Assembly (NCBI GenBank): GCA_022822005.1
Contig: JAJECO010000067.1
Location: 1 to 64,000, forward strand
DNA from: Candidatus Poribacteria bacterium
Lineage (GTDB): Bacteria; Poribacteria; WGA-4E; PCPOR2b
Direction: 5' to 3'
DNA length: 64,000 bases
In this document: piece by piece, positions 1 to 64,000 of the stretch
How positions within the stretch are numbered: position 1 is the stretch's first letter
How the letters are laid out: the number at the start of each line of letters is the position of its first letter
Program-made: the position numbers and the translations under genes
Notes under the pieces: model-generated
Databases searched by the model: none
What the model was told of the DNA's origin: nothing
The model's input: only the letters and a program-made list of their open reading frames with translations

Positions 1-469
1 AGAGCCAATAGTTTTCATGTTTCACGCATCACGTTTGACGTTATCAACAGCTGCAAACTAACACCAGTGGTTATTATTCAAATGTATCAGTAATTATAAG
101 TTTTACCATAAATGCCCCTACAAAGTTGTTAGGTTATATTGACAAAGTTTTGAAGAAAAAAAACTCTTTATCTGTCAGCGGCAAAAGCAGAATGTCAACA
201 CGCCCTAGGTAGCCCGTAGGTCAAGTTTCTATACCTGACACCGAATAGAAACGACCAAACTTAAGATAACGTAGTTGCTATCTGTCGTCCTGCTGAGCCT
301 GTAGATTGACGTTAGACAGTTCTGCTATACACATTGTGCTCCTCAGGAGCGAAACCGAGAGACGGGTAGAGGAACTTTTTTCCGAAAGGAAACCTGGTAG
401 ATTTTCAGTAACCCGCAGTATGGATGATATACGATCTACGCCTCATATTTGATGTATAAGGAGCTGAGC
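1..469. other. Gene-free region upstream of mutL
   Basis: No convincing coding region or RNA gene is visible here. The first 50 bases contain degenerate copies of the TTTCACG-type unit that recurs in lnt and upstream of the TPR gene. A TTGACG (306-311) and a TATACA (326-331) are too close together, 14 bases, to be called a promoter. Confidence 0.5.
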
Positions 470-2347
470 ATGGCAATCAGGATCTTACCCCCCGACATCT
501 CCAACAAGATTGCCGCGGGAGAGGTTGTTGAACGACCAGCATCTGTTGTTAAGGAGCTGGTCGAAAACGCGATCGACGCAGGCAGCACGAAGATTACTGT
601 CGACATTCGGGCGGGCGGGAAGCGGTTGATTTCAGTGTCTGATAATGGCGCCGGAATGAGCCGTGAGGACGCCCTCATCGCAATAGAACGGCATGCTACC
701 AGTAAAATCAGCACAGTTGAAGACTTGGAAACCATCCAAACGTTTGGATTTCGCGGGGAGGCACTCCCAAGTATTGCATCAGTATCTCATTTTGAGCTGC
801 TAACGCGAACTCCCGATGCGGTAGAAGGCACAAAAATCACGGTCGAAGGTGGCGTGGTTCGTCCCGTGGGCGCAAGCGGTTGCTCGCCGGGAACACACCT
901 CACGGTTAACAACCTATTTTATAATGTACCAGCGCGACTGAAATTTCTCAAGAGTGATGTAACGGAGCTGAATCACATTACAAATCAGGTGACGTGGGCG
1001 GCACTCGCCAATCCGCAAACGCAGTTTTCTCTTTCACACAACGGCCGATCCCTAATTGATGTCCGGGTATGCGAATCCTATATCGAGCGGATCCGTCTAC
1101 TATACGGAAAAGAGTTTGCCGAAAATCTCATCGAGTTCGATACTGACTTGCCACACTTACATCTTCACTGCTTTGTGGGGAAACCAGATTTCACGAAGTC
1201 GAATCGTAACTACCAACTCTTTTTCTTAAACCGGAGACCTATTCGGAGCAAGGTTCTCGGTGCGGCACTTAGTGAAGCGATGCGATCTATGGTGCCGAAG
1301 GATCGATATCCCGTTGCGTTCCTATTTTTAACGATGAGTGGCCAGCATGTTGATGTCAATGTTCACCCATCCAAGATTGAGGTGCGATTCCAGAATGAGC
1401 GTAGCCTCTACAGTGGGGTAGTACGCCTGCTAAATAGTGGTATCTATAAGAACAAATACATCCCCAAGATGGAAGGGAAAGAGGGAACAGTTGAATCAAC
1501 ACAAAATTCGATTTCTATAGACAGAGATGTTCACCCGAATGTCCCAACCCAGCGAGCGCAGATTGAGGTGAATAGTCCGGTTCCTCGCGGATCGATTTTC
1601 CCTACCGGACGTGGTGAACTTGTGCAGCCGGACCCACCCTCGGTGTCTTCCACCGCGCCACAACCTTCAGAAGAAGCTGACTCGCAGCAGACGCCCCTTC
1701 AGATCGAATCGGTGCACCTACCACAACACCCGATTCCTGAGGGGACGGAACTAGAACTTCTCGACTTTGAAGGTATTCAATTAAAAACCAATCTATTTAA
1801 TACATATATCGTTGCAGAAGGTGGAGATCGGGTGTTTCTAATTGATCAACATGTTGCAGCGGAGCGTGTATTATACGAGCGTTACGTCGAACAGCTAAAG
1901 ACGGACGGTATTCCTGTGCAGGGTTTGTTGCTACCTGTCACCATCGAGGCAACACCCCAACAGCTAGCAGTACTCGATGACCATAGCGAACTATTCGGAA
2001 AACTGGGTTTTGACGTGGAGCGATTCGGTGGGAGCACCCTCCTTGTCCGCTCTATCCCAGCAACGTTACCAACAAGCCTCGTCAACGCCACAGTTATAGA
2101 TCTGCTGGATGGAGTCGAGAGTACCGTAACGCCAACGATAGAATATCTCGAGGTCCAAGACAAGGCACTCATCACACTCGCGTGCAAGTCCGCCGTGAAA
2201 GCCGGGGATGTGCTGACGATGGAGGAGATGGTTAACCTGATCAAAGATCTCTCTCAGGCAAAGCTGCCGTTCAACTGCCCGCACGCCCGTCCAATCATCG
2301 TGGAGATGCACCGAAATGAGTTGGAGAGCCGGTTTAAGCGGCGGTAA
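470..2347 (+). CDS. mutL: DNA mismatch repair protein MutL
   Basis: MutL couples MutS mismatch recognition to strand incision in methyl-independent mismatch repair. The N-terminal GHKL ATPase has its expected motifs: NAIDAGS near residue 34, DNGAGM near 60 and TFGFRGEAL near 91. A low-complexity linker spans roughly residues 330-420. The C-terminal domain carries DQHVAAERVLYE near residue 459, which fits the endonuclease metal site DQHA(X)2E(X)4E with Val for Ala. ACKSAVKAGD and CPHARP (near 603) complete that site, so this is probably a nicking MutL as in species without MutH. The ATG at 470 was chosen because AAGGAG (458-463) precedes it by six bases; an in-frame TTG at 449 is less likely. 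The length, 625 residues, is normal. Confidence 0.95.
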   Translation: MAIRILPPDISNKIAAGEVVERPASVVKELVENAIDAGSTKITVDIRAGGKRLISVSDNGAGMSREDALIAIERHATSKISTVEDLETIQTFGFRGEALPSIASVSHFELLTRTPDAVEGTKITVEGGVVRPVGASGCSPGTHLTVNNLFYNVPARLKFLKSDVTELNHITNQVTWAALANPQTQFSLSHNGRSLIDVRVCESYIERIRLLYGKEFAENLIEFDTDLPHLHLHCFVGKPDFTKSNRNYQLFFLNRRPIRSKVLGAALSEAMRSMVPKDRYPVAFLFLTMSGQHVDVNVHPSKIEVRFQNERSLYSGVVRLLNSGIYKNKYIPKMEGKEGTVESTQNSISIDRDVHPNVPTQRAQIEVNSPVPRGSIFPTGRGELVQPDPPSVSSTAPQPSEEADSQQTPLQIESVHLPQHPIPEGTELELLDFEGIQLKTNLFNTYIVAEGGDRVFLIDQHVAAERVLYERYVEQLKTDGIPVQGLLLPVTIEATPQQLAVLDDHSELFGKLGFDVERFGGSTLLVRSIPATLPTSLVNATVIDLLDGVESTVTPTIEYLEVQDKALITLACKSAVKAGDVLTMEEMVNLIKDLSQAKLPFNCPHARPIIVEMHRNELESRFKRR

Positions 2348-2462
2348 TTGATCCGACAGGACAAGCTCCATCATCCTCCGTTATTCTGGAGATACGTCGT
2401 TATGAAGATATTGTTGATTAACAGTTTCATAGATTCATTTAGATTAGTGGCGGTAAGGCTCG

Positions 2463-3458
2463 ATGTCAAAACATTATAGGGCTGGCATCATCGGTTGTGG
2501 CAGAGTCGCGACGAGACATGCCAGTGCCTACATAGCAATAGAGTCTACCGAACTTGTTGCAGCCGCGGAATCAGATCCAGAACATCGGTTAACATTTGAT
2601 GAAACCTACGGCATAGCCAGTCTTTACGAAAATTACCGGGAAATGCTTGCGAATGAGGAATTGGATATTATCAGCATCTGTACCTGGCCTCCGCTTCACT
2701 GCGAAATGACTGTCGCTGCCGCGGAGAGTGGTGTCCAGGCGATACTCTGCGAAAAACCGATGGCACTTAATTTGGGGGAAGCGGATAGGATGTTGGAGGC
2801 GTGTGAAGAGGCTGGAACAAAGCTTGTGATCGGACATCAGCACCGCTTTGATCCCCAAACAATCAACGCAATAGAGCTCTTAAAAGGCAGCGCTATCGGT
2901 GAATTGCACTCAATCTTCGGCCACTGCAGTAGCGATCTTCTCACCAACGGCACCCACGTCGTTGATCTAATCCGCTATTTTGCCGACGATTCTCCGATCA
3001 GATGGGTGATGGGACAGATTGATCGCCCGTCGGATAAGGTCAATTTCGGACATCGCGTGGAGCATAACGCCATTGGGCATTGGAGATTTGAAAACGGTGT
3101 CTACGCAATTCTCGCACAGGGGGAGCTTGCGCCAAGCGGTTATGCTTTCCAACTTTGTGGCACCGCAGGGCTTATCAGCGTGAATGCCCCCGAGGGCAGG
3201 GAACTACAGGTTATCACCAAGAATGGTGAGCTTGACATCTCCCTTGAAGCGGTCAATTCCAAACAGGCGGAGATAGAGGAGCTGGTGGCATGGCTGGATG
3301 GCGGTGCCGTGCACCGAGCGCATGGAGAGAGCGGCAGAACGACACTGGAAATTCTCATGGCGATTATGGAATCCTCACGGCTCCACCGCGCCATCTACCT
3401 ACCTCTTGAAACAGAGGAGTCTCCGCTCGAGTTGATGATCGAGTCGGAGCAGATCTGA
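2463..3458 (+). CDS. Gfo/Idh/MocA family NAD(P)-dependent oxidoreductase
   Basis: A 331-residue protein with an N-terminal Rossmann fold (AGIIGCGRVATRHASAY) and the family motif CEKPMALN, in which the Lys is normally catalytic. It is followed by the HQHRFDP stretch of the C-terminal alpha/beta domain. Family members oxidise or reduce sugars, inositols or related hydroxylated compounds with NAD(P). The substrate cannot be read from sequence. It is followed after 51 bases by a PhyH-family gene on the same strand, so the two are probably cotranscribed. It is one of five paralogues in this window. Confidence 0.9.
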   Translation: MSKHYRAGIIGCGRVATRHASAYIAIESTELVAAAESDPEHRLTFDETYGIASLYENYREMLANEELDIISICTWPPLHCEMTVAAAESGVQAILCEKPMALNLGEADRMLEACEEAGTKLVIGHQHRFDPQTINAIELLKGSAIGELHSIFGHCSSDLLTNGTHVVDLIRYFADDSPIRWVMGQIDRPSDKVNFGHRVEHNAIGHWRFENGVYAILAQGELAPSGYAFQLCGTAGLISVNAPEGRELQVITKNGELDISLEAVNSKQAEIEELVAWLDGGAVHRAHGESGRTTLEILMAIMESSRLHRAIYLPLETEESPLELMIESEQI

Positions 3459-3509
3459 AAGCCGATCTAAAACAGTTGAAAACCAACACAGCACGATTGG
3501 AGTGAGCCT

Positions 3510-4274
3510 ATGCTGACACCCGAACAGATCCAATTTTACAAAGACAACGGCTACCTGCTCGCCGAACAGGTTTTCACACCTGAAGAGATTGCGGAATGTG
3601 TGCGCGAAACTGACGCGATGTTTGACCGCGCTCAGCAGGGCGGACGCCAACTCGAAGGCACATGGCGAGGCAAATGGCAGGAAACCCAGATTCCCAAAGA
3701 AGAACTTGGCAAGACATCGATGCTCGGTCTCCATAACATGCAATACCATTCGGCGGTTTTCACCAGAATGTTGGTCAATCGGCAGTTGGCTGGGATTGTC
3801 GCTGATTTGATTGGTCCAAACGTGCAGCTGCACCACACAAAACTGCACATCAAGCCCCCCGAAAAAGGCTCGCCTTTTCCGATGCACCAAGATTATCACT
3901 ACTTTCCATACGAACAGGACACGATGATCGCTGCCGTCATCTACCTTGAGGATTCAACGGTGGAAAGCGGTTGTTTGTGCGTGATGCCGGGGGTTCACAA
4001 ACAGGGGCCATTGCCCCATGAACCCGACGGTCTGTACCTCTCTCCACAGAAATATCCCATTGAAAACGCGACACCGTGCGAAGGGAAAGCGGGCGATGTG
4101 CTTCTCTTTAGCTATCTTACCCCACACGGCTCCTATCTCAATCGGACAGATCACCCACGACGGATCGCCTTATTTCAGTTCTGCTCTGCGACAGATCGAC
4201 GGCTCAAGGATGTCCACATCTCCCCCGGACATGGGCTCATGGTACAGGGCATCAATCCGACCCCGGAGGCGTAA
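3510..4274 (+). CDS. Phytanoyl-CoA dioxygenase (PhyH) family protein
   Basis: A 254-residue Fe(II)/2-oxoglutarate-dependent oxygenase of the PhyH family. The double-stranded beta-helix iron ligands are visible as H-x-D in MHQDYHYFP (about residue 129) and a distal His in YLTPHGSYLN. The nearby Arg-containing stretch HPRRIALF probably binds 2-oxoglutarate. GGAGTGAG stands seven bases before the ATG. PhyH proteins are very abundant in poribacterial and other marine genomes, where most have no known substrate; hydroxylation of a small molecule or lipid is the general expectation. It lies just downstream of a Gfo/Idh oxidoreductase, which suggests a shared pathway. Confidence 0.9.
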   Translation: MLTPEQIQFYKDNGYLLAEQVFTPEEIAECVRETDAMFDRAQQGGRQLEGTWRGKWQETQIPKEELGKTSMLGLHNMQYHSAVFTRMLVNRQLAGIVADLIGPNVQLHHTKLHIKPPEKGSPFPMHQDYHYFPYEQDTMIAAVIYLEDSTVESGCLCVMPGVHKQGPLPHEPDGLYLSPQKYPIENATPCEGKAGDVLLFSYLTPHGSYLNRTDHPRRIALFQFCSATDRRLKDVHISPGHGLMVQGINPTPEA

Positions 4275-4369
4275 AACACGAGCGGTAAGTAGCAACTCGA
4301 GTTAAGATATGAAGAAAACTTTGTCTATTAACGAGTTAAGAGAATACAACCAATCTATGGAGAATCGTA

Positions 4370-4579
4370 ATGCAAGCAATTGATAATCAAGAATGGCAAT
4401 CTCTGCCCGAGCAAGCCCAACAGGAAATTTATGATTTTTTCCTGTTTATAAAACAACGCTATGAGAAACAGGCACAACACGCCCACCATGATGAAACCGA
4501 AACATTGCCATTCTCAAATCATAGTGCCAATCTGATTAAAGAATGGTTGGATGATTCGGAGGACAAAGTATGGAAATAG
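4370..4579 (+). CDS. Small antitoxin-like protein (DUF2281-like)
   Basis: A 69-residue acidic, helical protein. Its start resembles DUF2281 and related antitoxin-like proteins (LPEQAQQEIYDFFLFIKQRY), and it ends in an acidic tail containing EWLDDSED. A GGAG lies eight bases before the ATG. No toxin gene follows: the next gene is the FAD oxidoreductase. If it is an antitoxin it is an orphan, or its partner has been lost. The family assignment rests on pattern only. Confidence 0.55.
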   Translation: MQAIDNQEWQSLPEQAQQEIYDFFLFIKQRYEKQAQHAHHDETETLPFSNHSANLIKEWLDDSEDKVWK

Positions 4580-4625
4580 AAATAAACTACGGAAAAGAAA
4601 AGTTATCGGTAAAGGAGAGGCATCA

Positions 4626-5795
4626 ATGGTTAAAACAGCCGATGTAGTCATTATCGGGGGAGGTGCTATCGGCACAAGCATTTTGTACCATCTGACGGCT
4701 AAAGGGATGCGGAATGTGGTCCTTCTGGAGAAGGGGCTGCTCTGTGCGGGTTCCACGGGCGATTCGGCGGCAATCATGCGTCAGCACTATTCCAACGAAG
4801 TCAGTATCCGTCTCGTTAAGAAAAGCCTCGAAATCTTTCAGCATTTTCCTGATGTGTTTGGGACAGCGGTTTTGCACAACGTTGGCTGGTATTTTTTGGT
4901 CCCGCCGGAGGCTGCCGATCTTTTCCATGAGAATATGGTACAGCTAAAGCGGTTGGGAGTGCGGACTTCAGCGGTTTCATTAGAAGATGCTGCCGAAGCG
5001 CTTCCGGGGCTAAATCTGGAAGGAATTGGCTGTGTGGCCTTCGAGCCAGAATCGGGTTATGTGGATCCGCACGGTATGGCAAGCGCCTTTGCTGCCAAAG
5101 CCAAAAGTAGTGGCGCAGAAGTCTACCTCCAGACCCCCGCCCGCGACATCAAATTGAGCAATGGTCGCGTTGCTGCAGTGGTCACGGATCAGGGGGAGAT
5201 TCGCACCCCTGTCGTCGTCAATGCTGCCGGACCGTGGGCAAAGGCGGTGGGACAATGGGTTGGGTTAGACCTGCCTTTGGAAGTTACGCGCGAATCAGAA
5301 GTTGTCGCTCGAATCCCGGCAGATATACCGCCCCTGCGACACTCGGTTTCCAACATGGTAGATCGGAGCTACTGGCGGCCCGAACGGCACGGGATGCTCC
5401 TCGTTGGCGTCGGTCATCCGAAGGAGAACGAATTGGCGGATCCCGACCACTACTCACGCGATGTTTCCCGCGATTTCGTCGAAGACGTTTCCCGCCGCCT
5501 GAGCCACCGCCTGCCAGCCATGGAAGATGCGGTGTTCGTCAAAGGCTGGAGCGGTCTGTACACCGTCACCCCGGACTGGAATATGATCTTGGATAAGAGC
5601 CCCGATGTCGATGGTCTATACCTTGCTGTGGGGGGCAGTGGTCATTCGTTTAAGATCTCGCCGGCTATCGGATTGTGTATGGCGGAACTTATTGTAGATG
5701 GTGCTGCCAGCACGGTGGACATTACGCCATTGGAGGGAGCACGCTTCACCGAAAACACACAACTGTCTTCCACCTACGGCGGCAATCGTGCTTAA
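4626..5795 (+). CDS. FAD-dependent oxidoreductase (DAO/sarcosine-oxidase-like)
   Basis: A 389-residue flavoprotein. The dinucleotide-binding motif is at the extreme N-terminus (VVIIGGGAIGTSILYHL) and the closing FAD motif near the C-terminus (YLAVGGSGHSFKISPAIG). The architecture matches the DAO superfamily, which includes glycine, sarcosine and D-amino-acid oxidases and dehydrogenases; the amine or amino-acid substrate is unknown. The ATG at 4626 is preceded by AAAGGAGAGG. An upstream in-frame ATG at 4551 would overlap the preceding gene and precede the FAD motif by a basic stretch, so it was rejected. The last 35 codons are duplicated, about 90% identical in DNA, at 7970-8080. Confidence 0.88.
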   Translation: MVKTADVVIIGGGAIGTSILYHLTAKGMRNVVLLEKGLLCAGSTGDSAAIMRQHYSNEVSIRLVKKSLEIFQHFPDVFGTAVLHNVGWYFLVPPEAADLFHENMVQLKRLGVRTSAVSLEDAAEALPGLNLEGIGCVAFEPESGYVDPHGMASAFAAKAKSSGAEVYLQTPARDIKLSNGRVAAVVTDQGEIRTPVVVNAAGPWAKAVGQWVGLDLPLEVTRESEVVARIPADIPPLRHSVSNMVDRSYWRPERHGMLLVGVGHPKENELADPDHYSRDVSRDFVEDVSRRLSHRLPAMEDAVFVKGWSGLYTVTPDWNMILDKSPDVDGLYLAVGGSGHSFKISPAIGLCMAELIVDGAASTVDITPLEGARFTENTQLSSTYGGNRA

Positions 5796-5863
5796 CACCT
5801 ATCGGTACAAATGAGCATGCAGAATCAATTCACGCTCAACTTACAAACAAACACAGATAGCAG

Positions 5864-6061
5864 ATGCCGCGTAAAATAAGAGAGCTCATTAGAGACCTTG
5901 AAACTGCCGGATTTGTAAACCGTGGTGGAAAAGGGAGTCATCGGAAATTTGTCCATCCGAAAGTCTCTAAATTTGTGATACTCTCCGGTCAACTCTGTGC
6001 TGACGCAAAACACTATCAAGAAAGGGCTGTCAAAGCCGCTATTGAGGAATCAAAAAAATGA
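5864..6061 (+). CDS. hicA: HicA-like toxin
   Basis: A 65-residue protein with the HicA double-stranded RNA-binding fold signature. It starts with a basic helix (MPRKIRELIRDLETAGF) and has RGGKGSHRKF with the expected catalytic His at residue 26. HicA proteins are translation-dependent mRNA interferases. The start of the HicB-like partner overlaps its stop (ATGA, 6058-6061), the usual coupled arrangement. It is the first gene of the toxin-antitoxin island downstream of the FAD oxidoreductase. Confidence 0.88.
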   Translation: MPRKIRELIRDLETAGFVNRGGKGSHRKFVHPKVSKFVILSGQLCADAKHYQERAVKAAIEESKK

Positions 6062-6297
6062 ATACAAGCAGCCGTTATGTCAAGATTGTCGAATGGTCTG
6101 ATGAAGACCAATGCTATGTTGGCAGTTGTCCGGGGCTCTTTTATGGCGGATGTCACGGAGATAATGAACAAGAGGTATTCTCAGAACTATGTCACATCGT
6201 TGAAGAGACCATTGAACTATATCAACGAGACGGCAGACCACTCCCTTCAGCGACCTCCGGGAAAGACTATGCTAACAAGATGGTGAAAATTGCATAA
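6058..6297 (+). CDS. hicB: HicB-like antitoxin
   Basis: A 79-residue protein with the HicB partial RNase-H-like fold: an N-terminal strand pattern, then CYVGSCPGLFYGGCHGDNEQEVFSEL, matching the 'P-G-x-x-x-x-G-x-T/H' region of HicB antitoxins. It lacks the C-terminal DNA-binding domain of longer HicB proteins, as do many short forms. It overlaps hicA by four bases. Its expected role is to bind and neutralise HicA. Confidence 0.85.
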   Translation: MNTSSRYVKIVEWSDEDQCYVGSCPGLFYGGCHGDNEQEVFSELCHIVEETIELYQRDGRPLPSATSGKDYANKMVKIA

Positions 6298-6546
6298 CAA
6301 ACTGTTGCACTTACCAGCGAGAGATTTTTTTTATAGTAGTAGGCATACTCCGTATGCCGTAACCCTCGTGAAAATCACCGCACGGCATCGCTGGGGTCCG
6401 GTGCGTACTAATCGTAGGGGCGGGGTTTCCCCGCCTGTCAAGTGCTAAACCTTTCGCTCCAGCGAAGCGATATGTCTATAGGGGACCAAGGCCTCCAATC
6501 CTCGCGCTCCAGTTGCTTTGGATCTCGATTTATCGGGGAGAAGCGA
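6298..6546. repeat. Spacer with GC-rich palindromes
   Basis: No gene is visible in this spacer. It holds two clear hairpins: GGCATACTCCGTATGCC (6341-6358) and a GGCGGGG/CCCCGCC palindrome near 6418-6434. The second resembles the core of the 112-bp repeat found at 9.8, 53.2 and 58.5 kb. The hairpins may end hicAB transcription, but no T-run follows. Confidence 0.55.
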
Positions 6547-6759
6547 ATGAATACAATAGATACCTTCAAAATAGATAAGGGTGCCCTATCGGTCATATCA
6601 CTTTCGGAAGAATCGGACGACAAGGAATATTGGCACGCTAAAACGCCACAGGAACGCTTGGAAGCCGTTGAATTAATGCGGCAGATTAATTATGGCTACG
6701 ATCCGACTACCGTCCGACTTCAAAGAGTGCTTGAGGTTGCTCAACTCACATCAAGTTGA
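6547..6759 (+). CDS. Small partner of nucleotidyltransferase (antitoxin-like)
   Basis: A 70-residue protein with the stretch DKEYWHAKTPQERLEAVELMRQINYGYDP. This pattern is common in small proteins encoded directly upstream of MNT-like nucleotidyltransferases in accessory genomes, where the pair is thought to be toxin-antitoxin-like. The ATG at 6547 was chosen over an upstream in-frame ATG at 6442 because the longer version would translate the GC-rich repeat. The gene overlaps the start of the next one by 68 bases, as in intact pairs. Its function is not established. Confidence 0.6.
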   Translation: MNTIDTFKIDKGALSVISLSEESDDKEYWHAKTPQERLEAVELMRQINYGYDPTTVRLQRVLEVAQLTSS

Positions 6760-6952
6760 ATATCTGCTTATCGGTGGATACGCTGTTGGTTATCATGGTT
6801 ACCCCCGTGCAACCGGCGATATGGATTTATGGGTGGCGGTCCATACTGGCGGCATCACCAGATCTGTCAACTGGCAGGGCGGTAGCAATTTCATTTATTG
6901 CGAACTGATGTTGTACAACCAAGCCTTTATGCATAAGATTAAACTCTGTTAG
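6692..6952 (+). pseudogene. Truncated MNT-like nucleotidyltransferase
   Basis: The first 45-50 codons encode a recognisable nucleotidyltransferase N-terminus: FKECLRLLNSHQVEYLLIGGYAVGYHGYPRATGDMDLWV. It has the GG motif and the DxD metal site within RATGDMD. After about position 6836 similarity ends and the frame runs into unrelated sequence until a stop at 6952. Intact relatives are about 150 residues or longer, so the C-terminal half is missing and the enzyme is probably inactive. A repeat element with terminal inverted repeats begins six bases after the stop. Confidence 0.75.
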
Positions 6953-6958
6953 GGTCAT

Positions 6959-7130
6959 TTATGGTGAATTCTATAATTACTTATACACCTTCGATACACA
7001 ACCAACCCCCTAAATCCCCACCCCCCTAGCCCCCCCTTGTCAGGAGGGAGATTTGTCAGGGGGACTTGATGAGGCTTCGATAAGGGGCACTATTGGTGAA
7101 CGTCTACATATTTATATTATTCACCATAAT
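6959..7130. repeat. MITE-like repeat, family D, copy 1
   Basis: The element is bounded by imperfect terminal inverted repeats, TTATGGTGAATT at the left and ATTCACCATAAT at the right. It contains an internal CCAACCCCCTAAATCCCC block and a GTCAGGGGGACTTG block. The same outer termini and internal blocks recur at 61047-61247, so this is a dispersed, non-coding, probably transposase-mobilised repeat. No target-site duplication is clear. Confidence 0.7.
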
Positions 7131-7200
7131 TGGACACTCTGTACCGGCGAGGTTAGGAAACCTCGCCTACTGGGGATTGGAAAATCTGGGCTACCATCCC

Positions 7201-7255
7201 GGTAGGTGCGGTTTCTAACCGCACCGCATAGGAGCAGTTGGAAACAGCGCCTACC
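7201..7255. repeat. Palindromic repeat, family A, copy 1
   Basis: A perfect hairpin GGTGCGGTTTCTAACCGCACC sits inside a longer imperfect inverted repeat that starts GGTAGGTGCGGTTTC and ends GAAACAGCGCCTACC. A second copy, with an internal insertion, is at 52991-53103. A related smaller palindrome, GCGAGGTTAGGAAACCTCGC, lies just upstream at 7148-7167. It is non-coding. Confidence 0.7.
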
Positions 7256-7345
7256 AAATATGGGGAGCGAAAGTGCGTATTTATTTTTAGAATCCACTAT
7301 AGTTGTATGCCAATTAATGTTATCCAATGAAAAGGAGAAAGAGGC

Positions 7346-7546
7346 ATGTCAAGCATTACAAAAATTCAGAAAGCGATCCTATCTCTTCCTGAAGCCGATT
7401 ACCTTCAACTGAGACATTGGTTTAATGAGTTAGACTGGGAAAAGTGGGATCGGCAGATCGAAGAGGATTCAGAAAGTGGAAAATTGGACTTCTTAATTGC
7501 TGAAGCTTTTGAAGCTAAAAAAAAACGCAAACTTAAGGACCTCTAG
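7346..7546 (+). CDS. Antitoxin-like small protein
   Basis: A 66-residue protein (MSSITKIQKAILSLPEADYLQLRHWFNELDW then an acidic segment and a basic KKKRKL tail). It resembles the small addiction-module antitoxins that precede RelE/ParE/HigB toxins. AAGGAGAAAGAGG precedes the ATG. Its stop codon abuts the ATG of the downstream toxin-like gene (TAGATG at 7544-7549), indicating translational coupling. The exact antitoxin family is not clear. Confidence 0.7.
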   Translation: MSSITKIQKAILSLPEADYLQLRHWFNELDWEKWDRQIEEDSESGKLDFLIAEAFEAKKKRKLKDL

Positions 7547-7801
7547 ATGCATCGGACGACTCCCCGCTTCTGGAGGTATTTTGAGCAACTCCCAGAATCT
7601 GTTCAGGGGACTGCGAGACGGAACTTTCGCCTGCTCATAGCAGATCCAAGACATCCTTCTCTCCATTTTAAGAAGGTGGGCAAGTTTTGGTCTGTCCGTG
7701 TGGGGCTTGCTCACAGAGCACTCGCCGTTGAAGATGGCGGAGACTTCATCTGGGTTTGGATTGGCAATCATGACGAATATGATAGACTAATTGGGGGTTA
7801 A
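7547..7801 (+). CDS. RelE/ParE/HigB-like toxin
   Basis: An 84-residue protein of the RelE/ParE superfamily. It has an N-terminal helical hairpin (FWRYFEQLPESVQGTARRNFRLL), then DPRHPSLHFKKVGKFWSVRVGLAHRALAVE, and ends in WVWIGNHDEYDRLI, the usual strand order of this fold. Members cleave ribosome-bound mRNA or inhibit gyrase; which applies cannot be told here. It is directly coupled to the upstream antitoxin-like gene. Confidence 0.82.
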   Translation: MHRTTPRFWRYFEQLPESVQGTARRNFRLLIADPRHPSLHFKKVGKFWSVRVGLAHRALAVEDGGDFIWVWIGNHDEYDRLIGG

Positions 7802-7894
7802 ATCGCTAACATAGTTGATGGCAATTGTCTTTTATCCTTGTGCAGCGATAGGTGACGAGACCTCTGCTAGCAGCAGGGAAAACAAGGTTCGGGA

Positions 7895-8080
7895 ATGGAA
7901 GACAAGAATTTTAGTGTCAGCAATGAGCAGAAAGCATTGATTGGGCGTTTTGTGAAGACTTCTAAAGAGAAACTCATTGTAGATGGTGCTGCCAAGACGG
8001 TAGACATTACGCCATTAGAGGGGGTACGCTTCACCGAAAACACACAACTGTCTTCCACCTACGGCGGTAACCGCGCTTAG
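7895..8080 (+). pseudogene. Remnant: duplicated 3' tail of the FAD oxidoreductase
   Basis: The last 35 codons (from about 7970) repeat the last 35 codons of the FAD oxidoreductase ending at 5795: LIVDGAA(K/S)TVDITPLEG(V/A)RFTENTQ and so on to NRA. The two DNA tails differ at about ten positions, mostly third-codon positions, which suggests divergence while still under selection as part of a full gene. The 25 codons before the shared part are unrelated. The 61-codon frame lacks any FAD-binding part and is not expected to be functional. The flanks, 7802-7894 and 8081-8205, show nothing recognisable. Confidence 0.85.
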
Positions 8081-8205
8081 TTTCAGCGTGAGAAGGCGAA
8101 TGGAGGAATCAGCGAAATCGGTCATCGTGTAATCGACTCAACCCATGCCAACGTTCATCTTATACAATAACCCAAGCAAAGCTCTATTGAATACCCATCG
8201 GTATC

Positions 8206-9813
8206 ATGCATATAAAACCCTATCAAAGCTGGATACTCGCTGGACTATCCGGCATCCTACTCATTCTTAGTTTTCCAAGTTTTAATCTCTTTCCGCTCGG
8301 GTGGATTGGCCTAATTCCGCTGCTGATCGCCCTGCAAACCACACCGAGTTGGAAGTCCGCCTTTCTGCACGGCTACCTCGCCGGGGGAATCTTCTTCCTC
8401 GGACTGGTCTACTGGATTACCCTGCTATATCCCTTTGCCAACATATTCTTAACCATATTCGCCTGCCTGCTATTAGCGAGCTACCTCTCGCTTTATGTAG
8501 GTGTTTTTGGAGTGCTGACACGTGCACTTCCGTGGAAATCCGGTCTGCCCTTTATCGTTATGGCGACTGCGACTTGGACGGGGTTAGAGTGGGTGCGCAG
8601 CTGGTTCTTGAGCGGCTTTCCGTGGGGCAGTATGGGATATTCGCAGTGGAACAACCTGCCAGCGATTCAGATCGCCTCCATCACAGGTGTGCACGGCGTG
8701 AGCTTCATGGTTGTCCTCCTCAACGCCACAATTGCAGATATAATCCATACCTATTTCATATCGAAAAACCAATCGACTGCCCCTAACATCCCTTCACATC
8801 CCGATAAATCGGGATCCTCGGAACGGGATTTCACGTTTCACGTTTTACGCCTTATACCTATTGTAATCGTCATTGCTTGTATCGTCTACGGCGCGTATAC
8901 GGTGTCTAAACCGGTTGATAGCGACTCAGATATAAAGATTGCGCTTGTCCCCGGCAATATACCACAGATTGAGAAATGGGATCGTACATATTGGCCCCAG
9001 ATCTTCGAGAAATATATGAGGCTGGTAAAGGAGGCGGACGCTGAGGAACCGGCTATCATCATACTGCCTGAAACCGCGCTGCGCGGCGAAGTCTTTGCGT
9101 TTGAGGGCAACAGTTATATGAAACAGCTGAAGCAGATTTTAGCTGAACAGGAGATCTACCTGCTCACAGGCACCTTTTACTATACACCCGAACAGAAGGT
9201 ATACAATAGCGTGTTTCTGCTGTCCCCGACCGGTGAAAAACTTGGCAGTTATTCCAAGATCCACCTTGTTCCCTTTGGGGAATATGTCCCGATAACCCGT
9301 CATCTCCCGAATTTCATTCAACTGCCCACCGGTTTTGAATCCGGGAAGTCAATCGACCTCTTGCCGATTCCTCATTCCAAAAACAGGCAAATGGGTGTCG
9401 TAATCTGTTTTGAATCTGTGTTTCCCGATCTCTTCCGAAAATTTGTCAAAAAAGGGGCATCGGTGATGGGGATTCTTACCAACGACGCGTGGTTTGACGG
9501 GACAGCGGCCCCAGAGCAGCATCTTGCCATGGCACCCCTCCGCGCAGTTGAGAACCGTATAGCCATTTTCCGTTGCGCCAATGGCGGCATATCGTGTATA
9601 ATTGATGCGCTCGGAAGGACTGTTACAACACGGATTTCAGCCAGTGATAAGGAGAGTTTTCTGCTCGCGAGAATTCCGTTGAGCGATCATGGAGGAACTG
9701 TTTATACGCGCTATGGCGATTGGTTTCCGGCTCTATGTTTCGTTGTAAGCACCCTCCTCATCCTCTACTATCATCGGATCTGGTTCGTCTCTAAATTCAA
9801 ACGGAACGCATAA
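8206..9813 (+). CDS. lnt: Apolipoprotein N-acyltransferase
   Basis: Lnt adds the third acyl chain to lipoproteins in the inner membrane, the last step before Lol sorting. The N-terminal half has about six hydrophobic helices and the C-terminal half is the carbon-nitrogen hydrolase domain. The catalytic triad is visible: Glu in LPETALRG (near residue 288), Lys in SKIHLVPFGEY (near 351) and Cys in VVICFESVFP (near 400). LTNDAWF also matches the family. The length, 535 residues, is slightly above usual. The excess lies at about residues 195-215, where a palindromic repeat has been inserted in frame. No strong ribosome-binding site is seen. Confidence 0.93.
   Translation: MHIKPYQSWILAGLSGILLILSFPSFNLFPLGWIGLIPLLIALQTTPSWKSAFLHGYLAGGIFFLGLVYWITLLYPFANIFLTIFACLLLASYLSLYVGVFGVLTRALPWKSGLPFIVMATATWTGLEWVRSWFLSGFPWGSMGYSQWNNLPAIQIASITGVHGVSFMVVLLNATIADIIHTYFISKNQSTAPNIPSHPDKSGSSERDFTFHVLRLIPIVIVIACIVYGAYTVSKPVDSDSDIKIALVPGNIPQIEKWDRTYWPQIFEKYMRLVKEADAEEPAIIILPETALRGEVFAFEGNSYMKQLKQILAEQEIYLLTGTFYYTPEQKVYNSVFLLSPTGEKLGSYSKIHLVPFGEYVPITRHLPNFIQLPTGFESGKSIDLLPIPHSKNRQMGVVICFESVFPDLFRKFVKKGASVMGILTNDAWFDGTAAPEQHLAMAPLRAVENRIAIFRCANGGISCIIDALGRTVTTRISASDKESFLLARIPLSDHGGTVYTRYGDWFPALCFVVSTLLILYYHRIWFVSKFKRNA
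8791..8850. repeat. Repeat inserted in frame within lnt
   Basis: The perfect palindrome ATCCCGATAAATCGGGAT (8798-8815) is followed by TTTCACG/TTTTACG units (8829-8850). Both motifs occur in intergenic DNA of this window: CCCGA...TCGGG-type hairpins near 53029 and 57965, and the TTTCACG units near 1-50 and 27421-27470. Here they encode a linker, roughly SHPDKSGSSERDFTFHVLRL, between membrane segments of Lnt. Confidence 0.7.
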
Positions 9814-9822
9814 CTGCCAGTG

Positions 9823-9935
9823 GCTCATGTAAAAACGGAGTGCAATTACGGCGAAAGTGCTAAGGGCGGGGCAAGATGCCCCGCCTACGATTTTTGAGGC
9901 AAGTCGGTGCTGTTGGACTAATTCTTTATATGAGC
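9823..9935. repeat. MITE-like repeat, family B, copy 1 (diverged)
   Basis: The element begins GCTCATGTAAAAAC and ends TTATATGAGC, an imperfect terminal inverted repeat. Its centre is the palindrome GGCGGGGCAAGATGCCCCGCC. Two nearly identical copies of the same family lie at 53158-53269 and 58460-58571. This copy has diverged outside the core and ends, and sits between lnt and prfB. Confidence 0.72.
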
Positions 9936-10032
9936 GTTGCCAGTACACGGACATAGCAGGTGGATCAATTCAAAACAGCGCACCATGCGTCAACAAATAT
10001 ATCTTTACGTAAGACCAGGAAGGAAATATACA

Positions 10033-11140
10033 ATGCTCGCAGACTTAAAATCTGAGATCGAAGGAACGACGGCTCGACTCCTTGAACTTAGGGGGCATCT
10101 TTGACTTAACCGATAAGGAAAAAGAGCTGGAAACGCTTCAAGAAGAGACTGGAAAACCAGATTTCTGGAATGATCCCCAAAACGCCCAAAAGATCACGCA
10201 GCGGCTCTCGAATCTACGAAACGACGTGGAGCAGTATCGAAAACTGCAGAACCAGTTGGAAGATCTTCAAGTGCTTCTTGACCTCGCAATCGAGGAAGAT
10301 GACCAGACCGTAAGCGAGGAAATTCAGCGGGATCTGAAAGGGATTGCGGCAGAGGTTGAGGGGATTGAATTTAAGCTGATGCTCAGTGGCGAGCATGATC
10401 CGAGCAATGCAATTTTAAGTATTCATCCCGGCGCGGGTGGCACCGAATCTCAGGACTGGGCAGCCATGTTGATGCGGATGCATCTCCGCTGGTGCGAATC
10501 ACGCAACTACAAAACTGAGACGATTGAACTGTTACCCGGCGAAGAAGCCGGCATCAAGAGTGCGACTATTTTAGTCACTGGCGAGTATGCCTATGGTTAT
10601 CTTCGTGCGGAGGCGGGGATCCACCGTCTCGTGCGTCTCTCCCCCTTCGACTTTAATAATCGTCGCCACACCTCTTTTGCAGCTGTCGCTGTTTCCCCTG
10701 AAATTAGTGATAATATTGATGTCGAGATCGATCCGGCAGATCTTCGTGTCGAAACGTACAGATCGGGCGGTGCTGGCGGGCAGCATGTCAACCGCACAGA
10801 TTCTGCTGTCCGAATGACCCATCTTCCCACCGGAATTGTCGCACAGTGTCAAAACGAAAGGTCGCAGCACAAGAATCGTGAAATGGCGATGAAGGTTTTG
10901 CGGTCACGGGTCTATGAACACTACGAAGCCGAACGAAGTGAGGAGATCTCCAAACTGCAAGGAGATCGGCTCGGCATTGACTTTGGTAGCCAGATCCGCT
11001 CCTATGTGTTCCACCCTTACCGGCTCGTGAAGGATTTGCGAACAGGGGTTGAGACTGGAAATATTGATGCCGTTATGGATGGTGGGCTGGACCGGTTTAT
11101 CGAAAGCTATCTAAAAGATGCACAATCTGACAAGGAGTAA
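10033..11140 (+). CDS. prfB: Peptide chain release factor 2, programmed +1 frameshift
   Basis: RF2 recognises UGA and UAA stop codons. The first 23 codons start at ATG 10033 (GGAAGGAAATATACA upstream) and end at an in-frame TGA at 10102-10104. The remaining 345 codons are read in the +1 frame from GAC at 10103. The joined product is 368 residues, the normal RF2 length. The body carries the GGQ loop (SGGAGGQHVNRTDSAVRM). The shift site AGGGGG-CAT-CTT-TGA-C is the classic RF2 autoregulatory site. The coordinates given span both parts. Annotation of only the downstream frame would give a false start at 10082. Confidence 0.95.
10090..10105 (+). promoter_or_regulatory. prfB programmed +1 frameshift site
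   Basis: An internal Shine-Dalgarno-like AGGGGG (10090-10095) is followed by CAT, the slippery CTT (10099-10101), the TGA stop and C. It is identical to the well-known E. coli site except that CAT replaces TAT in the spacer codon. When RF2 is scarce, slow termination at TGA lets the ribosome slip on CTT into the +1 frame. Confidence 0.95.
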
Positions 11141-11483
11141 GGGTTACACCCCCTGTGCGACAGTCGGCAGACCACGCGCCTTACGTCAGATTGTCGGTGA
11201 TTGTGGAGCGCGATCTCCCCTCGTCGGTTGATATAGGTTGAGATTCATATCTCAATACCGTAACGTTACTCGTGGAAAATCAACCTTTAGTGGCGCGAAA
11301 TCGTCTGTGATATGTGATGAGAGGATTAGGTGATCCAACCTCCATGAAGGTGCCATGTATCAGTGAACCTGTCTCATTTATCCGGGTGCGCTGGAAGGTC
11401 AACAGAACCGAGTTTTTTATTGCCGGCCGCCTATAGAAATGCTATACTAGCACCTCAACGAATTGTGTAAAGGAAACCTACAA
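11141..11483. other. prfB-lysS spacer
   Basis: No coding region or recognised RNA is visible. A short TTGAGATTCATATCTCAA hairpin-like sequence lies near 11240-11257. The only clear signal is the lysS promoter at the distal end. Confidence 0.5.
11420..11448 (+). promoter_or_regulatory. Predicted sigma-70 promoter for lysS
   Basis: TTGCCG (11420-11425) and TATACT (11443-11448) are separated by exactly 17 bases. They sit 35 bases before the probable TTG start of lysS and 5' of its AAAGGA ribosome-binding site. Confidence 0.7.
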
Positions 11484-12962
11484 TTGGAAGATTCGAGTGC
11501 ATTGATGGATCAGCGCCGAGAAAAGTTAGAAGAAATTCGTCAACTCGGCGTGGACCCATATCCCTACAGATATTCTCCGACACATACGACAGAGGAGATC
11601 CGCGAACAGTTTGCAGAGGTTGGAGATCAGCCCGACGAAACGAACACGGTTCGTATTGCCGGTCGGATTATGACCAGACGCGACCATGGCAGAAGTGGCT
11701 TCGCGCACCTGCAGGACGGTAGCGGTCGTCTCCAAATCTACGTCCGTCAGAATACGGTTGGTACTGAAGCCTACGAAGTCTACAGAAAGTTGGATGTTGG
11801 CGATGTTATTGGCGTTGATGGATCTGTTTTCCGGACCCGAACCGGTGAACTCACGGTGCTGGCAAACGCAGTGGAGCTCCTCGCAAAATCTCTTCGTTCA
11901 CCGCCGGAGAAATGGCACGGTCTACAGAACAAGGAGACGCGGTATAGGCAGCGATATGCTGACCTAATGATGAACCCTGATGTCAGACAGGTTTTCATCA
12001 ATCGCACCCGGATGATCCAAGCTGTCCGTGAATATCTCAATCAGGATGGTTTTATTGAGGTAGAGACACCGATTCTTCAACCAATCTACGGCGGCGCAAC
12101 GGCGCGTCCTTTCACTACGCATCACAACGCGTTGGATATGCCGCTCTACCTGCGTATTGCGAACGAACTGTACCTCAAACGACTCATTGTCGGCGGATTC
12201 GATCGGGTCTATGAATTTTCGAGAGACTTTCGGAATGAGGGCATAGATCACGACCACAGTCCCGAATTTACGATGATTGAGCTTTATCAAGCATACGCGG
12301 ACTATGAAGATATGATGTGTTTGACCGAGAACTTGCTTGCACATACCGCGCAAACGGTCCTCGGCACGACACAGATTACCTATAAAGGTGACTCCATCTC
12401 ACTCGATCCGCCTTGGCGTCGATTGACAATGATTGAGTCGATACAGGAAGAGGCAGGCATTGATGTCAGCGCATTGAGTGATGAAGCGTTACGCAACGCA
12501 GCAGTAGACGCTGGCGTTGAATTGGAAGGCGCAGTCCCCAGAGGAAAGCTGATCGCCGAACTCTTTGAGGCACACGTCGAGCCAAATCTTGTTCAACCGA
12601 CGTTCATTTACGATTATCCCATTGAGATTTCACCGTTCGCTAAGAAGAAGCGTGGTAGCGAGGGTTTCGTTGAACGGTTTGAGTTCTTTATTGCGCGCAT
12701 GGAGATGGGCAACGCGTTTAGCGAGCTGAACGATCCGATAGATCAGCGGGAACGATTTATCGAGGGCGCAAAGCAGGAGGACGATGGGGGTGAAGATGCG
12801 TTGATGATAGATGAGGATTATCTGCGAGCGTTGGAGTACGGCATGCCGCCGACGGGTGGACTTGGCTTCGGTATTGACCGCCTTGCGATGTTACTTACAG
12901 ATCAGACCTCAATCCGCGATGTGATTTTATTCCCACAGATGCGTCCAGAACGATCAGACTGA
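11484..12962 (+). CDS. lysS: Lysyl-tRNA synthetase, class II
   Basis: This enzyme charges tRNA-Lys. The N-terminal OB-fold anticodon-binding domain is at about residues 50-150 (IAGRIMTRRDHGRSGFAHLQDGSGRLQIYV). Class II motif 2 is seen as YEFSRDFRNEGIDHDHSPEFT and motif 3 as PPTGGLGFGIDRLAMLLT. The start is uncertain. TTG at 11484 has AAAGGA nine bases upstream and gives 492 residues, the family's usual length. ATG at 11505 has no good ribosome-binding site, and TTG at 11463 would read through that site. Confidence 0.94.
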   Translation: MEDSSALMDQRREKLEEIRQLGVDPYPYRYSPTHTTEEIREQFAEVGDQPDETNTVRIAGRIMTRRDHGRSGFAHLQDGSGRLQIYVRQNTVGTEAYEVYRKLDVGDVIGVDGSVFRTRTGELTVLANAVELLAKSLRSPPEKWHGLQNKETRYRQRYADLMMNPDVRQVFINRTRMIQAVREYLNQDGFIEVETPILQPIYGGATARPFTTHHNALDMPLYLRIANELYLKRLIVGGFDRVYEFSRDFRNEGIDHDHSPEFTMIELYQAYADYEDMMCLTENLLAHTAQTVLGTTQITYKGDSISLDPPWRRLTMIESIQEEAGIDVSALSDEALRNAAVDAGVELEGAVPRGKLIAELFEAHVEPNLVQPTFIYDYPIEISPFAKKKRGSEGFVERFEFFIARMEMGNAFSELNDPIDQRERFIEGAKQEDDGGEDALMIDEDYLRALEYGMPPTGGLGFGIDRLAMLLTDQTSIRDVILFPQMRPERSD

Positions 12963-13041
12963 TATGTAAAGCGTAAAGTCTTCTGGAAATGATACGGTCG
13001 CATCGGATTTCTTATCCCACGTGGCAAGAGAGATAGAAGGT

Positions 13042-13308
13042 ATGGACACAAAAACTCTAAAAAAAATTGAGGTTTCAGTTTCGTTGAACACCTCTCTACT
13101 CAAGGTAATAGATGAGTGTGCGGAGCAACTTCGCTATAACCGCGAGGAATTTATTGCGATGGCTTGTCAGCAATTCGTTGGACAGATCAATCCACAGGAA
13201 CTCGAAAACATTTATTGTGAACGGCAGATGCAGCAGCCTGAAGAATTGGAGTGGGCAGAAACAGCGGCTATCTTAGCAGGGGAAATCTTACCAAAGGAGA
13301 AATGGTAG
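13042..13308 (+). CDS. MazE-like ribbon-helix-helix antitoxin
   Basis: An 88-residue protein (95 if a GTG at 13021 is used). It has a ribbon-helix-helix-like N-terminus: KKIEVSVSLNTSLLKVIDECAEQLRYNREEFIAMACQQFV. The C-terminal tail is acidic, ending in ETAAILAGEILPKEKW, as expected for wrapping a MazF-type toxin. Its stop is immediately followed by the ATG of the MazF-like gene. It presumably neutralises that toxin and autoregulates the pair. Confidence 0.78.
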   Translation: MDTKTLKKIEVSVSLNTSLLKVIDECAEQLRYNREEFIAMACQQFVGQINPQELENIYCERQMQQPEELEWAETAAILAGEILPKEKW

Positions 13309-13623
13309 ATGCGCCGTGGGGAAGTGTGGTGGGCAGATTTACCACCATCCACTGGACGCCGTCCTGTACTCATCATCACACGCGATAGTGCTATCATCGT
13401 ACGCGATGCTCTTACTGTTGCGCCCATTACTCGCACACTCTGGCACAGCCCTGTAGAAGTGACACTTGATGTAAGGGATGGAATGCCTACGGCTTGCGTT
13501 GTGAACTGTGATAACTTGCTCACTATTCCCAAGGGCTTGCTCCAACCCCATATCTGCACGCTGACCACAGGGAAGATGCAAACTGTAGAACAGGCAATTA
13601 AGTTTGCCTTAGCACTAACGTAA
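13309..13623 (+). CDS. mazF: MazF/PemK-family toxin
   Basis: A 104-residue endoribonuclease toxin of the MazF/PemK family. It opens with RRGEVWWADLPPSTGRRPVLII, which has the family's R-G-(E/D)-(V/I)-W and R-P-(V/A)-L-(I/V) motifs. It continues with VAPITRT and CVVNCDNLLTIPKGLL, which form the substrate-binding groove. It follows the antitoxin gene without a gap and lies 12 bases upstream of the lolC-like gene. The pair is inserted between housekeeping genes. Confidence 0.88.
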   Translation: MRRGEVWWADLPPSTGRRPVLIITRDSAIIVRDALTVAPITRTLWHSPVEVTLDVRDGMPTACVVNCDNLLTIPKGLLQPHICTLTTGKMQTVEQAIKFALALT

Positions 13624-13635
13624 GTTTCACTCTCT

Positions 13636-15102
13636 ATGAAATACGAATGGTTTATCGCATCCCGCTATCTGAAATCACGACGAAAACAGGCTTTCATCTC
13701 AATTATTAGCATCATCTCGGTGGGTGGGGTTACTCTTGGAATTGCTGCGGTCATTATCGTCGTTTCTGCGCTGGAAGGTTTTAGCAATGGACTGAAAGAG
13801 AAGTTCCTTGCCAACGAAGCGCACATAATCGTTCGATCGGCGTACAATTATTTTCCAAATTATCATGGGAAGATTGAACAGATCGAAAGAATTGAGGGGG
13901 TCGTTGCGGCTTCGCCCCTGATTCTTAGTCAACTTGCGCTACAACCCCAAGGCAGCGAATCAATAGAAGCAACAATCTACATAAAAGGGATTGACCTACA
14001 AGCAGAAGATCAGGTCACAGGGTTTTCAAATTTTGTAAGGAATTTTACCGAGTTTAACCAATCACCATTCATTGATGAAGCCCACAGACGCATAGCGGGT
14101 TCGGAGACAATTACAGGCGGTATTGTTTTGGGCTACCATATAGCCCGGAAAATCGGTGTTGTGCCGGGAGATGTCTTGCGTCTGATCTCTAAGATGGTGC
14201 CGAACCCCGCTAACCCCGGTTCGTTTATGCCGTTGATGCGTAATTTTGTGGTCGTTGGGTTGTATCAATCAGGACTTTACATTCATGATAACGCATTCGG
14301 GTTTATAGATCTACGAACCGCTCAGAAGCTTTACCAAAAGCCCGATGAGATCAACCTGATAGAGGTACGCCTCGTTGATGCCGATATGGCTCCAACGGTG
14401 AGCAATAAGATTAAACAGGAGGTCCGTTTTGATCCCGGTCTGGGCGCAATCCCGATAACAATGACATGGATGGAATCGCGTGCGGACTTTTTTGACGCCT
14501 TTGAGCTTGAAAAGATTGTGACCATGATTGTTGTTGCACTCATCATTCTTGTGGCGGTGTTCAATATCGCGAGCACACTCATCATGATGGTCATGGAAAA
14601 GACGCAGGACATTGGCATTCTCAGAGCGATGGGAGCGTCGAAACAGGGGATCAGGAATATTTTCATTCTACAGGGCGGGATTATCGGTGTTTTAGGTTCT
14701 ATTTTGGGCACGGCGCTCGGTGTGTATGTCTGCTGGCGGCTTGAGTTTCAAGTTGGACTTTTCCCACGCTGGTATGGTCTGTTGATACTGTTAGTTCCCG
14801 TTATTCTACAGGTATGTCAACGCGTATGGTCGTTGCCTATCAACGCAACAGGATTTCTGTTGATCTGGTGTATCGCAGCCGGTTTGGCACTCTATTTCGT
14901 GGCGCAACCGATTTACCTTGATAATATCCTCGGGAAAAATTTGAGCGGTGTCTATCAACTTAACCGATTGCCCGTCAAAATTAGTTGGGGCTTCGTCGTT
15001 CTTATGAACCTGCTATCAATGGCAACCTGCTGGCTTGCGGCACTCTATCCGGCACGGAAAGCCTCTCATCTAAACCCCGTTGAGGCACTCCGACATGAAT
15101 AA
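13636..15102 (+). CDS. lolC: LolC/LolE-like lipoprotein-exporting ABC permease
   Basis: A 488-residue FtsX-type permease that with LolD extracts lipoproteins from the inner membrane. The N-terminus is typical (MKYEWFIASRYLKSRRKQAFISIISI), and a large periplasmic domain occupies about residues 47-290. The coupling region MEKTQDIGILRAMGASKQGI and the C-terminal AALYPARKASHLNPVEALRHE are family hallmarks. It is about 80 residues longer than E. coli LolC. The extra segment (about 370-435) adds two hydrophobic stretches between the usual third and fourth helices. It overlaps lolD by eight bases. As a single permease gene with one ATPase it may act as a homodimer. Confidence 0.88.
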   Translation: MKYEWFIASRYLKSRRKQAFISIISIISVGGVTLGIAAVIIVVSALEGFSNGLKEKFLANEAHIIVRSAYNYFPNYHGKIEQIERIEGVVAASPLILSQLALQPQGSESIEATIYIKGIDLQAEDQVTGFSNFVRNFTEFNQSPFIDEAHRRIAGSETITGGIVLGYHIARKIGVVPGDVLRLISKMVPNPANPGSFMPLMRNFVVVGLYQSGLYIHDNAFGFIDLRTAQKLYQKPDEINLIEVRLVDADMAPTVSNKIKQEVRFDPGLGAIPITMTWMESRADFFDAFELEKIVTMIVVALIILVAVFNIASTLIMMVMEKTQDIGILRAMGASKQGIRNIFILQGGIIGVLGSILGTALGVYVCWRLEFQVGLFPRWYGLLILLVPVILQVCQRVWSLPINATGFLLIWCIAAGLALYFVAQPIYLDNILGKNLSGVYQLNRLPVKISWGFVVLMNLLSMATCWLAALYPARKASHLNPVEALRHE

Positions 15103-15775
15103 CCTCATCCGCGTTGTGGATCTATGTAAGTCCTACTACGATGGTTTTACAGAGCTTCCCGTGCTAAAAGGGGTCGATCTGAAGGTAAAGAAGGCGGAGG
15201 TTATAGCGGTTGTTGGGGCTTCTGGTGTAGGAAAGAGCACACTGCTTCATCTCCTTGGTGGGTTGGATCGGCCAACGGAGGGAACAATTTTCTATGATGG
15301 AGAGGACCTCTTCGCATTGAAGGATCAGGAATTAGATCGGTTCCGCAACGAAGAGATTGGCTTTGTTTTTCAGTTTCATCACCTCTTGCCAGAGTTTACC
15401 GCGCTTGAAAATGTTGCGATGGCGGGACTGATTGCTCGACAGACATCTGGTGTCGCTCACAACCGAGCCAAAGAGTTGTTAGAGTATGTGGGCTTGGGGG
15501 AGCGACTGGAGCACCGTCCGTCTGAACTTTCTGGGGGTGAACGGCAGCGTGTCGCTATCGCTCGTGCTTTAGTGAATCAGCCAAAGGTTGTGTTAGCGGA
15601 TGAGCCAACCGGTAATCTTGATCAAAAAACGAGTGACGCGGTCCACGATCTGCTGTGGACACTGAATGACCAATTTGACCAAACGTTCATCATCGTGACA
15701 CATAATCAGACACTCGCGCAGCGCGCGGACCGGTTGGTGCAATTGGTGGATGGTCAAGTCTATGCGCAACGGTAG
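15095..15775 (+). CDS. lolD: LolD-like lipoprotein-exporting ABC ATPase
   Basis: A 226-residue ABC ATPase of the LolD/MacB group. Walker A is GASGVGKST, the Q-loop is FQFHHLLPEFTALENV (a LolD-like sequence), the signature is LSGGERQRVAIARAL and Walker B is VVLADEPTGNLD. The ATG at 15095 overlaps the end of the permease gene (ATGAATAA), so translation is coupled. It powers lipoprotein release together with the upstream permease. Confidence 0.92.
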   Translation: MNNLIRVVDLCKSYYDGFTELPVLKGVDLKVKKAEVIAVVGASGVGKSTLLHLLGGLDRPTEGTIFYDGEDLFALKDQELDRFRNEEIGFVFQFHHLLPEFTALENVAMAGLIARQTSGVAHNRAKELLEYVGLGERLEHRPSELSGGERQRVAIARALVNQPKVVLADEPTGNLDQKTSDAVHDLLWTLNDQFDQTFIIVTHNQTLAQRADRLVQLVDGQVYAQR

Positions 15776-15850
15776 CTTTAGGATGCTAAATATGCGATGC
15801 GTAATACACGAATTGCAGATTTGGCGATTCGTAGATTCGAGGAAAACGCT

Positions 15851-16726
15851 ATGTTGGTTTATATTGATGGGAAATACCTTCCTAAAGAAGAAGCAAAAAT
15901 TTCTGTCTTTGATCACGGTCTACTCTACGGAGACGGGGTCTTTGAGGGCATCCGATCTTACAAGGGACGGGTCTTCAAACTTGATGAGCATCTACAACGG
16001 CTCTACGATTCGGCAAAAGCCATTATGCTCGAAATTCCGATCTCCATCGAGGAGATGGAAGAAGCACTCTTGGAGACACTCCGCCGGAATCAGCTTCATG
16101 ATGCCTATATCCGCTTGGTTGTGACGCGTGGGGTGGGTGATCTCGGTTTAGATCCGGATAAGTGTCCTGTGCCGACTATTATCATCATTGCCGATAAAAT
16201 TGCCCTCTACCCCGCACATCTTTACGACGACGGTCTAGAAATTGTCACAGTTTCTGTGCGCCGAAATTATGCTGAGGCAATTAGTCCACGCATCAAATCG
16301 TTAAATTATCTCAACAACATATTGGCAAAAATTGAAGGCAAACAGGCCGGGGTCGAAGAGGTCCTTATGCTGAATGCAGAGGGATACGTCGTCGAGTGCA
16401 GCGGAGACAATATCTTCTTTATCAAAGAGAACATCATCGTCACACCGCCCACCCACCTCGGCATTTTGGAGGGAGTCACTCGCAATGCTGTCATTGACTT
16501 GGCACGCGAATTGGGTATCACTGTCGAAGAAAAGGTGTTTACACGACACGACCTGTATACCGCTGAAGAGTGTTTTTTGACAGGAACCGCTGCAGAAGTG
16601 ATTCCGGTTGTCAAAATAGATCAGCGTATTGTTGGGAATGGATCGCCCGGCACGGTTACGCAGAAATTAATCGAAGAATTCCATCACGTTACGAATGTAC
16701 TGGGAACCGCCATTTACCCCGAATGA
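15851..16726 (+). CDS. ilvE: Branched-chain amino acid aminotransferase
   Basis: A 291-residue PLP enzyme of fold type IV. It has YIDGKYLPKEEAKISVFDHGLLYGDGVFEGIRSY at the N-terminus, the PLP Lys in SPRIKSLNYLNNIL (near residue 149), and the family signature near VEEVLMLNAEGYVVECSGDNIFF. It transfers the amino group between glutamate and the branched-chain 2-oxo acids. D-amino acid aminotransferase is a less likely alternative. ATG at 15851 is preceded by GAGGAAAA; an upstream ATG at 15797 adds an unrelated 18 residues. Confidence 0.9.
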   Translation: MLVYIDGKYLPKEEAKISVFDHGLLYGDGVFEGIRSYKGRVFKLDEHLQRLYDSAKAIMLEIPISIEEMEEALLETLRRNQLHDAYIRLVVTRGVGDLGLDPDKCPVPTIIIIADKIALYPAHLYDDGLEIVTVSVRRNYAEAISPRIKSLNYLNNILAKIEGKQAGVEEVLMLNAEGYVVECSGDNIFFIKENIIVTPPTHLGILEGVTRNAVIDLARELGITVEEKVFTRHDLYTAEECFLTGTAAEVIPVVKIDQRIVGNGSPGTVTQKLIEEFHHVTNVLGTAIYPE

Positions 16727-16782
16727 GGTGCATCGTAGACCTCAGATAGTTCGGGCCACCGACAAGATGGAGGAGAAAAGAG

Positions 16783-19164
16783 ATGCAAGTGATATGCTGG
16801 CGGATCGGCTTATTGGTAGGACTGATGTGCATTGTGTTTTTCACAATCCCTGCTGCTGCTGATGAAGAACCAGAGACTGCGACAACTGATGCAGTTGAAG
16901 AACCTAAAGCTAAGACAACTGATACGGCCTTAACGGTAAAAGAGATTGAGTTTGAAGGAATAATGGAGGAGTCAGAAGGCTTAATAAAAAGTATTATACA
17001 GACCCGTGTTGGCGAGGAGATCTCGCCTTATCAGTTATCACAAGACATCAAAAATCTTCATAAGGATACCGGCTTTTTTGAGGACATTCCCATTGATGTC
17101 GTGCCTGCTGAAGACGGTGGATTAAAGGTTATTTATCGACTCATTCCAAACCCTAAGATCGAAGGCATCATCAATATTATTGGAAACGAAGAATTGAAGT
17201 ATAATAAGATAAAAGACGCAATCAGCTTGAAACCGGGTGAGCTTTGCACCGAACAGCGTCTCTGGGAAAACAAACAGAATATCCTAAAAACGTACAAAGA
17301 AGCAGGTTACTACCTAGCAGAGGTCGAAACCCTTGCCGATCTCAATCCCGACACCAATACAATAACTGTGACATACGAGATTACAGAGGGGCAGCGGATT
17401 AAAGTTCAAGAAATTAACTTCATCGGTAACGACAATCTCTCGTCAAAATCACTGAGCAAGCAGATTAAAACCCGTACAGGCAAGCATTTCGACGAGAATT
17501 TCTTTGAAGAAGATCTGATCACTTTAGTTCGATACTATCAAGATGCAGGATTCAATCAAGCAAGAATCGCTAGACATGAGAAACGATTTTCTGATGATAA
17601 AACCGAATTGATGCTCGACCTCACTGTTGATGAGGGACCACAGTTTATCATTGGGACATACGCGGTGCAACTCACGCACTCCGAAAAACCTGCATTTTCT
17701 GAAGAAGATATTCGCGATATGTTGAATCCGGCTGAAGGAGAGATTTTCAACCGCGGAGAGTTTGAGCAAGCGCTTCTGGAGATTGAGGAGGCCTATCAGA
17801 CCAAAGGATACCTGCTGTCACAAGTGGATGCCTCTCCTGATTTCGATGAAATCAACGGTATTGTAGATTTGGCGCTAAACATCACCGAAGGCGATGTCAT
17901 TATCATCGGCGACGTGCATATCAACGGATTAGAAAAGACGAAAGATAACGTAATCCGGCGCGAGTTGGATCAATTGGATATCAAGCCCGGAGAGTTTTAC
18001 GACGTGCAATCGCTACGGAAAGCGCGGCAGCGAATCTTTCGGATGGGATCATTTATTAGGAACGTTGAGTTTGTTCCAGCCACCTCTGAAGGTGCAATCC
18101 GAGATCTGATTGTCACCATAACAGAAACGCCACGCACCGGTCTACTCAGTCTCGGCGGGGGCTACGGCACGGAAGGTGGTATCTTTGGAGTGGCACAGAT
18201 TGGTGAAAACAACCTGTGGGGACGCGCTTATCGCGTACACCTGAAGGGTGAGTTGGGCGCTCGCGATCGGCATACCGGCGAACTACGCTTCAGTACCCCA
18301 TGGATTTTGGGAACCCCGACCCGCTTCAGTACCAGTCTATACAACACTCAGCGCACGCACCGATACTATGGTTCAATCTTTCGCGATCGAGGTTATGATA
18401 GATATACCTATAAACGTGTGGGCGGTTCTTTGACCTTTGGACGCCCATTAACCAAAGATATCGACCTGTCCATTCGTTTAAAAAATGAGTCCGTTGATGC
18501 ACATGGGGATCGCGTAGAAACGATCGAGGACCGCCTCACCCGCAGTATAACTTTCAATCTCTCCAGAGACACACGCGACTATCAGCGAAGCCTTCACGAA
18601 CCTGTATCCGGGTCACTTAACACCCTCTCTTATGAGTATGCTGGTGGATTCTTCGGTGCGGACAATAAGTTCCAGAGATACTCTGCAGATTCAAGTTGGT
18701 TCCTCACGAGCTTTTTCAACCATGTCCTCGCGGGCCATGTGCGTGCTTCATACCTCAATAGCCAAAGTACGGATTGGAGATTCCTATATTATGAACGCTA
18801 CCGACTCGGTGGAATCGACACGGTCCGTGGTTATGAAGACTATGAGATCTTTCCCATTGTCGCAGGCACCAACGAGTATAACTACAATGGGGGTAACAAG
18901 GTCCTCTATGCAAATTTGGAATATCGCATTCCATTTGCAAGCCAGTTGACCGGGGTCGTGTTCTTTGATGTAGGACAGGTATGGGATGAAAGTATTACTA
19001 ACGTCTTCAGCGATTTTAAGCTCAAGAAAGGCGCGGGGGTAGGCATCCGCTTTGATCTAATGGGTATGTTGGCGCGTCTTGAATGGGGCTATGGATTTGA
19101 TCGGAGACCAGAAATTGATGGAAGCAGAGGCAAATTTCACTTCACAATTGGTCCCGGTTTTTAA
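16783..19164 (+). CDS. bamA: Outer membrane protein assembly factor BamA
   Basis: A 793-residue Omp85 protein that inserts beta-barrels into the outer membrane. A signal peptide (residues 1-26, ending IPAAA-DE) is followed by an acidic spacer, five POTRA repeats (about 45-425) and a 16-strand barrel. The barrel includes the lid-associated VRGYEDYEIFP (VRGF/Y-like motif) and ends in Phe (FTIGPGF), the Bam recognition signal. ATG is preceded by GGAGGAGAAAAG. skp and lpxD follow, the classic bamA-skp-lpxD order. Confidence 0.95.
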   Translation: MQVICWRIGLLVGLMCIVFFTIPAAADEEPETATTDAVEEPKAKTTDTALTVKEIEFEGIMEESEGLIKSIIQTRVGEEISPYQLSQDIKNLHKDTGFFEDIPIDVVPAEDGGLKVIYRLIPNPKIEGIINIIGNEELKYNKIKDAISLKPGELCTEQRLWENKQNILKTYKEAGYYLAEVETLADLNPDTNTITVTYEITEGQRIKVQEINFIGNDNLSSKSLSKQIKTRTGKHFDENFFEEDLITLVRYYQDAGFNQARIARHEKRFSDDKTELMLDLTVDEGPQFIIGTYAVQLTHSEKPAFSEEDIRDMLNPAEGEIFNRGEFEQALLEIEEAYQTKGYLLSQVDASPDFDEINGIVDLALNITEGDVIIIGDVHINGLEKTKDNVIRRELDQLDIKPGEFYDVQSLRKARQRIFRMGSFIRNVEFVPATSEGAIRDLIVTITETPRTGLLSLGGGYGTEGGIFGVAQIGENNLWGRAYRVHLKGELGARDRHTGELRFSTPWILGTPTRFSTSLYNTQRTHRYYGSIFRDRGYDRYTYKRVGGSLTFGRPLTKDIDLSIRLKNESVDAHGDRVETIEDRLTRSITFNLSRDTRDYQRSLHEPVSGSLNTLSYEYAGGFFGADNKFQRYSADSSWFLTSFFNHVLAGHVRASYLNSQSTDWRFLYYERYRLGGIDTVRGYEDYEIFPIVAGTNEYNYNGGNKVLYANLEYRIPFASQLTGVVFFDVGQVWDESITNVFSDFKLKKGAGVGIRFDLMGMLARLEWGYGFDRRPEIDGSRGKFHFTIGPGF

Positions 19165-19236
19165 CAACATTGATCTATAAGGACACCTAAAATGGCCGCG
19201 CCCTCAAGTGGGGCGTTTCCACTTCACGGAGGTTTT

Positions 19237-19848
19237 ATGACTCGAATTTCAAAGTTTTACTTAGCACTCAGCGTTATCTTATTTGGATCGTTTGGCCTGG
19301 GTTTTTGCGCCGCGGCACAAAACAACCTTAAGTTAGGCGTTGTGGATACACAAAGTGTATTTGAGAATTATACAAAAGCCCAAGAAGCCAATGAGATTCT
19401 GAAAACTGCGGAAGAACGATTGAGAACTCAACTCAACGGGATTCAGGAAGAAATCGCCACCATGGAAGAGCGACTGACGAAGCAAAAGCTTTTTCTTGAG
19501 GCGTCCGAAACTGAGACTTTGCAGGCGGATATCGGTATCAAGAGGCAGCAGCTCCAGCGCGAACTGGAACTTGGCCAAGACTCGCTCATAGCGAAGCGAG
19601 AGGAACTGCTTGCACCGCTAACACAGGAGATAGAGGCCCTACTCAAACAGATGGGTGAAAGTGAAGGATATAGCTTCATTTTTGAGAAACGCCTTGTAAC
19701 GCTTTATGTCGATCCGAAGTATGACTTGACGCAGCGGGTTGTTCAGCAATTAAACGATGCATATGAGAAAGAAAGATCCAAGGACGCCGGACAATCCCCA
19801 ACTCCTCCCGGAGCAGAGGCAGGGAAGGAAGGGGACCAGAGTAATTGA
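19237..19848 (+). CDS. skp: Skp/OmpH-family periplasmic chaperone
   Basis: A 203-residue protein with a signal peptide ([20 protein letters not shown]..., cleavage near AAAQ-NN). It then has [23 protein letters not shown] and a long coiled coil (about 60-150), the hairpin tentacle of Skp. The C-terminus is a Pro/Gly-rich acidic tail not found in E. coli Skp. GGAGG lies six bases before ATG 19237. It holds unfolded outer-membrane proteins for BamA, encoded just upstream. Confidence 0.88.
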
Positions 19849-19859
19849 TGATTGCCCGC

Positions 19860-19879
19860 TATCTCCAACGTTGGAGATA
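19860..19879. promoter_or_regulatory. Perfect 20-bp palindrome between skp and lpxD
   Basis: The palindrome has half-site TATCTCCAAC and is perfectly symmetrical. It is flanked by a looser inverted pair TGCCCG/CGGGCA at about 19853 and 19893. It lies 40 bases before the lpxD start and 11 bases after the skp stop. It could be a repressor operator, a processing hairpin or a repeat remnant. It is not followed by a T-run. Confidence 0.6.
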
Positions 19880-19919
19880 CTTAGTTGATCCCACCGGGCA
19901 GTCTACCCCTCAAGCAATT

Positions 19920-20984
19920 ATGGTAAAAACACTAAAAGAAATTAGTGAATTAATAGACGGGGAGTTATTAGGAGACGGCGAGATTGAGATTGTTGGCGTT
20001 TCCGGCATCAAAGAAGCGAGGGAGCATGAACTCACGTTTGTCGCTAACTCAAAGTATCTGCGTGAGATAGAACGCACACAGGCTTCTGCAATCATCGTTG
20101 GTGAGGATATCCCCTACAACGGCACGCCCCTTATTCGTGTCGCCAACCCGTACTTTGCTTTCGTCAAGGTCTTGGAACTGTTCGCTTGGCGCAAAAGAAA
20201 AACCGCGTATGGGATTCATGAAACGGCAATTATTGGTGATAATGTGCAGATCGGGGAGATGGTTTCGGTTCAAGCCTATGCATATATTGGCGATAATGTG
20301 CAGATTGGTGACGGCACGACTATTAGCCCTTTTGTGTATATCGGTGACGACACGAAAATCGGCAAGGAAACGCTCATTTATCCCAACGTGACAATTCGTG
20401 AAGATGTTGAGATTGGCGATCGGGTTATCCTTCACAGCGGAGTTGTCATCGGCAGTGACGGCTTCGGTTTCGCATCGGTCAGCGATCGCCACCATAAGAT
20501 ACCTCAAATCGGCACCGTTATCATTGAGGATGATGTGGAAATCGGTGCAAATACTACGATCGACCGTGCAACGATGACGAACGGTGCAACAGTCGTTAAA
20601 CGAGGGACAAAACTCGACAACCTTATACAGATTGCCCATAATGTTGTGATCGGCGAAGATTGCTGTATTGCCGCTCAGACCGGTATCGCTGGCAGCGCTG
20701 AATTGAAGGATCGTGTGACAATGGCTGGTCACTCCGGAGCCGTTGGGCATATCACGATTGGGGCAGATAGTACCGTTTTTGCGAAATCCGCGGCGACTAA
20801 AGATCTTCCTGCGGGGAGTTACGTCTCCGGTTTCCCAGCAGAAAACCATGCGCAGCAGCTGCGCATCAAAGCCTCCATGCGCCGACTGCCAGAAATGTTG
20901 CAAGCGTTTGCTCGCCTTCAGGAACGGGTCGCTCAACTGGAAGCACAACTTGACGCAGACGACGAACAATCGGATGATTCGTAG
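19920..20984 (+). CDS. lpxD: UDP-3-O-acylglucosamine N-acyltransferase
   Basis: LpxD adds the N-linked hydroxyacyl chain in the third step of lipid A synthesis. The N-terminal uridine-binding domain reads [20 protein letters not shown]..., then [14 protein letters not shown]. It is followed by the left-handed beta-helix of hexapeptide repeats ([20 protein letters not shown] and onward), the catalytic-His region [23 protein letters not shown], and a C-terminal coiled coil. The start at 19920 matches the usual LpxD N-terminus; an in-frame ATG at 19848 would add 24 residues translated across a palindrome. Confidence 0.93.
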
Positions 20985-21198
20985 CACTGTGATATAGGGA
21001 CTCAGTTGATGGATTCTACCTCATACCCTACGATTTCATCTCACGCCATATCCACCATGTCTGCGGATCTGCCATCTCTCCAACGGTAATTCTGGTTACA
21101 CTTTTCAACGGACACCGATGTGCACCTAACTGATATTAGGAAGAACTGTATCAAGAAGTGCCGTATACTCTTAACCTGAAACGGAAAGGAATCTAACC

Positions 21199-22179
21199 AT
21201 GATAAAATGTGCACTCATCAGCGGTAGGGGTATGGGCTTGATGCACGGGGGAAACTTTCATAGCCATCCCGACGCCGAAGTTGTTGCAGTCTGCGACATG
21301 GATCCCGACTTGCTTGCCGAGGCTACAGAAAAGTTCGGTGTGCCCGGATATTCAACCATCGAGGAGCTGCTTGATAACTGCGATGCTGATCTGATGCTGC
21401 TGATCGTCAATGAAACCCGTCGTATCCCGCCGTTGCGACAGTTACTCGCAGCGGGCCAGAATGTGTTCACAGAGAAACCTCTTTGCGGTTTAGAGGGCCA
21501 ATTCCGTGTCAGAGAGGACGATCTCCCGCTTGCAGCGGCGGCGATATCTGAGTGGCGAGATTCTGGTCTAAAATTCGGTATCGACTTTAATTACCGGTTC
21601 ATGACCCATTTCCGGAAACTCCACGATGATGTAGTTGATGGGCGATTGGGTGAGATACGGATGGTACGTGCCCGGGCGCATTTCAACTGCTGGTCGCACG
21701 TTATTGATCAGATCCTGTGGAACATGGGACGGCCTGAATGGGTCAGCGTTATGGGTGACCCGAGCGAAGAGGGTGGCTGGCAGCGAATGATACAGATGGA
21801 GTGGGCAAATGGTGTGATTGGCACGTTAGCTGGAAGCAATCTCTGGGGCTACGACGATCATCCGTTGCGTGTCATGATTGTTGGTGACGAGCGGTACGCG
21901 GAAGCCCGTGGTTTAGAGGGGTGGTATCGGCGTCGCGAAGCCAATACCTCTGAAGATGAAGAACTTTGGGAAAACGAGGACGAGAATAGCTACCAAACAT
22001 CTTTCCCACGTATGGCTGACGGTGTAATCAAAGCGATGCACGCGGACGAATCGTTCCCTGCGGATGGGGAAGCGGCGTGGAATGAGCTGGTATTCGAAGG
22101 TGCAGTCCATCGGTCGGCAGTAAACAACGGGGAACGCGTGTTTCTGGATGACGTAGAAAAGGCGGCAATGGGGTCATAA
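21199..22179 (+). CDS. Gfo/Idh/MocA family oxidoreductase
   Basis: A 326-residue protein with a variant Rossmann motif (ALISGRGMGLMHGGNFHSHPDAEVVAVCD) and the EKP motif in FTEKPLCG. A cofactor-domain helix with DFNYRFMTHFRKLHDD follows. AAAGGAATCTAACC precedes the ATG. It is convergent with another Gfo/Idh gene, with a hairpin repeat between them. The unusual GRGMG in place of GxGxxG suggests a distinct subgroup; substrate unknown. Confidence 0.85.
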   Translation: MIKCALISGRGMGLMHGGNFHSHPDAEVVAVCDMDPDLLAEATEKFGVPGYSTIEELLDNCDADLMLLIVNETRRIPPLRQLLAAGQNVFTEKPLCGLEGQFRVREDDLPLAAAAISEWRDSGLKFGIDFNYRFMTHFRKLHDDVVDGRLGEIRMVRARAHFNCWSHVIDQILWNMGRPEWVSVMGDPSEEGGWQRMIQMEWANGVIGTLAGSNLWGYDDHPLRVMIVGDERYAEARGLEGWYRRREANTSEDEELWENEDENSYQTSFPRMADGVIKAMHADESFPADGEAAWNELVFEGAVHRSAVNNGERVFLDDVEKAAMGS

Positions 22180-22210
22180 TAACGCAAGTTGCTTGTTATT
22201 CAGTCTGCTC

Positions 22211-22272
22211 GGCTTGGATAGTCATATCCAAGCCATCTTTGTAAATATGCAGTGGATTTGTCAATCCACTGC
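22211..22272. repeat. Double-hairpin repeat, family F, copy 1
   Basis: Two palindromes lie 14 bases apart: GGCTTGGATAGTCATATCCAAGCC (22211-22234, quoted here in its parts GGCTTGGATA and TATCCAAGCC) and GCAGTGGATT...AATCCACTGC (22249-22272). They stand between two convergent genes and could form a bidirectional terminator. The same pair recurs at 59896-59956, and the second hairpin also at 53277-53300. Confidence 0.7.
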
Positions 22273-22298
22273 GAGCGGTGATTAACTTAATTTAGCTC

Positions 22299-23411
22299 TC
22301 ATTCTGCCAACCGCTTGATGAGCGGGTGACGGCGGTCTTCCAACGGCAGATAGGCTCTCGCTTCAGTAAAATGGGACTCATAGACGGCACTAACACACTC
22401 CAAAGAGGTCAGTGCTTTCAGTCCACCGAGTTCCGGCCCTCGGTTTTCGCGGATCGCGTTTACCATATCTCGTACACTCCAAATTGAGTGTCTATCCTCC
22501 CACTGTTGACCATCAATGACAAAGATCTCCTCGGGGAGCAGAATGCGTTCCCACTGGGGCGTATGCGCAGCAAACGAAACGTCAAAGGGGCAATACCACA
22601 TCTCATCTATTCCAGTATTGGCGTTTGGCTTAATCATCAGTTGACCCTCACTACCTAAAATGTGGGGACCCATCATCCATCCTTGCAGCGGTTCACGACG
22701 ATAGAGTTCAACCAAGCCGCTTGTGCCTCGCTTTCCACCGAGATGAATCAGCATTGTATCTCCCGCCACCATCCCGTTGTCTCGCCGATCGGTTTTGCAG
22801 AGTTCGCTGCTGTGCATGATATCTTCCACACCCACTGAGTGTCCTTTATAGGTAACCTGAGCGTGAACCCACTCAATGCCATCCATAAAGAAATCCATCT
22901 CGTCAAAGTAATGGACACCCATCTCCATCAACTCAAACCCGGCTTCGCGTCCCTTGCCGACCTCGCGGATGGAGCGAAATTCGCCAATCCGCCCCGACTC
23001 GATCCACTCCTTTGCGTGACGGAATAGCGGTGTGAACCGATATTGGTGGCTGACCGCTAACCGCACCCCTGCTTGCTTACAAGCCATCACCATCTGATCG
23101 GCATTTTCCAGATCGGTGGAAAGCGGTTTCTCACTCAGGACATTTATACCAGCGTCTGCAGCAGCAATCGTAACGGGCCCATGCAGCGGTGCATGGGTGC
23201 ATACACTGACGACATCGAGCGTTTCCTTCTCAAACATTTCGAGGAAGTCGGTGTAACGATTGGATACAGCATACTCGTCCGCTCGTGCATTGAGTGCCGC
23301 GGGCTGAATATCGCACAAGGCGACAAGTTCCACATCTTTCAGACCTGCATATGCGGTTGCATGACTTCGGCTGATTCCGCCGCAGCCAACAATTCCAGCG
23401 CGTAACCCCAT
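22299..23411 (-). CDS. Gfo/Idh/MocA family oxidoreductase
   Basis: A 370-residue NAD(P)-dependent dehydrogenase. It has AGIVGCGGISRSHATAYAGL, the catalytic SEKPLSTDL and SHQYRFTPLFRHAKEWI. The start is ATG at 23411, seven bases after AAGGAAG; a longer frame upstream has no family similarity. It leads a minus-strand group whose upstream members are a small unknown gene (23461-23793) and the ceramidase-like gene, spaced about 50-105 bases apart, so a common transcript is plausible. Confidence 0.9.
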   Translation of the reverse strand: MGLRAGIVGCGGISRSHATAYAGLKDVELVALCDIQPAALNARADEYAVSNRYTDFLEMFEKETLDVVSVCTHAPLHGPVTIAAADAGINVLSEKPLSTDLENADQMVMACKQAGVRLAVSHQYRFTPLFRHAKEWIESGRIGEFRSIREVGKGREAGFELMEMGVHYFDEMDFFMDGIEWVHAQVTYKGHSVGVEDIMHSSELCKTDRRDNGMVAGDTMLIHLGGKRGTSGLVELYRREPLQGWMMGPHILGSEGQLMIKPNANTGIDEMWYCPFDVSFAAHTPQWERILLPEEIFVIDGQQWEDRHSIWSVRDMVNAIRENRGPELGGLKALTSLECVSAVYESHFTEARAYLPLEDRRHPLIKRLAE

Positions 23412-23460
23412 GGATATATCTTCCTTTCCGTTTCCGATAGATGCAGCCAGAAAATCCCAC

Positions 23461-23793
23461 CTACGGTTGTGCTGCTTCCGGCCCTTCAACAGCGATATTG
23501 GTTACAACGTTCCGGGGTGGGTTGGGGCTGCGACTCGGAAACTCCTTGATCGTTTCATTGATGAGAGTCTTAATCACTTCTCTGGTATTTTCAAAGGGAA
23601 TACACTCCAAAACGATGAGCGATTGTTCGGGGTTGGCAGGCTTCTCGTAGCGCAACCCGTATTGAATCCCCATCTGCCTCAATTCAGGTTCGACGCGCAT
23701 CGAAATAAGTTTCTGTTCTTGGAGCGTAACCAACGCGCTATCAACGAAAAAATGGGTATGGATCCACGCCTCTTTTTCATCGACAATCTTCAT
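23461..23793 (-). CDS. Conserved-looking hypothetical protein
   Basis: A 110-residue protein that I do not recognise. It has an alternating strand-helix pattern (WIHTHFFVDSALVTLQEQKLISMRVEPELRQMGIQYGLRYEK), no signal peptide and no membrane segment. AGGAAGAAATCT precedes the ATG. It lies between the ceramidase-like gene and a Gfo/Idh gene on the same strand, so a role in the same pathway is possible. The reading frame is open, has a good ribosome-binding site, and fits the spacing of its neighbours. Confidence 0.65.
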   Translation of the reverse strand: MKIVDEKEAWIHTHFFVDSALVTLQEQKLISMRVEPELRQMGIQYGLRYEKPANPEQSLIVLECIPFENTREVIKTLINETIKEFPSRSPNPPRNVVTNIAVEGPEAAQP

Positions 23794-23899
23794 AGATTTC
23801 TTCCTTTCTTAACATCGCCTCGCGGACTGTATCACACAGTGAGTCCGATTGTCGGAGAGACATCGGTCACTTAGACACCAACTGCTGTCAGGAACTGCC

Positions 23900-25309
23900 T
23901 CAATCCCCGAAGACCTCATGGAGCATTTCGGATGCTGCCTCGACCACCATCGCCAATGCCTCCGGTTCTAGCTTCGCCCAAAATCGCGTTTCGACCTCGT
24001 GCCCGCCCCGGGGGAAAGCGTCGGGGATAGGAAGGTAACCGACGTAGTGGCTTGTGCAATGCGCAATATAGGTTGGATAGGTGGGAGAAGCCATCTTGAG
24101 CTGCAGTTGCCCTTCGACAAATGGCTCGCCGGGCAGACCGACAAACGCTGTCTTGCCCACCCGCAACACCTGAATCTCGTAATCCAGTTCTGGTGCTCGC
24201 TGTTTGCGGAGATGGACGCTCAAGATCGAACCCGCCTTTATCCACTCTGGATCAATCTGCTCTGGATTCTCCTCCATCCATTTCGGCTCTGGATTTTTCT
24301 CCAGAACCTCTTTTGAATGCGCAAGCAGATCAGGTTCAACGTCACGAATGGGCAGCTTCACGTGGCGCATCTTCCAATCGAGGGACAGATCTTCTTCGTA
24401 GGGCAACGTTTCGATCACCGCCTGAGTTGTTTTAGCGAGCAGGCTGCCCATACGTTGGTGGTCGGGGACGTAGTCTGGGTCGAAAGGGTCCCAAGGATTA
24501 ATATTGCCGCAGCAGCCGTTAAGGACGAGAGGTACGCAACTGCCGCCGAACGTATCACGCATCGCGTCTGACCATGCTCCGGGCCAGTCCGCGGAGACAA
24601 TCGGTCGAGGAAAGATGTTCACCGGATGGCAGGTATGATGTAGCAACATGGCAAGCATCTCCACTGAATCTGTCTGAAGACACATCACCCCAACCTCTGG
24701 ATCGATTGGTCCCTCCATGTAACGAATATAAGCGGGTCCTAGGGGATCCTCCCATTTCGATCCAGGCATACGCACCTTGTCGTCATGCAAGATCGCTCGT
24801 CGGTTAAAAGCAACCCTTCCTTCGACTCCGCTACCGACCCGGAGTTGAACCGGCTGTAAAGAGCTATTCGCCTGCTTAATCGCATCGAGGATGCGTTCAA
24901 ACGCAAAATCAAAGTACCGTGGATCGCCGCCACGCAGCCATTCCATCTCCGGTGGTGTTCCCTGAAAGCTCTCATCGAACATGAAATGTCCCAGTGACGG
25001 TGCCGAATGCGTCTGGGTCACATGTACCATGACAGCATCGGGGGCAAGTCCGCATTCCTCTGCCACCGCTTGGCGGATTCTTGTCGTCCAGTCTTCGGTA
25101 ATAATGGTGAGATCGAGACTTACAAAGCAGATTTTCTTTTCACCATTCTGCAATACCAACGCCCGGGCATAGAGCGGGTCATAAACATACTGAGCGGGTC
25201 GAAATCGTCCAACGGCTCCGGCGAGATGGATATCGGTCTGCGGGGTTATGTCAACCTGGGCTGCACCGGCATAGAGGCGATCGGATATAGTTGGGTTTTG
25301 ATGTGCCAT
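23900..25309 (-). CDS. Neutral/alkaline ceramidase-like protein
   Basis: A 469-residue protein related to the N-terminal domain of neutral/alkaline non-lysosomal ceramidases. It starts with LYAGAAQVDITPQTDIHLAG (family-typical GxxxDITP). It has VHVTQTHSAPS at the catalytic region, a probable zinc-binding HHTCHPVNI, and NGCCGNINPWDP. The C-terminal immunoglobulin-like domain of true ceramidases is absent and there is no signal peptide. Proteins of this shorter type are often of unknown substrate, so amide hydrolysis of a lipid is possible but not established. ATG at 25309 has GGGAGGAG ten bases upstream. Confidence 0.75.
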   Translation of the reverse strand: MAHQNPTISDRLYAGAAQVDITPQTDIHLAGAVGRFRPAQYVYDPLYARALVLQNGEKKICFVSLDLTIITEDWTTRIRQAVAEECGLAPDAVMVHVTQTHSAPSLGHFMFDESFQGTPPEMEWLRGGDPRYFDFAFERILDAIKQANSSLQPVQLRVGSGVEGRVAFNRRAILHDDKVRMPGSKWEDPLGPAYIRYMEGPIDPEVGVMCLQTDSVEMLAMLLHHTCHPVNIFPRPIVSADWPGAWSDAMRDTFGGSCVPLVLNGCCGNINPWDPFDPDYVPDHQRMGSLLAKTTQAVIETLPYEEDLSLDWKMRHVKLPIRDVEPDLLAHSKEVLEKNPEPKWMEENPEQIDPEWIKAGSILSVHLRKQRAPELDYEIQVLRVGKTAFVGLPGEPFVEGQLQLKMASPTYPTYIAHCTSHYVGYLPIPDAFPRGGHEVETRFWAKLEPEALAMVVEAASEMLHEVFGD

Positions 25310-25486
25310 TGAAAACAAACTCCTCCCTCAAACGTGCATTGTTAGTGACGGATCGTGCTGATTATATCACGCCACCAATAGCAGGAGAAATAAAATCGTC
25401 ACGGCGTATGAGTTATGGAAGGTAGGGGCAGGTTTCAATCCACGCCTGCAAGAAGGAGAAGTAGAAAGGTAGGAGTAGGAATGAAC

Positions 25487-27538
25487 TTATTGTGATTGGA
25501 CGCGCTTGCGGAGTTCCTCCAGGTGTTTTATGACACCTGCTCGGGTTGTTTCCTGAAAACCGAGTTCATGCGCCTCATCAAGCATCATTTCCGACTGGAT
25601 AGGGCTGCCTTCAAGCAAACGCATTGCGTTGTCGTAGGCGTTTAGTGCGTTCTTGGAGTCGCCACGCTTGTGGCTGATATCGCCCAGAAATGCGTAGGCA
25701 GCCGCAAGCCGCGGCGAATGCAGTTGGCTTGTAATAAACTCTTGAAAGATCGTGAAGGCAGTATCGAAACGTTGATTCTCATAATGGACACGTCCAATTC
25801 GGAACTGCGCCTGGTCCGCGAAACTATCCCTATAGCCCTGTGCAAGGTAGTGCGTCTGCTTGGGGTAAGCAATTGTAGTCTTATATGCTTTCACAGCTGC
25901 ATCATACTGGTCGAGGGCACGGTACGTTTCGCCCAGCTGGAAATGTGCCATCATGGTATGCGAGGAGGATGGGTAATCCGCGATAAGGGTCTGATAGGAT
26001 TCAATCGCCTTTTCGGCATCGTTGAGATGTGCGGCATAGATCACCCCGGTCCGGTACACAGCTTCGGCTGCCCACAGGGACTGGGAATGCGCTTCAATTA
26101 CTTGGCGGTATGCAGCAATTGCCCCTTCGTAATCCTTCAATTCCCGCTCATAGACTTTCCCCACCCTGTATAGCGCATAGGGAGTCAGTGCACCGCTCGT
26201 TGATTGCAATTCTTGAATGGTCGCGTGCAGCTCAATAGAGCGCAGTTGGGAGCGTGCTTGCTGTGCATGCTCACTGTCAGGCAAGTCAATGATATATTGT
26301 TGTGTCAGCGGTAGGGCATCAATATAGTTGTTTGCAGCAACCAGCTCTTTTATACGATCCCACTCAACGCTTGGAAAATCTAACTCCAGTTGCTGAATTT
26401 TTGCTTCCAATTCCGTTTTGACCCGTACTGGATTCTGGTCATATTTCCCGATTGCGCCGAAGTAGATGGGATCCAAGTTAGGCAGATAAGCATAGAGAAA
26501 TGTCTTGAACGCATCAATTGCTCCTCGATAGTCGTGCATCTCTTCATAACAGACACCCGACCAATAGAAGACTGCGTGCATCTTCCAGAAATCCGGATGT
26601 TTCTGTGGGAGTTGCTCGAACGCCTGCACAGCCGCCGCATATCGTCCCTGCTCCTGATGGATGCGCCCAATTTGAAAAAGTGCCTCTGCTGCAAAAAGAC
26701 TCACCCGATGATAGTTGTCCACAACCTTCTGATATGCTTCAATCGCCAGCGCCGACTGATTCAATACCTTATCTCGTAGATTCCCGATACGCCACTGTGC
26801 CTCAGAGGCGAGCTTGGTATCTTTGCGTTGCTGCAAAATCTCTTCATATACCTCAATCGCCTTTTCCGGCCGATTCAGTTGCGATGGACTGCGGTACAAT
26901 TCCGCAATATGGAATTTTGCTTCTATTGCAAGGGGCGTTGCTTCGTGGGTCTGGATGATGTGCTGCTGGGCTCGCAAATCATCAAGGGCGGTTTGAATGC
27001 TATGAATCTTTCGCAAGCAGGTTTTATGGGCAAGGTGGGTAGGTGGAAATTGATCAGCAAGAGCTTGATAAGTGTCAATTGCTTCCTCGTATTTTCCCAT
27101 GCGGCAATATACATCGCCCTTCTTGATATAACCGAGGAATAAATCTTCTACCGTCGCACCTTTGCTGCTCAATTGGATAATCTTGTTATAAACCTCTAAT
27201 GCTTGCGGATATTGATGGGTGTAGGCGTAATAAATATCCCCCAATTTTTCGTAAATCCCGCTGAGTTGTTCGACACGCTTGGTTGAACCAGCGGATTTCT
27301 CAAGGAGCTGCGCTGCCTCGTGATACTTACCCCTTTGAAGCAGCGTGGCTATATCCTGAGCTCGCGCTTCTATGCAAACGAACAACGTCAGACAAAAAGT
27401 AGCAGCGCAAAAGAACCATTTCAGGCGTGAAACGTGAAGCGTAAAACGTGAAGCGTAAAACGCAAGACGCAAAATACGGTGTGTATTGCGTCTTGTATCA
27501 TACGTCCTCGCTAGGTTTCCACCCTTCCATCCTTCCAT
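25487..27538 (-). CDS. Tetratricopeptide-repeat protein, probably secreted
   Basis: A 683-residue protein with at least ten TPR-like repeats (for example KAIEVYEEILQQRK, ALEVYNKIIQLSSK, AIDTYQALADQFP) resembling the YbgF/BamD type. The N-terminus is odd. The hydrophobic signal-like segment (WFFCAATFCLTLFVCIEARAQD) begins at about residue 40, after a stretch translated from short tandem repeats. ATG 27538 has GGAGGG upstream and lies 18 bases after the anti-sigma stop, which supports coupling. A TTG at 27472 is an alternative that would shorten the n-region. It belongs to the sigma/anti-sigma operon and may be a periplasmic scaffold in an envelope response. Confidence 0.82.
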   Translation of the reverse strand: MEGWKGGNLARTYDTRRNTHRILRLAFYASRFTLHVSRLKWFFCAATFCLTLFVCIEARAQDIATLLQRGKYHEAAQLLEKSAGSTKRVEQLSGIYEKLGDIYYAYTHQYPQALEVYNKIIQLSSKGATVEDLFLGYIKKGDVYCRMGKYEEAIDTYQALADQFPPTHLAHKTCLRKIHSIQTALDDLRAQQHIIQTHEATPLAIEAKFHIAELYRSPSQLNRPEKAIEVYEEILQQRKDTKLASEAQWRIGNLRDKVLNQSALAIEAYQKVVDNYHRVSLFAAEALFQIGRIHQEQGRYAAAVQAFEQLPQKHPDFWKMHAVFYWSGVCYEEMHDYRGAIDAFKTFLYAYLPNLDPIYFGAIGKYDQNPVRVKTELEAKIQQLELDFPSVEWDRIKELVAANNYIDALPLTQQYIIDLPDSEHAQQARSQLRSIELHATIQELQSTSGALTPYALYRVGKVYERELKDYEGAIAAYRQVIEAHSQSLWAAEAVYRTGVIYAAHLNDAEKAIESYQTLIADYPSSSHTMMAHFQLGETYRALDQYDAAVKAYKTTIAYPKQTHYLAQGYRDSFADQAQFRIGRVHYENQRFDTAFTIFQEFITSQLHSPRLAAAYAFLGDISHKRGDSKNALNAYDNAMRLLEGSPIQSEMMLDEAHELGFQETTRAGVIKHLEELRKRVQSQ

Positions 27539-27551
27539 CCTTCCATCCCTC
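27421..27551. repeat. Short tandem repeats at the start of the TPR gene
   Basis: Two tracts are present: alternating ACGTGAAGCG/GTAAAACG units at about 27426-27470, and CCATCCTT units at about 27525-27548. Both are translated on the minus strand as the n-region of the TPR protein. The first tract is the same unit type as the repeat within lnt. Confidence 0.7.
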
Positions 27552-27556
27552 CTGTT

Positions 27557-28114
27557 TTAGGGAGCCTGTTCTGCCAATGCCAGCATTTGGAGCGTTGCTA
27601 ATCGATCGTCACCCCTTAAATGCCTTGTTTCAAGCGCTTCAGCGCGGTTGTTCTGAATCTCTGCTTGTTGATACAGTCCAATTCTCTCGTGAACGGGTTG
27701 TATCGAAACATCTGACGGTTGATCTTGGTTAATCAAAACCGTAGCAATCGAAATACCAATCACGAGCACAAGGGTTGCTAGTGCGCTGGGCAAGATCCAA
27801 GCAGGGCGACGTTTCACACTGAACAACTGAAAGGCAGCAACACATTTCGCGAAGAAGGGCGATCGTTGGGGGGGCGGAGATTCCGCTGCTAAACGCTTGT
27901 AGACGTTCTTCTCAATGTTATCGAGAACGGACGGCGGAATCGGTATCTCTTTCGCCTCCTCGGTTAAGCGCAATGTTTGTTGCAATGATTCAATTTCGTG
28001 GGTACAGATAGAACAACCCCGCAAATGTCCATCAATGCGGGTAACCTGCTCCTCATCGAGGAGTCCACAAACATATTCGGTGTAGAATTTTTCTAACTGT
28101 TTGCATTGTTTCAT
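27557..28114 (-). CDS. Anti-sigma factor with zinc-finger domain and one membrane helix
   Basis: A 185-residue protein. The zinc-binding anti-sigma motif HxxxCxxC is at His30, Cys34 and Cys37 (GHLRGCSICTHEI). A transmembrane helix is at about residues 107-129 (WILPSALATLVLVIGISIATVLI), followed by a short periplasmic segment. It should sequester the ECF sigma factor encoded upstream at 28801-29382 at the membrane. It overlaps the GNAT gene by four bases (ATGA). Confidence 0.85.
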   Translation of the reverse strand: MKQCKQLEKFYTEYVCGLLDEEQVTRIDGHLRGCSICTHEIESLQQTLRLTEEAKEIPIPPSVLDNIEKNVYKRLAAESPPPQRSPFFAKCVAAFQLFSVKRRPAWILPSALATLVLVIGISIATVLINQDQPSDVSIQPVHERIGLYQQAEIQNNRAEALETRHLRGDDRLATLQMLALAEQAP

Positions 28115-28662
28115 TCGGCAAACTCCTTGGGAAATGATGATTTAACACTACGATTCTTAAATGAAAATACAGTACCGCGCCAAAGGTGCGGATCCGGAAT
28201 CCGTTCGAGAAACCGTCCGGAGGCCAGTTTAGTAATTACCTGCCTCCAGAACTGGATTGCTGACTGATTCTCACGAAGGATTCTGATTTCCCATTTTCCG
28301 GGGAAACGGTTAATGACACATTGTGCTGCCACAGTTCCAACACCTTGTCTCCTATATTTCTTCAGAACAAAGAACTCTGCTATGGAATGTGCGCCATCAT
28401 TCTCAGGTAGCCAATTTACCTTGTTGACAAGTGCAAATCCAGCAAACGCTTCTCGAAACAGGAACAAGTAGGGATATCTTTTTTCTTCTACCCAGTAACA
28501 GTCAAGATATGAATAGCCATATAAACCGAACTGGTCAACATCATCATCAGTTACAACACTCAGGTCATATTGATAGAGTTCAAGCAGCCGTTGAAGAATT
28601 TCCTTGTGCGATTCTTTGGCCTCAATAATCCTTAGATCTTCCATGATCCATACTAACTTCAT
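28111..28662 (-). CDS. GNAT-family acetyltransferase
   Basis: A 183-residue acetyl-CoA-dependent N-acetyltransferase. Motif A is FFVLKKYRRQGVGTVAAQCVINRFPGKW (R/Q-x-x-G-x-G/A), and the C-terminal part has ILRENQSAIQFWRQVI. The substrate is unknown. An internal ATG (28644) may be the start, since neither has a strong ribosome-binding site. It lies between the ECF sigma gene and its anti-sigma gene and overlaps the latter, an unusual insertion into such an operon. Confidence 0.82.
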   Translation of the reverse strand: MKLVWIMEDLRIIEAKESHKEILQRLLELYQYDLSVVTDDDVDQFGLYGYSYLDCYWVEEKRYPYLFLFREAFAGFALVNKVNWLPENDGAHSIAEFFVLKKYRRQGVGTVAAQCVINRFPGKWEIRILRENQSAIQFWRQVITKLASGRFLERIPDPHLWRGTVFSFKNRSVKSSFPKEFAE

Positions 28663-28800
28663 CTACCAATCTACCTATACCACAATTCGCTTATAAGACA
28701 TTTTACTGATCTATGCGATCTACTACCAAAGGGTGTCACAATCGAAACAGTTCTGTCTATCCTTATAGTATTAATCATCTATTTTGCAGCTAATCCAGAC

Positions 28801-29382
28801 CTAAATCTCATTTCCATCCCAGAGCGGTTGTAGCAAATTCTGTAATTTTCTGACCGCACGGTGCAGGTGAATCTTGACCGTGCCTTCTGCCATTCCGAGG
28901 ACTTCCGTAATCTCTTTGATCTGTAATCCTTGGTAACGGTTCAACATAAAAACGGCTTTCTGTTTTGGCGAAAGTTGATCCATTGCCTCGCGAATAACCC
29001 GATGTCGATCTTTTTCCTCCACATCCCACTCGGGATTACTCCCCAGATCAACGGCTGTTGGCTCGTCGATGATGAACTCTTCATCATCGAGGGAGTAGGT
29101 CTGCCGGCGCGCCTTTGAACGATGAAAATCAATTGATAGGTTATGAGCGATTTTATAAAGCCAAGTTGAGAAACGGGCTTGCGGTTTCCACGTATCAAGC
29201 GCGCGGTACGCCTTAAAAAAGACCTCAATTGTCAACTCCTCAGCATCCTCGTAATTCCTTACAGATCTGAGAAGGTAGGCGTAAATTTGCCCTTTATATC
29301 GCTTCATCAAATCATCGAATGCATCAGGGCGACCGGCTTGAAACTGTGCAACGAGTGCTTCATCTTCAACAACTCTGTCCAT
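28801..29382 (-). CDS. ECF-type RNA polymerase sigma factor
   Basis: A 193-residue group 4 sigma-70 factor. Region 2 spans about residues 20-95 (DDLMKRYKGQIYAYLLRSVRNYEDAEELTIEVFFKAYRAL, then ARFSTWLYKIAHNLSIDFHR). Region 4 is near the C-terminus (LSPKQKAVFMLNRYQGLQIKEITEVLGMAEGTVKIHLHRAV). An acidic linker lies between. ATG 29382 follows AGGAAG by six bases. A GNAT gene, a zinc-finger anti-sigma gene and a TPR gene follow, making a probable envelope-stress regulon. Confidence 0.92.
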   Translation of the reverse strand: MDRVVEDEALVAQFQAGRPDAFDDLMKRYKGQIYAYLLRSVRNYEDAEELTIEVFFKAYRALDTWKPQARFSTWLYKIAHNLSIDFHRSKARRQTYSLDDEEFIIDEPTAVDLGSNPEWDVEEKDRHRVIREAMDQLSPKQKAVFMLNRYQGLQIKEITEVLGMAEGTVKIHLHRAVRKLQNLLQPLWDGNEI

Positions 29383-29497
29383 GACCAACTTCCTGTGACG
29401 ATAGGGTTGAGCAAATTTTTCTGTCTAAACGACTTGGGATCGGGAGAGGTTTACAACTGAAATTACTATTACTACGATTTTTGCCGACGAAGAAAAA

Positions 29498-30142
29498 TTA
29501 CACACCTATCTTTGCCTTGGCACGTTGGATCTCATTGTGTAGGCGTTGCGTTGCAGCCACAGGATCTGCTTGTGCACACACAGCTGAAATGACAGCGATT
29601 CCGTGGGCGCCCGCCCGGATGACTTCATACGCGGTCTCAGCCGTAATCCCACCGATGGCAATAACAGGGCACGGAGCGGTCTCGCACATTTGCCGCAGCA
29701 CTTCCAGCCCCTTCGGCCGTTCCGCATCCGTTTTGGAGGAGGTCAGATAGATGGGACCAAACCCGATGTAATCTGCTCCCTCAGAGATCGCTTCGAGTAT
29801 CTTCTCCTCCGTCCGTGCCGACGCACCGATAATCATCCCCGGCGGAAGGATTCGTCGTCCAATTATAATCGGCAGGTCATCCTGTCCAAAATGGGCACCC
29901 GCTGCGCTGACAGCGAGGGCGATATCCGCTCGATCATTGACAATCAACGGAACATCATGTGCTGCACAGACAGTTTGCACCGTCTGCGCGGATTCAACCA
30001 TCTCACGTGTGCTTCCATCTTTCTGACGGAACTGGATGGTATCAGCGTCGCCCTCGATCGCCATTTCCGCTAACTCTGTGTGCGTGAACCGCGATTGGAT
30101 CGTGGTATCCGTAATGACATGAAGCTCACCAATTTTTTTCAT
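29498..30142 (-). CDS. thiE: Thiamine-phosphate synthase
   Basis: A 214-residue TIM-barrel enzyme joining the thiazole and pyrimidine phosphates of thiamine. Motifs include VNDRADIALAVSAAGAHFGQDDLP, IIGASARTEEKILEAISEGADYIGFGPIYLTSSK and PVIAIGGITAETAYEVIRAGAHGIAVISAV. No other thi gene is adjacent, and the 77 bases upstream do not show a TPP riboswitch. It lies 77 bases downstream of yajC and may be the last gene of that transcript. Confidence 0.93.
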   Translation of the reverse strand: MKKIGELHVITDTTIQSRFTHTELAEMAIEGDADTIQFRQKDGSTREMVESAQTVQTVCAAHDVPLIVNDRADIALAVSAAGAHFGQDDLPIIIGRRILPPGMIIGASARTEEKILEAISEGADYIGFGPIYLTSSKTDAERPKGLEVLRQMCETAPCPVIAIGGITAETAYEVIRAGAHGIAVISAVCAQADPVAATQRLHNEIQRAKAKIGV

Positions 30143-30219
30143 GGGTCATAAGAATTTCGTCAGGGATGCTGCGCTCTAAACGGCGAAGGCTCCCCGCAGA
30201 AATAGGGTGGGTTGAGCTG

Positions 30220-30501
30220 CTATTCACCCTCAATTAGCTCACCAGCCTTCTTCTTAAAGGCAATCGCGCTGCGTGACACTTCGACCTTTACATTTTCTGC
30301 GATTGTCAGAACGACAAGATCTTTATCCACACCCACAATTTTCCCATGCAACCCACCTGTGGTAACCACTTCGTCCGCCTTGGTCAAGTTGCTCAGCATG
30401 GCTTGGTGTTTTTTTCGCTTCAGCTGTTCGGGGCGTAAAATCAGAAAGTACAGTATCGGTATCATCAGAAGAATCGGAAAGAAAGCACCGAGAAAATCCA
30501 T
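30220..30501 (-). CDS. yajC: Preprotein translocase subunit YajC
   Basis: A 93-residue inner-membrane protein with one N-terminal helix (FLGAFFPILLMIPILYFLILRPEQLKRKK), then TKADEVVTTGGLHGKIVGVDKDLVVLTI, the YajC hallmark. It associates with SecDF at the Sec translocon. It lies 17 bases after queA, an order (queA-yajC) found in many bacteria. secD and secF are not in the window. Confidence 0.93.
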   Translation of the reverse strand: MDFLGAFFPILLMIPILYFLILRPEQLKRKKHQAMLSNLTKADEVVTTGGLHGKIVGVDKDLVVLTIAENVKVEVSRSAIAFKKKAGELIEGE

Positions 30502-30518
30502 AATTCATCTCCTCCAAA

Positions 30519-31547
30519 TTAAAGAATAAGCATTGCATCGCCATAACTAAAAAAGCGATATTCTTGGTCAATTGCTTCTTGGTACGCTTCAAGAATAAAA
30601 TCACGCCCGGCAAACGCGCTAACGAGCATGAGTAAGGTTGATTTCGGCAGATGAAAATTAGTTACCAGAGCATCAACAACTTTGAATTGATAGCCGGGAT
30701 ATATGAATATATCTGTATATCCCTGATACGGATTAACGCTGCAACCCGATGCAACCGTTTCAAGGGCACGAACGGAGGTGGTTCCGACCGCGACGACTTT
30801 TCGCCCTTCCGCCTTTGCAACATTAATCCGATTAGCATTTGTTTGAGACAGCTCAAAATACTCCGAGTGCATCTTGTGCATCTCAATATTTTCGGTCTTG
30901 ACGGGTTGGAATGTGCCGAGTCCAACATGTAGTGTAAGTGGGACTTGATGAATCCCATTACGTTTGAGTATATCCATTAAATCTAACGTGAAATGTAAAC
31001 CAGCGGTTGGCGCGGCGATTGCCCCTGCCTCCTTCGCATAAACGCATTGATACTCATGTTTGTCAGCGCGATTTGGTTCACGTTTTATATACGGTGGTAA
31101 AGGAACCTTGCCCACCTGTGCAAGAATTTCCTCAAAATCGCCATCGTGTTTGAATCGGACAGTATAAAGACCGAGCGATGATTTAGCCAGAATCTTTGCT
31201 GTCAGCACTCCATCCCCGAAGGTGATGCGCGTTCCGTGCGTGACACGTCTGCCCGGTTTTACAAGCGCCTCCCACGTATTTGCACTTTTCTGGCGGGTTA
31301 GAAGCAGCTCAATCTTCCCACCCGTTGAGAGTTTCCGGCCTATTAGGCGTGCTGGAATGACTTTCGTGTTATTAATTACGAGCAAGGAACGGGGTGGGAG
31401 AAACTCGCCAATCTGGGAGAACTGTGTGTGGTGAATTTTGCGTGTGCTCCGATCCACGACCATTAAGCGGGATGCATCCCTTTGGGGACGGGGCTGCTGT
31501 GCGATAAGTACTTCCGGCAGGTCATAGTCGTAATCGGTGAGTTTCAT
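30519..31547 (-). CDS. queA: S-adenosylmethionine:tRNA ribosyltransferase-isomerase
   Basis: A 342-residue enzyme that makes epoxyqueuosine in tRNA from SAM. The family N-terminus is present (MKLTDYDYDLPEVLIAQQPRPQRDASRLMVVDR), and the later blocks include IAAPTAGLHFTLDLMD, VGLGTFQPVK, HSEYFELS and VTNFHLPKSTLLMLVSAFAG. The length is normal. It lies between ruvB and yajC on the same strand. Confidence 0.95.
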   Translation of the reverse strand: MKLTDYDYDLPEVLIAQQPRPQRDASRLMVVDRSTRKIHHTQFSQIGEFLPPRSLLVINNTKVIPARLIGRKLSTGGKIELLLTRQKSANTWEALVKPGRRVTHGTRITFGDGVLTAKILAKSSLGLYTVRFKHDGDFEEILAQVGKVPLPPYIKREPNRADKHEYQCVYAKEAGAIAAPTAGLHFTLDLMDILKRNGIHQVPLTLHVGLGTFQPVKTENIEMHKMHSEYFELSQTNANRINVAKAEGRKVVAVGTTSVRALETVASGCSVNPYQGYTDIFIYPGYQFKVVDALVTNFHLPKSTLLMLVSAFAGRDFILEAYQEAIDQEYRFFSYGDAMLIL

Positions 31548-31606
31548 GCTAATTATATTTACGGAAGGATTAGATCCACAGTTCTTTTGTCAATCAGAAG
31601 CGGGAT

Positions 31607-32632
31607 TTAGAAAAGGGTCGTCTGATACTCAGGTACTGGATAGCCGAGATGCTGATAGGCGGCATCTGTTGCAACCCGCCCCATTGGTGTCAGGGTTAAA
31701 AAGCCCAGTTTAATTAAGAAGGGTTCGTAGACCTCCTCGATGGTCCGCTCATCTTCACTGACCGCGACCGCCATCGCCTTCAGACCAGCCCGTCCACGAA
31801 AGTTCTCGATCATTGTCCGCAGATACAGTCTATCATTGTCGTCTAAGCCGAGTTCATCAATCTGGAAAAACTCCAACGCTTCTTGAGCGATTTCATAGGT
31901 GATAACGCCGTCAGACTTGACGGTTGCGTAATCCCTGACCTTTCTCAACATATTTTCCGCAATGCGCATGGTCCCTCTTGAGCGGCGCGCCAGTTCGTAT
32001 TCGGCTTCCTCATCGATTTTTACTGGAGGCTGCATCTTTTGGCTGAGCCGATTGATAGCGATCTGAATTTCCTCCGGCGCGTAATAATCGAGATGTATGC
32101 GGTTGCCAAAGCGATCTCGAAAGGGACCTCCTAAGAGTCCCTCACGAGTAGTCGCCCCTACAAGGGTGAAATGGGCGAGCGGCACGGTAATAATATCCGC
32201 GGCGGGTCCCTGACCGATGGGCAAATCTATCTTATAATCCTCCATCGCCGGGTACATTGATTCCTGAACATGGCCCTTCATACGGTGAATTTCATCGATA
32301 AAAAAGATTTCGTGTTCTTCAAGACCGGTTAATATCGACGCAAGGTCGAGGCGCTCCATCGCGGGACCAACTGCTGACTTGAAACTGCTCCCCATTTCAT
32401 TGGCAACAATCCGAGCCAGTGTTGTTTTACCCAGTCCGGGCGGTCCCACAAAGAGAATATGCGACAACGATTGGTTCCTACTTTTGGCGGCTTCGATGTG
32501 GATACGGAGCTGCTCTTTAATCTGCTCTTGTCCAATGAATTCCTCAAGAGACTGTGGTCTGAGGCTATATTGATTGCCCTCTAATTCTTCGATATCCGAT
32601 TCGTTGAGAAGTGTATGCATCTCTTTATTCAT
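31607..32632 (-). CDS. ruvB: Holliday junction branch migration helicase RuvB
   Basis: A 341-residue AAA+ motor. It has LRPQSLEEFIGQEQIKEQL, Walker A GPPGLGKTTLA, Walker B FFIDEIHRM, sensor 1 region TLVGATTREGLL and the C-terminal winged helix. It forms hexamers that drive branch migration on RuvA-bound Holliday junctions. It is nine bases after ruvA. ATG 32632 is kept although ATG 32620 is also possible. Confidence 0.96.
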   Translation of the reverse strand: MNKEMHTLLNESDIEELEGNQYSLRPQSLEEFIGQEQIKEQLRIHIEAAKSRNQSLSHILFVGPPGLGKTTLARIVANEMGSSFKSAVGPAMERLDLASILTGLEEHEIFFIDEIHRMKGHVQESMYPAMEDYKIDLPIGQGPAADIITVPLAHFTLVGATTREGLLGGPFRDRFGNRIHLDYYAPEEIQIAINRLSQKMQPPVKIDEEAEYELARRSRGTMRIAENMLRKVRDYATVKSDGVITYEIAQEALEFFQIDELGLDDNDRLYLRTMIENFRGRAGLKAMAVAVSEDERTIEEVYEPFLIKLGFLTLTPMGRVATDAAYQHLGYPVPEYQTTLF

Positions 32633-32641
32633 AGATCAGAC

Positions 32642-33235
32642 TCACTGATTTAGTCGAGCAAGCGCTAACCGGACCAACTCTTCCGGTTTTGCTTTGGGGC
32701 CTAGGATTTTCTGGGCATCTGTAATTGCGCGTTCGGCTGCGACTTCGTTGGCTCCTAAACCCATTAATACCTGCACACCTGCGTCCGTACCCTCTTGGCT
32801 GCCAGCCTCCTCCACCTTGGCATCAAAGTGTATCTTACGAACGGTATTCTTGAGTTTCATAATCATGAGTTGTGCAAGCTCTTTGTTGAGGCGTGGCACT
32901 CGCATCAAAGTGGCGTGATCGCCATCGCGGATAGCGCGCTGGAATTCAGGAGGGGAAAGTTTTGAGACAATATTTAATGCTAAGGCGGGACCTACCCCTT
33001 TTACCACCAAGGCGGTTTCAAAGATTGTGAGTTCATCCTGCGACGCAAACCCATACAGTTTGACTTCGTTTTCCCGACAATGATAATGCGTATAAAATTT
33101 GATTTCGGATCCAACTTCGGGCAACTGCGATTTTGTGTTGTCTGGTATTTCGACGCTGTATCCGACTCCGTTGACATCAACAGTGACCTGTTTTGATCCA
33201 TTGACTGCTAAGATACCCTTTACGAACGCAATCAT
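32642..33235 (-). CDS. ruvA: Holliday junction DNA-binding protein RuvA
   Basis: A 197-residue protein. The OB-fold N-terminal domain (MIAFVKGILAVNGSKQVTVDVNGVGYSVEIP) precedes helix-hairpin-helix motifs (VVKGVGPALALNIVS, then RVPRLNKELAQLMIMKLKN). The flexible linker precedes domain III (VLMGLGANEVAAERAI). It binds the four-way junction and loads RuvB. Its start overlaps the ruvC stop by four bases. Confidence 0.95.
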   Translation of the reverse strand: MIAFVKGILAVNGSKQVTVDVNGVGYSVEIPDNTKSQLPEVGSEIKFYTHYHCRENEVKLYGFASQDELTIFETALVVKGVGPALALNIVSKLSPPEFQRAIRDGDHATLMRVPRLNKELAQLMIMKLKNTVRKIHFDAKVEEAGSQEGTDAGVQVLMGLGANEVAAERAITDAQKILGPKAKPEELVRLALARLNQ

Positions 33236-33735
33236 GACTGTCTGAGCCTTTCGCGCAGTTGGAGCACTTTATGGGAACGTGCGTGACAAATTGCTGTGGC
33301 AAGCGCATCCGCGGCGTGATCTGGGCGCGGTATATCTTTGAGCCCGAGTAGAACCTTAACCATCTCTTGGACTTGACGCTTGGTCGCCTTACCATATCCG
33401 ACAACTGCTTGTTTGATCTGAACAGGGGGATAGCTATAGACTTGCCGATTTGTATTTGCAGCAGCCAGTTTAACGACACCTGTTGCCTCTCCCACGGCGA
33501 ACGCGCTGGTCACGTTTTTGCTGAAGAAGAGGTCCTCAAGCACGAATAGTTCCGGTTGATATTCGGTAGCCAACTGAATCAATTCGTCATAGATAATCTT
33601 CAAACGTTGCGCGGATTCGTCCTTTGGTGTTGTGCGGATACAGCCGAAACCGATAGGGGCTACCCTTGATGAATCGGCTTTGATGAGTCCGTAGCCGGTA
33701 TTTGCAATTCCGGGATCTATTCCAAGGACAATCAT
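33232..33735 (-). CDS. ruvC: Holliday junction endonuclease RuvC
   Basis: A 167-residue resolvase. The acidic catalytic residues are visible: Asp7 in VLGIDPGIANTGYG, the Glu of FVLEDLFF, and two Asp in RPDHAADALATAICHA. The start at 33735 matches the family; a longer frame to 33810 would run into yebC and adds no similarity. It lies 13 bases after yebC, so it is probably translated by coupling. Confidence 0.95.
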   Translation of the reverse strand: MIVLGIDPGIANTGYGLIKADSSRVAPIGFGCIRTTPKDESAQRLKIIYDELIQLATEYQPELFVLEDLFFSKNVTSAFAVGEATGVVKLAAANTNRQVYSYPPVQIKQAVVGYGKATKRQVQEMVKVLLGLKDIPRPDHAADALATAICHARSHKVLQLRERLRQS

Positions 33736-33748
33736 TATTAAGAGCGAC

Positions 33749-34495
33749 TTAGGCTGCAGCTTCCAAGATATCATCGGCGATGTCGAAGTTTGCATATACT
33801 TTCTGGACATCGTCGCTGTCTTCGAGTGCTTCCATCAACCGCAGCATCCGTTCCGCTTCCTTACCTTCCGATTGCACTGTGCTTTGGGGAAGCATTGTCA
33901 GTTCAGCTTCAATAATTGTTGCCCCGGATTCCTCAACAGCCTTTCTAACGTCCTCAAAATTCTCAGGCGACGTGATAATTTCAAGGTTCTCGTCCTGGAC
34001 TGTCATATCCTCCGCCCCCGAATCGAGGGCAATCATAAATAGCTCATCTTCGTCAATGCTGCCCTTCTGTATGATCATCCACCCCCGCTTATCAAACAAC
34101 CATGAAACGGAACCGGGTTCCCCCATATTCCCGCCGTGCTTGCTTAGGATATGTCTCACGTCGGCGATTGCTCGGTTCTTATTATCAGTCAAGACATCAA
34201 TCATAATTGCCACACCACCGGGACCGTATCCTTCATATACAATTTCTTCATAATCGACACCGTCAAGTTCGCCTGTACCGCGTAGAATCGCCTTGTCGAT
34301 CGTATCGTTCGGCACATTCTTCGATTTTGCGACTAATACTGCAGATCTCAAACGCGGATTGACTTGGGTATCGGCGCCAGCGATTCGCGCTGCGACTGTA
34401 ATCTCTTTAATTAGTTTCGAGAAGAGCTTTCCGCGCTTCGCATCAACAGCGGCCTTGCGGTGTTTAATCGATGACCATTTTGAATGACCTGACAT
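33749..34495 (-). CDS. yebC: YebC/PmpR-family protein
   Basis: A 248-residue member of the YebC/PmpR family, implicated in transcriptional regulation and, more recently, in easing translation of difficult motifs. It has MSGHSKWSSIKHRKAAVDAKRGKLFSKLIKEI and YEGYGPGGVAIMIDVLTDNKNRAIADVRHILSKHGGNMG. It heads the yebC-ruvC-ruvA-ruvB run, a widely conserved order. AGAGGAAGAA precedes the ATG. Confidence 0.95.
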   Translation of the reverse strand: MSGHSKWSSIKHRKAAVDAKRGKLFSKLIKEITVAARIAGADTQVNPRLRSAVLVAKSKNVPNDTIDKAILRGTGELDGVDYEEIVYEGYGPGGVAIMIDVLTDNKNRAIADVRHILSKHGGNMGEPGSVSWLFDKRGWMIIQKGSIDEDELFMIALDSGAEDMTVQDENLEIITSPENFEDVRKAVEESGATIIEAELTMLPQSTVQSEGKEAERMLRLMEALEDSDDVQKVYANFDIADDILEAAA

Positions 34496-34590
34496 TTCTT
34501 CCTCTCCTATCCATAGAATCTAGCGTATTTTAGCATACAGGTAGGGTAGATGCAAGAAAATTGTATTATCATTTGTGAAAGGTTTTTTTC

Positions 34591-34626
34591 GAAATAAAAA
34601 AAGCCCCAATCCTAAGATTGGAGCTT
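34591..34626 (-). terminator. Rho-independent terminator of the rRNA operon
   Basis: On the minus strand an 11-bp stem AAGCTCCAATC / GATTGGGGCTT with a four-base loop TTAG is followed by seven T residues. It lies ten bases after the 5S 3' end and upstream of yebC, so it separates the rRNA transcript from the yebC-ruv operon. Confidence 0.9.
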
Positions 34627-34636
34627 GATTTAAGAT

Positions 34637-34755
34637 TCCCGGCAATGACCTACTTTCCCACGAGGTCACCCTCGAAGTATCATCAGCGCTGAAGGGCTTA
34701 ACTGCCGTGTTCGGAATGGGTACGGGTGTTTCCCCTTCGCTGTTATCACCGGAAA
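34637..34755 (-). rRNA. rrf: 5S ribosomal RNA
   Basis: About 119 bases on the minus strand. Conserved blocks include the loop around CCCATTCCGAACACGG and the GAAGGGGAAACACCCG and GGTGACCTCGTGGGAAAGTAGG stretches (each quoted in part). The ends pair as CCGGTGATAACAGC with the 3' tail. It is the last gene of the rRNA operon. Confidence 0.93.
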
Positions 34756-34837
34756 ATGTGTTAATCTATCTATTCCGATTAGTCCATAAAATTTTGACAG
34801 TTGTATAGATTTGAACTATAGCTATAGAGTAAAGTTA

Positions 34838-37848
<3,011 letters not shown>

Positions 37849-37907
37849 CTTTAGAAGCCGAATTCAAATCTATACAATTGTCAAAGATCAAAAGCTGTTA
37901 CGCTTAG

Positions 37908-37981
37908 TGGAGATGAGCGGAGTCGAACCGCTGGCCTCCTGCGTGCAAAGCAGGCGCTCTCCCAAACTGAGCTACACCCCC
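37908..37981 (-). tRNA. tRNA-Ala (UGC)
   Basis: The minus strand folds as a cloverleaf with acceptor GGGGGTG / CATCTCC, D-arm TAGCTCAGTTTGGGAGAGC, anticodon loop CTTTGCACG (anticodon TGC) and T-loop GGTTCGACTCC. CCA is not encoded. It lies in the 16S-23S spacer. Confidence 0.95.
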
Positions 37982-37990
37982 ACATAGAAT

Positions 37991-38067
37991 TGGTGGGCTT
38001 ATCTGGAATCGAACCAGAGACCTCGCGCTTATCAGGCGCGCGCTCTAACCGCCTGAGCTATAAGCCC
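37991..38067 (-). tRNA. tRNA-Ile (GAU)
   Basis: The minus strand gives acceptor GGGCTTA / TAAGCCC, anticodon loop CTGATAAG (anticodon GAT) and T-loop GGTTCGATTCC. CCA is encoded at the 3' end. It precedes tRNA-Ala in the 16S-23S spacer, the commonest bacterial arrangement. Confidence 0.95.
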
Positions 38068-38158
38068 CTAGAACAGTAAAAGATGCGGTCTCAGAAAGCT
38101 AAATAGTTATCCGTTTTACGCAAGTTAACGAGCTCGGGCATAGAGTTGATGCCCTTGA

Positions 38159-39724
<1,566 letters not shown>

Positions 39725-39898
39725 TCTTAAAGAAAAACCGACCTAATAAATTAGGAAGGGATTTCTAAGTCGACAGGAGGACTTTGTACAATATACAAGC
39801 CCTATCAATTGCTATCATATCAAAAAACGTAGCGCGTAACAGAAACTATTCAGCTTTCAAAGAGCATCTTTTAATCCCCCTTAACGGAGGCGAGTGGA
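39725..39898 (-). promoter_or_regulatory. rRNA leader with boxA-like antitermination site
   Basis: The transcribed leader before 16S contains TGCTCTTTGAAA on the minus strand (39855-39866), close to the boxA consensus TGCTCTTTAACA that recruits NusB/NusE. Further AT-rich sequence and a short CCTAAT..ATTAGG hairpin (near 39744-39756) lead to the 16S 5' end. Confidence 0.6.
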
Positions 39899-39927
39899 AG
39901 TATAACATACCCACCCCACCCTGTCAA
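39899..39927 (-). promoter_or_regulatory. rRNA operon promoter
   Basis: On the minus strand TTGACA (39922-39927) and TATACT (39899-39904) are separated by 17 bases, with TG one base before the -10 box. An A/T-rich tract lies upstream (about 39930-39950) and could act as an UP element. This is the strongest promoter in the window and fits its position 175 bases before 16S. Confidence 0.9.
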
Positions 39928-39951
39928 GAGAAAACGCAAGTTTTTTTTCAT

Positions 39952-40242
39952 TTAGGAAAAATCTTGTCCGTGGCTGGCTAAACCGCCACTAATCGCTGGC
40001 ACGAAATGGATGTTCGCCTCCTCGCCTATGGGTTGATGCAACCCTTCGCGGGTCATCACGCCATCGATGTATACCGAGATGCTGGGACGAATCCGATCAC
40101 CATCACAGAGCCGATCTTTGAAGCCGGGATGGGCTGCTTCGAGATTATTGACAATCTCCCGTAGCGTTTTGCCTTCCACAACGACTTGGTTCGCACCGTC
40201 GGTTAATTTCTGCATGAGTGAGGGAATTGCAATCGTTGCCAT
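39952..40242 (-). CDS. MoaD/ThiS-family sulfur-carrier-like protein with C-terminal tail
   Basis: A 96-residue ubiquitin-fold protein (MATIAIPSLMQKLTDGANQVVVEGKTLREIVNNLEAAHPGF...). Functional MoaD/ThiS proteins end in Gly-Gly, which is adenylated and thiocarboxylated. Here the sequence reaches FVPAISGG but continues for nine residues, LASHGQDFS. Removing one T from the TTT after the second Gly codon would place TAG directly after GG. GGAGGG lies nine bases before the ATG. It follows the molybdenum hydroxylase genes, consistent with a role in molybdopterin sulfur supply. Confidence 0.85.
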   Translation of the reverse strand: MATIAIPSLMQKLTDGANQVVVEGKTLREIVNNLEAAHPGFKDRLCDGDRIRPSISVYIDGVMTREGLHQPIGEEANIHFVPAISGGLASHGQDFS

Positions 40243-40271
40243 GGTCTGAAAACCCTCCATATAAAATAGAA

Positions 40272-40308
40272 CAGGGATATAAGGCAGATGCAGAACCCTA
40301 TATCCCTG
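40272..40308 (-). promoter_or_regulatory. Long hairpin between the hydroxylase gene and the moaD-like gene
   Basis: A 10-bp perfect stem CAGGGATATA / TATATCCCTG encloses a 17-base loop that can add two further G-C pairs. It sits 29 bases before the moaD-like ATG. No T-run follows, so it is more likely an mRNA stabiliser, a processing site or a partial attenuator than a terminator. Confidence 0.6.
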
Positions 40309-40379
40309 AATGTAGTTTAGGATCACCTGAGCGTGATTCGCCCGGCGGACCCAGAATGCTAAAATTTAGGATGACACGC

Positions 40380-42635
40380 CTAGATCTTGCCCATTGCCTT
40401 GAGGACACGTCCTGGCGACATTGGCAGTTCTTTCAGCCGAACGCCGGTTGCACGATAGACGGCATTTGCAATGGCAGCGGGTGGCGCAATAATTGGCGTT
40501 TCGCCGACGCCCCTCACACCAAACGGATGACCGGGGTTAGGAACTTCAACGATGACCGCATCAATCATCGGCAGGTCAAGACAGGTCGGAATACGATAAT
40601 CGAGGAAACTGGCGTTAGTCATCTCGCCTTTCTCATTGTAGATATATTCCTCGTTTAACGCCCAACCGATACCTTGGACGGCACCACCCTGTATCTGTCC
40701 TTCGACATAGCTGGGGTGAACAGCCTTACCAGCGTCTTGGGTCGCCGTGTAGCGCAAGATGTCAATCTTGCCGGTGTCGGGATCAACCTCGACATCAACC
40801 ACGTGTAAGCCGATTGAAGGACCTGGTTGGTTTGGATCCGCAGTGCCGCGTCCAACGACGGGCCCGCCGGTCTCATCCAATCTCTCTGCCAGCCCTTTGA
40901 AGTCGATTTCCTGTTCCTTGCCATTGACGGAACTAAACACACCGTCGGCAAATTGCACCTCTTCAGGATCGACTTCCCACAGTTTCGCAGCACGTTCGAT
41001 CATCTGCTGTTTGACATCCTGTGCGGCTTCATACGCGGCGTAACCGGTTGCAAACGCGGTACGGCTTCCACCTGTTACATCTGTGTAACCAACGGAGTCG
41101 GTATCAGCCACGGTAGGCGTCACTGACTCGGCGGGGATCCCAAGCACTTCCGCCGCTTGCATCGCAATTGATGCGCGTGTGCCACCGATATCGGTTGACC
41201 CTTCGACGAGACTAATTGTTCCATCGCCGGTTACATTGATTGAAACACTGGATTTCATACCGAAGTTGGGCCAATAGCCGGAAGCAACGCCACGTCCTAC
41301 ATTCTCACCTTCAAGCGGTGCCGAATAGTGGGGGTGATCTTTTGCGGCCTCGACCGTTTCGATAAAACCGACACGCGGAGCCGGAGGCCCATCAATTCGG
41401 ATATCCCCCTCTGTCGCGCTATTGAGGATACGGAATTCAAGCGGATCCATCCCGATCTTCTCACAAATTTCATCAATGACAGTCTCGGCAGCAAATGCAG
41501 CATTGGTTGCACCGGGTGCACGATATGCGGCGGTCTTCGGCTTATTGACGACCACATCATATCCATCAACCGTTCCATTCTCAACCTTGTAGGGCGAGAA
41601 GACGCAGAACGCTGCGGCTCCGACCGGCGAACCGGGGTAAGCACCAGCCTCAAACGCAAGGTAGGCTTCTGCAGCGGTGATGCGCCCATCGTTCGTCGCA
41701 CCCATTTTCACGCGCACATAGGAACCGGGTGTGGGGCCCGTGCCTTCAAAAACATCCGCCCGACTCATCAAGACCTTGACAGGCTTGCCCGTTTTCATCG
41801 AAAGCATAGCGGCAATTGGTTTGATGTAAACATTAATCTTCCCACCAAAGCCACCACCAATCTCCATCGGCACAACCTTAACTTTTGAGACGGGAATCTG
41901 GAGAATCTCAGACACCTGCCCTCGGACAGCAAACGCGCCTTGCGTACTACACCAGATTGTCAACTGTCCATCGGGATTGTAGAGTGCCGTCGCATTGTGG
42001 GGCTCAATATAGCCTTGATGCACAGTCTCGGTGGTATACTCTTGCTCAACGACGACATCAGCTTCGGCATAACCTTTTTCGGGATCGCCCTGTTTGTGCT
42101 GGAAGTGAGCCGCAATGTTGCTCGGCTTCTCGGACTTTTCCCCCATCTCATCGGTGTGCATGTCCTCATGCAGAAGCGGTGCATCTTCCTTCATCGCGTC
42201 AAGCACTTTGATTACCGGAGGGAGCACCTCATATTCAACATCAATTAGCTCAAGCGCCTCTTCTGCGGTATGGGGATCAATCGCTGCGACCGCTGCGACC
42301 TGATGGCCTTTGTAGAGCGCCTTGTCGCCTGCCAATACATTATCTTGGAGATCCTTCACATTGGCTGCACCCTCTCCAAGATCGGCTATCTTATCCTCGA
42401 CAGCCGGAAAATCTTTCGCTGTTACAACCGCCCTCACGCCGGGATGGGCTTCTGCGCGGCTGGTATCAATCGACTTAATCCGCGCATGGGCGTGTGGGCT
42501 GCGCAGCACTTTGCCGTGTAACAGTCCTACGGTTTGGAAATCTGCGCCATAAAGAGCGCGCCCGGTAACCTTATCAACGCCATCATGGCGAATGGGACGG
42601 GTCCCAACAACTTTGTAGTCTTTCTTTTCTGCCAT
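40380..42635 (-). CDS. Molybdenum hydroxylase large subunit (xanthine dehydrogenase family)
   Basis: A 751-residue molybdopterin-binding subunit. Motifs are GGGFGGK (about residue 262), AYRAPGATNAAFAAE (about 370), GGSRTAFATGYA and the catalytic-Glu GVGETPIIAPPAAIANAV near residue 720. The AYRAPGA loop lacks the AYRCSFR signature of form I CO dehydrogenase, so this is an aldehyde-, purine- or aromatic-hydroxylating member. It follows the 2Fe-2S gene by 14 bases. The substrate is not identifiable. Confidence 0.9.
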   Translation of the reverse strand: MAEKKDYKVVGTRPIRHDGVDKVTGRALYGADFQTVGLLHGKVLRSPHAHARIKSIDTSRAEAHPGVRAVVTAKDFPAVEDKIADLGEGAANVKDLQDNVLAGDKALYKGHQVAAVAAIDPHTAEEALELIDVEYEVLPPVIKVLDAMKEDAPLLHEDMHTDEMGEKSEKPSNIAAHFQHKQGDPEKGYAEADVVVEQEYTTETVHQGYIEPHNATALYNPDGQLTIWCSTQGAFAVRGQVSEILQIPVSKVKVVPMEIGGGFGGKINVYIKPIAAMLSMKTGKPVKVLMSRADVFEGTGPTPGSYVRVKMGATNDGRITAAEAYLAFEAGAYPGSPVGAAAFCVFSPYKVENGTVDGYDVVVNKPKTAAYRAPGATNAAFAAETVIDEICEKIGMDPLEFRILNSATEGDIRIDGPPAPRVGFIETVEAAKDHPHYSAPLEGENVGRGVASGYWPNFGMKSSVSINVTGDGTISLVEGSTDIGGTRASIAMQAAEVLGIPAESVTPTVADTDSVGYTDVTGGSRTAFATGYAAYEAAQDVKQQMIERAAKLWEVDPEEVQFADGVFSSVNGKEQEIDFKGLAERLDETGGPVVGRGTADPNQPGPSIGLHVVDVEVDPDTGKIDILRYTATQDAGKAVHPSYVEGQIQGGAVQGIGWALNEEYIYNEKGEMTNASFLDYRIPTCLDLPMIDAVIVEVPNPGHPFGVRGVGETPIIAPPAAIANAVYRATGVRLKELPMSPGRVLKAMGKI

Positions 42636-42649
42636 TATGCACTTACCTC

Positions 42650-43123
42650 CTAAGACGTAGTTTGCGCTGCATCTTGGACAGCACGTACAATTTTATCGTA
42701 TCCGGTACAACGACACAGATTTCCCGCTAGCCAGTACCGGATTTCGTGTTCCGTTGGGTTCGGATTTTGATCTAACAATGCTTTTGCCGCCATGATAAAG
42801 CCGGGCGTACAAATACCACATTGGAGGGCAGCATTCTCTAAGAACGCATCTTGGATTGGATGTAGCTGTTCCGGTTCAGCGAGCCCTTCGATTGTCTCAA
42901 GCGATTTCCCTTCGAGTTCAGCACCAAGCACAAGACACGAATTAACCAGACGCCCATCAAGAATTACGCTGCAGGCACCACAGTTTCCATTATTGCAACC
43001 TTCTTTGGCACCTGTCAAATGGAGTACATCTCGTAAGACTTCGAGCAAACTCTGGCGAGGTTCGCATAAGTATTCAACTGCTTCACCATTAATTGTTGTT
43101 TGAACGTGGACTTTTTTAGGCAT
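42650..43123 (-). CDS. Molybdenum hydroxylase [2Fe-2S] small subunit
   Basis: A 157-residue protein with two [2Fe-2S] clusters. The plant-type cluster uses the Cys of EGCNNGNCGACSVILDG and SCLVL. The second uses CGICTPGFIMAAKALL and LCRCTGYDKIVRAV. It passes electrons from the molybdenum site to FAD. It is six bases downstream of the FAD subunit gene, giving the order FAD-FeS-Mo. Confidence 0.94.
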   Translation of the reverse strand: MPKKVHVQTTINGEAVEYLCEPRQSLLEVLRDVLHLTGAKEGCNNGNCGACSVILDGRLVNSCLVLGAELEGKSLETIEGLAEPEQLHPIQDAFLENAALQCGICTPGFIMAAKALLDQNPNPTEHEIRYWLAGNLCRCTGYDKIVRAVQDAAQTTS

Positions 43124-43129
43124 CTATCT

Positions 43130-44008
43130 TTATGCCTCCTTCACTCGTTGAATTGCACCGTTTAAGGCACGACGTGTTAACACACCGACAAGATGTGTTC
43201 TTTGTTCAGCCGTTCCACGCATATCGCTGATAGGACTTGCAATCGCCTGTGCCGCTTCTGCAGCAGCGTCGATCGCTTCGTCCGAAATTTCCTTTCCAGC
43301 GAGTGAGGCGCCAGCTTCTTCGGCAAGGAGCGGCGTTGGTGCAACGGCAGCAAGCCCGATTCGTGCGGAAACAATAGATGTCTTCGAATCGTCGAGAATA
43401 ACCGACGCACCAGCACCCACAACAGCGATGTCCATTTCATTACGTGGGATAAAACGGAGGTAGAACGAACTCGAATTTTTCGGTGGGGGCGGAATCTTAA
43501 ATGAGACCAGAAGCTCACCATTTTCCAGGACAGTTTGTCCCGGTGCTGTGCAGAACTGCTCTGCGGGAACTTCGCGCGTTGATCCATTTGGACCAGCGAT
43601 AACGCAAATGGCTCCTAAGACTATCAACGGCGGTATGGTATCCGCAGCGGGTGAGGCATTGCACAGATTACCACCAACGCTTGCCCTGCCTTGGATCGCG
43701 GTTCCACCAATAATTTTAGCAGCATCAATCAGTCCGGGATATGCGGCAGAGACTGCATCGTCCGCGTAGATTTCATGACAGGGAACAGCCGCACCGAGCT
43801 CTAGACCGGTGTCAGGGGAGTATGAAAGCACGTTAGCTTCAGGAAGGTCCTTGATGTCCACCATCCGTTCCAACTGCCGCCGGTTCTCCCGAACCATGAC
43901 GATGAGATCTGTTCCGCCTGCCAAGGGTTTTGCTTGATCACCTTTTTCGGCGAGCAAGGAGGTAGCTTCAGCTACAGTTTTTGCGGGAACATATTCAAAC
44001 GCTCGCAA
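43130..44008 (-). CDS. Molybdenum hydroxylase FAD-binding subunit
   Basis: A 292-residue FAD subunit. The FAD-binding motifs are KPLAGGTDLIVMVRENR (about residue 28) and ASVGGNLCNASPAADTIPPLIVLGA (about 110). The C-terminal CO-dehydrogenase-like domain includes SARIGLAAVAPTPL and RGTAEQRTHLVGVLTRRAL. It is the first gene of the operon. A predicted promoter is about 95 bases upstream. Confidence 0.93.
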   Translation of the reverse strand: MRAFEYVPAKTVAEATSLLAEKGDQAKPLAGGTDLIVMVRENRRQLERMVDIKDLPEANVLSYSPDTGLELGAAVPCHEIYADDAVSAAYPGLIDAAKIIGGTAIQGRASVGGNLCNASPAADTIPPLIVLGAICVIAGPNGSTREVPAEQFCTAPGQTVLENGELLVSFKIPPPPKNSSSFYLRFIPRNEMDIAVVGAGASVILDDSKTSIVSARIGLAAVAPTPLLAEEAGASLAGKEISDEAIDAAAEAAQAIASPISDMRGTAEQRTHLVGVLTRRALNGAIQRVKEA

Positions 44009-44101
44009 AGTATCAATCTCCTTTCAAAGTGAGAGGTTTTATTCGCACTAAATACCCTACATGGGTATTGGAAAACTTAGTAAATGGATATTGCACACTT
44101 T

Positions 44102-44130
44102 ATCTTAATCAAAAGTGTCTGAAATGTCAA
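44102..44130 (-). promoter_or_regulatory. Predicted promoter of the molybdenum hydroxylase operon
   Basis: On the minus strand TTGACA (44125-44130) and TAAGAT (44102-44107) are separated by 17 bases. A small inverted repeat, ATACCC/GGGTAT (about 44050-44068), lies between the promoter and the first gene and could be an operator or leader hairpin. Confidence 0.65.
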
Positions 44131-44209
44131 CAGAAAAAATCCATAACTTTCGGATGAAAGTTCGTGAGATTGGAAACGGAAAGACTACCCTGTGAATGCC
44201 CAAAGGATA

Positions 44210-44812
44210 TTACGAGACAGCGGCGCCCGCGATCAATCCGATCACACAAGCAATCGCGGTCAGTGTGCGCTTTTCAGATTTGAGTGCACGAGAGAGAGAA
44301 AAGCTATGTACAGAGGGGTTGGTATGCCTGCGCAGACGGGGAATGAACCTGGGAACGGCTGCATAGTAGGTCTCATATGCAGCTCCGCAAGATTCGCGTA
44401 GATACGCTTCTTCGGACGCGATAATCGGCAGGTACTGGACACAATATCCCACTAAGAGCACAATTAACATCCAGTAGACATTGGCGATAATGCAGACGCC
44501 GAGACTGAGCGCCAAGTTTCCCAAATAGAGCGGATTACGGACATGCGCGTAGGGTCCTGTTGTAACAAGATCACTTGCCGCGCTTAGGGTCCGTGCACGG
44601 GTCGCGCCACCGGCATAGCCTACCGCCCATATTCGTAAGAGCTCACCAAGAATCAAAGGAATTCCACCAGCCAAGGCAGAAGCGAATGTAGGGCGGGAAA
44701 AATAGATTACGATTACTATGAACGGGATGGCTGTGAGGCTGCGTAACCGAAAGAGTAGCCGCCCGATCGCGAGAGTGAAGCGTGAGATACGAGACGTCAT
44801 AGATTTCACCAT
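44210..44812 (-). CDS. Isoprenylcysteine methyltransferase-like membrane protein
   Basis: A 200-residue integral membrane protein with about four hydrophobic segments. It has the signature of the ICMT/phospholipid methyltransferase superfamily: VTTGPYAHVRNPLYLGNLALSLG and, later, SEEAYLRESCGAAYETYYAAVPRFIPR. Bacterial members methylate lipids or unknown small molecules with SAM. It lies 34 bases after lptG on the same strand. Confidence 0.82.
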   Translation of the reverse strand: MVKSMTSRISRFTLAIGRLLFRLRSLTAIPFIVIVIYFSRPTFASALAGGIPLILGELLRIWAVGYAGGATRARTLSAASDLVTTGPYAHVRNPLYLGNLALSLGVCIIANVYWMLIVLLVGYCVQYLPIIASEEAYLRESCGAAYETYYAAVPRFIPRLRRHTNPSVHSFSLSRALKSEKRTLTAIACVIGLIAGAAVS

Positions 44813-44846
44813 CCGAGACCACCCCTGAATGTCTCGTTCCCTCGGC

Positions 44847-45908
44847 TCACTTGGGCATCTTCCAGATCATGATGCCTCCAACAGTGGCGTAAAGCACATT
44901 CGCCCCCCAGCAGGCAACAATTGGTGGCAGCTTCCCGTTTTCACCGAGTCCTTCAAGCGTTGCCAGTGAAATTCCCCAATACATAAAGACGAGGAAGAAG
45001 GCAACGAGGAGTCCGGCAAAAAATCCAGCACCACCAAAGCGGATTGAAATTGGAGCACCAATAAGAATGACAACAAACGCCGCAAAGGGATATGCCATCT
45101 TATGGTACATTTTGACCTCCTCACGCCGGGTCGTCTGCCCCGCCGCCTTTTTGTATTTTATCTGTCGTCGCAGCTCGCCGATAGTCATCGCCCGTAGATC
45201 CTTATTGCTTCCTGCGAAACGTTCTGGTTCTTCTGCGCGCTCGATCTGCTTTGCTTCAAACGGTTCAAAGGCAGTTTCGACAGCTCCCTCAAAATGGCGG
45301 ACATATCCCTTTGCAAGATGCCAGTGGTTTGGGGACCACGTAGCCGAGTCTGCAAAGATCTGCCGAGTGACCTCATCGTTCTGATCGAGTTCATAAATTG
45401 TCATGCGATCTATGGTCCCATTTTCTAAATCAAGATTTTGGATGTAGAATAGTCGATTGTGCTGTCCCTTGAAGAGGACATTTCGGCTCCGACGCAGCCG
45501 GATTTTCTTCTGGAGTTGATTAGCACGATGGAAGGCAGGTGAAGCAATGAGATTATAGAAAGCCACAAAGCCTATGCAGACCAGGAATATGGATGCGAGA
45601 ATAGGGATGAGGAGGCGATAGATACTAACACCAGCGGTCTGCATCGCAGCGAGTTCGTTGTTTTGAACTTTCCTCCCAAAAACGAAGAACACAGCGAGAA
45701 AACTGGCAAGCGGCACAACTTCTATAATCCGTCGAGGGGCTTGAAAGAGCACAATCTGCACAGCGGTGAGGTAAGATACCTCCTCATCAAAGCGCTTAAT
45801 ATCTTTATCGAGCAGCCGAACGATAATGACGAGCGCGATGAAAAAGGTGAGTGCTAATGCAAATGTCTTGAGATATTCAATTAAAACATGTCGTTCAAGA
45901 ATTCTCAT
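44847..45908 (-). CDS. lptG: LPS export permease of the LptF/LptG family (LptG-like)
   Basis: A 353-residue permease of the YjgP/YjgQ family. It opens MRILERHVLIEYLKTFALALTFFIALVIIVRLLD, has a periplasmic jellyroll domain, then YHKMAYPFAAFVVILIGAPISIRFGG, a family-typical helix, and a final helix. With LptF and LptB it extracts lipopolysaccharide from the inner membrane. The second lptF-like gene is 110 bases upstream on the same strand. Which of the two is F or G is decided only by order and length. Confidence 0.88.
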   Translation of the reverse strand: MRILERHVLIEYLKTFALALTFFIALVIIVRLLDKDIKRFDEEVSYLTAVQIVLFQAPRRIIEVVPLASFLAVFFVFGRKVQNNELAAMQTAGVSIYRLLIPILASIFLVCIGFVAFYNLIASPAFHRANQLQKKIRLRRSRNVLFKGQHNRLFYIQNLDLENGTIDRMTIYELDQNDEVTRQIFADSATWSPNHWHLAKGYVRHFEGAVETAFEPFEAKQIERAEEPERFAGSNKDLRAMTIGELRRQIKYKKAAGQTTRREEVKMYHKMAYPFAAFVVILIGAPISIRFGGAGFFAGLLVAFFLVFMYWGISLATLEGLGENGKLPPIVACWGANVLYATVGGIMIWKMPK

Positions 45909-46018
45909 GCTTAGATTTGACCTAAGGGCTTATCGAGCTTATTGGCGAGCCCATTGAATACATTTGAAACTACGCCTGACACCAACGTTATGCTCAATAC
46001 GAGGATCAATGTTATGTG

Positions 46019-47236
46019 CTAATCTGATTCTTCAACCTCTTGATTCTCTGTATTTTGAAAGGAAGGGGGCGGTTTCTGGTCTCGACTCTGTTGGGTTTCC
46101 AGTTTGCCTTCCAAGATCACCCGTAGTGCACATCCAAGTCCCAGTACCCCGATAACGAGGTTCGGCAGCCAGATCGCGAAACCGGGCGGAAGGACACCAC
46201 TTCGTCCCGTATCCTGTCCAACCTGCAGCAGTAGATAGTAGACAAGAACGAGGCCCAGCCCGATACCGAAGCCCACCATTTTGCCACTACGCTTTACAAC
46301 CAAGCCGAGAGGCACACCAATTAGCCCGAATACAAAGCAAGCGAAAGGGATTGAGAATTTCTTGTAATATTCAACCCGCGCATATCGCAATCTATCTAGG
46401 TGAGGTTTGGTTTCGTTTCGGGTTAGGCGATCTTCAAGCTCGGTGATATGGTCTCTGAGTTTAACCAAAGACATGTTGCGACTACTCTTAGATTCGAACT
46501 CTGTTCGTTCCAGTGTTTCCGTAAAATCAAGGGCAATCCGATCTTCAGCAAAAGCGGTTATCCGAAACCCGTCATCACTATCGGACACCGGCTCATACGT
46601 GACCCCGTCATAGAGCGTTAACCACGCCTGGCCGTCCTCAAATCCGACCGTAGCCTCCTTCGCATTAACAAAGCGGGGTTGCCCGGGCCATATTGAATCC
46701 CATACCTTCACCTCTTGTAGACGCTCTGTATCTGGATCGGTTGATTCGTACAGCCAGAGCTTCCCCTCGCGCTCTAACTCCTTCATTACCACGCCCTCTT
46801 CAAGGACAAAAGAGGAGTGTCGCCTACTTATATCGTGCTTCAACGAAACATAGGCAATGTTACCACGCGGGAGTGCATAATCCATAAAAATGAAGTCGAA
46901 AACAGTGAGCAGACTCGAGATAGACAGCAGAGGTAGAAGGATTTGGTGGAAGCCAATCCCGTGCGCTTTCATAGCAGTAATCTCATTATCCGTTGAGAAT
47001 CTGCCGAGTGAGAGCAAGATGCCGACGAGCGTTGCCATTGGAATGGTAACAACAAGGGTCGCAGGCAGCACATAAATCAACAATTTAACCAGATAGGTGG
47101 GACTTACCCCCTTGCTCACGAAGAGTTTGGTTAATCTGAAGATCTCGTCAAGCAGTAGAATGGAAGTAAAGCAGATAAGTGCTAAAAGGAAAGGAGGGAA
47201 AAATTCCTTGAGGGTATATCTTGTTAATATTTTCAA
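46019..47236 (-). CDS. lptF: LPS export permease of the LptF/LptG family (LptF-like)
   Basis: A 405-residue protein, MKILTRYTLKEFFPPFLLALICFTSILLLDEIFRLTKLFVSKG at the N-terminus. It has three more helices (including EYYKKFSIPFACFVFGLIGVPLG) and a periplasmic domain of about residues 100-300. The polar C-terminal tail (QQSRDQKPPPSFQNTENQEVEESD) is longer than usual. It precedes lptG on the minus strand. No lptB or lptC gene is in the window. Confidence 0.88.
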   Translation of the reverse strand: MKILTRYTLKEFFPPFLLALICFTSILLLDEIFRLTKLFVSKGVSPTYLVKLLIYVLPATLVVTIPMATLVGILLSLGRFSTDNEITAMKAHGIGFHQILLPLLSISSLLTVFDFIFMDYALPRGNIAYVSLKHDISRRHSSFVLEEGVVMKELEREGKLWLYESTDPDTERLQEVKVWDSIWPGQPRFVNAKEATVGFEDGQAWLTLYDGVTYEPVSDSDDGFRITAFAEDRIALDFTETLERTEFESKSSRNMSLVKLRDHITELEDRLTRNETKPHLDRLRYARVEYYKKFSIPFACFVFGLIGVPLGLVVKRSGKMVGFGIGLGLVLVYYLLLQVGQDTGRSGVLPPGFAIWLPNLVIGVLGLGCALRVILEGKLETQQSRDQKPPPSFQNTENQEVEESD

Positions 47237-47330
47237 GCCCGTCTAACTCCGGTGGTAGATTCAGCTTTTGATTAAAACGAAGGATATTTACCTTCTAATT
47301 TTACCCTATGTTACGGGATCTTAGCAAGCC

Positions 47331-47361
47331 ATTATAAGATGAATCGTCAAATCGTCACCAA
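47331..47361 (-). promoter_or_regulatory. Possible lptF promoter
   Basis: On the minus strand a perfect TATAAT (47331-47336) has TTGGTG (47356-47361) 19 bases upstream. The -10 box is strong but the spacing is long. It lies about 95 bases before the lptF start. Confidence 0.45.
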
Positions 47362-47408
47362 AAAGTGACAAATTCTGATCAAACTTGAGCAGCACTGGTA
47401 AATTTTCA

Positions 47409-47438
47409 TTGACAAATATAGTTGAAATAGCTTATAGT
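47409..47438 (+). promoter_or_regulatory. Predicted promoter of the bactofilin-like gene
   Basis: A consensus TTGACA (47409-47414) and TATAGT (47433-47438) are separated by 18 bases. If used, transcription starts about 265 bases before the ATG at 47709. Confidence 0.65.
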
Positions 47439-47708
47439 ATGCCACAATATATCCTATAGAAGAGGCAATTTTCACACAACATCTTGTGCGGATCAAACTG
47501 GATGCCTGTCATTCCCTCTTCGACATACATATATGACCTACGTTTCGACCAATCCCCAACCGATTTTAGACCGTCAATCAAGTCCACTTTTACACAGCGC
47601 AAGACTTCACGCAAAGAATCGATTGGGAGCATACATATCGAAGCCTTTGTTACAAAACCCGCAATCATCACATTTTTTTATATCGGTCTTTCCCTTTGAG
47701 GTTCCTCA

Positions 47709-48731
47709 ATGACAAGAACAGTCTATTTAGTTATAGTCTTATATCTCAGTCTTGGAACACTCGCATCGTCTCCCGTTATCGCCCAAATTGAGGGCAGTGA
47801 AACACAGTTCCAAAATCAGGCAGAACAGCCGGCTTCAGTACAGCCCGAAGAATCCCCCACACCCCGCAAAGCGACCCTGTCCACGGACCCAGAAGATATA
47901 TCCCGAATTGTGCAGATCGGCGGCAGAGTCAACCTCGCGCCAACGGAAACCGTGAATGATATTATTTTGGTTGCTGGAGATGCAAAGATTCAAGGGCATG
48001 TGAAGGGCTATGTACTTGTATTTGGCGGAAATGTCGAGATTGAAAAAAGTGCACACCTGGCCGGCAAAGTGACAGTAGTTATGGGCGAAATCATCGGTAA
48101 AGAGGGCTTGCAAGATAGTACAGACCATGGACCCGACGCTTACCAAGAAATTAATGGCTTTAGACTGGCAACTGCAGCCGCTTCGTTAATGATGGAAGGG
48201 ATGCCAAAGGAGATATGGGGCGATCGGCAATACGCATGGTTTGGATGGGAACTGATGACCTTCGTCACATTGACGCTTGTCCATCTGTTGCTCGTGCTAA
48301 TATTTCCAGAACAGATTACTAATATGGCATCTACGATTTCCGAGCGTCCAATTGGAAGCACATTCCTCGGATTGATGATTGTAATAATCGTGCCCTATCT
48401 GTCCATCCTGCTCATCCTCTCGATTGCTGGCATCCCATTCGCCATGCTTTTGAGTGCCATTCTGCTGCCGATAGCAATTTACGGGAAAACTGCGATTTTT
48501 CTCTCAATTGGGGGTACAATCTTCCCGAAGCGATCAAATGTTGTCGCAGTTGTTGTTGGATACTGGATTTATCGAATGGCGACGGCGGTTCCCTACCTGA
48601 GTATTCCAACTTTCATTATTGCCAGTACAATCGGGATTGGCGTCAGCCTCCGGACGGTATTTGGTCAGAAATCGATTCGGCCCACCAACAGCCAGCGCAG
48701 GGAATATGCTCCCCTAAAGTATCAACGATGA
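47709..48731 (+). CDS. Polymer-forming (bactofilin-like) domain membrane protein
   Basis: A 340-residue protein. A signal peptide (MTRTVYLVIVLYLSLGTLASSPVIAQ) and a low-complexity Pro/Gln-rich region are followed by a right-handed beta-helix-like segment (about residues 70-140; VNDIILVAGDAKIQGHVKGYVLVFGGNVEIEKSAHLAGKVTVV) resembling bactofilins. At least four transmembrane helices fill the C-terminal half. The function is unknown; an envelope role is likely. It is preceded by GAGG before the ATG. Confidence 0.7.
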   Translation: MTRTVYLVIVLYLSLGTLASSPVIAQIEGSETQFQNQAEQPASVQPEESPTPRKATLSTDPEDISRIVQIGGRVNLAPTETVNDIILVAGDAKIQGHVKGYVLVFGGNVEIEKSAHLAGKVTVVMGEIIGKEGLQDSTDHGPDAYQEINGFRLATAAASLMMEGMPKEIWGDRQYAWFGWELMTFVTLTLVHLLLVLIFPEQITNMASTISERPIGSTFLGLMIVIIVPYLSILLILSIAGIPFAMLLSAILLPIAIYGKTAIFLSIGGTIFPKRSNVVAVVVGYWIYRMATAVPYLSIPTFIIASTIGIGVSLRTVFGQKSIRPTNSQRREYAPLKYQR

Positions 48732-48829
48732 CGTTAGGGGTATGCAGGGATTGTCCGTTACTACCACGGTCCTCAGTGAGATTGATTAACACCGAATGCT
48801 TTATCTAGTTACTTGTTTGAGGTGTGCTC

Positions 48830-49810
48830 TTGCGATTGGATCATCCCGAATTTCTCATCTTACTCCTGCTTCTGCCATTCCTCCTTTGGTATTTGGGTCA
48901 GAAAGATAGCGGGCGAATCCGCTTTTCGGATCTCAGCATCGGTCGCCAACTTGTGCCTAGCTTTTGGGTCAAGTCCCTTCCGTTCCTAACTTTTGCGCGC
49001 TTTCTTGTTGTTGTATTGATGATTTTCGCGCTCGCCCGTCCACAGTCGTCCCATAGTCGTGAACAGATTACCTCCGAAGGGATTGACATTCTGCTCATCC
49101 TCGATATATCGGGAAGCATGCGAGCGGAAGATTTCAAACCTGACAACCGTTTGCACGCAGCTAAAGCGGTCATCCACGACTTCTTGGATCATCGAAAGAA
49201 TGATCGCATCGGATTGGTTGTTTTTGCGGGTGAAAGTTTCACACAATGCCCGCTTACCCTGGATTACCGGGTTCTTGGGGATTTGCTTCTCAATGTTGAG
49301 ATCGGTATGCTTGAAGATGGCACTGCTATCGGAGATGCGCTTGCGAATGCTACGAATCGGCTGCGTCATTCGACCACCAAAAGCAAGATTGCGATTTTGC
49401 TTACCGACGGGGAAAACAACGCCGGTACTATCGATCCATTGACCGCCGCACAAGCTGCCAAAGCTCTCAACATCAAGGTGTATACTATCGGCATGGGGAA
49501 GGAAGAGGGCGCATTCATTCCGTATCATGATCCGATTTTTGGTCTGCAGTACAGCCGAACTCGAACCTACGTGGATGAAGAAACGCTCAAAGCGATTGCG
49601 GAGATTACAGAGGGACGTTACTTTCGAGCGACGGACAACCGGAAACTCTCTGAAATTTATGAAGAGATTAACCAGCTTGAAACAACGAAGATTGAGGTCA
49701 CGGAATACGTCCGTTATAAGGAGTTGGCAGCGTACCCCCTATTGCTCGCAACACTCCTGTTGACCCTGGAGATTGTCCTGTCAAACACACGCCTACGAAA
49801 AATCCCCTGA
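48830..49810 (+). CDS. VWA-domain membrane protein (BatA/BatB-like)
   Basis: A protein of about 326 residues. Two N-terminal membrane helices (HPEFLILLLLLPFLLW and FLTFARFLVVVLMIFALARP) flank a short loop. The von Willebrand A domain follows, with the MIDAS residues DISGSM (about residue 92), the Thr of DGTAIGDAL and the Asp of LLTDGENN. A C-terminal helix follows. Bat proteins are linked to aerotolerance with MoxR ATPases, but no moxR gene is present. The start is uncertain: TTG at 48830 has GAGG seven bases upstream, while GTG at 48824 is too close to it. Confidence 0.85.
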   Translation: MRLDHPEFLILLLLLPFLLWYLGQKDSGRIRFSDLSIGRQLVPSFWVKSLPFLTFARFLVVVLMIFALARPQSSHSREQITSEGIDILLILDISGSMRAEDFKPDNRLHAAKAVIHDFLDHRKNDRIGLVVFAGESFTQCPLTLDYRVLGDLLLNVEIGMLEDGTAIGDALANATNRLRHSTTKSKIAILLTDGENNAGTIDPLTAAQAAKALNIKVYTIGMGKEEGAFIPYHDPIFGLQYSRTRTYVDEETLKAIAEITEGRYFRATDNRKLSEIYEEINQLETTKIEVTEYVRYKELAAYPLLLATLLLTLEIVLSNTRLRKIP

Positions 49811-49828
49811 ATGTGAGAGGCTGACACA

Positions 49829-50821
49829 ATGGAAATTTACCGATGGGAAGGAAAGGGCTTCCGACAACTGGACCCGACGCGCTTCGAAGAAGAGCGTGAT
49901 TTTGAGGATCTGCTTGAGCAAGATCCGAACCTTCTGCTTGGGGATGAGCGCATCTGCGTAATCAGCCGCCAAGTTCCCATCGGAAAATCCAAGAAAGTCG
50001 ATCTCCTCGCGCTTGATCGTCAAGGAAATTGTATCGTCATCGAACTCAAGCGGGGTAAAGCCTCCCGTGCAGCGATTTCACAGCTTCTGGAATACGCTGC
50101 AGCCGTGGCTAAATTTTCCTTCGCCGATATTGAGCGTTTTGCGGGCCGCTGGTTTCAGGGACAAGGACGCGAATTCACATCGCTGTTAGCATTGCACAGC
50201 ACGTTCTTTGGCTATGAATTGGGTGCTATGCGGATGTCTGTCTTTAATCAGAAACAGCGGATGATCCTTGTCTCCGAAGGGGTTGACGTGCGTGTGCTTG
50301 ATATCGCCGAATACCTACGGCGTGCTGGTATCGACCTGACCTACATATCCTACTTCTCCTACCAAGCTCCGGATGAACTCTTGATTGCGACAAAGACAAT
50401 CCTCGGTTCCTCTTCGATCAAGGAATCTCGCTCTACCTATCAGTACGCGCCCCGGCAATTTCTAACCCGCGAGCGTTTCCTCGCGACACTTACTAAGAAC
50501 CGGGAGCTTCATCAGGTTGCTCAACGATTCTTTGATTATGCGGAGTCCTGCGGTGCGATTCTCCGTCCGCGGATCGCGCAGATTCGTATGACAATCGGGG
50601 GAAGGTGGTGGATGGGGTCGTATCCATCGAAGCGAGCGAACCACTTCCGGATCGACGCACACGGTGATTTCACGCCGAGACAGATCGCTGAATGTCGGTC
50701 GAATCTCTCGGATGTAACGCCCAAGAAATTTGGGGTGTCGTTTAACATTATGTCCCCAGCCCACCTGGAATATGCCATTGAGGTTTTTGAACGTACACGG
50801 AACGGAATTTTAGAGGAATAG
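49829..50821 (+). CDS. NucS/DUF91-like nuclease domain protein
   Basis: A 330-residue protein. Residues about 20-90 match the DUF91/NucS PD-(D/E)xK nuclease core: FEDLLEQDPNLLLGDERICVISRQVPIGKSKKVDLLALDRQGNCIVIELKRGKAS, with Asp then E-x-K. QLLEYAA follows, as usual. NucS relatives cut branched or mismatched DNA. The C-terminal 180 residues (RELHQVAQRFFDYAESCGAILRPRIAQIRM...) are not recognised and may bind a substrate. It lies 18 bases after the VWA gene on the same strand. Confidence 0.78.
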   Translation: MEIYRWEGKGFRQLDPTRFEEERDFEDLLEQDPNLLLGDERICVISRQVPIGKSKKVDLLALDRQGNCIVIELKRGKASRAAISQLLEYAAAVAKFSFADIERFAGRWFQGQGREFTSLLALHSTFFGYELGAMRMSVFNQKQRMILVSEGVDVRVLDIAEYLRRAGIDLTYISYFSYQAPDELLIATKTILGSSSIKESRSTYQYAPRQFLTRERFLATLTKNRELHQVAQRFFDYAESCGAILRPRIAQIRMTIGGRWWMGSYPSKRANHFRIDAHGDFTPRQIAECRSNLSDVTPKKFGVSFNIMSPAHLEYAIEVFERTRNGILEE

Positions 50822-50988
50822 ATACGGAGTAAGAGGCCAGTACCTTTACATTTAATGCTTTTAGGACTTACGCAGCGGGGTCATAAGTCCCCCTGACAAG
50901 ATGCAAGCATCTACAGAAAAACTAAAGGACCCTAAAGTCTTGGCTTTGTGTTTGACGTTTTGCCTTTCATATCCCTCAGGAGAACACC
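50822..50988. other. Spacer with repeat fragment
   Basis: The spacer holds AAGTCCCCCTGACAAG (about 50887), the inverse of the GTCAGGGGGACTT block found in family D repeats. No terminal inverted repeats are seen, so this is probably an old fragment. AGGAGAACACC precedes the next gene. Confidence 0.5.
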
Positions 50989-52056
50989 ATGTCAGATAAA
51001 CTTAAGATCGGCATTATCGGCACAGGAATCATCGGTAAAAGCCATGTGCGTGGTTATCAATCCATGCTCAACGATGTCGAGATCATCGCAGTCGCAGACC
51101 TCGACGAATCTGAAGCACGGCGGGTCGCGCAGGAGTACGATATTCCGCACGTTTTTTCCGACTATCGCGACCTGCTGAAAATTGACGAAATTGATAGCGT
51201 AGATGTCTGCCTGCCTAACTTCCTGCACGCCCCAGTTACAATTGCGGCACTCGAAGCGGGAAAGCATGTCTACTGTGAAAAGCCGATGGCAAAAACCGGT
51301 CCAGAAGCGATCGCGATGTACGAAGCCGCACAGAGAACGGGGAAAAAGTTGTCAGTGCAAATGGCAACCGTCTTTACCAAAGAAACACAGATAGCCAAAC
51401 ACCTGATTAAAGCGGATGCCCTTGGCAACGTTTACTATGTCAAGACAAGCCACTATCGCCGTCGTGGACGTCCTTATGTTGATGGTTATGCCACTCCCCA
51501 TTTTGTTCAACGGGAGAAAGCTGGGGGCGGCACACTGTTGGATACCGCCATCTATAATATGGCGCGGATGGTTTATCTGCTCGATAATCCCGAAATCGAA
51601 ACTGTGAGTGCGTCCACCTTTCAAGAACTTGACATGGACGAAGAACGCCGACAGAACAGCGGTTATGATGTTGAAGAACTCGGCACCGGATTCGTCCGTT
51701 TTAAGGGGGGGATCACGATGTTTGTGGAGGAGGCGTGGGCTGCTAACATGGACGGCGGTGACGGAGATCGGATTATGGGTTCAAAGGGCGGAATCAAGCT
51801 CAATCCCTTTACCTTTTACACCGACCTCTACGACATGGATGCGGATGTGACCTTCGATATCGACGCCTATGAAAGGCGAATGCGCTCCCTCGGATACACG
51901 GGAGATGGCTACGAGAGCTCACAGCAGCATGTTGTCTGGAGCTTGCTGGAACGTGTTGAGATGATTGATACGGGTGCAATCGGTCTGACCGTCGCTCGTA
52001 TTACGGAAGCGATGTATCAATCTGCCGAACAGCAGAAAGAGGTGGATTTTAGATAG
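50989..52056 (+). CDS. Gfo/Idh/MocA family oxidoreductase
   Basis: A 355-residue NAD(P)-dependent dehydrogenase. It has KIGIIGTGIIGKSHVRGYQ, the EKP motif in CEKPMAKTG, and a C-terminal domain with AGGGTLLDTAIYNMARMVYLLDNPEIETV, which supplies a substrate-site Asp. AGGAG lies seven bases before the ATG. phnX follows after 34 bases, so the two are probably cotranscribed and may act on the same compound. Confidence 0.9.
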   Translation: MSDKLKIGIIGTGIIGKSHVRGYQSMLNDVEIIAVADLDESEARRVAQEYDIPHVFSDYRDLLKIDEIDSVDVCLPNFLHAPVTIAALEAGKHVYCEKPMAKTGPEAIAMYEAAQRTGKKLSVQMATVFTKETQIAKHLIKADALGNVYYVKTSHYRRRGRPYVDGYATPHFVQREKAGGGTLLDTAIYNMARMVYLLDNPEIETVSASTFQELDMDEERRQNSGYDVEELGTGFVRFKGGITMFVEEAWAANMDGGDGDRIMGSKGGIKLNPFTFYTDLYDMDADVTFDIDAYERRMRSLGYTGDGYESSQQHVVWSLLERVEMIDTGAIGLTVARITEAMYQSAEQQKEVDFR

Positions 52057-52090
52057 CAACAATTTTTCAACCTTATGGAGAGATTACACA

Positions 52091-52930
52091 TTGACACAAT
52101 CTGACTATACCTATCAGCGAACCTATCGCGGTTCATTAAAGGCAGTAATTTTAGACTGGGCGGGAACGACTATGGATTATGGGTGCTACGCACCCGCCGT
52201 AGTATTCGTTGAAGTCTACAACCGCAAGAACGTCCCAATCACCATCGAAGAAGCGCGTATCCCGATGGGCGCACATAAAAAGGTCCACATTCGGAAGATT
52301 TCGCAGATCGAACCGGTGGCACAGCGATGGCAGGAGGCGCATGGTCGTAATCCTAACGAAGACGATGTTGAAGCGATGTTCCAAGAGTTTATTCCGCTTC
52401 AGTTGGCTTGCCTCGCAGACTACGCGGATCTGATTCCCGGCACGTTAGAAGCGGTTGCCGAGTTCCGGAGTCGCGGGCTGAAAATTGGTTCCACTACTGG
52501 ATACTTGCGTGAAATGATGGAGCTTCTATTCAAAGAGGCGGGAGCTCGCGGCTACACACCGGACTCGACGGTTTGCGCGAGTGACGTGCCTGAGGGTCGT
52601 CCTGAACCGTGGATGTGCCTGCAAAACGCGATGAACTTGGGCATCTATCCGATGGAGTCGATTGTGAAGGTTGGGGATACCTTGCCAGACATCGAAGAAG
52701 GACTCAACGCCGGCATGTGGACCGTTGGTCTCGCTAAGACCGGCAATGAAATTGGGCTCAACGAACAGGAGATCGCAGACCTTCCCCAAGATGTGCAGGA
52801 AACGAAGTTAGCAGAAGCGTATAAGCGGATGTATCAGACGGGCGCACATTATGTGGTGGATGGGATATGGGATGTGCCGCCAATTCTCGATTTGATCGAT
52901 GAACGGTTACGGCGGGGTGAACGACCGTAA
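52091..52930 (+). CDS. phnX: Phosphonoacetaldehyde hydrolase
   Basis: A 279-residue HAD-superfamily phosphonatase that splits phosphonoacetaldehyde into acetaldehyde and phosphate. The nucleophile is Asp22 in ILDWAGTTMDYG. The Schiff-base Lys aligns with Lys63 in PMGAHKKVHIRK, with His66 beside it. Core motifs are KIGSTTGYLREMM, SDVPEGRPEPWM and KVGDTLPDIEEGLNAGMWTVG. The start is a TTG, the first usable codon after GGAGAG (52078). The aminotransferase PhnW, which normally makes the substrate from 2-aminoethylphosphonate, is not adjacent. Confidence 0.93.
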   Translation: MTQSDYTYQRTYRGSLKAVILDWAGTTMDYGCYAPAVVFVEVYNRKNVPITIEEARIPMGAHKKVHIRKISQIEPVAQRWQEAHGRNPNEDDVEAMFQEFIPLQLACLADYADLIPGTLEAVAEFRSRGLKIGSTTGYLREMMELLFKEAGARGYTPDSTVCASDVPEGRPEPWMCLQNAMNLGIYPMESIVKVGDTLPDIEEGLNAGMWTVGLAKTGNEIGLNEQEIADLPQDVQETKLAEAYKRMYQTGAHYVVDGIWDVPPILDLIDERLRRGERP

Positions 52931-52990
52931 GGGATATTAGATCAGAAAAAGAGGTGAGACACGCCAAATTGAACCGCATTGCCCTTAGAC

Positions 52991-53103
52991 CCGGTAGGTG
53001 CGGTTTCTAACCGCACCGCATCGGCGCGTCCCGACAGGTCGGGAACAGCGCCCACCAAATGGGAGAACGGGTTGAAACGGCGCAGTTGGAAACAGCGCCT
53101 ACC
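52991..53103. repeat. Palindromic repeat, family A, copy 2
   Basis: It contains GGTGCGGTTTCTAACCGCACC and ends with the same GAAACAGCGCCTACC terminus as the copy at 7201-7255. It has extra internal sequence that includes a GTCCCGACAGGTCGGGAAC hairpin (about 53028). The flanking sequence (to about 53150) is also related to that following copy 1, so a longer unit is shared. Confidence 0.7.
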
Positions 53104-53157
53104 AAACACGGGGGCGAAAGTGTCTATCTGTTTTTATGGTTCACTATAAAAAGGAGA

Positions 53158-53269
53158 CTCATGTTAAGAGTGAGTGCAACAGAAACTAAGTTTTTGGCAC
53201 GAGCGGGCGGGGCAAGATGCCCCGCCTACGGTTTCTTTGGGTATTTTGCACTTTCTTTTTACATGAGCC
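53158..53269. repeat. MITE-like repeat, family B, copy 2
   Basis: A 112-bp unit starting CTCATGTTAAGA and ending TTTTTACATGAGCC. The core is the palindrome GGCGGGGCAAGATGCCCCGCC. It is identical to 58460-58571 except at one base. It lies between phnX and the next Gfo/Idh gene. Confidence 0.88.
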
Positions 53270-53276
53270 TAAAAGG

Positions 53277-53300
53277 GTTGTGGATTTGTCAATCCACAAC
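53277..53300. repeat. Hairpin repeat, family F, copy 2
   Basis: The hairpin has arms GTTGTGGATT and AATCCACAAC around TGTC. The same hairpin is at 59933-59956, and a variant is at 22249-22272. Shared flanking bases (CGAGC...TTAACA) show that the repeat unit is longer than the hairpin. Confidence 0.7.
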
Positions 53301-53394
53301 GAGCAGGTCCATTAACATTTATCTAACACTGTACTAGCAACTTGGGTAAGGGCAGTAACTCAGCCGGACTCATTTTAGGTTAGGAGCGCAGATT

Positions 53395-54438
53395 ATGAGC
53401 AACGCAACCTATCGGGCGGGAATTATCGGGCTCGGTTTCATCGGCGGGGCAGACCAAGTTTCAGGGGACGCCCTCGGTCAACGTGTCCCTGACCTCGACG
53501 GCACACACTTCGCCTCTTTGTCCAACCATCCCCGTGTGGATCTGGTTGCCGGAAGCAGCCGCGATCCCGGACGGCGAGAACGCTTTGCCCAACGCGCAGG
53601 TGCAGTGACCTATGCGGATTGGAACGAGATGCTGGATAAGGAGCCCCTTGACATTGTGAGCGTAGCAACATATGCGCCGGTCCATGCAGAACCCACCGTC
53701 GCGTGTGCAGAAAAGGGGGTTCGCGCTATCTACTGTGAGAAACCTATAGCAACGCGACTCTCGGATGCGGAGCGGATGATTGAAGCATGTGCCGAAGCGG
53801 GTGCGCTGCTGGTCCTCAACCACCAAAGACGGTTCAACCTCAACCACCGCCGGCTGCGAGAGCTTATCGCTGGGGGCGGCTTAGGTGACCTGACCTCCGG
53901 GTTGTTGCAGTGGGGATCTGGTAGATTGGGGAACGTCGGCACCCACATGATTGACGCACTCCTGATGCTGACCGGCAGAAAAATTGAGGCGGTGTCTGGC
54001 ACCCTGGATCTCGCTGGCAAACCCGACTGTAGAGGACCTGCATTTCGTGACCCCGGCGGTTGGGGGGTCCTAAAATTAGGGGGCGGGATTATGGTTACCG
54101 TAGATGCGGGGGACTACGCCGCAGTTCCGGGACAAATCACCCTCAACGGCACTGAGGGGCGCGCTATCTCCGATGGCAGCAGCATCACCCTTGAATATTG
54201 GGATGGTCGTCGAGACCATTGGGACAGTGCAAACGGTGGTGTATCGGGAATGGACCGGGCTGTTTCCGAGATCGTGACGTGGCTTGATGACGGAAGCGAA
54301 TTTCCGTATCCCGCCTCCGAAGCGTTCGATACGCTGGAAGCCATTGTGGGTTTTCACGCTTCACACGCCCGGAATGCGGCGTGGACAGAACTTCCATTGT
54401 CAGGCGCAGACCGTGATCGCGAAGTCCTCAGTGGATAA
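53395..54438 (+). CDS. Gfo/Idh/MocA family oxidoreductase
   Basis: A 347-residue dehydrogenase. The nucleotide-binding motif is YRAGIIGLGFIGGADQVSGD, followed by an inserted loop before the second strand. The EKP motif is in CEKPIATRL and the Arg-rich LNHQRRFNLNHRRLRELI helix follows. TTAGGAGCG precedes the ATG. It lies 44 bases before the ABC importer binding-protein gene, suggesting that it processes an imported compound. Confidence 0.9.
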   Translation: MSNATYRAGIIGLGFIGGADQVSGDALGQRVPDLDGTHFASLSNHPRVDLVAGSSRDPGRRERFAQRAGAVTYADWNEMLDKEPLDIVSVATYAPVHAEPTVACAEKGVRAIYCEKPIATRLSDAERMIEACAEAGALLVLNHQRRFNLNHRRLRELIAGGGLGDLTSGLLQWGSGRLGNVGTHMIDALLMLTGRKIEAVSGTLDLAGKPDCRGPAFRDPGGWGVLKLGGGIMVTVDAGDYAAVPGQITLNGTEGRAISDGSSITLEYWDGRRDHWDSANGGVSGMDRAVSEIVTWLDDGSEFPYPASEAFDTLEAIVGFHASHARNAAWTELPLSGADRDREVLSG

Positions 54439-54482
54439 TAACACAAGAGATAATCCTAAACCTGTAACAGCGCGAAGAATAC

Positions 54483-56582
54483 ATGAAGCGTATAGCAGCG
54501 AAATGCCGAGAGATCATATGTTTCTTCATCTGTGTCGCGATTGCCGTAGCTGCTTGTCGTGGAGACATGACTGACACTTCCGCTGACAGTAGCGCTCAGA
54601 GCGCAGCAGAAGTAGTCGAAGCTGCTGGTTCGACGGAATCTCATGTGGCGCCTGCAATTCCGTCCCCCTTAAACCGGGTAAAGGGCTTAAACACAAGCGG
54701 TGCATTGGCATCGGATCCCATTTCAGTTCGCAGCCAGAAGTATCCGGTACCCCCTACCTACAACGAAGTGCCTTTCTTCGCCGACTTAGTTGCTGCCGGT
54801 AAATTACCGCCGATCTCCGAGCGCATCCCCGTAGAACCATTCGTCGTGGGACCTGGGGTGCTGAACTCCGAGAAATGGCTTGATTGGGAAGTTGGTCGTT
54901 ACGGTGGTACTATCCGCACTACCAACCTCAACGGCTCTATGCACGAAGTGGCGCTGGCAATGGGTATGACGATTCTCAGGGCACCCGATCAGAGTACCAA
55001 AGACCCGCTTCCCGCTATTGTGAGCAGCTACGAGATTAGTCCGGACTTCACCCGATACACACTGACCATCCGCGAAGGTATCAAATGGTCTGATGGCGTA
55101 CCGGTTACCACCGAAGATGTGCGCATGACCTTTGAACTTTACGGTGACGAGCGAATTTATCCAACCTTCCCTATCAAAGCCAGAACGTTGGGGCGTGCCG
55201 ATGGCATCCCCGGAAAAGTCACTATCATTGATGATCTGACTTTCACAATCACGTTTGATGCCCCTTATGGTCAATTCTTGGCGGAACTGTCCTCTTGGAT
55301 TCCAGACTATACTTTACTCTTCAGGCCCGCCCATTTCATTAAACAGTTCCATGCGGATTATACGGATATGGCAAAGATTCAACCGGTCCTTGACGCGTTG
55401 GAGATTAGGACGTGGGAAGATCTTGTCATTCTCAAGGACATGCGCCACTGGGAATTATACCGCGAACATGGCGTTGGCGTTCCTTCATTGACTCCGTGGA
55501 TAGCTGAGGAGGTCAACAGTTCGGTGGTCAGGGCAGTTCGTAACCCGTACTACTGGAAGGTCGATATCTCCGGCAATCAACTTCCCTACATCGACCGGGT
55601 CGAGGCGGAAGTCTCAAACCAACTCCAGTCTATCATTCTGAAAGCGGCTGCCGGGGAATATGATGTGGTTACCTCTTTTGCGCAGATCAGGGAGATGCCT
55701 CTCTATCGGGAAAATGCAGCGCGTTCCAACATTAGGACGGTGCTCCACGGCTCAATTAACAACCCACCGATACTGTTCCTCAATCACGACTACGACTATG
55801 AAACTGAGGGCAGTGTCTGGCAGCAACTTGTATCCGATCCCCGTTTCGGCAGTGCAATAGCCAGCGCAATTGATAAGGAGGACGTGAACAACACGCTCTA
55901 CTTCGGTCATTACACGCTCGATGGCTTCACCAAGGAAACCTTTGACGCCGACGCGTCTAACACGCTGCTCGACGAGATTGGCATGACCGAACGCGACGCT
56001 GACGGTTTCCGAACCGATCCGCGCGGTGAACGTTTCGAGTTGACAATTACCACCGCTGAAGTCTCGCCCGATTTTCTCGGTTTGGGCGAACTCTTAAAGA
56101 ACTACTTTGAGAACGTAGGGATTCGGACCACCCTTGACGTGATTGGCAGTTCGCTGTTTGGTCAACGGATGAACGGCAACGAGCTAATGGCTACTATCCA
56201 TTGGAGCGACGAACCTATCTGGGCACCCGGAATTTCCGAGGACTATTGGCCCGGATTTAAGGGTCACTGGGCACCGATGTCAGAGATGTACTTCAATACA
56301 AACGGTGAATCTGGACGGAAACCCCCGCCTTACTTGCAGGAGTTTTTCGATCTGCACGTGGCTCGGAAGGTTGTTCCGCCCCAGTCGGAAGCAGGGGAAG
56401 CACTTTACGCGGATCTTGTGGATTGGTTCTCGCAACACTATGTCACTATTTGGCCCGTGGGTAGGATGACAGTCCCCAGCGTGTACAATGCTGACTTAGG
56501 CAATGTGATTAAAGATGGCTATCCTTTTGACCGTGCCTTGGATTACGGTATGGAGCAGCTTTTCTTTAAAACGCCGCAATAA
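54483..56582 (+). CDS. ABC transporter substrate-binding lipoprotein (family 5)
   Basis: A 699-residue periplasmic solute-binding lipoprotein. The lipobox (AVAAC, Cys25) follows a hydrophobic signal. The family 5 (peptide/nickel/dipeptide) fold is seen in LPAIVSSYEISPDFTRYTLTIREGIKWSDGVPVTTEDVRMTFELY, AVRNPYYWKVDISGNQLPYIDRV and a C-terminal domain. It is longer than typical OppA (about 540). The excess is partly an N-terminal segment (about 26-120) and partly internal. Two permeases and two ATPases follow, so it supplies a peptide-like or other bulky solute. Confidence 0.88.
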   Translation: MKRIAAKCREIICFFICVAIAVAACRGDMTDTSADSSAQSAAEVVEAAGSTESHVAPAIPSPLNRVKGLNTSGALASDPISVRSQKYPVPPTYNEVPFFADLVAAGKLPPISERIPVEPFVVGPGVLNSEKWLDWEVGRYGGTIRTTNLNGSMHEVALAMGMTILRAPDQSTKDPLPAIVSSYEISPDFTRYTLTIREGIKWSDGVPVTTEDVRMTFELYGDERIYPTFPIKARTLGRADGIPGKVTIIDDLTFTITFDAPYGQFLAELSSWIPDYTLLFRPAHFIKQFHADYTDMAKIQPVLDALEIRTWEDLVILKDMRHWELYREHGVGVPSLTPWIAEEVNSSVVRAVRNPYYWKVDISGNQLPYIDRVEAEVSNQLQSIILKAAAGEYDVVTSFAQIREMPLYRENAARSNIRTVLHGSINNPPILFLNHDYDYETEGSVWQQLVSDPRFGSAIASAIDKEDVNNTLYFGHYTLDGFTKETFDADASNTLLDEIGMTERDADGFRTDPRGERFELTITTAEVSPDFLGLGELLKNYFENVGIRTTLDVIGSSLFGQRMNGNELMATIHWSDEPIWAPGISEDYWPGFKGHWAPMSEMYFNTNGESGRKPPPYLQEFFDLHVARKVVPPQSEAGEALYADLVDWFSQHYVTIWPVGRMTVPSVYNADLGNVIKDGYPFDRALDYGMEQLFFKTPQ

Positions 56583-56959
56583 TCAGCGTTCACTCATGAG
56601 GGAGAGTGTAGGTGCTGCTAGCCCTCATGTGCCTTGTGTGTAATTCGCCGATAAATATCTAATATAGGGGTGAAGTACCGATGCTCAACGGGTTGATGCT
56701 TAGTTTGCACATGTCGCCCCGCTGGGGCTTGCGTGTCTCTGTGATATCCATATTCTATAAACATGCCGCCCCGCTGGGGCTTTGGTGATACATTGGCACA
56801 TTGAAGAGTTGGGCTTCGTAGGTCACACTTAACCCAATTCTGTCCAGTCCGATCCACGAGGATTCCCGAAGAGTCTTCCATCTGCGCGTTGTCACATATC
56901 AACATGCTGTAGTCAACTGCTCATACCAACAGTTCTGACTTAGCAAGGACATCAGACCT
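56583..56959. repeat. Repeat-filled spacer, family C copies 1 and 2
   Basis: The spacer between the binding protein and the first permease contains two copies of a REP-like unit, CATGTCGCCCCGCTGGGGCT, at about 56709-56730 and (with one change) 56760-56781. The core GCCCCGCTGGGGC forms a hairpin. No gene is visible. Confidence 0.7.
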
Positions 56960-57958
56960 ATGAGAGCGTTTATCGTGCGCCGGCTTATACTCATTATTCC
57001 TCTGCTTTTTCTGATCTCTGTTATCTCTTTTACTACGATCCTACTACCACCCGGAAGTTATGTGGAGACCTATGTGCAAAATCTCGAACGCACCGGGTTC
57101 ATAATGGATCAGGGGCAAATTGAGGCAATTTATAGGCAGTACGGTCTTGATCAACCTGCGGTGCTGCAGTACGTCCTGTGGATGAGCAATTTTCTCCTGA
57201 AGGGCGAAATGGGGAGATCCTTTATCTACCAACGCCCGGTGAAGGACGTTATTTTGGAGCGGCTGCCGATGTCGGCAACTATCGCAATAGTTTCTTTGGC
57301 GGTTACTTGGTTGATAGCTATCCCCATCGGCATTTATTCCGCGCTAAGACAATATTCGGTCGGGGATTATGTCGCCACGATCATCGGTTTTGTTGGGCTC
57401 GCTTTACCGAATTTTCTGCTGGCGTTGGCAATCGGGTATTGGGTATTTTCCAGCACGGGACGGGCGATTACGGGTCTTTTTTCTATAGAGTACAAGGGGG
57501 CGCCTTGGTCTATTGGCAAATTCGTTGATCTACTGAGGAATATTTGGCTGCCCATCGTGGTCATTGCCAGTGCCGGCACCGCATCGCTCATCCGCATTCT
57601 TCGCGCGACCCTGCTTGACGAAAAAAACAAACAGTACGTTACCACCGCGCGGGCGAAAGGGTTGCCGGAACGGCGACTGATTATAAAGTATCCGGTCCGG
57701 GTCGCGATCAATCCGCTCATTAGTACCATCGGCTGGACGTTGCCGTTTATCGTCAGTGGCGAGATCATTGTCTCTCAAACGCTGGGCTTGGAAACGCTTG
57801 GACCGGTACTCTTGGCGGCGGCTTTGGGGGAGGATATGTTCTTGGTGGGTAGCATCGTGATGATTTTGAGCAGTCTCACGGTTGTGGGCACCCTGTTTTC
57901 GGATATTCTGCTGGCATGGTTGGATCCGCGCATCCGCTTTGAGAGGATTGGGGCGTAG
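56960..57958 (+). CDS. Oligopeptide-type ABC permease (OppB-like)
   Basis: A 332-residue permease with six predicted helices. It opens RAFIVRRLILIIPLLFLISVISFTTILLPPG. The ATPase-coupling EAA-like loop is TTARAKGLPERRLIIKYPVRVAINPLIS. The C-terminal GEIIVSQTLGLETLGPVLLAAALGEDMFLV is family-typical. It is the first permease of the importer and is separated from its partner genes by repeats. Confidence 0.92.
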   Translation: MRAFIVRRLILIIPLLFLISVISFTTILLPPGSYVETYVQNLERTGFIMDQGQIEAIYRQYGLDQPAVLQYVLWMSNFLLKGEMGRSFIYQRPVKDVILERLPMSATIAIVSLAVTWLIAIPIGIYSALRQYSVGDYVATIIGFVGLALPNFLLALAIGYWVFSSTGRAITGLFSIEYKGAPWSIGKFVDLLRNIWLPIVVIASAGTASLIRILRATLLDEKNKQYVTTARAKGLPERRLIIKYPVRVAINPLISTIGWTLPFIVSGEIIVSQTLGLETLGPVLLAAALGEDMFLVGSIVMILSSLTVVGTLFSDILLAWLDPRIRFERIGA

Positions 57959-58630
57959 ATAAGCCGCGTCCCGATAAATTGGGATTCAAAGCAGCTGGGA
58001 CTGTGTTGGTTCATTTGTTCATGGGTTCATTAGTTCATCAGTTCATGGGTTCATTAAACTCTATGGGTATATCGCACCTCTGGGGCAAAAGATGCACATG
58101 TCGCCCCACCGAGGCTATGTTGATTCATTAGTTCATTAGTTAATTGAGGGTTGTGCATGATAATTGTCTGAATCAGGATTTAAGGATTTTTAGGATATAA
58201 ATCGGAACGTGAAATGGGACTATTTTAGGACGGGACAGGATGCATTTAGCCCCAGAGGGGCGACATGTGCCATTTGTCTGAATCGCAGATTGCACGGATG
58301 ATTCCCCCCATTTCATCGGGAGGATTAGCATTGAAAATCGCGCATTGAGACTAGGTTCTGTTGACATTTCATCGCAGCCAGATAACAGGGAGACATAAAG
58401 CGGTTCACTGACGTAAGACCCCAGAAAAGAAACCGAGTTTTGAAGAAAAAACTCGGTGACTCATGTTAAGAATGAGTGCAACAGAAACTAAGTTTTTGGC
58501 ACGAGCGGGCGGGGCAAGATGCCCCGCCTACGGTTTCTTTGGGTATTTTGCACTTTCTTTTTACATGAGCCAACTCGGTTTCAGGGCAAATCATTTTACC
58601 CAAAATGACTTTTCAAACAGGCTCTAAGAT
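57959..58630. repeat. 672-base spacer of mixed repeats
   Basis: No gene is visible. In order it holds a CCCGATAAATTGGG hairpin (57969-57982), a tandem GTTCATTAGTTCAT-type tract (58009-58060 and again near 58126), two family C units in opposite orientations (58094-58116 and 58248-58271) and a family B element (58460-58571). Sequences on either side of the family B copy match each other (GAAACCGAGTTTT and AACTCGGTTTC), suggesting that it lies within an older inverted repeat. Confidence 0.7.
58460..58571. repeat. MITE-like repeat, family B, copy 3
   Basis: A 112-bp unit in the same orientation as, and with one base difference from, 53158-53269. It ends 60 bases before the second permease gene. 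Near identity implies recent transposition or gene conversion. Confidence 0.88.
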
Positions 58631-59809
58631 ATGAACCGAAAAATACCACACTCATTTTTTTCAGGGATTACCTCTAGCTACCTCAGATGGAGAGAAACCC
58701 GTGCGAAGAAAATTCAGGAAAGTTTGTACTACGCCTCCCAACGCAAATTGGTGTGGCACGCTTTCAAAAAGCATAAACTTGCCCGCATCTCGCTTGTGGC
58801 CCTGGCTATACTCTATTTTGTCTCAATTTTTGCGGACTTCTTTGCCCCTTTTGGTCCGCTTGAACGATTTAAGGATTTCAATGACGCGCCACCCACCGGT
58901 ATACACCTTATCAATGCAGATGGAAAGTTAGGTCGTCCCTGTGTCTATGAGACAAAGAGGGAGTTAAACACCGATACTTTTAAGTATGAATATTCCGAGG
59001 ATCTGTCAAGGTCACATATTATACGCATCTTTGTGAAAACAGAACCGTATAAATTGTTGGGCATTATTCCGATGCAGCACAAACTGTTTGGTCTTGAGAA
59101 TCGACAGGTGCCGCTGTTGCTGTTTGGATCGGATCGGTTGGGTCGAGATGTCTTCTCCAGAATCCTCTATGCCGGTCGCATCTCGCTGTTTATCGGTTTC
59201 GGAGGCGTTGCGGTCGCTTTCATCTTAGGCAGCATCTTAGGGGGTATCTCCGGCTATTACGGTGGTGTGGTCGATGAGGCCATTCAACGCGTCATTGAGG
59301 TGTTGATCAGTGTGCCCGATATCCCGATCTGGATTGCTCTGTCCGCTGCGCTTCCCCGCGATTGGGGAACGATTAACATTTACTTAGCGATCACCTTGAT
59401 CTTGTCCATTCGAGGTTGGACAGGCTTAGCACGTGTGGTTCGGGGCAGAATTATTAGTTTGCGCGAGGAAGAATTCGCATTGGCAGCCAAAGCTGCCGGA
59501 GCCAGCGATAGACGTATCATCTTCAAACATTTGTTACCGGCTTTTAGCAGCTATCTGATCGTACATATAACGCTGGCGATACCCGGTATGATTTTGGGTG
59601 AAACCGCTCTCAGTTTCTTGGGACTTGGCATCAGACCGCCGGCGGTAAGCTGGGGCACTCTACTACAGGAGGCACAGGACGTGAATGTTCTTGCTAATTT
59701 CCCTTGGATGCTCATTCCAGCACTTTTTGTTGTGGGAGCGATTCTGATGTTCAACTTTGTCGGCGATGGTTTGCGCGATGCAGCCGATCCGTATACTTCG
59801 TCGAGATAG
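58631..59809 (+). CDS. Oligopeptide-type ABC permease (OppC-like)
   Basis: A 392-residue permease. It has an N-terminal cytoplasmic segment, one helix (ISLVALAILYFVSIFADFFAPFGP) and a long periplasmic insert of about 100 residues. The conserved LFGSDRLGRDVFSRILYAGRISLFIG leads into the five-helix core. The coupling loop is LAAKAAGASDRRIIFKHLLPAFSSYL, and ETALSFLGLGIRPPAVSWGTLLQEA is a family signature. The periplasmic insert is as in longer OppC homologues. It pairs with the upstream OppB-like permease. Confidence 0.92.
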   Translation: MNRKIPHSFFSGITSSYLRWRETRAKKIQESLYYASQRKLVWHAFKKHKLARISLVALAILYFVSIFADFFAPFGPLERFKDFNDAPPTGIHLINADGKLGRPCVYETKRELNTDTFKYEYSEDLSRSHIIRIFVKTEPYKLLGIIPMQHKLFGLENRQVPLLLFGSDRLGRDVFSRILYAGRISLFIGFGGVAVAFILGSILGGISGYYGGVVDEAIQRVIEVLISVPDIPIWIALSAALPRDWGTINIYLAITLILSIRGWTGLARVVRGRIISLREEEFALAAKAAGASDRRIIFKHLLPAFSSYLIVHITLAIPGMILGETALSFLGLGIRPPAVSWGTLLQEAQDVNVLANFPWMLIPALFVVGAILMFNFVGDGLRDAADPYTSSR

Positions 59810-59895
59810 TGAGTTCAAAACGTAGTAATCCCTAGTGCTCTGTCAAGTAAATTATGACAAGTCACTCCCTGCTCGGCTCCGTTCCGAGAGTCCGA

Positions 59896-59956
59896 GACTT
59901 GGATAGACATATCCAAGCCCGACTTGCGGGGGTGTTGTGGATTTGTCAATCCACAA
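59896..59956. repeat. Double-hairpin repeat, family F, copy 3
   Basis: ACTTGGATAGACATATCCAAG (shown by its arms CTTGGATA and TATCCAAG) at 59898-59917 is followed by GTTGTGGATT..AATCCACAAC at 59933-59956. The pair and their order match 22211-22272. It lies between the second permease and the first ATPase gene. Confidence 0.7.
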
Positions 59957-59999
59957 CGAGCTAGGGTATTAACAATTATCTGACTGTGTATTAGTGCCT

Positions 60000-61016
60000 A
60001 TGTCTAAAGATAACGCTGAAGATATCATTCTGGAAATTAAGAACTTGAAAACCCACTTCACGCTGGATACGGGCATAATCCGCGCAGTCGATGGGGTGAA
60101 TTTAACGATTTCGCGAGGCAAAACCTTGGGGGTGATCGGTGAAAGCGGTTGTGGCAAGTCCGTCACAGCTCATTCGATTCTGAGGCTTACCCCGTCGCCG
60201 CCCGGCGAGATTGTCGATGGCGAAATCCTGCTGCACCGAGATGGCGAGGTTATCGACATCACCAAACTCAAGCCCACAGCAGAAGCGATGCGGAATATTC
60301 GGGGTGACGACATCGGCATGATTTTTCAGGAACCGATGACCTCGTTTGGTCCCTTACATACAATTGGGGATCAGATTATGGAGACGATTCTGATCCATCA
60401 GAAGGCAGCCGACAAGGGTGAGGCAAGAGGCCAAGCGATAGAACTTTTACGCCAAGTGGGCATTCCTAACCCGGAGCAACGCATTGACGCCTACCCGCAT
60501 GAATTTAGCGGTGGCATGCGTCAACGAGCGATGATTGCGATGGCGCTCTGCTGTTCGCCCACCCTCCTGATTGCTGATGAACCGACCACTTCATTAGATG
60601 TCACGATTGAAGCACAGATTCTGGAACTGTTGACTGACCTTCAAGCAGAAACAGGTATGGCGATCATGCTCATCTCGCACAATCTGGCGGTCGTTTCTGA
60701 AATGGCGGATGATATTGCGGTCATGTACCTTGGCAAACGGGTTGAGTTTGGCACCACCGATGCGATTTTTGATAATCCGTTGCACCCTTACACCCAAGGG
60801 TTATGGCGGTCGATCCCCAGCGTGGACGGTCCACTTGAAAAACTTGTGCCGATTCCAGGCGTTGTTCCCAGTCCAAGGGATCTACCGCCGGGTTGTGTTT
60901 TTGCCCCCCGTTGCTCAGAGTTTATGCCCGGCGTATGCGATCAACTGAAACCTGTCCCGGTTATTGAGGCGGAACCAGATCATTTTGTTGCATGTTATCT
61001 TTATGATAATGAGTGA
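60000..61016 (+). CDS. Oligopeptide-type ABC ATPase (OppD-like)
   Basis: A 338-residue ATPase. Walker A is GESGCGKSVTAHS, the Q-loop is MIFQEPMTSFGPLHTIGDQI, the signature is FSGGMRQRAMIAMAL and Walker B is LLIADEPTTSLDVT. The C-terminal oligopeptide extension has FAPRCSEFMPGVCDQLKPVP, whose Cys residues can bind an iron-sulfur cluster in some homologues. ATG at 60000 is preferred to an ATG six bases upstream by similarity only; no strong ribosome-binding site is seen. Confidence 0.92.
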   Translation: MSKDNAEDIILEIKNLKTHFTLDTGIIRAVDGVNLTISRGKTLGVIGESGCGKSVTAHSILRLTPSPPGEIVDGEILLHRDGEVIDITKLKPTAEAMRNIRGDDIGMIFQEPMTSFGPLHTIGDQIMETILIHQKAADKGEARGQAIELLRQVGIPNPEQRIDAYPHEFSGGMRQRAMIAMALCCSPTLLIADEPTTSLDVTIEAQILELLTDLQAETGMAIMLISHNLAVVSEMADDIAVMYLGKRVEFGTTDAIFDNPLHPYTQGLWRSIPSVDGPLEKLVPIPGVVPSPRDLPPGCVFAPRCSEFMPGVCDQLKPVPVIEAEPDHFVACYLYDNE

Positions 61017-61046
61017 GGGATCGTAAACATGGCAAGTGTCCTGTAG

Positions 61047-61247
61047 TTATGGTAGATTTTAAAATTACTTAGACACCTCCAATGCACAACCAACCCCCTA
61101 AATCCCCCAACCCCCCTAGCCCCCCTTGTCAGGGGGGAAAGATGGATCGGGACTTATCAGGGGAAACCTTTGTCAGGGGGACTTGGGAAACTTCGAGAAG
61201 GTCAGAGTTATTGGTAAATGTTTACTTATTGCTCTAATTCACCATAA
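61047..61247. repeat. MITE-like repeat, family D, copy 2
   Basis: It starts TTATGGTAGATTTTAAAATT and ends TAATTCACCATAA, with the internal CCAACCCCCTAAATCCCC and GTCAGGGGGACTTGG blocks of 6959-7130. It is about 30 bases longer than that copy through a duplicated GGGACTTATCAGGGG-type segment. Confidence 0.72.
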
Positions 61248-61293
61248 AGTATAACTGAAGCTGCTAAACAGTTCAGTTTCCATACTTGACTGC

Positions 61294-61369
61294 GACACAT
61301 GTCGCCCCGCTGAGGCTTGAAGAAATTGATTTGCCGATGTTCTATAAACATGTCGCCCCGCTGGGGCTA
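61294..61369. repeat. Family C repeats, two copies
   Basis: ACATGTCGCCCCGCTGAGGCT (arms quoted in full as CGCCCCGCTGAGGC) at about 61296-61316 and CATGTCGCCCCGCTGGGGCT at 61350-61369. The second is preceded by TTCTATAAA, as is the unit at 56760. The rest of the 61017-61485 spacer has no gene. Confidence 0.7.
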
Positions 61370-61485
61370 TGGACTGGGGAAGGTGCCCGGTTTGGGAGCA
61401 CGTAGCGGTTACAGTGCTAATGAAAGTCAAATAGCGACGTTACTGCATAAAACACCATAATTTAGCAAATTGATTCACTCCAACA

Positions 61486-62502
61486 ATGAATAAGAACGGA
61501 AGGCCAATTTTAGAAGTTCGAGATTTGCGGCAGTTTTTCCCTATCCAAGCGGGCTTTCTCCGGCGGACCATTGGTTACGTCAAGGCTGTTAATGGAGTTA
61601 GCCTCACGATTAATGCGGGCGAAACGTTGGGCTTGGTGGGCGAGAGTGGCTGTGGCAAATCGACCTTAGGCTGCGCCATCCTCCGGCTCTATGAGCCGAC
61701 AGGAGGTGAGGTCATCTTGCATGATGGGGATACAGAACTGTCTGTACTGGAACTTTCTCCTCGTGAGATGCGCCAAGTGCGCGCCAACATGCAGATGATT
61801 TTTCAGGATCCGTTTGCCTCCTTAAACGAGCGGATGACAGTTTTGGACAATGTGATTGAGCCGCTGGTTTGTAACGACATTGGGACGAGCCAGGAACGGG
61901 AAGCAAAGGCGGAAGATCTCCTGATGCAGGTGGGACTCCAAAAGGAACACTTGCGTCGCTATCCGCACAGCTTTAGTGGGGGGCAGCGGCAGCGGATTGG
62001 TATTGCTCGTGCGCTCTCCATTGAGCCGAGATTTGTCGTTGCGGACGAACCGGTCTTTGCACTCGATGTGTCGGTGCAGGCACAAATTCTGAACCTGATG
62101 CAGGAACTGCAAGCGGAATTTGGGCTCTCTTATCTCTTCATCTCGCACGATATGGCGGTGATTCGTTATGTGTCGGATCGCATTGCCGTGATGTACGTGG
62201 GTAAATTGGTGGAATACGCCAAGCGCGACGAACTGCTGCAACACCCCGCCCATCCCTACACCGAAGCCCTACACTCAGCCGTGCCGCGACTGACGCAACG
62301 GGATCGCCGTGACCGCATTATCCTCGAAGGCGCTCCGCCTGATCCGAGTGATTTACCTCGCGGCTGCGTCTTCCAAACCCGATGTAGATATGCAGAAGCG
62401 AAATGTAGAGAGGAAGAACCTGAACTGAGAGAAATTTCAGGCGGTCACTTTGTGGCGTGTCATCTCGCGGAAGAACTTAATTTGGCGGGAATTCAGAGTT
62501 AG
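61486..62502 (+). CDS. Oligopeptide-type ABC ATPase (OppF-like)
   Basis: A 338-residue ATPase. Walker A is GESGCGKSTLGCA, the Q-loop is MIFQDPFASLNERMTV, the signature is FSGGQRQRIGIARAL and Walker B is FVVADEPVFALDVS, with Phe where most relatives have Ser. The C-terminal region RGCVFQTRCRYAEAKCREEEPEL matches the family's Cys-containing end. With the OppD-like protein it completes the importer. Confidence 0.92.
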   Translation: MNKNGRPILEVRDLRQFFPIQAGFLRRTIGYVKAVNGVSLTINAGETLGLVGESGCGKSTLGCAILRLYEPTGGEVILHDGDTELSVLELSPREMRQVRANMQMIFQDPFASLNERMTVLDNVIEPLVCNDIGTSQEREAKAEDLLMQVGLQKEHLRRYPHSFSGGQRQRIGIARALSIEPRFVVADEPVFALDVSVQAQILNLMQELQAEFGLSYLFISHDMAVIRYVSDRIAVMYVGKLVEYAKRDELLQHPAHPYTEALHSAVPRLTQRDRRDRIILEGAPPDPSDLPRGCVFQTRCRYAEAKCREEEPELREISGGHFVACHLAEELNLAGIQS

Positions 62503-62563
62503 TCGCGGATTGGGAAGGGAATATGGAATTGAAGTCTGATGCGGAGGGCAGCCAACCCAATTT

Positions 62564-63229
62564 TCAAAATATGTAGATGCCCTCAAACTCGGATTGGTCG
62601 GGCGGTTCTACCTTCGCATTCCTACCGAATTTGAAGGTAACTGCGACAGCAAGTCCGTTTAGATCTGCGTTATGGAGCCCCTCTATTCCGACGCCACGGA
62701 TATAGCGGTAACTCGCACCAAAATAGATCTGGAGATACGTTTTCATATTCCATACGATATTGAGTCCCGGCTCAAGGATGAAAAAGCTATCATCGGGCCC
62801 GCCCAATCGACCGTATTCATCATAATATACATAGGTCCGCTGATAGCGATCTGTCAGTCCACCAAAACCGACCAAAGTTTGCGCCGAAAGGTGGATATCT
62901 CGACGGGGCGCGATAATATATTCGAGTTCTAATCCACCGTATGCAAACTCGAAATCGCGTTCAGAATCGGTACGAGGCACTTCCACCTCTATATCTCTGA
63001 GTAAGCCGTAAAAACCGCCTCCAATCGCATAGGTATGTTTATAAACCCAGCCTGCTCGACCACCGACCATTAAGCCGAATACATCGTTGATTTGGGCTAC
63101 CTTTAATACCGGTCCCCCGAAGCTACCGCTGTTGCTGGGCTTCTCGGGCGCGGCTTCTTTCAGGCCTTCTTCCGCCCAAAGGGAGGTTATTAGTATAAAG
63201 AAAAACAGGAAAAATGTTAGCTTTTTCAA
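62564..63229 (-). CDS. Predicted outer-membrane beta-barrel protein
   Basis: A 221-residue protein with a signal peptide (LKKLTFFLFFFILITSLWA-EE). It then has alternating short strands rich in Gly and aromatic residues: VFGLMVGGRAGWVYKHTYAIGGGFYGLL, YGGLELEYIIAPRRDIHLSAQTLVGFGG and YLQIYFGASYRYIRGVG. The pattern suggests an eight- or ten-stranded barrel, but the final residues are not the usual Phe end. The start is TTG at 63229, seven bases after AAGGAG; a longer upstream frame has no signal peptide and is rejected. Function unknown. Confidence 0.7.
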   Translation of the reverse strand: MKKLTFFLFFFILITSLWAEEGLKEAAPEKPSNSGSFGGPVLKVAQINDVFGLMVGGRAGWVYKHTYAIGGGFYGLLRDIEVEVPRTDSERDFEFAYGGLELEYIIAPRRDIHLSAQTLVGFGGLTDRYQRTYVYYDEYGRLGGPDDSFFILEPGLNIVWNMKTYLQIYFGASYRYIRGVGIEGLHNADLNGLAVAVTFKFGRNAKVEPPDQSEFEGIYIF

Positions 63230-63463
63230 CGAAGTCTCCTTATAAGCGATGTTCGCTAATGTCAACGTATTGTTCCCTGAAAAACGGGCACCCCAAAATT
63301 CAGACAGGGCGGCGGCGAAGATCTCAATCGGCAGGGAGGGTTTCGGACCGCGATGAAATCGGTAGGTATTACCGTCGGATGCCTCAGAAATCAGGTTCAA
63401 TTCAGCGAGTGGACAATCGAAGGTGTCTCCCATGTACTTGAGAGGCAGCTATGTTTCCATGCG

Positions 63464-63970
63464 TCAGGTTGTATTTCTTGGAAGTTTGTAGGAATATCTA
63501 ATGTTCAACAGGGAACAAATCGATTGTTCAATAGGTGCATCACTACGATGTGTATTCATGTAGTGTTGTGTCCTGATTGATAGTACTCTATTAAAAAAGA
63601 AGTCATTGTATTTTTTTAATAAAGTATCTAATTCTCGTCTTGTTCCATTTGTGAGTTTTTCTATGCTGTCTAAGTGGTTAAAATATCCGATTAGATCATA
63701 CGCCGGTGTCGACTGCTCTTTCACGACTTCATTGACCACTTCCCTAATCTCTGGAACGTTTATCGAACTGACTATTTTCTCAACATTTATCATTGTCCAC
63801 AGAAACGAAAGGAACTGGAGAAATCTTTTAATTTCTTCGATGTCATGATCCGGATACTTCTTTTGAAGATAATTTGCTTCATCAGTTATCCAATCCCTAT
63901 CCACAAGACCAAGTTGAACAAGACGTAAACCACTGTCTGTTACAGTCTCAATCACCTCTTTGATTTTCAT
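63464..63970 (-). CDS. Hypothetical protein, unrecognised
   Basis: A 168-residue soluble, mostly helical protein (IKEVIETVTDSGLRLVQLGLVDRDWITDEANYLQKKYPDHDIEEIKRFLQFLSFLW...). I do not recognise a family. It has no signal peptide or membrane helix. It is AT-richer than its neighbours and begins 30 bases from the window edge, so its upstream context is missing. An ATG and an intact frame of this length make it a probable gene. Confidence 0.6.
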   Translation of the reverse strand: MKIKEVIETVTDSGLRLVQLGLVDRDWITDEANYLQKKYPDHDIEEIKRFLQFLSFLWTMINVEKIVSSINVPEIREVVNEVVKEQSTPAYDLIGYFNHLDSIEKLTNGTRRELDTLLKKYNDFFFNRVLSIRTQHYMNTHRSDAPIEQSICSLLNIRYSYKLPRNTT

Positions 63971-64000
63971 TTTTTCTAGACTACCGTATTTATTTCGAAG

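Follow-up and report, generated by a model that had tools for sequence, protein, structure and literature searches.

Miniature inverted-repeat elements with IS1595-type ends and a REP core on both sides of importer genes in a Candidatus Poribacteria genome

The two copies and their surroundings

The window analysed here is a stretch of 64,000 bp from contig JAJECO010000067.1 of a Candidatus Poribacteria bacterium (assembly GCA_022822005.1), whose draft genome comprises 6.0 Mb in 97 contigs and is 97.8% complete. In this window, two copies of a short intergenic element enclose the genes encoding a Gfo/Idh/MocA oxidoreductase, a family-5 solute-binding protein and OppB; the OppC gene starts 59 bp past copy 2. 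The copies lie in direct orientation, start 5302 bp apart and differ solely at element position 15 (G at 53170, A at 58472). The initial annotation had described them as two 112-bp copies; their location, direct orientation and single difference stand, and the ends have been corrected from the TSDs, which gives 114 bp each (Table 1). The inverted termini reported there (CTCATGT/ACATGAG) are real and longer than stated, forming imperfect terminal inverted repeats (TIRs) of about 23 bp. No plausible ORF was found in either copy, and the earlier description of the copies as mobile, non-coding elements with a palindromic core is supported.

Table 1. Positions of the elements, their REP cores and the associated target and host repeats in the window
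Feature	Coordinates	Strand	Remarks
MITE, third and diverged	9822..9936	-	type II (REP reversed relative to the ends); L050; flanking 8-mers 7/8
MITE copy 1	53156..53269	+	type I, REP core; between HAD-like hydrolase gene and Gfo/Idh/MocA gene
GTAG-type REP hairpin (GTAGGCGGGGCATCTTGCCCCGCC) in copy 1	53206..53229	-	exact copies flank RAYT gene in G000:C54
Dispersed repeat entered by copy 2	left 58350..58457, right 58572..58630	+	genomic matches stop at the MITE
Left TSD of copy 2 (AACTCGGT)	58450..58457	+	8 bp
MITE copy 2	58458..58571	+	type I, REP core; inside oppB-oppC spacer
Same REP hairpin in copy 2	58508..58531	-	sequence match
Right TSD of copy 2 (AACTCGGT)	58572..58579	+	8 bp

Copy 2 is bounded on both sides by AACTCGGT, a TSD perfect over 8 bp; the 8-mers flanking copy 1 are imperfect (AAAAAGGA and TAAAAGGG, 6/8). 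An empty homologous target of copy 2 is present elsewhere in the same genome (G000:C75; 80 bp, 92.5%, ungapped over the junction). In the oppB-oppC spacer, copy 2 is nested within the palindrome of a different dispersed repeat, and the many genomic matches to this repeat (query positions 951-1058 and 1173-1231) end at the MITE edges. Other dispersed repeats, each with many genomic copies, lie in the same spacers at 58140-58457, 53277-53337, 59934-59994 and 52955-53150.

About 680 bases separate the aligned parts of oppB and oppC in this genome; the corresponding gap is about 242 in sister genome G007, 69 in G008, 110 in G004 and 153 in G005. Upstream of the Gfo gene, the gap measures about 450 bases, compared with 151 in G007 and 90 in G004. 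No such element was seen in the sister spacers of G007, G008 and G004, which were read by eye. For G006, no place was found where both sides of these loci occur together; for G005 and G008, the part upstream of the Gfo locus could not be located beside the Gfo gene. Homologous recombination between the copies could possibly delete the importer genes, as the initial annotation proposed; in the sister genomes examined, the flanking and enclosed genes are present in the same order.

A family of elements with IS1595-type ends

The copies belong to a family of dozens of elements, where the initial annotation had counted two. A search of the genome with copy 1 DNA gave at least 63 matches (40 of the 199 candidates scored), most of which cover just a portion of the element, for example the core. 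When up to 3 mismatches are allowed, the TIR pattern occurs 168 times in the whole genome, against 24 times for the reversed control pattern; with up to 1 mismatch it occurs 68 times, against 0. At this stricter threshold, five other genomes of the genus have 66 to 165 matches (control 0 to 1), so that the family is present in all six genomes of the genus searched, and three genomes from other genera of the family-level lineage have 1 to 10 (control 0). These matches count ends and not elements, which suggests some tens of elements per genome. Of 84 genomes from the phylum, only 5, which belong to a single genus, have full or partial matches at E<=1e-15. Within the window, the pattern with up to 3 mismatches occurs six times, against 0.51 +/- 0.76 in shuffled sequences; two of these matches are the ends of the third element, absent from the initial annotation, which lies between genes that we take to be lnt and prfB from their resemblance.

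Pairing of TIR ends 40-400 bp apart in the retrieved loci gave 45 candidate elements, for which the 8-mers starting one base beyond each TIR were compared. These 8-mers agree at 0.725 of positions, against a mean of 0.316 and a maximum of 0.381 in 200 shuffles; 15 of the 45 candidates match at fewer than 5 of 8 positions, and in some of them the TIRs have clearly been paired by chance. The copies are thus short, non-coding and bounded by terminal inverted repeats; the family is multicopy and dispersed; and a TSD of constant length (8 bp) is found for the family, copy 1 itself showing just 6/8. These are the features of a MITE.

Both copies are very probably MITEs derived from an insertion sequence (IS) of the IS1595 family. 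Their ends of about 23 bp are those of a clade of IS1595-family ISs found in Poribacteria, Chloroflexi, Cyanobacteria and Acidobacteria, and are thus shared with ISs that encode a transposase of this family. Hallmarks of IS1595 are seen in the MITEs themselves, namely the 8-bp TSD and a terminal GG, which stands at the right end of both copies, the left end having GA. Transposases whose ends match, which the initial annotation had named as a point to check, are indeed present in related genomes. At L065, in another genus of the family, the same end lies beside an IS1595-family ORF, whose product scores 93.1 against the NCBIfam model transpos_IS1595 (cut-off 75). A search for PF12762 over nine genomes revealed two ISs of about 985 bp in sister species (L094 and L098) in which an IS1595 transposase is enclosed by the two end types of the MITE, GCTCATGTTAAGATTTAGTGCAA and GCTCATGTAAAAACAGAGTGCAT. 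Both are decayed, with a split ORF plus further damage, and they are the nearest ISs with these ends within the genus.

Close relatives of the transposase were located at 69 loci when named genomes were scanned. TIR-like ends (up to 3 mismatches) are present on the 5' side at 35 of the 54 loci with enough sequence, on the 3' side at 47 of 61, and on both sides at 24 of 46; the reversed control pattern gave 0 and 0. Five of the 69 loci have a TSD matching at 8/8 (L144, L146, L148, L149 and L153). In the alignment, the left end of the MITE is closest to the 3' ends of the ISs (..TTAAGA..) and its right end to their 5' ends (..AAAAA..). Other IS1595 matches (L090, L091, L092 and L097) were set aside, having other ends or none of the MITE type.

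The transposase ORF is split at one place, at the tract GGGGGAAAAAAGG, in 18 of the 22 loci with a split frame (L143-L146, L148-L152, L154, L157, L162, L163, L165-L167, L179 and L181), as sorted by a crude rule under which 49 of the 69 loci could be sorted. Perfect 8-bp TSDs occur among them at L144, L146, L148 and L149. In most in-frame copies the tract is broken; as exceptions, L126 and L178 were sorted as in frame with similar tracts, and L168 as split without the tract. From its sequence, the tract looks like a programmed recoding site, using ribosomal frameshift or transcriptional slippage of +1 or -2. By analogy, recoding of the split ORF looks as if it would yield a short DNA-binding product. 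In IS1, recoding yields a short DNA-binding product.

A protein search for an intact cognate transposase in the present genome (97.8% complete) gave no match; PF12762 is represented there by a fragment of 77 aa only, without such ends, and no large autonomous IS was found among the loci retrieved around TIR matches. Current mobility is therefore doubtful, or would rely on sequence missing from the assembly. At two loci with an ORF near a TIR-like site (L063 and L078), the genes are by eye oxidoreductase-like and regulator-like, and not transposases.

The REP core and the variable interiors

The core of both copies is an independent REP, which the initial annotation overlooked. It is a hairpin ended by GTAG, of high copy number (71 copies of GTAGGCGGGGCATCTTGCCCCGCC in the genome at up to 2 mismatches, against 0 for the control), and in G000:C54, in the same genome, exact copies flank a gene for a REP-associated tyrosine transposase (RAYT). 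This gene scores 125 bits against the NCBIfam model REP_Tyr_transpos (cut-off 80). Within the RAYT ORF itself (L100, G000:C54), variant REP copies at 1755-1779 and 1794-1818 are in frame and encode a repeated GQDAPPTG peptide.

The context of the best 30 of the 71 REP copies was sorted by rule: ten are in the present MITE family (one of them, L221, mixed) and one is beside a half element; three are inside MITEs of a second family, family B, and five beside a half element of it; and 11 are elsewhere, including two beside the RAYT gene. Family B (L025, L028, L029, L206 and others) has the TIR AGGACTTACGCA and a 5-bp TSD, which matches at 0.81 of positions in 18 candidates, against 0.31 in shuffles; it holds the same REP plus CCCGATAAATCGGG palindromes. 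A further family, C (TAGGGTCATTTA), has only four candidates.

The interiors of the present family vary, with the REP in either orientation, a AAACCGAGTTTT hairpin, or arrays of other palindromes. Among the 30 of 45 candidates whose TSDs match at 5/8 or better, nine have the exact REP core, two have one-base variants of it (L054 and L076), and the rest have other sequences. Interiors fold with z below -2 in 26 of the 29 elements with enough interior, against 3 of 58 flanks of equal length, and in 17 of the 20 without the exact REP; because the elements are related, these counts lack independence, and the flank controls may include some coding sequence.

The REP of type I elements is oriented opposite to that of type II relative to the ends, which implies that the REP was gained at least twice or was inverted. 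Elements with the type I REP form are present in this genome (G000) and in the sister genomes G007 (94%) and G004 (90%), at sites that differ between them. Because this REP-bearing form stands at different sites in three species, we infer that an ancestral MITE acquired the REP, which would now be carried as part of the element; the REP may have been placed there by RAYT or captured as the MITE formed.

Origin of the copies and relation to known systems

We propose that an IS1595-type transposase would bind the GGCTCATGT..GTGCAA ends in trans and, once bound, would make a staggered 8-bp cut and insert the element there. The MITE interior is not derived from the IS; in copies 1 and 2 it contains a GTAG-type REP, which is part of the separate RAYT/REP system of the same genome. 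Tentatively, and with less confidence than for the ends, we further suggest that the interiors may be exchangeable palindromic cargo held in constant IS1595-type ends, with REPs hitchhiking on DDE elements besides their mobilization by RAYT. The REP is common to the second MITE family with its 5-bp TSD and, if the interiors are truly exchangeable, REPs would spread by DDE hitchhiking. Hairpins may be favoured as interiors because, when extruded, they would bring the element ends into synapsis; an element of about 100 bp is shorter than the persistence length of DNA. The elements are probably selfish, and the strong hairpins that they form may influence transcriptional read-through within the opp operon.

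The single difference in 114 bp fits recent transposition, as the initial annotation held for the spread of the element; the imperfect TSD of copy 1 (6/8) does not fit so well. It is conceivable, if rather doubtful, that the copies are near-identical through gene conversion between older insertions. Such conversion would accommodate an imperfect TSD beside so little divergence, as well as the unusual second base A (GACTCATG) that both copies have in common, but copy 2 has a perfect TSD, and neither copy was seen in the sister spacers read. A purely functional role of the copies, as RNAs or terminators retained at the junctions of operons, is improbable. The copies do fold strongly on both strands (z -5.8 to -7.0), and at each of the two sites the REP is predicted to be terminator-like; yet terminator-like sites are not commoner in the region (5) than in shuffles (5.6), an Rfam scan of 52000-60000 gave no match at E<=5, and the insertion signature and the lack of such an element in the sister spacers read speak against this role.

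That direct repeats of a mobile element bracket the Gfo, solute-binding protein and OppB genes recalls the ends of a composite transposon that moved the enclosed genes, a very improbable reading that was rejected because the outer flanks AAAAAGGA and AACTCGGT differ, leaving no TSD around the whole segment, and the gene order is the same in the sister genomes. An assembly duplication, which the initial annotation had named as a possible refutation and which near identity, the 5.3 kb spacing and a draft genome might suggest, is hardly credible, given that the shared stretch ends at 117 bp (so that the copies are not a segmental duplication), one base, the flanks and the target sites differ, and relatives exist elsewhere in this genome and in others, including copies 90-94% identical at other places in sister species.

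Insertion of MITEs with IS1595-type ends gives a concrete origin, in an identified IS family, for repeat-rich intergenic DNA of an uncultivated phylum. This DNA is layered, with REPs nested inside MITEs and MITEs nested in other repeats. If the interiors are truly exchanged, short bacterial repeats would be modular, and REP counts could not be read as RAYT activity alone. In addition, the spacers with copies, longer than those measured in the sisters, offer a natural test of the effect of hairpins on operon expression.

Our literature search found no Poribacteria paper on miniature inverted-repeat elements, nothing that pairs ISXO2-like with non-autonomous elements, and, among the papers listed, nothing relevant on small dispersed repeats; the main text of a review of prokaryotic MITEs contains neither 'IS1595' nor 'nested'. 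Elements of this kind are already known. IS1595 elements produce 8-bp TSDs and are related to Merlin elements with terminal GG (part of PMC8101967), and the present MITEs resemble this ISXO2-like, Merlin-related family in both traits. The same ends bracket an NF033547/PF12762 transposase in related loci; unlike the ISs, the copies described here have no transposase gene and an interior of unrelated DNA.

GTAG REPs and RAYTs are known from several phyla, including the PVC group (part of PMC3733652). The present REP is likewise a short GTAG-ended hairpin whose exact copies bracket a RAYT gene, and it differs from the REPs described in that part of the source in being carried by two or more MITE families that are unlike in TSD length. 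MITEPye1 of Paracoccus yeei also combines ends of a known IS family with a strong hairpin fold, but it is attributed to IS1182 and has 1-3 chromosomal copies (part of PMC11578231). A precedent for a REP within a MITE is QMITE2 of Coxiella burnetii, a 150-190 bp element with a GTAG REP inside it, for which repeats of 7-11 nt are reported and whose REP is a target for IS1111 (part of PMC5896051). Compared with QMITE2 as portrayed in that part of the source, the present family has an 8-bp TSD, an identified cognate IS family, and interiors that vary between unrelated hairpins. What is less usual in these elements is that the ends stay constant while the hairpin interiors differ, with one such interior common to two MITE families.
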